A stretch of DNA of 20,551 bases. Source: a virus. Location: the IMG/VR virus record IMGVR_UViG_3300025411_000108, positions 1 through 20,551 of that record. One strand, 5' to 3'. A program made the position numbers and the translations under genes. Under the pieces are notes generated by a model, which saw only the letters and a list, made by a program, of their open reading frames with translations, ran no database searches and was not told where the DNA came from. Shown here piece by piece: positions 1 to 20,551 of the stretch (its first letter is position 1; every line of letters starts with the position of its first letter).

Positions 1-440
1 ACAGCCGCAGCTTTTGAAAGCTCTCGCTCATTGTTGTCCAGAGCTTTAGCTTCATCAGCAACTTTTTTAGAGTCATAAATTGTTGCACTATTAAAAGCTT
101 TTTGTGCATCTTCAAATTTACCTGCTTGCATTAAAGCAAGACCAGTCATCCTAGAAACATCTCCAAAACGATTTTCATCTACAGCAGTTTGCATTTCAGG
201 AGACTGATACATCTTAGCAAGCTTGTCTCTAGAATCTCTGTCAGCTTGTATGCCAATCTCTGAGATTGTGTTAGCAAGTTTACTACGCTGAACGTTAGCT
301 TGTTCTTGTTGTAGCTTGAGCTGTTGCTCTTGCATCTTGTTAGCTTCAACTTGCTGAACATTAGGCATTGCAGCCATGTTCTGCTGAAGCTGTAAAGCAG
401 CATTGCTACCAGCAGCTACATCGGACATTAAGAGTGGCAT
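1..440 (-). CDS. Probable DNA-ejection (internal virion) protein, C-terminus cut by the window edge
   Basis: The reading frame opens with ATG at 440 and stays open to base 1, giving about 146 residues and no stop. Upstream is AAGGA, shortly before the ATG and 9 bp after the stop of the preceding gene. The N-terminus reads MPLLMSDVAAG. It is followed by a Gln/Ala/Glu-rich, probably coiled-coil stretch (about residues 16-75, e.g. QLQQNMAAMPNVQQ and KMQEQQLKLQQEQ) and then a helical Ala/Lys-rich part with the segment ALMQAGKFEDAQKAF, which looks like one TPR-type helical pair. There is no signal peptide or membrane segment. Position right after another ejection-type gene and the tail hub suggests a P22 gp20/gp16-like protein ejected into the host with the DNA. 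That role is inferred from composition and location, not from a recognised motif. Confidence 0.7.
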   Translation of the reverse strand, partial: MPLLMSDVAAGSNAALQLQQNMAAMPNVQQVEANKMQEQQLKLQQEQANVQRSKLANTISEIGIQADRDSRDKLAKMYQSPEMQTAVDENRFGDVSRMTGLALMQAGKFEDAQKAFNSATIYDSKKVADEAKALDNNERELSKAAA

Positions 441-449
441 ATTATTTCC

Positions 450-1127
450 TTATCCACCAGTGTAGCCACTGAAATCCATACCAGCAGTAGGTGCGCTACT
501 TCCACCAGCCATAGACGACATACCACCGCCTACCATAGAAGCGTTACCAGCATTAGCTGCTTGCATACCTAATACTTGTGCTCCAGTAGGATTGGTATAC
601 ATGTTATTACCAAACAAACCTGAAGTACCAAGAGTACCCATACCTTGACCAAGAGCTTGCCAACCAGCTTGTTGTTGTTGCATACCAAGTTGAGCTGCAG
701 CAGCAGGATTAAATCCAGCACCAGCACCACCAGACAACTGACTCAAATAGTTAGTCATAAAACTAGAGTAGCTTTGTTGACCAAGCTTCTGTAGGGCAGC
801 TTCTTCATTACCAGAGTACAACATACCAGAGGTAGCAGCACTGGCTTTGTTAGCAGCCATAGCAGGATCAACAACACCTGTTTGGAACTGTGTGTACCCA
901 GGCATCTGTTGAATGTTTGCACTCTGTCCAGGCTGTAAATAACCAGCATACATCTGAGCCAATTGAGCTTGGTATGGAGCCATTGGATTAGCTTGAGCAG
1001 TAGCAGAGCCAGGCCCAGAACCGCCAAACCCCAAGGCATTAGTAATAGCTCCACCAGTAAGGGAGTTAATACCACCAGCTATACCCAAGCCAGCAGCTAA
1101 ACCACCCGCAGTAATTCCAAAAGTCAT
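450..1127 (-). CDS. Probable DNA-ejection/transfer protein, Gly/Ala/Gln-rich (P22 gp7-like in style)
   Basis: This 225-residue protein begins at the ATG at 1127, which has GGAG placed 7 bp upstream. A longer in-frame version reaching 1163 would overlap the upstream gene and lacks a better ribosome site. The N-terminus (MTFGITAGGLAAGLGIAGG) is a Gly/Ala-rich hydrophobic helix-like segment. The rest is dominated by Gly, Ala, Gln, Ser and Met (for example QLGMQQQQAGWQALGQGMG near the middle and a Gly/Ser/Met tail). Such low-complexity proteins with one hydrophobic segment are typical of podovirus ejection proteins that help DNA cross the cell envelope. A 1-bp gap follows the cupin gene and a 9-bp gap precedes the next ejection-type gene, so the three are probably cotranscribed. 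Function is inferred from composition and context. Confidence 0.72.
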   Translation of the reverse strand: MTFGITAGGLAAGLGIAGGINSLTGGAITNALGFGGSGPGSATAQANPMAPYQAQLAQMYAGYLQPGQSANIQQMPGYTQFQTGVVDPAMAANKASAATSGMLYSGNEEAALQKLGQQSYSSFMTNYLSQLSGGAGAGFNPAAAAQLGMQQQQAGWQALGQGMGTLGTSGLFGNNMYTNPTGAQVLGMQAANAGNASMVGGGMSSMAGGSSAPTAGMDFSGYTGG

Positions 1128-1128
1128 T

Positions 1129-1644
1129 TTAGTTCTCCGTGAGAAGTTCTTTAGTTGAGGCAATTAAACCTAGTTCTTCGTAAGAAGGAGCAATAACTTC
1201 TTCTTCCATCTTGTCTAGATTTTCTTCACCCAAGTGTTTTGTGAGGTGAACTGTTACCCAGATAGTATCTTCTTCTGCAATAACAGCACGCTTAAGACCT
1301 ACCTCAGAAACAAAGATGCAGGGAGCTTCAAAATACTTTGGCCCAAACTCTGTTGACACAGCGACTTTACCTTGCATGATAAAGTTTAAATGCTGATGCC
1401 TATGTATTTTACCTATGATTAGCGTACCTTTGGGAATAAACATTTGTCGGGCATAAGTGCCACAACCGTACTTCTCATCAATAGGGGCGTAGTGGTGAGT
1501 CAGTTTACAGTCAGGTAAGGTGTCTTTCATTAGACCTTCAGCAGCCATCTTTAACATGCCCTCTTGGACATTCAAGATGTTTTCTCTAAACTGAACTTTA
1601 GCTAGAGAGTTATTGCTGCTATCAATGGTTACATTTGTACTCAT
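1129..1644 (-). CDS. Cupin-fold protein of unknown role in the tail/ejection cluster
   Basis: The protein has 171 residues and starts at ATG 1644 after AAAAGG. The central part (about residues 60-135) looks like a single cupin beta-barrel: a PKGTLIIGKIHRHQHLNF segment places His81, His83 and His85 after a Gly, followed by QGKVAV (the turn before the next strand) and a late His133 in WVTVHLT. Together these could make a metal site of the H-x-H...H type. No signal peptide or membrane segment is seen, and the C-terminus is acidic (EENLDKMEEEV). It sits 3 bp after the tail-hub gene and 1 bp before an ejection-type gene, which suggests coexpression with virion genes. Whether it is a structural protein or an enzyme cannot be told from sequence. 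The cupin call is from motif spacing only. Confidence 0.7.
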   Translation of the reverse strand: MSTNVTIDSSNNSLAKVQFRENILNVQEGMLKMAAEGLMKDTLPDCKLTHHYAPIDEKYGCGTYARQMFIPKGTLIIGKIHRHQHLNFIMQGKVAVSTEFGPKYFEAPCIFVSEVGLKRAVIAEEDTIWVTVHLTKHLGEENLDKMEEEVIAPSYEELGLIASTKELLTEN

Positions 1645-1647
1645 GTC

Positions 1648-3543
1648 TTACCTTTTGTATTGGGGATTACCACCAACACCTTGCTCTTGATCCATCTCAC
1701 CTATGCGGAAGTCAATCTCAGCAACATCTAAGCGAAGAGGTACATTATCTGTACACAAGAACTGCCAAGACCTACGACGATCAGCACCACTTAAGTACAC
1801 TTGAGAACGAGCTGCATTTAGATTAACAGGGCGAGGTACAGAGTAACTAACGTAGTCATTACCTGAATGACTGATGTACATAGTACCAGCTACTTTATCA
1901 CCAACTATTTCTAAACGACCATAGAACTTACGTTTAGTAGTACCGTTGTCCATGATATTAGTAACAGACCTACAGTAGATAGGTTGCCCATTATCTTGGT
2001 AGACTTCAGTGTTTAACTGGTACAAGATAGCCCTATCGTCATCTAAGCAGTAGGGAATGTTGTTTAACTCAGCATAGAACGTAGGACGGAAGTACATCTC
2101 ATAGTACGTACCTGGGTTAGGTTGATCGTTAGATGCCATAGCCCATTGAGTCCATGTGTACCACATCTTCTCATCAATGTCGTACACAAGAGTCTTGTTT
2201 GAATCAATAAGAGTTAAGACGTAAAACGTATGACCACTAGTCTTGTAGCAGTAAGCACGTACGTTAACTAAGTCATCAGCTTCTAAGTGACGATCAATGT
2301 GGCTAGTAGACACCTTAACAGGAGATACACCATCCATGATGTACACAGACTTGCCGTACGTACGAGTAGTACCAACCCACAGTACCGTGTTACTAGTAGC
2401 AACAATGCTGTCCCCATTAGCACAGCCAATTTCATTGGTGTAGCTGGCAGCTAGGGCAAGAGGAGAACCAGGGTAGTTACCAGCATCGTAGAAGAATTGC
2501 GTACTAGTAGCACCAAAAGCTATGAGGTAGTTTAGGTGTTTAGCAATACCAACAAGGGTATCTGTAGTCTGTTCAAAGCTTAAGAAGCTAAGAGCGTTCC
2601 AAGATTTAGGATCACCAAGGTTGCAGTTGTAGATGCGGTTATTAGTTGTACCTATAAACACATAGTTGTCTAGGAACACAGCACCAGATACAAACGGACC
2701 ACTAGGGAACGAGTTAAGAGCTGGAGTTAACACAGCTCCGTTACCTAAGTCTTGAATAGTAACCGTACCAGATACGTCAGCAACGTTAGCAATGTTTAAC
2801 GTAAGGGTTGTACCGTTGATGCTAGTAATGTAAGCGTTAGGAGCCACACCAGTACCTGTAACGTACATACCTGTATATACACCCGTAGCACTGGATACCG
2901 TGATCTCATAGAACCCATTAGAGCCTGTAGCAGTAGGTGTTTGAGTAGCAGGAAGGTTAACTGTACAAGTACCAGCAGAGCTAAGACCACTACCAGGGTT
3001 AGTCAGGGTTACAGTACTAATAAGCCCGTTAGTAACAGTGGCGGTAGCAGCAGCGCCACTAGCAGAAAGGCTAAGGGTAATACCACTGCTGTAATTAAGC
3101 CCAGGATTGTCAATGCTAATATTGACAAGGTAGGTATTACCAATAGCACTAAAAGAGCCGCCTTGAGTAAATAGATAACCGTTGACTTTGTTTTGGATAA
3201 ATAAGTAAGAGTCAAGGAATGTCCTTACAAAGTAGCTCTGACTAGTAGATGCAGACGTAGTACCAATGGTACTCACAGACGGAGTACTAGGATTAATTTG
3301 ATACACCGTGTTATTAATAACACCAACCAAGTTACCGTTGTATGGGGTTAACCCTTGTGCTTGGGTGTAATTAGGTGGAGTTACGGATGTTACTTGAGTA
3401 ACGTATTGCAACCCAGGACGTTTAACCCAATCACGCTTACCACCACTGCTATCAAAGAAAACGTTAGCACAGTACGAGTCAGTAGCAAAAGACCCGTTAC
3501 GACTTTCAATAGGTTGGGTAAGAGCAATACGTTCGGTAGTCAT
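1648..3543 (-). CDS. Tail hub / DNA-stabilisation protein, P22 gp10-like
   Basis: The 631-residue product resembles the P22 gp10 family, the hub under the portal-adaptor ring that helps hold packaged DNA and carries spikes and needle. Family-like features are the N-terminal segment with CANVFFDSSGGKRDWVKRPG (residues about 25-44), then repeated beta-propeller-like blades (LTPYNGNLVGVINNTVY; FLDNYVFIGTTNNRIYNC; LVGIAKHLNYLIAFG; YDAGNYPGSPL). P22 gp10 is about 470 residues. Much of the extra length is a Gly/Ser/Thr-rich beta insertion at about residues 139-265. ATG 3543 lies 2 bp after the stop of the gp4-like gene, and GGACGG upstream is a weak ribosome site. The order gp4-like then gp10-like matches P22. 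Family assignment is from recognition of these segments, without a search. Confidence 0.82.
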   Translation of the reverse strand: MTTERIALTQPIESRNGSFATDSYCANVFFDSSGGKRDWVKRPGLQYVTQVTSVTPPNYTQAQGLTPYNGNLVGVINNTVYQINPSTPSVSTIGTTSASTSQSYFVRTFLDSYLFIQNKVNGYLFTQGGSFSAIGNTYLVNISIDNPGLNYSSGITLSLSASGAAATATVTNGLISTVTLTNPGSGLSSAGTCTVNLPATQTPTATGSNGFYEITVSSATGVYTGMYVTGTGVAPNAYITSINGTTLTLNIANVADVSGTVTIQDLGNGAVLTPALNSFPSGPFVSGAVFLDNYVFIGTTNNRIYNCNLGDPKSWNALSFLSFEQTTDTLVGIAKHLNYLIAFGATSTQFFYDAGNYPGSPLALAASYTNEIGCANGDSIVATSNTVLWVGTTRTYGKSVYIMDGVSPVKVSTSHIDRHLEADDLVNVRAYCYKTSGHTFYVLTLIDSNKTLVYDIDEKMWYTWTQWAMASNDQPNPGTYYEMYFRPTFYAELNNIPYCLDDDRAILYQLNTEVYQDNGQPIYCRSVTNIMDNGTTKRKFYGRLEIVGDKVAGTMYISHSGNDYVSYSVPRPVNLNAARSQVYLSGADRRRSWQFLCTDNVPLRLDVAEIDFRIGEMDQEQGVGGNPQYKR

Positions 3544-3545
3544 GC

Positions 3546-4322
3546 TTACCGTCCGTAAGAGTTAGTGTTGGTAGACCTAAATTCAGGCATAAAGAAAGTA
3601 CTAGAAGCTTCAACGTCCCAATCAGACAGCTTTTCTTTGTACATAGCAGCACGTTGCATAATCTCTTGGCGGTAGTTCATAGGAACACCGTACTGCATAG
3701 ACAGCTCATCAGCTAGTCCCCAGACCAAATAGTTCTGCCACTCAATAGGAAAGTCAGGAGTATCAGTAGACGTACCCGTGTTTAGGGTAACGTCATTGAT
3801 AGGCATCTGAGCAATCACGTGCAACTGAATGTTAGTCTGCGAGTTAAGGTCAGGAGTCAAGTACACATACAACACACCATAAGTACTACGTGGATCGTAG
3901 AACAAAGTGTTAGCAGTACCAGTAGAGAACTTAGATCCCAATACGTTGTACTCTTGTTTAGATACAAGTAATACAGGTGTATCAATAGGAGGAGACACTT
4001 GAATGTTACGGTAGAACCCCTGAATAATCTTCAAAGGTTTGTCAGTAATAGCTACTGTAGGATTCAATGAATCATACATCAACGTAGAAGAAGATCCACC
4101 CAGTGTGTATGTAGTTTGATTAGCTGTAGTAGGGATGATCAACTCAGAGATTTTCCACAACTTAAGACCGTCAATACTTGCTTGTTTAATGAGCAAGTTA
4201 AGAGCCATCAAAGCATTAGCGTAGGTGTTTGAATCAGGAGTATCTCCAATTTCAAGAACACCTAACCGACCTAATGCTAGGGATATGATCTGACTGCTGC
4301 TAATACTGTAGGTAGAACTCAT
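3546..4322 (-). CDS. Head-tail adaptor / tail accessory factor, P22 gp4-like
   Basis: This is a 258-residue protein. The N-terminal helices SSQIISLALGRLGVLEIGDTPDS and ANALMALNLLIKQASIDGLKLW match the pattern of the P22 tail accessory factor (gp4) family, which forms a ring of twelve under the portal and closes the filled head. A TTYTLGG turn and a beta-rich middle follow, then the helical C-terminal part with EWQNYLVWGLADELSMQYGVP and MYKEKLSDWD, typical of these adaptors. P22 gp4 is shorter (about 166 residues); longer homologues are common in environmental podoviruses. It directly precedes the gp10-like hub (2-bp gap), as in P22. ATG 4322 has only a weak upstream GGA. I am fairly sure of the family, less so of details of assembly. 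Confidence 0.83.
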   Translation of the reverse strand: MSSTYSISSSQIISLALGRLGVLEIGDTPDSNTYANALMALNLLIKQASIDGLKLWKISELIIPTTANQTTYTLGGSSSTLMYDSLNPTVAITDKPLKIIQGFYRNIQVSPPIDTPVLLVSKQEYNVLGSKFSTGTANTLFYDPRSTYGVLYVYLTPDLNSQTNIQLHVIAQMPINDVTLNTGTSTDTPDFPIEWQNYLVWGLADELSMQYGVPMNYRQEIMQRAAMYKEKLSDWDVEASSTFFMPEFRSTNTNSYGR

Positions 4323-4327
4323 GTTGT

Positions 4328-4738
4328 TTATCCAATAAGGAAGCTGTTTAAGCTAGGAGCTATCTTACTAGGAACCATACAGCCAGGAATACCTGAGCTA
4401 GGTATAGCGTATGAACCCTCTAGGGTACACACAGGACGGTATCCGTTATCTTTGTTAGCAGCAGCACAATCAGCTACGCCATAGTCTGCAACTCCATTGA
4501 TACCAATGAGGTCACATACAAAAATAAATTGATCTTGCTGCTCTGATCTAACGAATGGTGGTGTCTGAATATCAGCAACACCGTGTACGTAGTCTTGAGG
4601 TTGACGAGGTTCCCAGTCACCTTGGCAGACCATAAGTCCGTCCCAACGTAACCGTAACTCACTTTCTTTGTATTTGCGACCACATTGGTCACATATAACT
4701 AGCCAGGAACCATTGTCCCATCTTGATCTGTAAGACAT
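4328..4738 (-). CDS. Small conserved phage protein with a CxxC zinc-ribbon-like start
   Basis: The 136-residue protein starts at ATG 4738 behind AGGAAC. Its N-terminus carries Cys16 and Cys19 (CDQCG), then RWDGLMVCQGDWEPRQPQD with a third Cys at 38 and an Asp at the place of a fourth ligand. The CxxC...WDG-x-x-VC-x-x-D-x-E-x-R-x-P-x-D pattern is one I recognise from small proteins beside tail or head-tail genes in many podoviruses. Its function has not been assigned as far as I know. The second half (from about residue 75) contains three more Cys and no clear domain. It ends 5 bp before the gp4-like gene, so it belongs to the tail operon. Metal binding is an inference from the Cys spacing. 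Confidence 0.75.
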   Translation of the reverse strand: MSYRSRWDNGSWLVICDQCGRKYKESELRLRWDGLMVCQGDWEPRQPQDYVHGVADIQTPPFVRSEQQDQFIFVCDLIGINGVADYGVADCAAANKDNGYRPVCTLEGSYAIPSSGIPGCMVPSKIAPSLNSFLIG

Positions 4739-4762
4739 AGAATGTTCCTAGTAACAAGTTTG

Positions 4763-5719
4763 TTAGCGCACCTTTATGATTTGACCTCTAAATTCAATGT
4801 GGTCTTTATCAAATTTATGTACAAGTTCTGGGTATAACAGTCTGCCATTATGGAATGTTAAGACAGCAAAACCACTGGCCCAGTTTGTAGGATTGTCTTC
4901 AGTATAGTTATAAAATTGTGGTCCGTCAATTTCTGATAGACAACCAGTATCTACACCAAACCTACGTCCATTGTAATCTGTAAATCCAGTTACTTTTAAA
5001 GCGTGAAGATGTCCTGTAACAATAGATACTCCGCTATTAAGAGTGTTGTTGTGGGTGGCATGGATACCACCTTTCCAACGATGTTTAACAACGACATCAT
5101 TTGTAGGCCAACAAGACCAGCATATATCCCAAGCAGGTACGTGATCACTAAGACGACTACCCTGCACACCTTCTAGTAGGGGAGCATTAGCTGAGATATA
5201 GTTCTCAAACCTAGCGTCATGGTTCCCAAGTGGGAATGTAAGTTTGACGTTATGTCTAGCTGCCTTAGCAGCATCTTCTATTTCACCTAACGCTTCTTTG
5301 CAAGCTTTAAGCTCTTCAACAAGCGTCGGGTTTTGTGTCCAGCCAATTCGGGGCCATCTACCGCTGGTACTCCCATCAAAAGCGTCACCGTTACAGATAA
5401 CAGCCTTTGGCTGGAGTTCCTTAATAAGGTGTAGCAGACCATCAAAAGCAGTGGAACGAATCCCAGGCCAAAAATGAGCATCAGAAAATACGATGACAGT
5501 TCCATTTTCTATTCCTAGCAGTTTACGAGCTGGATGTTCCCGAGACACTATTCTTTGACCAGAAGTTACTAGAAGTTCTCCGTATCTTTCCTCTAGGTTT
5601 CTTCTACGTTTGTTTAGACCTCTAATGCCTAAACCAGTTATCTCAGAGATTCTAGTCAATGATCCATAAGTTTCCCATAGAGCTTTAAACTCTTGATCAC
5701 TTACTTTAGGGGTAGGCAT
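4763..5719 (-). CDS. Calcineurin-like metallophosphoesterase with N-terminal HTH-like segment
   Basis: The 318-residue protein carries all the classical metallophosphoesterase blocks in order: D80-A-H82 (VIVFSDAHF), G111-D112 (ICNGDAFDG), G165-N166-H167-D168 (PLGNHDARFE), His220/His223 (GGIHATHNN) and G236-H237-x-H239 (VTGHLHAL). These bind two metals and hydrolyse phosphate esters. Residues about 8-45 (FKALWETYGSLTRISEITGL then a basic KRRRN stretch) look like a helix-turn-helix, so it may act on DNA. Phage proteins of this kind are often annotated as putative DNA-repair exonucleases, but the substrate is unknown. ATG 5719 follows GGAAC. The gene sits between lysozyme and the tail genes, 62 bp downstream of the lysozyme stop, in a structural/lysis neighbourhood and not beside replication genes. 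Confidence 0.87.
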   Translation of the reverse strand: MPTPKVSDQEFKALWETYGSLTRISEITGLGIRGLNKRRRNLEERYGELLVTSGQRIVSREHPARKLLGIENGTVIVFSDAHFWPGIRSTAFDGLLHLIKELQPKAVICNGDAFDGSTSGRWPRIGWTQNPTLVEELKACKEALGEIEDAAKAARHNVKLTFPLGNHDARFENYISANAPLLEGVQGSRLSDHVPAWDICWSCWPTNDVVVKHRWKGGIHATHNNTLNSGVSIVTGHLHALKVTGFTDYNGRRFGVDTGCLSEIDGPQFYNYTEDNPTNWASGFAVLTFHNGRLLYPELVHKFDKDHIEFRGQIIKVR

Positions 5720-5756
5720 AATTGTTCCAGTCGCAGTTATGGTGGCTCGATTAACA

Positions 5757-5784
5757 CTTGACAGTGTTACGCCAGTATGTCAAG
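5757..5784. repeat. Short inverted repeats between lysozyme and phosphoesterase genes
   Basis: CTTGACA (5757-5763) and its complement TGTCAAG (5778-5784) face each other across 14 bp, and a second small inverted repeat, AACACT / AGTGTT, overlaps on the left (5753-5768). The site sits in a roughly 60-bp spacer, one of the longer ones in the window, and spans the lysozyme stop codon. Each arm holds TTGACA, a perfect -35 hexamer, but neither strand has a convincing -10 box at 16-18 bp. There is no U-tract for an intrinsic terminator. It could be an operator or RNA-processing hairpin; I cannot decide. Confidence 0.35.
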
Positions 5785-6217
5785 CGAGGAACAATTTAGA
5801 TTCTTCTGCTCTACGAGTAACTAAACCAGGAAGAACTTTACCAGCAGCTTTGTTCCACTTATCAAACTCTGCTGCAGCACCATCAAAGTCATTGTTGTTA
5901 ATCAACCGAAGCATAGTGCTACCTTTGTAGTTACCTATGCCTACGTTGTAAACAAATGAACAGATAGCAGCTTTCTGATTGTCATTCAAAGGCACATGAG
6001 TAACAGCATCAATGCGATCACCCAGTGTATGCAGACGACCTAACAAGTCTTCTTCAGCTTGTTCTTGTGTCCACACAGTACCCTTTTCAATGTCAGAACC
6101 AGTAGCACCATAGCCAATAGTCCAAGGATCACCACCTGTAGCAGGATCAGGATAAGCAGTTAGCTTACAACCTTCGTGACGTTTAATTTCTTGTGCAGCA
6201 ATTTCTAACCAGCTCAT
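5780..6217 (-). CDS. Endolysin, GH24 lysozyme (T4/P22 lysozyme type)
   Basis: The 145-residue enzyme should cut the glycan strands of peptidoglycan at the end of infection. The catalytic region is clear: KRHEGCKLTAYPDPATGGD has Glu15 (general acid) and Asp24, followed by PWTIGYGAT with Thr33, matching the E-D-T triad of GH24 phage lysozymes. The downstream LNDNQKAAICSFVYNVGIGNY block is the conserved helical-domain signature, and the C-terminal GLVTRRAEESKLFL is also typical. There is no clear N-terminal signal-anchor, so export is expected to depend on the holin. The length fits the family. The start ATG overlaps the spanin stop by 4 bp (ATGA), which implies translational coupling with Rz. 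Confidence 0.95.
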   Translation of the reverse strand: MSWLEIAAQEIKRHEGCKLTAYPDPATGGDPWTIGYGATGSDIEKGTVWTQEQAEEDLLGRLHTLGDRIDAVTHVPLNDNQKAAICSFVYNVGIGNYKGSTMLRLINNNDFDGAAAEFDKWNKAAGKVLPGLVTRRAEESKLFLA

Positions 6218-6681
6218 TGTTTAGGTTCCAGTAGTGAGTTATAGGATGCAATACAGGCGTTTAGTTTTTCGATGGCGTTGTCGCCTCGTTCTGTGAGGGA
6301 GACAAGAGCTTGAGCAGCTCCTGGGTCAATGTTGCAGCTTCCGGTGTTATTGGTACTGGCAGTGGTGGGATCACTGGACATTGGGCTACTACAGGAACCG
6401 GCGATTGACAACCGAACAGAGCCAGAGGCAATATGATCCCTAAGCTCCGCAGCAGCTTGATTGGCCTTGGCTTGCGTAGAGGCCAAATTGCTAGAAATGT
6501 TGGCAACTGTTCTGTCTCGTTCATCACTGATCTCCTTTGATCTTTGGTTTGCTGCAGTTAAAGCCGCTTGAGCTGCGGCACGTTCTTCACTTATCCCACG
6601 TTGGGCATACTCGTATCCACCAAACAAACAGGCTAGCCAAGTTGTTACTAGGAACAACCAGAAGTACGGATTAAGAAACAT
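6214..6681 (-). CDS. Rz: Inner-membrane spanin subunit (Rz-like)
   Basis: I place the start at ATG 6681, overlapping the holin stop by 11 bp, giving 155 residues. A longer frame to 6744 would run deep into the holin gene. Residues about 5-22 (PYFWLFLVTTWLACLFGG) are a single N-terminal membrane anchor. They are followed by a long Ala/Glu/Gln-rich periplasmic coiled coil (about 30-85: RAAAQAALTAANQRSKEISD and ELRDHI). This is the layout of i-spanins, which span the periplasm and bind the outer-membrane partner to fuse membranes. The frame-shifted Rz1 lies wholly inside it, and the lysozyme gene follows with a 4-bp overlap. C-terminal Cys residues may form disulfides, as in some spanins. Identification rests on topology plus the nested Rz1. 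Confidence 0.85.
   Translation of the reverse strand: MFLNPYFWLFLVTTWLACLFGGYEYAQRGISEERAAAQAALTAANQRSKEISDERDRTVANISSNLASTQAKANQAAAELRDHIASGSVRLSIAGSCSSPMSSDPTTASTNNTGSCNIDPGAAQALVSLTERGDNAIEKLNACIASYNSLLEPKQ
6261..6524 (-). CDS. Rz1: Outer-membrane spanin lipoprotein (Rz1-like), nested in Rz
   Basis: In a different frame and entirely within the Rz gene lies an 87-residue ORF. It has a basic stretch (RKPRPIKLLR), a hydrophobic segment and the lipobox LALFGC, with Cys39 as the lipidated residue. The mature part is short (49 residues) and Pro-rich (PVPVVAQCPVIPPLPVPITP), the signature of Rz1 o-spanins. ATG 6524 has AGGAG 7 bp upstream; a GTG three bases earlier is also in frame. The 38-residue N-terminal region before the lipid Cys is long for a lipoprotein signal, so an internal start closer to the hydrophobic segment is possible. 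Fully embedded Rz1 genes are known from lambda-type phages. The combination of lipobox, proline content and location makes this firm. Confidence 0.88.
   Translation of the reverse strand: MNETEQLPTFLAIWPLRKPRPIKLLRSLGIILPLALFGCQSPVPVVAQCPVIPPLPVPITPEAATLTQELLKLLSPSQNEATTPSKN
6532..6536 (-). promoter_or_regulatory. Strong ribosome binding site for the nested Rz1
   Basis: The minus strand reads AAAGGAGATCAGTGATG, inside the Rz coding sequence. AGGAG sits 7 bp before the ATG at 6524. A full Shine-Dalgarno in the middle of another coding region supports independent translation of Rz1 and decides its start. Confidence 0.75.
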
Positions 6682-6967
6682 TAGGTTTGCTTTCTGCAGT
6701 TCGTTCTTGGGTCTTACCCCAACTAGATACACCCATGACAGCACCCATAGCTAGGTGGAACAGACCACCACCTTGCAGTGTCATAGGTTGCCATTGACGA
6801 TAGGCATCGTTGACAGCTTGTGTCTCAAACTGTTGTACGTACAGGTACAAACAGGGACCAACAACAAAGTCAAAGAAACAAATGAAGCAGTAGGTAAAGC
6901 CCATGAGTCCTCGCCAATGGCGGGACATAAAGTCTTCTTGTCTTTTAGTTCTTGTGCTTGTAGCCAT
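6671..6967 (-). CDS. Holin, three-helix (GTA/3TM holin) type
   Basis: From ATG 6967 the protein has 98 residues. It shows the pattern of the three-transmembrane holin family described for gene-transfer-agent release: RHWRGLMGFTYCFICFFDFVVGPCLYLYV (about residues 16-44, membrane), then the hallmark WQPMTLQGGG and a second hydrophobic helix LFHLAMGAVMGVSSWGKTQE. Such holins permeabilise the inner membrane and let lysozyme reach the wall. The start at 6967 overlaps the preceding gene by 23 bp and has a poor ribosome site. ATG 6928 (MSRHWRG), with AAGAAG upstream and no overlap, is a serious alternative. Its stop overlaps the Rz start by 11 bp, forming a holin-Rz/Rz1-lysozyme cassette. Confidence 0.88.
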   Translation of the reverse strand: MATSTRTKRQEDFMSRHWRGLMGFTYCFICFFDFVVGPCLYLYVQQFETQAVNDAYRQWQPMTLQGGGLFHLAMGAVMGVSSWGKTQERTAESKPNVS

Positions 6968-7454
6968 GATGCTGTTCTTTTTTAGCAGTCTCAACAATGT
7001 CTGAGACTACATAGTAACCACCAACAAATAACACAACAAGCAACACAAGGACTAAACCAATGATCATTGCTTCTTCTTGTTCTTTTTTAATTTTGTTAGC
7101 ACGATCTCTAGCAGCTTGTTCAGCATACTTATCAGCTTTGTCCATGCTGGCTGCACGGCTTTTAATATTGTTCCAAACATCTACTTTCCCCGCTTGCATG
7201 AATAGCATTTGAAGCTCAGACTCAAACTGTTTAGTTTGTTCCAGAGCCATTTCAATTTGAATGGCAGTGCCCATGTTAGAAGCTTGACCAGAGTCTTTAG
7301 CTTCTTTAATTGCTTGGACACCGTTGTTCTTAGCATCAAAGTATTTGCCCAATACAGGACCTAGCGACGCAACATCGTCCACCGTAGCACTCATCTTCTT
7401 GACGAGTTTTACGGCAGACTGTATTGCTGCTAGGGCTGTAATTGGATCAATCAT
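6945..7454 (-). CDS. C-terminally membrane-anchored protein of unknown function
   Basis: The 169-residue protein begins MIDPITALAAIQSAVKLVKK, an amphipathic Ala-rich helix. It continues with mostly helical, charged sequence and a Lys/Glu-rich run (about 105-129), then a strongly hydrophobic segment at about 130-150 (MIIGLVLVLLVVLFVGGYYVV) and a short His/Lys-rich tail. The topology is a tail-anchored cytoplasmic protein. I recall similar MIDPIxAxxA proteins in environmental podoviruses next to holin genes, without a proven role. An accessory holin, antiholin or membrane-acting virion protein are all possible. No good Shine-Dalgarno is visible before ATG 7454. The 3' end overlaps the holin gene, so the two are likely coupled. 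Confidence 0.8.
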   Translation of the reverse strand: MIDPITALAAIQSAVKLVKKMSATVDDVASLGPVLGKYFDAKNNGVQAIKEAKDSGQASNMGTAIQIEMALEQTKQFESELQMLFMQAGKVDVWNNIKSRAASMDKADKYAEQAARDRANKIKKEQEEAMIIGLVLVLLVVLFVGGYYVVSDIVETAKKEQHHGYKHKN

Positions 7455-7470
7455 TTAGATTGTTAAAAAA

Positions 7471-7650
7471 TTAAACGTTCTCAGTAGAAGGTTTTGGTTC
7501 TTCAACAGCAGGAGTTGCAGCAGGTGGAGCTGCTTGTTCATTAGCTTGTTGTACAAGCTTTTGAACGTGAGCTTGCATAGCTGCAATACGAGCTTCCATA
7601 CATTGAATCAAGTCACGCAGCTCTTCAGCAGTGTGTGTAAAGTTAAACAT
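7471..7650 (-). CDS. Small hypothetical protein with helical Gln-rich core
   Basis: The 59-residue protein starts at ATG 7650, 8 bp before the end of the preceding gene, within AAAATGTTTAAC. The run of GAAGAAGGGGAAGAAG just upstream serves as ribosome site and at the same time encodes the acidic tail of the previous protein. The sequence (MFNFTHTAEELRDLIQCMEA, then a Gln/Ala-rich helix and a Pro/Ala/Glu tail) suggests a short coiled coil with a flexible C-terminus. A longer frame upstream to 7743 is Lys-rich only because it reads the acidic gene in another frame, so I reject it. No function recognised. Confidence 0.68.
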   Translation of the reverse strand: MFNFTHTAEELRDLIQCMEARIAAMQAHVQKLVQQANEQAAPPAATPAVEEPKPSTENV

Positions 7651-7846
7651 TTTCTTCTTCCCCTTCTTCTTCATCTTCAAAAACTTCTTCTTTGTCTTCT
7701 TCAATGTCGATCCATTCGATGTCGTCATTGACAAAAGCAACAATCAAATCAGCCAACTCAACCCATTCGCCATCTTCGTGACCAACGGTATCAATAGCCA
7801 ACTCAACAGCACGGAAACGGACATCTTCTTCGGTAGTAAACAACAT
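7643..7846 (-). CDS. Small acidic hypothetical protein
   Basis: I start this 67-residue protein at ATG 7846 because AAAGGAAC lies just upstream. An in-frame ATG at 7897 would add MYLGLPLPITSGFKGTT, which looks protein-like and cannot be excluded. The protein reads MLFTTEEDVRFRAVELAIDT followed by hydrophobic/acidic helices and an extreme acidic tail (about residues 48-67, nearly all Glu/Asp). The very acidic character could mean nucleic-acid mimicry or simply a flexible solubilising tail. It overlaps the next gene by 8 bp. I do not recognise a family. Confidence 0.68.
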   Translation of the reverse strand: MLFTTEEDVRFRAVELAIDTVGHEDGEWVELADLIVAFVNDDIEWIDIEEDKEEVFEDEEEGEEENV

Positions 7847-7862
7847 GGTAGTTCCTTTAAAG

Positions 7863-7882
7863 CCGCTAGTAATGGGTAGCGG
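7863..7882 (-). promoter_or_regulatory. Hairpin just upstream of the acidic small gene's ribosome site
   Basis: On the minus strand CCGCTA (7882-7877) pairs with TAGCGG (7868-7863) around an 8-base loop. The stem ends a few bases before the AAAGGAAC ribosome site of the 67-residue protein. No U-tract follows, so it is not an intrinsic terminator. It may shape translation initiation or mRNA processing, or be chance within a longer coding version of the gene. Confidence 0.35.
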
Positions 7883-7912
7883 TAAACCCAAGTACATGCT
7901 AGTCTTCAATTA

Positions 7913-8146
7913 TTACTTTCCTGTTAAAGAATGCCAGGCCACAGTAATAGCACCTACAACCACAGTAATGATGCCAATGGGTTTAGCTAAAGAAGCAATC
8001 CAATCTAGAACTTTTAAAGCACCTTTAAGAGCAGAAAATGCTTCAATAAGTTCTTTGGTGTTCTTCTCAATAGCATCTACTTTAGCTTCAACTTTAATAA
8101 GTCGTTCGTAGATCTGTTCGTGGCTAATGGTTGTAGTGTTTTCCAT
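7913..8146 (-). CDS. Putative holin-like membrane protein with N-terminal coiled coil
   Basis: The 77-residue protein starts at ATG 8146 after TGAGG. Residues about 8-40 (HEQIYERLIKVEAKVDAIEK and onward) form a heptad-patterned coiled coil. Residues about 46-72 (VLDWIASLAKPIGIITVVVGAITVAW) contain one membrane helix, and the tail is short. Small coiled-coil plus single-helix proteins at this place in phage genomes are often called putative holins, but a clear three-helix holin lies 1 kb downstream. This one could be a second holin, an antiholin or an unrelated membrane protein. The topology is visible; the role is inferred from being upstream of the lysis genes. Confidence 0.72.
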   Translation of the reverse strand: MENTTTISHEQIYERLIKVEAKVDAIEKNTKELIEAFSALKGALKVLDWIASLAKPIGIITVVVGAITVAWHSLTGK

Positions 8147-8153
8147 GTTAGCC

Positions 8154-8447
8154 TCAGAAGATAGTTACCACAGCATTGACAGGAACAGCAGAACTAAAAG
8201 TAATGGTAGTGCTGTTAGTGCGAGCGTAGCTAATGTTTGGAATTTGAAAGATACCATTGATGTATACCACACCAGATGCGCTACTAGGAACAGTAAACAC
8301 TGTTTGACCAGATGTAGCTGTGATATTTGTAGGAACACCAACAATAGGTTGCAGAGCAAGAGCTGCAGCACTAACTGCATTTAACCAAGATGCAGATATG
8401 GGTGGACCAACAAGGTCAACATACGTAACGTTTAAAGGATTGCTCAT
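8154..8447 (-). CDS. Small virion-type protein with a tailspike-like N-terminal module
   Basis: The 97-residue protein starts at ATG 8447, overlapping the previous stop by 4 bp (ATGA). Near its N-terminus PPISASWLNAVSAAA resembles the SGTVIASTWLNDVNNAV segment of the 520-residue tailspike. This is a pattern often found at the start of phage spikes and thought to be part of their particle-binding end. The remainder (SGQTVFTVPSSASGVVYING, then NSTTITFSSAVPVNAVV) is a short beta domain of the type that ends in VPVNAxV and is common in phage fibre proteins. It may be a stand-alone adaptor or a miniature fibre. No catalytic features. Confidence 0.75.
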   Translation of the reverse strand: MSNPLNVTYVDLVGPPISASWLNAVSAAALALQPIVGVPTNITATSGQTVFTVPSSASGVVYINGIFQIPNISYARTNSTTITFSSAVPVNAVVTIF

Positions 8448-8836
8448 GGTGTTGTTTCCTGTTTAATCCAAGGCAGAGGTGGGTTAGCAGCAATAGCAGC
8501 CAGTTGACGAGCTAATTGACCCGCTACTTGGGCTTCTGTGTCTGGTTGCAAATTGGTTGTAATTGTAGTCGTTGTGTTCTTAATGTCATCAAACAAAGTA
8601 TAGGTAACAGGCTCAAAGCACCAAGCCAAAACTTGAGATTCTTGCAAGTCGTTGTAGGCTGTAAATGGATTAGCTGGCTCACCCAATTTAGCCGTTCCAG
8701 CAGCCGCAGCGGTCAAGTTGTTAACGTCATCCGTACCGACACACATCCAATCAGCGTAGATAACCACATCGGTCTTGCCATCAACAGATGGGTTCACCGT
8801 CATCTTAGGAATTGACCATTTATAAGTGATAGCCAT
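8444..8836 (-). CDS. Conserved small phage protein near tail-fibre genes, function unknown
   Basis: This is a 130-residue protein with a good start (AAGGAAC before ATG 8836). It opens MAITYKWSIPKMTVNP and continues with DGKTDVVIYADWMCVGTD, a beta-strand pattern, then PFTAYNDLQESQVLAWCFE and a C-terminal helix with a PPLPW motif. I recognise this arrangement (beta sheet, a PFxxYxxLxxxxVxxW helix, PPLPW end) from many uncharacterised phage proteins encoded beside receptor-binding genes. A role in tail-fibre attachment or assembly is plausible but not shown. It sits 11 bp after a tailspike gene and overlaps the next small gene by 4 bp. Confidence 0.75.
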   Translation of the reverse strand: MAITYKWSIPKMTVNPSVDGKTDVVIYADWMCVGTDDVNNLTAAAAGTAKLGEPANPFTAYNDLQESQVLAWCFEPVTYTLFDDIKNTTTTITTNLQPDTEAQVAGQLARQLAAIAANPPLPWIKQETTP

Positions 8837-8847
8837 AATTGTTCCTT

Positions 8848-9984
8848 TTAAGCCAAAGTAAGAGTAGCTGACCGAGTAATGCCATCTGTGCCACGCACCA
8901 ACACTTTTAAACTTGTATTGCTAACCAATTGAAAACTTAATGTTGAATTTGTAGACAAAGATGGCGCAGAAGAACTGACATTAGATATAAAGTTACCAGT
9001 AGTAACTTTTAAATCACCAGTTGAAACTGTTAAATTATCTAACGATGTTGTAACATTCGTTTGCAAAATAGAGTTGGCTGTGCTTCCAGTAGAATTTACT
9101 GCTGCACTTGTATAACCAGTAAAGTAATTGGACGACAAATTACTAATTTGGAAATTGTTAAGATATACGCAATAAGCGTTACCATTAGTAGAACAATTAT
9201 TTCCAGTTATGTTTGAGTTGTAAACTCGACCGCCAGTACCGCTTCCACCAAGTTGCAATGCTGGCTGCGCTGTAACGACTTCAAAGTGATTTCCAATGAT
9301 GTTAGCGCAAAGTGGGTAAACAATGTAAATACCACCTAAGACATTTCCTTCAATGTCGTTGCCAATAATGGTTGCTTCTACGGATTTGTCTTGTCCAGCA
9401 TAAACACCCCAATAATTGTTAGCTTGAATACGGCAAGCACCAATGTAAATTGCACCAGGGCCATAGTTTGCGCTCAAAAATTGAATACCATGACCTTCAC
9501 ATTGTTGAATGGTAGTTTCAATAATTCCTATGCAAGCAGAATTATTTGAACCAGTACCTTCAATTAAAATGCCAGCAGATGTATAACCAGCATTATTCCC
9601 ATTGATATATACATTGTTAATATATGTATGATATTCATCTACAATGTGAATTGCCGTTGCCGCTGTTGAACTTGTGATGGATAGCTGAGATATTGTTTTA
9701 TAGTTGTTACCCGCACCGCCGCTAGTTGAATAAATTGCATCACTTGAACCAGTATAGCTAATAACGCTGCTAGAACCTGCACCAAACAATTCTGTTTTGT
9801 TTGCAAGCGTTAATGTTGAAGTTGTTTTATATGTGCCTGTTGGCAAAAAAACAGCGCCATTAGCATTGATTGCCGCTTGAATAGCGGAGGTGCTATCAGT
9901 AGTTCCAGTAGGGTCAGCGCCAAAGTCTAAGACATTGGCAACAGCCCCAGTAATCATCGAGTAACTTGCTTTAGTCAAAGACAT
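8848..9984 (-). CDS. Tailspike with pectate-lyase-like right-handed beta-helix (second spike)
   Basis: The 378-residue protein starts at ATG 9984 behind AGGAAAA. After a very short lead (MSLTKASYSMITGAVA) comes the spike entry motif VLDFGADPTGTTDSTSAIQA, followed by AVFLPTGTY. This is the hallmark of the pectate-lyase-3 type beta-helix. Residues about 75-300 show repeating N/G/I-rich rungs (IIGNDIEGNVLGGIYIVYP, ITGNNCSTNGNAYCVYLNN). The C-terminus (about 340-378, STLSFQLVSNTSLKVLVRG) is a short beta domain also seen at the end of other phage fibres. Such spikes form trimers that bind and often depolymerise capsule or O-antigen; active-site acids cannot be assigned by eye. The absence of a long N-terminal anchor suggests it attaches through another protein. 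Confidence 0.85.
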   Translation of the reverse strand: MSLTKASYSMITGAVANVLDFGADPTGTTDSTSAIQAAINANGAVFLPTGTYKTTSTLTLANKTELFGAGSSSVISYTGSSDAIYSTSGGAGNNYKTISQLSITSSTAATAIHIVDEYHTYINNVYINGNNAGYTSAGILIEGTGSNNSACIGIIETTIQQCEGHGIQFLSANYGPGAIYIGACRIQANNYWGVYAGQDKSVEATIIGNDIEGNVLGGIYIVYPLCANIIGNHFEVVTAQPALQLGGSGTGGRVYNSNITGNNCSTNGNAYCVYLNNFQISNLSSNYFTGYTSAAVNSTGSTANSILQTNVTTSLDNLTVSTGDLKVTTGNFISNVSSSAPSLSTNSTLSFQLVSNTSLKVLVRGTDGITRSATLTLA

Positions 9985-9993
9985 TGAATTTTC

Positions 9994-10773
9994 CTATGAA
10001 ATGAAATAAGTAAAAGACATAACAATGTTTGCTGTGGCTAACCAGCCAGAAACATAGAATCTATTGTTTCCTGTGTATACATAGCCAGCACCAACTTTTG
10101 TCACCGTATTGCTATCAATAACAACGCCATTACCCGCATTATTTCCAGCAACTGCAACGGCAGTAAAAGGAAGCCCAGAAAACGATGTTGAACCAGCAGT
10201 TGCCGCAGTTGATGTGGTTGAATCAATACAAGCAATACAAGTCACCTGCCTACCAATTCGAGTGTATTTACCCGTGTAAGTAGGTGTTCCAACAACAGTC
10301 AAATTTGTAGGAGAAGGTGTCCAAGTACCTTCTTCATACCAATTCAGCAACTGGCTTGTCATCCCCGATGCGGGAGTGTTGGCTGTGAAGTTGATGCCTT
10401 TACCTGCTGTATCTACGGTTGCGTTACCAGAAAAGTGAAAATTACCACCAAGAGTAAATCCACCCAATACTGTGCCATTTAAAACTACATCAAAGTTACC
10501 GCTTGCATAATTTCCCCGTAATCGCCAATCAGCAACACCGGGAATAGCAAACCGATAATCTTGATTTGCCGCACCAGTCATTTGAAAGCCAATTGTATTA
10601 GACGAACTATTTGTTCCAGTTGTTGTAATATTTGTAGGCGTTATAGCAATAGCATTTGTAAAGTCAGTAACAATTGCTTTGACTGTTGTACCGCTTTGAT
10701 TAAGCGGAACAACCTCACTACCCGTTAGTGGGGTGGAAGCAGAACTTAACGCTGATATTTTTGAATTAGACAT
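9994..10773 (-). CDS. Tail-fibre-like virion protein
   Basis: The 259-residue protein opens with MSNSKISALSSASTPLTGSE and VVPLNQSGTTVKA, an N-terminal module I recognise from many phage fibre and spike proteins (the KISxLxxxxxxxGxExxPxxQxG pattern). The middle is beta-rich and Gly/Asn/Thr-rich. NWYEEGTWTPS (about residues 145-155) introduces a C-terminal beta-sandwich-like domain that is also widespread in fibre tips (YTRIGRQVTCIACID follows). No enzymatic motif is visible. It lies between two tailspike genes; its ATG directly abuts the stop of the 520-residue spike gene and no good ribosome site is visible, so translation is probably coupled. Likely a receptor-binding or connector fibre. Confidence 0.78.
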   Translation of the reverse strand: MSNSKISALSSASTPLTGSEVVPLNQSGTTVKAIVTDFTNAIAITPTNITTTGTNSSSNTIGFQMTGAANQDYRFAIPGVADWRLRGNYASGNFDVVLNGTVLGGFTLGGNFHFSGNATVDTAGKGINFTANTPASGMTSQLLNWYEEGTWTPSPTNLTVVGTPTYTGKYTRIGRQVTCIACIDSTTSTAATAGSTSFSGLPFTAVAVAGNNAGNGVVIDSNTVTKVGAGYVYTGNNRFYVSGWLATANIVMSFTYFIS

Positions 10774-12336
10774 TTAAGAATAGCTTGTCCAAGGGCCACG
10801 AATTTCAAGATTCATTGTTCCGCTCGAAGCGTTAGCGGTTGTAGGAGTCCATTGAACCAAAAGATTTGCACCGCTTGCAACATAAGAAATTGCACCAGTA
10901 GACCCGCAAGTAACTTGCGTATCTTGCACAATTGTCAATGTTCCGCCGCTGTTAATGACATTGCAGCCACGACTATTTGAATAGTAATTATCGCCAACTT
11001 GTGCGCCTTCTGCATGGGCCGACAGCTTTAAACCTTGACCAGTTGGTACTGGAACTGTAAAAATTGTCGCAGCGGATGTAGAGCTTGTTGAAATAGCTTT
11101 TTTAACAAATGCGTGTTGTTGCCAATCATGTTCAACAATGTTAGCGCCAGAGTTATAGCGTTTCCATTGGCGATAAGCATCTTGTGTGCCGCCACCAATG
11201 TTTGTTGGAACTACAAAATCAGAAACATAATTGTCAATAATTCCATTGCTAGCAGATTGACCACCAAATTTACTGACTTGATTTGCTGTTCCAGCAGTTA
11301 ATTTTTGCTGAGAAGAAAATTGACCATAAACACGAGATTCAACAGTACCAAGGTTAAGAACTCTGGTTGTACCAGACCATCCACCCCAAAGCGTACCAAA
11401 CTCAAAAATTTGACAAGTTGAATCGTTAATCAAAATACCATAATCGCCAGTACCTTCAATATCTACACCAATCATTGTGAAAAAACTGTAATTGGAGAAA
11501 TATAAAGCTGTGCCAGATGTAATAGTGCAAGCACCATTCAAAATAACGCCTTGAGCATAAGCAAAAGACATTTTTTCAGCAGCTACGTCTTTAAGTGATA
11601 GAGTTGTAATACCATCACCCGAGTTACGTCCCATAAATAATAAAGATGCGCCTTCGGTATCTATTTGCTCCATACAGCAAGCATAAGCACCATATCCAGC
11701 AGGGCCGCTAGTCATTTTGAATGAATAGCCGTTTGCGGTAGGAATGTTTTTAAACGTCAATCGTTTGTAAGAGCCAAACCAACCCCCATCATGCAAGATA
11801 CCAATACATGATGAGCCAGAAGGTGAAGTAAAACGAACTGAAAAATCGTTGCAATTTATATCCATGCCCTGAGCATAGATTGCAGTACCAGTACCGCCAT
11901 AGAGAAGTTCAACACCTAAACCATTTTCGCCAGACCCACGATAGCTGCTTGTTGCACCAGCCAAATGCACATTGCTAGGAATTGAAATAGCGGGGGATGC
12001 AGTCCCCAAATAATAACAACCAGTAGGAAACCAAACAGTTGCACCCGACAAAGAACTAGCATAATTTATGGCTGCTTGAACTTTGCTAGATATATCGTTA
12101 GTGTTTGAACCAGATTGAACTGTTGCAATATCTGAAAAAGATAAATAATCAAATACGCTAATAGTTTGCTGCAACTTAGCTTGAACCGTAGTAGTTACTG
12201 CGCCTGTGCCACTAGGTGCATAGGAAATACCAGCAGCACTACTTTGAGAAGGTACTGTGTTGTAGACAGCGTTATTGACGTCGTTAAGCCAAGTGGAGGC
12301 AATTACTGTCCCACTTGTAAAAGTCGTTGAGGACAT
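10774..12336 (-). CDS. Tailspike with N-terminal anchor module and beta-helix (first spike)
   Basis: At 520 residues this is the largest host-recognition protein here, starting at ATG 12336 behind AAGGGG. The N-terminus contains SGTVIASTWLNDVNNAVYN, a particle-anchor pattern, then TTTVQAKLQQTISVFDYLSF (a stem seen in many spikes). The beta-helix entry follows at about residue 80: NDISSKVQAAINYA, then ATVWFPTGCYYLG. Rung-like repeats run to about residue 340 (INCNDFSVRF, LNGACTITSGTALYFSN, IGVDIEGTGDYGILINDS). The last roughly 100 residues form a separate beta domain (AISTSSTSAATIFTVPVPTG onward). It probably trimerises and acts on surface polysaccharide. Enzymatic activity is an inference from the fold. 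Confidence 0.87.
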   Translation of the reverse strand: MSSTTFTSGTVIASTWLNDVNNAVYNTVPSQSSAAGISYAPSGTGAVTTTVQAKLQQTISVFDYLSFSDIATVQSGSNTNDISSKVQAAINYASSLSGATVWFPTGCYYLGTASPAISIPSNVHLAGATSSYRGSGENGLGVELLYGGTGTAIYAQGMDINCNDFSVRFTSPSGSSCIGILHDGGWFGSYKRLTFKNIPTANGYSFKMTSGPAGYGAYACCMEQIDTEGASLLFMGRNSGDGITTLSLKDVAAEKMSFAYAQGVILNGACTITSGTALYFSNYSFFTMIGVDIEGTGDYGILINDSTCQIFEFGTLWGGWSGTTRVLNLGTVESRVYGQFSSQQKLTAGTANQVSKFGGQSASNGIIDNYVSDFVVPTNIGGGTQDAYRQWKRYNSGANIVEHDWQQHAFVKKAISTSSTSAATIFTVPVPTGQGLKLSAHAEGAQVGDNYYSNSRGCNVINSGGTLTIVQDTQVTCGSTGAISYVASGANLLVQWTPTTANASSGTMNLEIRGPWTSYS

Positions 12337-12348
12337 ACCAACCCCTTA

Positions 12349-12711
12349 TTAAACGCCCATGATCACTTGGACAGTAGCACTAGTACCCGAGATAGCAGTA
12401 ACGTTAGCACGAACATAACGCCAAGTACTAACAGATGTGTATCCATCAGTAGCGGTAGTTGTACCACTTAGTGTGAAGGTATTGATAGTTACCCAGTTAG
12501 AGTTAGTACCGTTGTAGGTAGCATCCTCGTTAGAGCCTTGCATCACAACAGTAGCACCAACAGTACCTGTACCAGTCACAATAGCTTGGAAAGTACTCCA
12601 AGGACTTTCTTTGTAGATAGGCGAAGAAGCACCAGTAGCGGTAGTAGAGTTAACACCACTAAAAGCAAAGTAACGTGGTTGTTCGCCACTCTTAATTTTT
12701 ACGTCAGACAT
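12349..12711 (-). CDS. Small beta-rich structural-type protein
   Basis: The 120-residue protein starts at ATG 12711 behind GGGAG. It begins MSDVKIKSGEQPRYFAFSGV and continues with a beta pattern containing WSTFQAIVTGTGTVGATVVM, then TWRYVRANVTAISGTSATVQ. The W-x-x-F-x-A-x-x-x-G-T-G and W-R-Y-x-R-A signatures resemble small beta-sandwich modules found in phage virion proteins. The role could be capsid decoration or a small tail component. It lies 1 bp after the 125-residue gene and 12 bp before the large spike gene. There is no signal peptide and no Cys. The structural call rests on composition and neighbours. Confidence 0.72.
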   Translation of the reverse strand: MSDVKIKSGEQPRYFAFSGVNSTTATGASSPIYKESPWSTFQAIVTGTGTVGATVVMQGSNEDATYNGTNSNWVTINTFTLSGTTTATDGYTSVSTWRYVRANVTAISGTSATVQVIMGV

Positions 12712-12712
12712 T

Positions 12713-13090
12713 TCATACTCCCATTTTGCTGATGTCTAGCACAATGAAGAATGATCCTGTACCTTTGAATACCATATCAATCTCGTGACCAATAAGCCCA
12801 CCTACCCAACCTAAATCAATCTTGCTACGACCTTCTAAGGGAAGAACGTAAGGTTGATTACGATAGGAGAGCATAACCTTCAATCCAGACTCAACCATAA
12901 ATACAGTTGAGTCCAGACGAATGTTAGATGGGTTACCAGATAACCGACTGATGTCTATAGCATCAAATACAGAATCATCCTCATGCTCAATAGTACCTGT
13001 TACTAGTAACACAATGTTCTTACCACCATCGGCAGCAATAGACACCGTGATAGTGTCACCAGTTTCTTTATGTACTATTTGTTTGTGCAT
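12713..13090 (-). CDS. Hypothetical structural-type protein
   Basis: The 125-residue protein begins MHKQIVHKETGDTITVSIAA and is mostly predicted beta strand, with a hydrophobic stretch KNIVLLVTGTI and later VMLSYRNQPYVLPLEG and a C-terminal GTGSFFIVLDIS. The even spacing of strands and lack of charged active-site clusters suggest a virion component, not an enzyme. No family is recognised. No clear Shine-Dalgarno precedes ATG 13090, 16 bp after the upstream gene. The gene carries one copy (12999-13010) of the 12-bp palindrome GTTACTAGTAAC described separately. Confidence 0.7.
   Translation of the reverse strand: MHKQIVHKETGDTITVSIAADGGKNIVLLVTGTIEHEDDSVFDAIDISRLSGNPSNIRLDSTVFMVESGLKVMLSYRNQPYVLPLEGRSKIDLGWVGGLIGHEIDMVFKGTGSFFIVLDISKMGV
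12999..13010. repeat. 12-bp palindrome GTTACTAGTAAC, copy within the 125-residue gene
   Basis: A perfect palindrome identical to the cores at 14086-14097 and 17024-17035. Here it is inside a coding region and reads as codons for Leu-Leu-Val-Thr, so coding constraint alone could explain it. Confidence 0.45.
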
Positions 13091-13106
13091 CGTTGTTTAC
13101 TTTTGA

Positions 13107-13832
13107 TTAACGCAGAACTTCTTGGCAAGCCAACACAAAGTCAGTAGTCAAAGTGTCAGTAGCTGTAGGAGTAATTTGGAACACTGGAGCAATCAAAGCA
13201 TTGGTCAAAGTAGTACCAGAAGAACCAATAGTAGGTGCAGAGATACGAGCAACAGGACCAGTGCCAGAAGTAGTGTTACCAGAGAACACAATCATGTCAG
13301 TGCCATCGTAGTAGAAAGCAACTTCAAAAAAAGTATTAGCAGCAGCAGTAGCAACACCAGTTACCAAAGTAGTGGCAGTACCGTTAACAGTAGACACCAA
13401 ATTGATGGAAGTAGAAGAAGCAGATTTAGCAAACCACAATCCATCGTTAGTAGATGAACCAGCTTGCAAACCAACGTAGAAAGACACGCTACCAGCAACA
13501 GCAGAAGCTTTAATGCGAGTAGTAAACCAAGAACGATTACCAGCGGTGAACTGGAAGAATTGACCGTTCTTGTAAGCAGAGCTAGCAGTAGTAGTACCAC
13601 CAGGAGTCAAGACAGCCAAGCCACCAACACCAGCAGTCAAAGCAAAAGTAGAGCTAGTACCAGTGACAGTGTAGTCAGTACCAATCAAGGTATTAAAGTC
13701 ATTGGTGTAGGTAGAGCTACCCAAAGCTTGAGTGCTACCAGTGTGAAAAGGATCGGGGAAGGGGAATGAGTACAGAGGCTCGTTAACGTATGCAGTAGAA
13801 AGACCTGCATAGAGGCGGGTAGGATTAGACAT
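13107..13832 (-). CDS. Virion protein with lectin-like (concanavalin/laminin-G type) beta domain
   Basis: I start at ATG 13832 (MSNPTRLYAG) because AAAGGAAC lies 7 bp upstream; a longer frame to 13862 would run through the terminator. The 241-residue protein has an N-terminal arm with a Pro/Phe patch (YSFPFPDPF) and then a long beta-rich region. The pattern QFFQFTAGNRSWFTTRIKAS, then SFYVGLQAGSSTNDGLWF and FFEVAFYYDGTDMIVF looks like a concanavalin-like jelly roll used for carbohydrate or surface binding in many virion proteins. It is the first gene after the second terminator downstream of the capsid gene. It may be a capsid fibre or decoration protein. Domain call by pattern only. Confidence 0.75.
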   Translation of the reverse strand: MSNPTRLYAGLSTAYVNEPLYSFPFPDPFHTGSTQALGSSTYTNDFNTLIGTDYTVTGTSSTFALTAGVGGLAVLTPGGTTTASSAYKNGQFFQFTAGNRSWFTTRIKASAVAGSVSFYVGLQAGSSTNDGLWFAKSASSTSINLVSTVNGTATTLVTGVATAAANTFFEVAFYYDGTDMIVFSGNTTSGTGPVARISAPTIGSSGTTLTNALIAPVFQITPTATDTLTTDFVLACQEVLR

Positions 13833-13852
13833 GATAAGTTCCTTTGACGTTG

Positions 13853-13880
13853 TATAAAACAACGCCCAATTAAGGGCGTC
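13853..13880 (-). terminator. Rho-independent terminator after the lysine-rich microgene
   Basis: On the minus strand ACGCCC pairs with GGGCGT around a TTAATT loop (stem arms 13879-13874 and 13867-13862), followed by TGTTTTAT. It lies between the stop at 13901 and the next start at 13832. The loop sequence is the same as in the terminator upstream of the microgene. Confidence 0.8.
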
Positions 13881-13900
13881 ATTGGAAGACTAGATTCTAC

Positions 13901-14035
13901 TTACATTTTCTTTTTAGTCATAGTCTTTTTTGCAGTCATCTTTTTGGCTGCAGTCATCTTTTTCTTTTGTTCACCTTCAGCTTTAACTTTAGGTTCAGGC
14001 TTTTGGCCCATTTCTTTGCGCTTTTCGTAACCCAT
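13901..14035 (-). CDS. 44-residue lysine-rich basic protein between two terminators
   Basis: An ATG at 14035 with GGAG 7 bp upstream opens a 44-codon frame ending in TAA at 13901. The product begins MGYEKRKEMGQKPEPKVKAE. Its C-terminal half is built of short repeats of the type KKMTAA-KKMTA-KKTMT-KKKM; 15 of 44 residues are Lys and there are six Met. There is no hydrophobic segment. Such a basic, repetitive peptide might bind DNA or RNA, or coat the acidic inner capsid surface, but no family is recognised. It sits directly downstream of the major capsid gene with a hairpin terminator on each side, so its dose is probably set by terminator read-through or its own unseen promoter. Gene finders with a length cut-off would miss it. 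Confidence 0.8.
   Translation of the reverse strand: MGYEKRKEMGQKPEPKVKAEGEQKKKMTAAKKMTAKKTMTKKKM
13932..13963 (-). repeat. 18-bp-period direct repeat inside the lysine-rich microgene
   Basis: The 14-mer GCAGTCATCTTTTT (plus strand) occurs at 13932-13945 and again at 13950-13963, a period of 18 bp or six codons. It encodes the KKMTA repeats, and a degenerate third unit lies at lower coordinates. This suggests the tail of the protein grew by in-frame duplication. Confidence 0.75.
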
Positions 14036-14052
14036 GATAAATCTCCAATTAG

Positions 14053-14080
14053 ATAAAAGAAACCCCCCAATTAAGGGGGG
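14053..14080 (-). terminator. Rho-independent terminator after the major capsid gene
   Basis: On the minus strand six C, a TTAATT loop and six G form a perfect GC-only stem (14080-14063), followed by TTTCTTTTAT. It begins 20 bp after the capsid stop. It should limit transcription from the head genes into the downstream genes, with partial read-through expected because later genes lack an obvious promoter. Confidence 0.88.
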
Positions 14081-14083
14081 TAG

Positions 14084-14099
14084 TTGTTACTAGTAACAA
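14084..14099. repeat. 16-bp perfect palindrome abutting the capsid stop codon
   Basis: TTGTTACTAGTAACAA is its own reverse complement over all 16 bases. It lies between the capsid stop (14100-14102) and the G/C stem of the terminator. The 12-bp core GTTACTAGTAAC also occurs at 12999-13010 and 17024-17035, and near-matches occur at 6642-6657, 4743-4757 and 2389-2400. It could be a protein-binding site or an RNA hairpin. Confidence 0.6.
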
Positions 14100-15020
14100 T
14101 TAGGGACCGTTAGAACCCCACACAGCACGTGGATCAGACCAGCCAAAGCTGTAACGTTCGTAACCCTTAGCTTTAACGTTCAGGGTGTCGAAGTCATTGT
14201 CTTGATCAAACATGATGGCGTGACGTTCGTAGTACTTCATACCAGTGCCACCAGGGATGGTGTTACGGATAAACCAAGCGTGAGGCGAGGTGAAGTAGTG
14301 GTTCACTTTAAAGCCACCTGGGAGGTAGTTGCCAGACTTAATGACGTTGATGTCATTGTTGGCATTACCAGTTTGGTAGCTAGAGTGCAGAATGCGTTGA
14401 GCATTGAACACTTCTTGACGAGCGATGTGCAAGTCTTTAGGTTGAATAGCAACCAACAGACCACGGTCGTTTTGCAGACCCATGATAGCGATCACTGCAT
14501 CTTCCAAAGCTGCTTCAGACAAGTCAACGTCAACGGTAGGCTTGTTAGCAAAAGTACCGCCAGTGGTATTGGGGTGAGCAGTGGAGCACAAAGCAACACC
14601 GTCGCCACCAGTATAAGTACCATTGAAAGCACGGTTGTAAACGTTAGCAGCAACGTTTTCTTTCGTTTGACGGAAAGACATAGCCAAAGCTGCAGCACGT
14701 TTCTTGGACACTTGTTCGTACAAGTTGTCGTCCATTTCTTCCTTGGTCACGATATAACCCATTGCGTAAGCAACGTGTGTATAACGAGTAATGAAGCCTT
14801 GGATTTCCGAATCGTACTGAACGCCAGCGCCTTGTTCCTTAACGGGAACCAGACCAAAGCCAGTCAGTTGAACGTCTTCTTCGTAGTTTTGAGTAGAAGT
14901 GTCTTTGTCAAACAAGTTGACATACTCTTCAGGATGCTCATTATAGGTTTGACCCCACCAAGCTTTGACACCAGGCCAAAGAGCTTTTGGGTGCGAACCC
15001 GTAGTAATTACACCAGCCAT
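14100..15020 (-). CDS. Major capsid protein
   Basis: The 306-residue protein starts at ATG 15020 with a strong AAGGAG upstream and is followed by the strongest terminator in the window, both consistent with very high expression. It opens MAGVITTGSHPKALWPGVKA, followed by an E-loop-like region. The segment GYIVTKEEMDDNLYEQVSKK leads into the long spine-type helix (AALAMSFRQTKENVAANVYN). LCSTAHPNTTGGTFAN, a motif I know from major head proteins of the Mu gpT-like group, comes next. The C-terminal part (GGTGMKYYERHAIMFDQDND then ERYSFGWSDPRAVWG) is likewise typical. This fits the HK97 capsid fold, with monomers forming the icosahedral shell. It is shorter than the P22 coat (430 residues), so the head module is not P22-like in sequence even though the tail is. 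Confidence 0.88.
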   Translation of the reverse strand: MAGVITTGSHPKALWPGVKAWWGQTYNEHPEEYVNLFDKDTSTQNYEEDVQLTGFGLVPVKEQGAGVQYDSEIQGFITRYTHVAYAMGYIVTKEEMDDNLYEQVSKKRAAALAMSFRQTKENVAANVYNRAFNGTYTGGDGVALCSTAHPNTTGGTFANKPTVDVDLSEAALEDAVIAIMGLQNDRGLLVAIQPKDLHIARQEVFNAQRILHSSYQTGNANNDINVIKSGNYLPGGFKVNHYFTSPHAWFIRNTIPGGTGMKYYERHAIMFDQDNDFDTLNVKAKGYERYSFGWSDPRAVWGSNGP

Positions 15021-15044
15021 GTTATTTCTCCTTAGTTAATTAGA

Positions 15045-15662
15045 TTAGGCAGTACCTTGGGCTTGCTTGAAGAACGACTTGTTCAAAACAACGTTCACCT
15101 TAGCATAAGCACCAGCAGCATTGTCTTGGCGTTGAGCCAAACCAATAACTGTGAAAGGCAGACCCAAAGAACCACTGGAACCCAAAGCGGTAACAGTAGA
15201 AGCTTTGATGGTCAAGCTAGATTGGGGTGACGATTGAGACAAGCTGTCAGCAGCAGTCCAGTTACCACCAACGTTCTTGAACACGTCAGCCAATGCGTAT
15301 GTATCAGCCTGAGCTTCAAACACAACATGGGGATCAGTAACAACGTAGATGTAACGCAGACCAGCCGATTGTGGCAAATAGATTTTGCCAAGGTCAATAT
15401 CCAAACCTTGCAAGCTAACACCAGGGTCAGCAGGACGGATACCAACAATAACACCCAGAGGCAAAGAGGTGTCAGCGGTCATTTTAGTGACGTAAGCAAT
15501 ACCATTTGAATCTGAACCACCAGCGTACGTAACCACATCGCCAATGGCGTAGGTGTTAGTAGCGTCGTTAGCCACAGCAAACAATTGGCCTTGCTCGTTA
15601 AAGGCTGCGCCGGTAATAGTACCTACTGGCGACAGACCACGAGGGCGAGAAACGTTAGCCAT
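15045..15662 (-). CDS. Capsid-associated structural protein (probable decoration/head protein)
   Basis: The 205-residue protein starts at ATG 15662 with AAAGGAG upstream. It begins MANVSRPRGLSPVGTITGAA and has beta-rich repeats around TYAIGDVVTYAGGSDSNGIA, SLPLGVIVGIRP, then RYIYVVTDPHVVFEAQAD and a C-terminal VIGLAQRQDNAAGAYAKVNV. I recognise this pattern (SRPxGLxPV start, RYxxVxxDPxxxFExQ centre, GLxQRxDN end) from proteins encoded right before the capsid gene in environmental podoviruses, usually annotated only as structural. The position directly upstream of the major capsid gene (24-bp gap) supports a decoration or capsid-stabilising role. That role is an inference. Confidence 0.78.
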   Translation of the reverse strand: MANVSRPRGLSPVGTITGAAFNEQGQLFAVANDATNTYAIGDVVTYAGGSDSNGIAYVTKMTADTSLPLGVIVGIRPADPGVSLQGLDIDLGKIYLPQSAGLRYIYVVTDPHVVFEAQADTYALADVFKNVGGNWTAADSLSQSSPQSSLTIKASTVTALGSSGSLGLPFTVIGLAQRQDNAAGAYAKVNVVLNKSFFKQAQGTA

Positions 15663-15680
15663 TTAAGACTCCTTTAAAAA

Positions 15681-16193
15681 TTAAGAAACTTTAATACCAC
15701 CTTGGGGTACATAGAAACCTTCAGTGTTTCCAGTAATCTTCCCAGAACGAATACTAGCGTCAATCATATTATTCTTAGCTTGAAGTTCGGCTTGATCTTC
15801 CTCATACCATTCTTGCCGGATCTTCATAAGATAACCGTATTGCTCAGAACCCTCTGCACGAGGATTTACCAAGTATCGAATCCTATCTCCGAGGTCGCCG
15901 TTACGACTAACCACATTCTCACTTACACCACCTACTTCAGTTGGGGTAACAAACTCATAGCCACTTTCCATAGCCTCATGAATACGACCACCAGTATCAG
16001 TAAAGATGTGGAGGTGGTATCCAGGGATATGTTCTCTAACACTTAATTTAACTTCAGTTCCGTTAAATACGTTACGGCGTTTACGAGTCGCACCATCACT
16101 AGCGGGAGTGGGTTTAGCTGAACTATCTTGTTGTTGGCTCAAACGGGCATTTTGCCGTTCAACTTTTTCTTCATAAGTCAAAGCACGGGGCAT
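15681..16193 (-). CDS. Conserved head-region protein of unknown function
   Basis: I choose ATG 16193 (170 residues, MPRALTYEEKVERQNARL). AAGGAG lies 6 bp before it and only 3 bp before the ATG at 16196; an upstream TTG at 16220 has no ribosome site and sits beyond this Shine-Dalgarno. After a Gln/Ser/basic linker (about 15-40) come RNVFNGTEVKLSVREHIPGY, then HIFTDTGGRIHEAMESGYEF and VSRNGDLGDRIRYLV, and later LMKIRQEWYEEDQAELQ. This is a pattern I have seen in phage head clusters between scaffold and capsid genes, without assigned function. The end GFYVPQGGIKVS is characteristic. It could be a head-assembly chaperone or minor head protein. Confidence 0.78.
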   Translation of the reverse strand: MPRALTYEEKVERQNARLSQQQDSSAKPTPASDGATRKRRNVFNGTEVKLSVREHIPGYHLHIFTDTGGRIHEAMESGYEFVTPTEVGGVSENVVSRNGDLGDRIRYLVNPRAEGSEQYGYLMKIRQEWYEEDQAELQAKNNMIDASIRSGKITGNTEGFYVPQGGIKVS

Positions 16194-16216
16194 CATATTC
16201 TCCTTTAAATATAAAA

Positions 16217-17053
16217 TCAATTCCAGTCGTAATCAGCGAGGTACTGTTCACGGGTCATAAGCTTTTGTTTTACGAACCGATCACATGCAGCCTTAGCTTC
16301 AGCAGGTAGATTGTCATAGCTTTGGGCACTACCTGCAGCACCCCGAGTCTGACGACCTGAACCTGATTCGACCCGACTAGCTGGAGTTTGTTTCTTACCA
16401 AATCGTTGGGGAAACTCTTCTGCCAATGCTTCGTCTAACTTTTCAAGAAAAGGCTCTCCCTTAAGGTTAGGGAACTCTAGTCTTAAGCTTTCTCCAATGC
16501 CATTAGCAATGCTGGTCATACGGCGATCCTGACCAAACCAAGTGTTCTTATCTAACCAATTTTGCAGACCTGGGTCTGTAACTTGGGTAGAAGTCTCTGG
16601 CGTAGTAGGTGCTTTCTCAGCATCTTTAGCGGCTTGCTTTGCTTCTTTAAACTCTTCTTTGGCAGCATCCAAAGCATCATCTAAAGCATTTACTTTCTGT
16701 CCGTCACCATCGCTAATAGCTTGGGCACGGGATTCTTTTATCTCTTTAATACGATTCTCGTATTCCTGGGCCTTACGTTCATAAGCATCACGTTGGAACT
16801 TTTTAAATTCCTCAGCAGCTTCTTTGAACTCCCGTAATTGTTCTTTGGTGGCGTTCAGGTCTTTAATAAGGTTCTCGTTATTCTTACGCAGAATAGGGAG
16901 GATCTCACGACCACGCTTTACAAAGACATCTGCATCTACCCAATCAGCTTCATTACCACGGAAGCGTTCTTTAGGAACCCAACCTTGTGATTCAGCTTCT
17001 TGGCGAATCTCAGGTGCTACTTCGTTACTAGTAACATTTGCTTCATCACTCAT
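16217..17053 (-). CDS. Capsid scaffolding-like protein
   Basis: The 278-residue protein starts at ATG 17053 after AGGAG. It is highly charged and helical. The N-terminal segment SQGWVPKERFRGNEADWVDA with FVKRGREILPIL is common in podovirus scaffolds. It is followed by a long coiled-coil region (about 55-145, e.g. LNATKEQLREFKEAAEEFKK), a Thr/Pro linker, a second helical region and a basic C-terminal helix (FVKQKLMTREQYLADYDW) of the kind that contacts coat protein. Lying between portal/co-chaperonin and capsid genes, as scaffolds do, it likely guides procapsid assembly and leaves or is degraded. An early copy of GTTACTAGTAAC sits in codons 6-9. No protease gene is seen in the window. Confidence 0.82.
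   Translation of the reverse strand: MSDEANVTSNEVAPEIRQEAESQGWVPKERFRGNEADWVDADVFVKRGREILPILRKNNENLIKDLNATKEQLREFKEAAEEFKKFQRDAYERKAQEYENRIKEIKESRAQAISDGDGQKVNALDDALDAAKEEFKEAKQAAKDAEKAPTTPETSTQVTDPGLQNWLDKNTWFGQDRRMTSIANGIGESLRLEFPNLKGEPFLEKLDEALAEEFPQRFGKKQTPASRVESGSGRQTRGAAGSAQSYDNLPAEAKAACDRFVKQKLMTREQYLADYDWN
17024..17035. repeat. 12-bp palindrome GTTACTAGTAAC near the scaffold gene start
   Basis: A perfect 12-bp palindrome about 18 bp inside the scaffold coding sequence, encoding Val-Thr-Ser-Asn in a different reading phase from the copy at 12999-13010. The shift in phase means that a shared amino-acid string does not explain the two copies. Confidence 0.5.
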
Positions 17054-17086
17054 ATCTTACTCCTGTGTTTATTTATTCGTCAACGA

Positions 17087-17434
17087 TTATGCTTTAGCCA
17101 AATACGGATCAACCAAATCAACGTCAGAATCCAAAGTTCCTGTAACGTCTTTATCGTTGATCATTCGATACTGTTTGCCATCTTTACCAAGGTAAAGCAA
17201 ACCAGCATACTTAGCAAAAATAATCTTATCTCCAACCTTGCACCAAGGTGTAGGTTCATCTGAATAGCATTGATCACCAATGGCTACAACGATGCCTGTA
17301 GTGTTACCCATTTGTTCTCGGGCTTCAGTTGTCTCTGTAGTTAGGATAATCCCACCAGCAGAAACCTTTTTGACTTCTTGTGGTTTAACAAGAACTCGCC
17401 ACCCAACAGGGTTAATTCCAGACTCATTGCTCAT
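17087..17434 (-). CDS. groES: GroES-type co-chaperonin (Cpn10 family)
   Basis: The 115-residue protein matches GroES in order and length. WRVLVKPQEVKKVSAGGIIL holds the first beta strand followed by the mobile loop, whose GG-I-I-L motif (residues 27-31) is the part that inserts into GroEL. Next come TTGIVVAIGD (the family's G-x-V-x-A-x-G strand), then CKVGDKIIFAKYAG (equivalent to VGDxVxFxxYxG), and a C-terminal strand. Like T4 gp31, it should cap the host GroEL and help fold a phage protein, possibly capsid protein. It lies between the portal and scaffold genes and overlaps the preceding gene by 11 bp, so it is made together with head proteins. The ribosome site (AAGG at long spacing) is modest. 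No GroEL partner gene is present in the window. Confidence 0.9.
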   Translation of the reverse strand: MSNESGINPVGWRVLVKPQEVKKVSAGGIILTTETTEAREQMGNTTGIVVAIGDQCYSDEPTPWCKVGDKIIFAKYAGLLYLGKDGKQYRMINDKDVTGTLDSDVDLVDPYLAKA

Positions 17435-17651
17435 TTGTGGCTACCTTTGCTTCAAACAGATCTTCATACTCTAGGTTAAGGATAATGGCAATTGCTCGAC
17501 ACCGACCTTTAACTTCTGCCTCATCTTCGTAAGAGTGGTTAACTAAACCCTCTTTCATTGCTTCTCTATCTTCGCTTAGTAATCTCATTAACCTAGAAGT
17601 GACTGGATGGAATTTCCATTCTTCAAAGTTTTCTTTAGTTACAACTTCCAA
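17424..17651 (-). CDS. Small hypothetical protein with TTG start
   Basis: This 75-residue protein lies 14 bp after the portal gene. The only start with a proper ribosome site is TTG at 17651, preceded by AAGGAG at the ideal 6-bp spacing. The first ATG in frame would cut off 21 residues and has no Shine-Dalgarno. The sequence (MEVVTKENFEEWKFHPVTSR, then LMRLLSEDREAMKEGLVNHS, then a helical GRCRAIAIILNLEYEDLF) is mostly helical and charged. I have seen similar short proteins after portal genes but know of no function. The last 11 bp overlap the GroES gene, so the two are probably coupled. Confidence 0.75.
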   Translation of the reverse strand: MEVVTKENFEEWKFHPVTSRLMRLLSEDREAMKEGLVNHSYEDEAEVKGRCRAIAIILNLEYEDLFEAKVATNEQ

Positions 17652-17657
17652 TTTTTA

Positions 17658-17663
17658 CTCCTT
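17658..17663 (-). promoter_or_regulatory. Shine-Dalgarno that fixes a TTG start
   Basis: AAGGAG followed by TAAAAA and TTG on the minus strand. The perfect motif and 6-bp spacing, just after the portal stop codon, indicate that translation of the 75-residue protein begins at TTG 17651. Confidence 0.75.
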
Positions 17664-17665
17664 AC

Positions 17666-19750
17666 TTACATTGGTTGTGCCATCTGAGGCATTGGCGATT
17701 GTGCCATATCCTCAGCTCCTCCCTGACCTGCATCAGCAGCCATACGAGCATAAACATCGTTCATAGTCTTAATAGCTCCTAACACACCCTCTCTACGCTC
17801 ACGCTGCAAAGCGATCTGCATATTGATCTCTTGAATACGCATCTTCTCACCTTCAGTAGCAATACCAATTTTGATTGCTTCTGCTTCGGCTTGTAGCTTC
17901 TGAATCTGGGCTTGATTAAGTTCAGCCTCAGACATAAGCTTGAGAAGGGCCATTTTCATATCTAACTGGTCAGAAGCTTGCTTGGCTTGCAACTTCATTT
18001 GCTCAATCTGTACCTTCGGATTAACTGGTGGAGGTACAGCGTTAGGTCCTTTAGGATCTGGAAGAATCTTGTCAATGTTAGGAACCTTCAAAGCCTTCAA
18101 GTAAGTAACTTCAGCTTCGTAACGGTTATACAAACCAGGGGTATTACCCACACGCATAGCAATAGCGTTGGCTTGGGCTAGACGTTGAGCATCGGAAGTG
18201 ATGCTTGGATCAGCAGAAGGCATAACGTCAGTTACTGGGCCTTCATAGTCGCTAGCCAAAATAATACCGTTGCTCTTAGCGTCAGACACGTAAGGAGTAT
18301 TCTCGTTAATAAAGATTTGGTTTAAACGATACAGCTTACGGAACTCTTGTTTTAAAGAACGGTGAGTACGTTTAAAGATACCGTTAAAGATCTTCATACC
18401 TTGTTCTGCCATAGTACGGGTAGTCTCAGCAGGAGTATTCTGACCAGGGTTTTGACCTTGAAGAATATCTACAGCACCGCTAATTCGTTCGCCATAGTTA
18501 ATTAACAAGCTTAACAGGGTAAACAAAACTTGAGAAGGTTCACGTACGGGAAGAGGTACGATACCTTTACGCAAGTCATCTCCAGTGGTATCAACGTGTT
18601 TCCACTCAAGAGGATTAAAGTTGTAGTTACCACCACGCAGCTTAATACCACGGCTAAGGAAACCACCAGCAGTGTTTTGCATAGTACCAGTATCAATTAA
18701 CTGGTTGATCAAGGTATTGATAGACTCATTCAATGGGCCTAACAACACACCAAAGCCTAGATCATAGAAACCACCATCGGGAGATGGAATGAAAGGATAC
18801 TTAGTAAAGTACTGCTCTGCTTTGATACTAAGAATAGTTCCTTGTTTATTGCGTTCAACATCTTTCTCAGTGTATCGAGCAACAATACGAGCAACTTTTT
18901 TATTGTCTCTACGGACATAAACGATATAGGGTTCGGCATATCCGTCATCATCTAAGTCAATGTGGCAATGTTGTTCTAAGATCTCAACAGGAGTGCTTGA
19001 GTCATTAGACTGAGGAGGCATCAAGCCTTGAGCTTTATCTTGAGCAGCTTGTAAACCAGAACCCAAAGACAAGTAAGAGTCTTGTTGGCGTTGGCCTTCA
19101 GATACATCAATCCAGAGTCCACGAGCTACACGTTCGTAGATCTCGTTCTTATTCATCTGGAGGATATGGGTTACCCGAGAAGCAGTCTCTAAGCTCTTTG
19201 TCCAATAGTTGACTACTAAGTCTTTAGCTAGGACGTTCTCGGATATGTTGTGCTTCTTGATGGGATCATAGTAGGTCTTCTTAAAAGCACAGCCAACAAT
19301 AGGCTGCGTAATAAGAACCTTATCCATCTCAGATTCCCAGTCTTCATCTTCTTCTAGAAGCTGGTAGCTCATGTGTTGTTCAACACGGGTAGCACGTAAC
19401 GCTCGAAGACCATCTTTATCGTCACCGACAACACGGCACTTAACAGGCAAATCACTATCAATGAGTACAGGATAACTGCGAGCATGGTATTGGAGTGCAG
19501 CAATAGTAATGAGAGGAAACTTAACGTTAGAAGCATTAGCCCAAGGAAAGTTTTTAGTCTCTGCAACTTGTAAGGCAAGCTTAAGGGAAGTCTCAGTACG
19601 CTTTTCCCAAGTCATGCGTGAGTTAAGGTCTGTATCAAAGTCTTTTACAACCCACATACCAATCGTAGACAAGTCCTCAGCACAGAGCTTCTCAGCTATG
19701 TTGGACTCATACATGAGATCTTTAATATCAAACTTCTCTTTTAAATTCAT
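17666..19750 (-). CDS. Portal protein
   Basis: The 694-residue protein is the dodecameric DNA gate at one head vertex and the docking site for terminase and the gp4-like adaptor. Family-like features are the N-terminal SRMTWEKRTETSLKLALQVA and NFPWANASNVKFPLITIAAL with YHARSYPVL (about residues 44-98), which I recognise from podovirus portals. A central GFGVLLGPLNESINTLINQL region and SGAVDILQGQNPGQNTPAET lie in the clip/wing region. The C-terminal 120 residues are a Gln/Lys/Glu/Ala-rich coiled coil ending in a Met/Gln/Pro tail, suggestive of a barrel inside the head. The gene starts 2 bp after the terminase stop with only a weak ribosome site, implying coupled translation. Confidence 0.9.
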   Translation of the reverse strand: MNLKEKFDIKDLMYESNIAEKLCAEDLSTIGMWVVKDFDTDLNSRMTWEKRTETSLKLALQVAETKNFPWANASNVKFPLITIAALQYHARSYPVLIDSDLPVKCRVVGDDKDGLRALRATRVEQHMSYQLLEEDEDWESEMDKVLITQPIVGCAFKKTYYDPIKKHNISENVLAKDLVVNYWTKSLETASRVTHILQMNKNEIYERVARGLWIDVSEGQRQQDSYLSLGSGLQAAQDKAQGLMPPQSNDSSTPVEILEQHCHIDLDDDGYAEPYIVYVRRDNKKVARIVARYTEKDVERNKQGTILSIKAEQYFTKYPFIPSPDGGFYDLGFGVLLGPLNESINTLINQLIDTGTMQNTAGGFLSRGIKLRGGNYNFNPLEWKHVDTTGDDLRKGIVPLPVREPSQVLFTLLSLLINYGERISGAVDILQGQNPGQNTPAETTRTMAEQGMKIFNGIFKRTHRSLKQEFRKLYRLNQIFINENTPYVSDAKSNGIILASDYEGPVTDVMPSADPSITSDAQRLAQANAIAMRVGNTPGLYNRYEAEVTYLKALKVPNIDKILPDPKGPNAVPPPVNPKVQIEQMKLQAKQASDQLDMKMALLKLMSEAELNQAQIQKLQAEAEAIKIGIATEGEKMRIQEINMQIALQRERREGVLGAIKTMNDVYARMAADAGQGGAEDMAQSPMPQMAQPM

Positions 19751-19752
19751 AT

Positions 19753-20551
19753 TTAGTACCCACAGATTGCAGAACGACCTGAGTCGATGTCATTACTTTC
19801 ACGAATATAAGCCTCGTACTCTTCTTCTTCGAGTTCCTTTTCAGTCGGAGCTTCCCACATCTTATCGAGCATCAATCCCAGGTATGCCCAAGCGTCAACC
19901 TGGTCATCGTGCTTATCTCTAGGAAACCTGAGCAGCTCATCTTCAAAGTCCTGATACCATTCAGCTTCTTTATCGAATCGACAGGCTCCACTTCTCATAC
20001 GGGCTTGGATACTTCTAGCACGGGTGAGTTTATCGCCGCTTGGTTTTAACAACACTGTGTTAATGAACTCACCACGCTTAAGCATCTCCTCATTGAGATA
20101 CGGGCCTATGGCCTTCTGAATAGTACCCTGTTCGAGTCCAAAGAGTACGGGCTTATAAATCTTTTGAAGCATCAGGATTGTATCCACAATTTCTAATGCG
20201 TCCATACGTTGTTTAACAACGTGTACACAATACAACTTACCTTCGTCATCCATACCACCAACAACAAAAGCTGAATAGTCAGCCTTTTGAGATTGAGATA
20301 CAGCCAAGTCACAGGTAGCGTAATAGACAAGTTTCTTCTTCTTGTCTTCTGTTTTCATTGGTGTGAAGTCAGACTTCTTAAAGAAGGTATCGGTTATATC
20401 CAAAGGAATGTTTAACATTTCTTGAGAATACACGTCAGCTAAACCTTGACGCACATAATCTTCTTTAAGCATTCTGAACTCAGTAGCCGACTTCATTTCA
20501 GGCCAGAGCAGGGTTTTAAAGTCGTCAGTATGGGCACGATACTTAACGGAC
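19753..20551 (-). CDS. terL: Terminase large subunit, C-terminal nuclease part (5' end outside the window)
   Basis: The frame is open to the window edge: sense codons continue upstream of the ATG at 20496 (RAHTDDFKTLLWPE is readable), so that ATG is internal. About 265 residues are present. The nuclease half is clear: YYATCDLAVSQSQKADYSAF has the first catalytic Asp, LFGLEQGTIQKA has the acidic Glu of the middle motif, and FPRDKHDDQVDAWAYL is the classic HDDxxDA metal-binding signature of the RNase H-like domain. The LWPE segment before the nuclease is typical of T7-like/terminase-6 proteins. The ATPase domain and small terminase lie beyond the window. The protein cuts concatemers and pumps DNA through the portal encoded next to it. 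Confidence 0.93.
   Translation of the reverse strand, partial: SVKYRAHTDDFKTLLWPEMKSATEFRMLKEDYVRQGLADVYSQEMLNIPLDITDTFFKKSDFTPMKTEDKKKKLVYYATCDLAVSQSQKADYSAFVVGGMDDEGKLYCVHVVKQRMDALEIVDTILMLQKIYKPVLFGLEQGTIQKAIGPYLNEEMLKRGEFINTVLLKPSGDKLTRARSIQARMRSGACRFDKEAEWYQDFEDELLRFPRDKHDDQVDAWAYLGLMLDKMWEAPTEKELEEEEYEAYIRESNDIDSGRSAICGY

Follow-up and report, generated by a model that had tools for sequence, protein, structure and literature searches.

We found that the 44-codon open reading frame (ORF) at 13901-14035 on the minus strand of a 20551-base tailed-phage fragment, the whole of which was analysed here and is referred to as the window, is a genuine protein-coding gene under strong purifying selection, as judged by sequence comparison with its relatives. 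This micro-gene is best explained as a component of the capsid module in a single clade of tailed phages from fresh water, and within this clade, at capsid identities of at least 74%, it was never found missing. Its product belongs to a new, strongly conserved family of phage micro-proteins that annotation pipelines have missed.

Genomic setting and anatomy of the micro-gene

The late genes of the window lie on the minus strand in the order terminase, portal, GroES, capsid protein and then tail genes. The gene at 14100-15020 (minus strand) encodes a major capsid protein of the HK97 fold, as indicated by its matches to phrog_371 and Pfam Phage_capsid_4 and by Foldseek similarity to HK97-type capsids. 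A phage GroES co-chaperonin gene (17087-17434, minus strand) stands between the portal and capsid genes; of the more distant relatives examined, all but L090 keep it too. On the other side of the micro-gene, the ORF list and the comparison with relatives placed a gene for a 241-aa protein (13107-13832, minus strand) at the position that the cement gene takes in more distant relatives. This next gene has no Pfam or PHROGs family, and its product gave a poor model when folded from one sequence. Among phages with nearly identical capsid proteins it varies widely (e.g. 34% against 96%), as would be expected of a gene that is often exchanged. The single result of a scan of bacterial contigs with the capsid protein was a contig of a Rhodocyclaceae MAG, whose 60% capsid match is too distant to name a host.

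Direct reading of the window showed that the micro-gene starts with ATG, comprises 44 codons and ends with TAA, encoding MGYEKRKEMGQKPEPKVKAEGEQKKKMTAAKKMTAKKTMTKKKM, a long form of the type I peptides described below. As the original prediction had stated, the ATG is preceded at a suitable spacing by GGAG (14043-14046, minus strand; 7 nt from the ATG) and one third of the residues are lysine (15/44, 34%). A Shine-Dalgarno match was likewise present before the ORF of every listed relative. Alignments and pN/pS values delimited a conserved core of codons 1-16 (13988-14035, minus strand) with the consensus MxYExxKxKGKRPxP, followed by a tail of lysine, methionine and alanine (13904-13987, minus strand) that varies in length and is missing from relatives of 19-29 aa. 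The tail contains an in-frame direct repeat (13931-13963, minus strand), of which the unit AAAAAGATGACTGCA occurs in exact copies at 13949-13963 and 13931-13945. The in-frame 18-bp repeat claimed earlier is therefore correct in frame and period, but the exact copy measures 15 bp; an automated repeat search of the window did not list it.

Conservation and selection

The window contains 121 mechanical ORFs of at least 40 aa, so that ORF length alone means nothing and comparison has to decide. Relatives were fetched from IMG/VR, annotated phages and bacterial genomes with the capsid protein as the query, and the regions downstream of their capsid genes were inspected. A small ORF with a Shine-Dalgarno sequence occupied the slot after the capsid gene in 130/130 distinct relatives whose capsid proteins were ≥74% identical (type I in 101, type II in 29), a count that is partly circular, as the motif was learned in part from the same loci, and in none of 51 more distant capsid relatives (capsid identity below 74%). 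When all IMG/VR contigs were scanned in three runs with DNA patterns derived from the motifs, an approach independent of the capsid gene, 89 stretches were obtained. All of them occupy the slot that follows this capsid gene, apart from L255 and L275, where the contig or the fetched stretch had no capsid match.

Purifying selection was further indicated by pN/pS values in disjoint sister pairs of 0.18 for long type I (p = 8e-39), 0.20 for short type I (p = 6e-17) and 0.20 for type II (p = 3e-13). Within type I, codons 1-17 gave 0.17 and the remainder 0.23. Moreover, the identical 19-aa peptide MSYPIEEKKGKRPPVKKGK is encoded by ten different DNA sequences, and a frameshift was seen in just a single copy (L270, type II; an additional A within an A run). 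The original prediction of a real but overlooked gene, for which it had proposed comparing small ORFs at the same place in related phages, is thus borne out: the ORF was retained throughout, synonymous and nonsynonymous changes occur at very unequal rates, and no frameshift was seen beyond that single copy. A chance ORF, which the shortness of the gene and the abundance of mechanical ORFs might suggest, is refuted by conservation, selection and synteny and has practically no probability left.

Searches of Pfam, PHROGs, NCBIfam and the PDB with the peptide returned nothing above the cut-off, which agrees with the earlier statement that no family was known for it. The tblastn search of the peptide against phage records also gave no match, because BLAST masks low-complexity sequence. 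Neither the capsid protein nor the core peptide found a relative in sequence searches of the PDB, and a search of 13 related records for phrog_20453, which type II had hit at E 0.064, was negative. A literature search retrieved no description of the gene. In MW202796, which is the nearest deposited genome, the micro-gene is present as an unannotated copy of 22 codons (L082 4002-4070); the deposited 30-aa UOF82044.1 of MW202796.1 (L082 4006-4098) is a wrong-frame GTG ORF overlapping this copy.

Two types of peptide occupy the slot

Across the close relatives, the slot proteins are small and basic, with 19 to 68 residues. Alignments showed that type I peptides share the conserved MxYExxKxKGKRPxP start but differ in the tail, which is nearly absent in the short forms (total length 19-29 aa) and reaches 40 residues of KKM/AAKK repeats in the long forms (40-58 aa). 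The net charge is +1 to +8 in the short forms and +9 to +14 in the long forms, of which 26-35% of the residues are lysine. Type II peptides, which occupy the slot in about a fifth of the clade, have 42-68 aa, a C-terminal SG(V/F)KKKR(M/L)xxVxSIKxP and a net charge of +5 to +15. A common family of types I and II was not supported by profile comparison (hhalign E 0.07 over 7 columns). The presence of type II in the same slot suggests that the role was kept and the sequence was replaced or diverged past recognition.

In nine regions a gene of 110-200 aa, endonuclease VII/HNH-like by eye, is inserted between the capsid gene and the micro-gene, and the micro-gene is retained. Inserted genes of this appearance, placed right behind the capsid gene and ahead of the micro-gene, were observed in L133, L135, L141, L157, L170 and L171 (111-122 aa), and longer ones of the same appearance in L063, L155, L160 and L164 (184-197 aa). 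Fusion of the motif into a larger protein was not found in the loci fetched by that stage; two motif matches that were not micro-genes proved to be one type II protein and one chance match.

Expression signals differ between the types

In the window, the spacer between the capsid gene and the micro-gene holds a terminator-like hairpin with a U-rich tail (14054-14081, minus strand). A hairpin search found such a structure under strict criteria in 42/45 distinct spacers of long type I, none of which had a sigma-70 promoter (11-12 of 12 positions matched, 17-bp spacer). By the same measures, type II spacers had the promoter in 17/19 distinct cases and the strict hairpin in 0/19, and short type I spacers had the promoter in 8/43 and the hairpin in 11/43 distinct cases, where shuffled sequences would be expected to give about 0.7 promoter matches. 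A perfect or near-perfect TTGACA-17-TATAAT within the late cluster, in the spacer after the capsid gene and often with an extended -10 TG, was observed in L082, L094, L117, L124, L142, L151, L153, L154, L166, L169 and others. Because of the hairpin between the two genes, high expression in the window's phage cannot be concluded from adjacency to the capsid gene alone. The suggestion that the peptide could be abundant owing to its position beside the most highly expressed gene is thus not supported.

A putative role in the capsid module

Peptide distances among the relatives correlated with capsid distances when the next gene was taken into account (partial rho 0.55, 0/300 permutations), and their partial correlation with next-gene distances given the capsid was -0.02, with the capsid gene and the next gene about equally close to the micro-gene. 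By these distances, the peptide has diverged in step with the capsid protein and not with the next gene. The distance of the spacer between the micro-gene and the next gene, which holds the RNA junction described below, correlates with both sides, and the change of partners is therefore placed at or beyond this spacer. The tracking of the capsid could, at least partly, reflect linkage alone if most recombination occurs farther downstream.

Given the universal retention of the micro-gene and a divergence that follows the capsid, a role in the capsid module is our best guess: we tentatively propose, at somewhat less than even confidence, that the product is an accessory peptide of head assembly that binds a head protein. 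The persistence of the micro-gene behind an inserted gene in nine copies was also counted in favour of this role. The peptide would be mostly disordered; its N-terminal motif would attach it to the capsid protein or to a different head protein, and the lysine-rich tail, where present, may contact DNA or acidic surfaces in the head interior. An AlphaFold2 model was built from the natural in-frame capsid gene and ORF, the intervening TAA being read through as a modelling device. The capsid part was HK97-type (Foldseek E about 1e-11), and the peptide region had a pLDDT of about 31-52, which is low confidence. It is a rather doubtful further step that a peptide of 19-58 residues, with a single motif of ~15 residues doing the work, co-assembles with the HK97-fold capsid throughout the clade, and that an unrelated basic peptide can take its place in the slot; if true, few capsid accessory proteins encoded by a separate gene would be as small.

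The main rival, because of the sigma-70 promoters, is a host-directed peptide that would bind a host factor (RNA polymerase, nucleoid, ribosome or nuclease) during infection and merely lie beside the capsid gene. The putative promoter in type II also fits a peptide of this kind made early, and a separate promoter, very small size and strong conservation are reminiscent of host-takeover peptides. However, host-takeover genes usually lie in early regions and are patchy, whereas the micro-gene is retained in one slot in all 130 relatives, its divergence tracks the capsid, and the long type found in the window lacks such a promoter in 45/45 distinct slots. We thus consider a host-directed role unlikely, at about a one-in-four level of belief.

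The original prediction had proposed an internal head peptide that condenses DNA, a reading to which the lysine content of long type I and the positive charge of both long type I and type II lend some support, and internal head proteins do exist in T4 (PMC9958956). As a shared function, DNA condensation is nevertheless unlikely on these sequences, because the basic tail is optional: relatives of 19-29 aa without a tail, whose net charge falls to +1, are under equal selection, so that a strongly basic composition is not conserved among the relatives. In addition, the conserved part of the peptide is the N-terminal motif, and the capsid gene is set apart from the ORF by the terminator-like hairpin. 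Overall, we regard this reading as improbable, more so than a host-directed role.

Comparison with known systems

In phage T4, the internal proteins IPI-III, gp67, gp68 and Alt are basic, and the genes for gp67, gp68 and IPI-III are located near the capsid gene. The head accessory proteins of T4, which include IPI-III, gp67, gp68 and Alt, are small, and some are dispensable (PMC9958956). The prohead core and internal proteins gp67, gp68 and IPI-III are small accessory head proteins, as proposed for the micro-gene peptide, but they are much larger than this peptide. Cement or decoration proteins of more distant relatives (e.g. DSL-LC04 and L085) are encoded at the same position, directly after the capsid gene, but have about 140-160 aa, and in the micro-gene clade the gene at the cement position follows the micro-gene. 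Morons are small genes of phages that bring a promoter and a terminator with them; type II copies are likewise set off by a sigma-70 promoter, and the slot is absent in the outgroup. Morons are patchy, however, whereas the micro-gene is present in every one of the 130 relatives.

Like the catalogued families of small phage genes, the micro-gene is a conserved ORF of <50 codons missed by annotation; unlike them, it has no match in PHROGs, Pfam or NCBIfam. A gene that can be as short as 19 codons, that is never lost and was missed by annotation indicates that much conserved coding sequence of phages is invisible, even beside their best-studied gene. Should the peptide prove to be a capsid component, it would represent capsid binding by a peptide in minimal form and offer a means to stabilise capsids or to load them.

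A conserved RNA three-way junction precedes the next gene

A conserved RNA three-way junction was predicted 5' of the next gene (13831-13889, minus strand) by a strict structure test, RNAalifold and a covariance model. In the strict test, a three-way junction without unpaired junction bases was formed in 67/99 distinct relatives vs 1/99 in shuffles. RNAalifold independently recovered the junction, with covariation in one arm and the next gene's Shine-Dalgarno sequence paired with an upstream UCC. In the window, the UUCC of the junction (13884-13887) can pair with the GGAA of this Shine-Dalgarno sequence (13840-13845), and thus the modelled junction can hide the ribosome-binding site of the next gene. 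The covariance model matched once per genome, at this place, besides a mirror match on the other strand, and had no sense-strand match elsewhere in the window; Rfam had no match in the window. A terminator had been predicted just after the stop codon of the micro-gene: a hairpin does follow the stop, but it is one arm of this junction.

A leader peptide acting in cis, whose translation would open the junction and couple translation of the next gene to it, might be suggested by a conserved structure, just past the stop codon, that can hide the Shine-Dalgarno sequence of the next gene. However, the amino-acid sequence of the peptide is conserved and the distance between the stop codon and the junction is not fixed (about 10 to 39 nt). 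Alternatively, the basic peptide could bind the adjacent junction and control the next gene, as a short arginine/lysine-rich peptide adjoins a conserved RNA structure and the distance of the junction region correlates with that of the peptide (0.59). Against such a regulator, the RNA model gives only one sense-strand match per genome. Against both proposals, junction-like structures are present directly after the capsid gene in two loci without the micro-gene, as a weaker match in L241 and as a strict junction in L242, and each proposal is in our view very unlikely. Because these loci have junctions and no micro-gene, there is reason to attribute the junction to the next gene or to the border between capsid and decoration genes, not to the micro-gene. 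Homologous junction sites are located, e.g., at 3055-3119 of L146 and 5134-5198 of L048.
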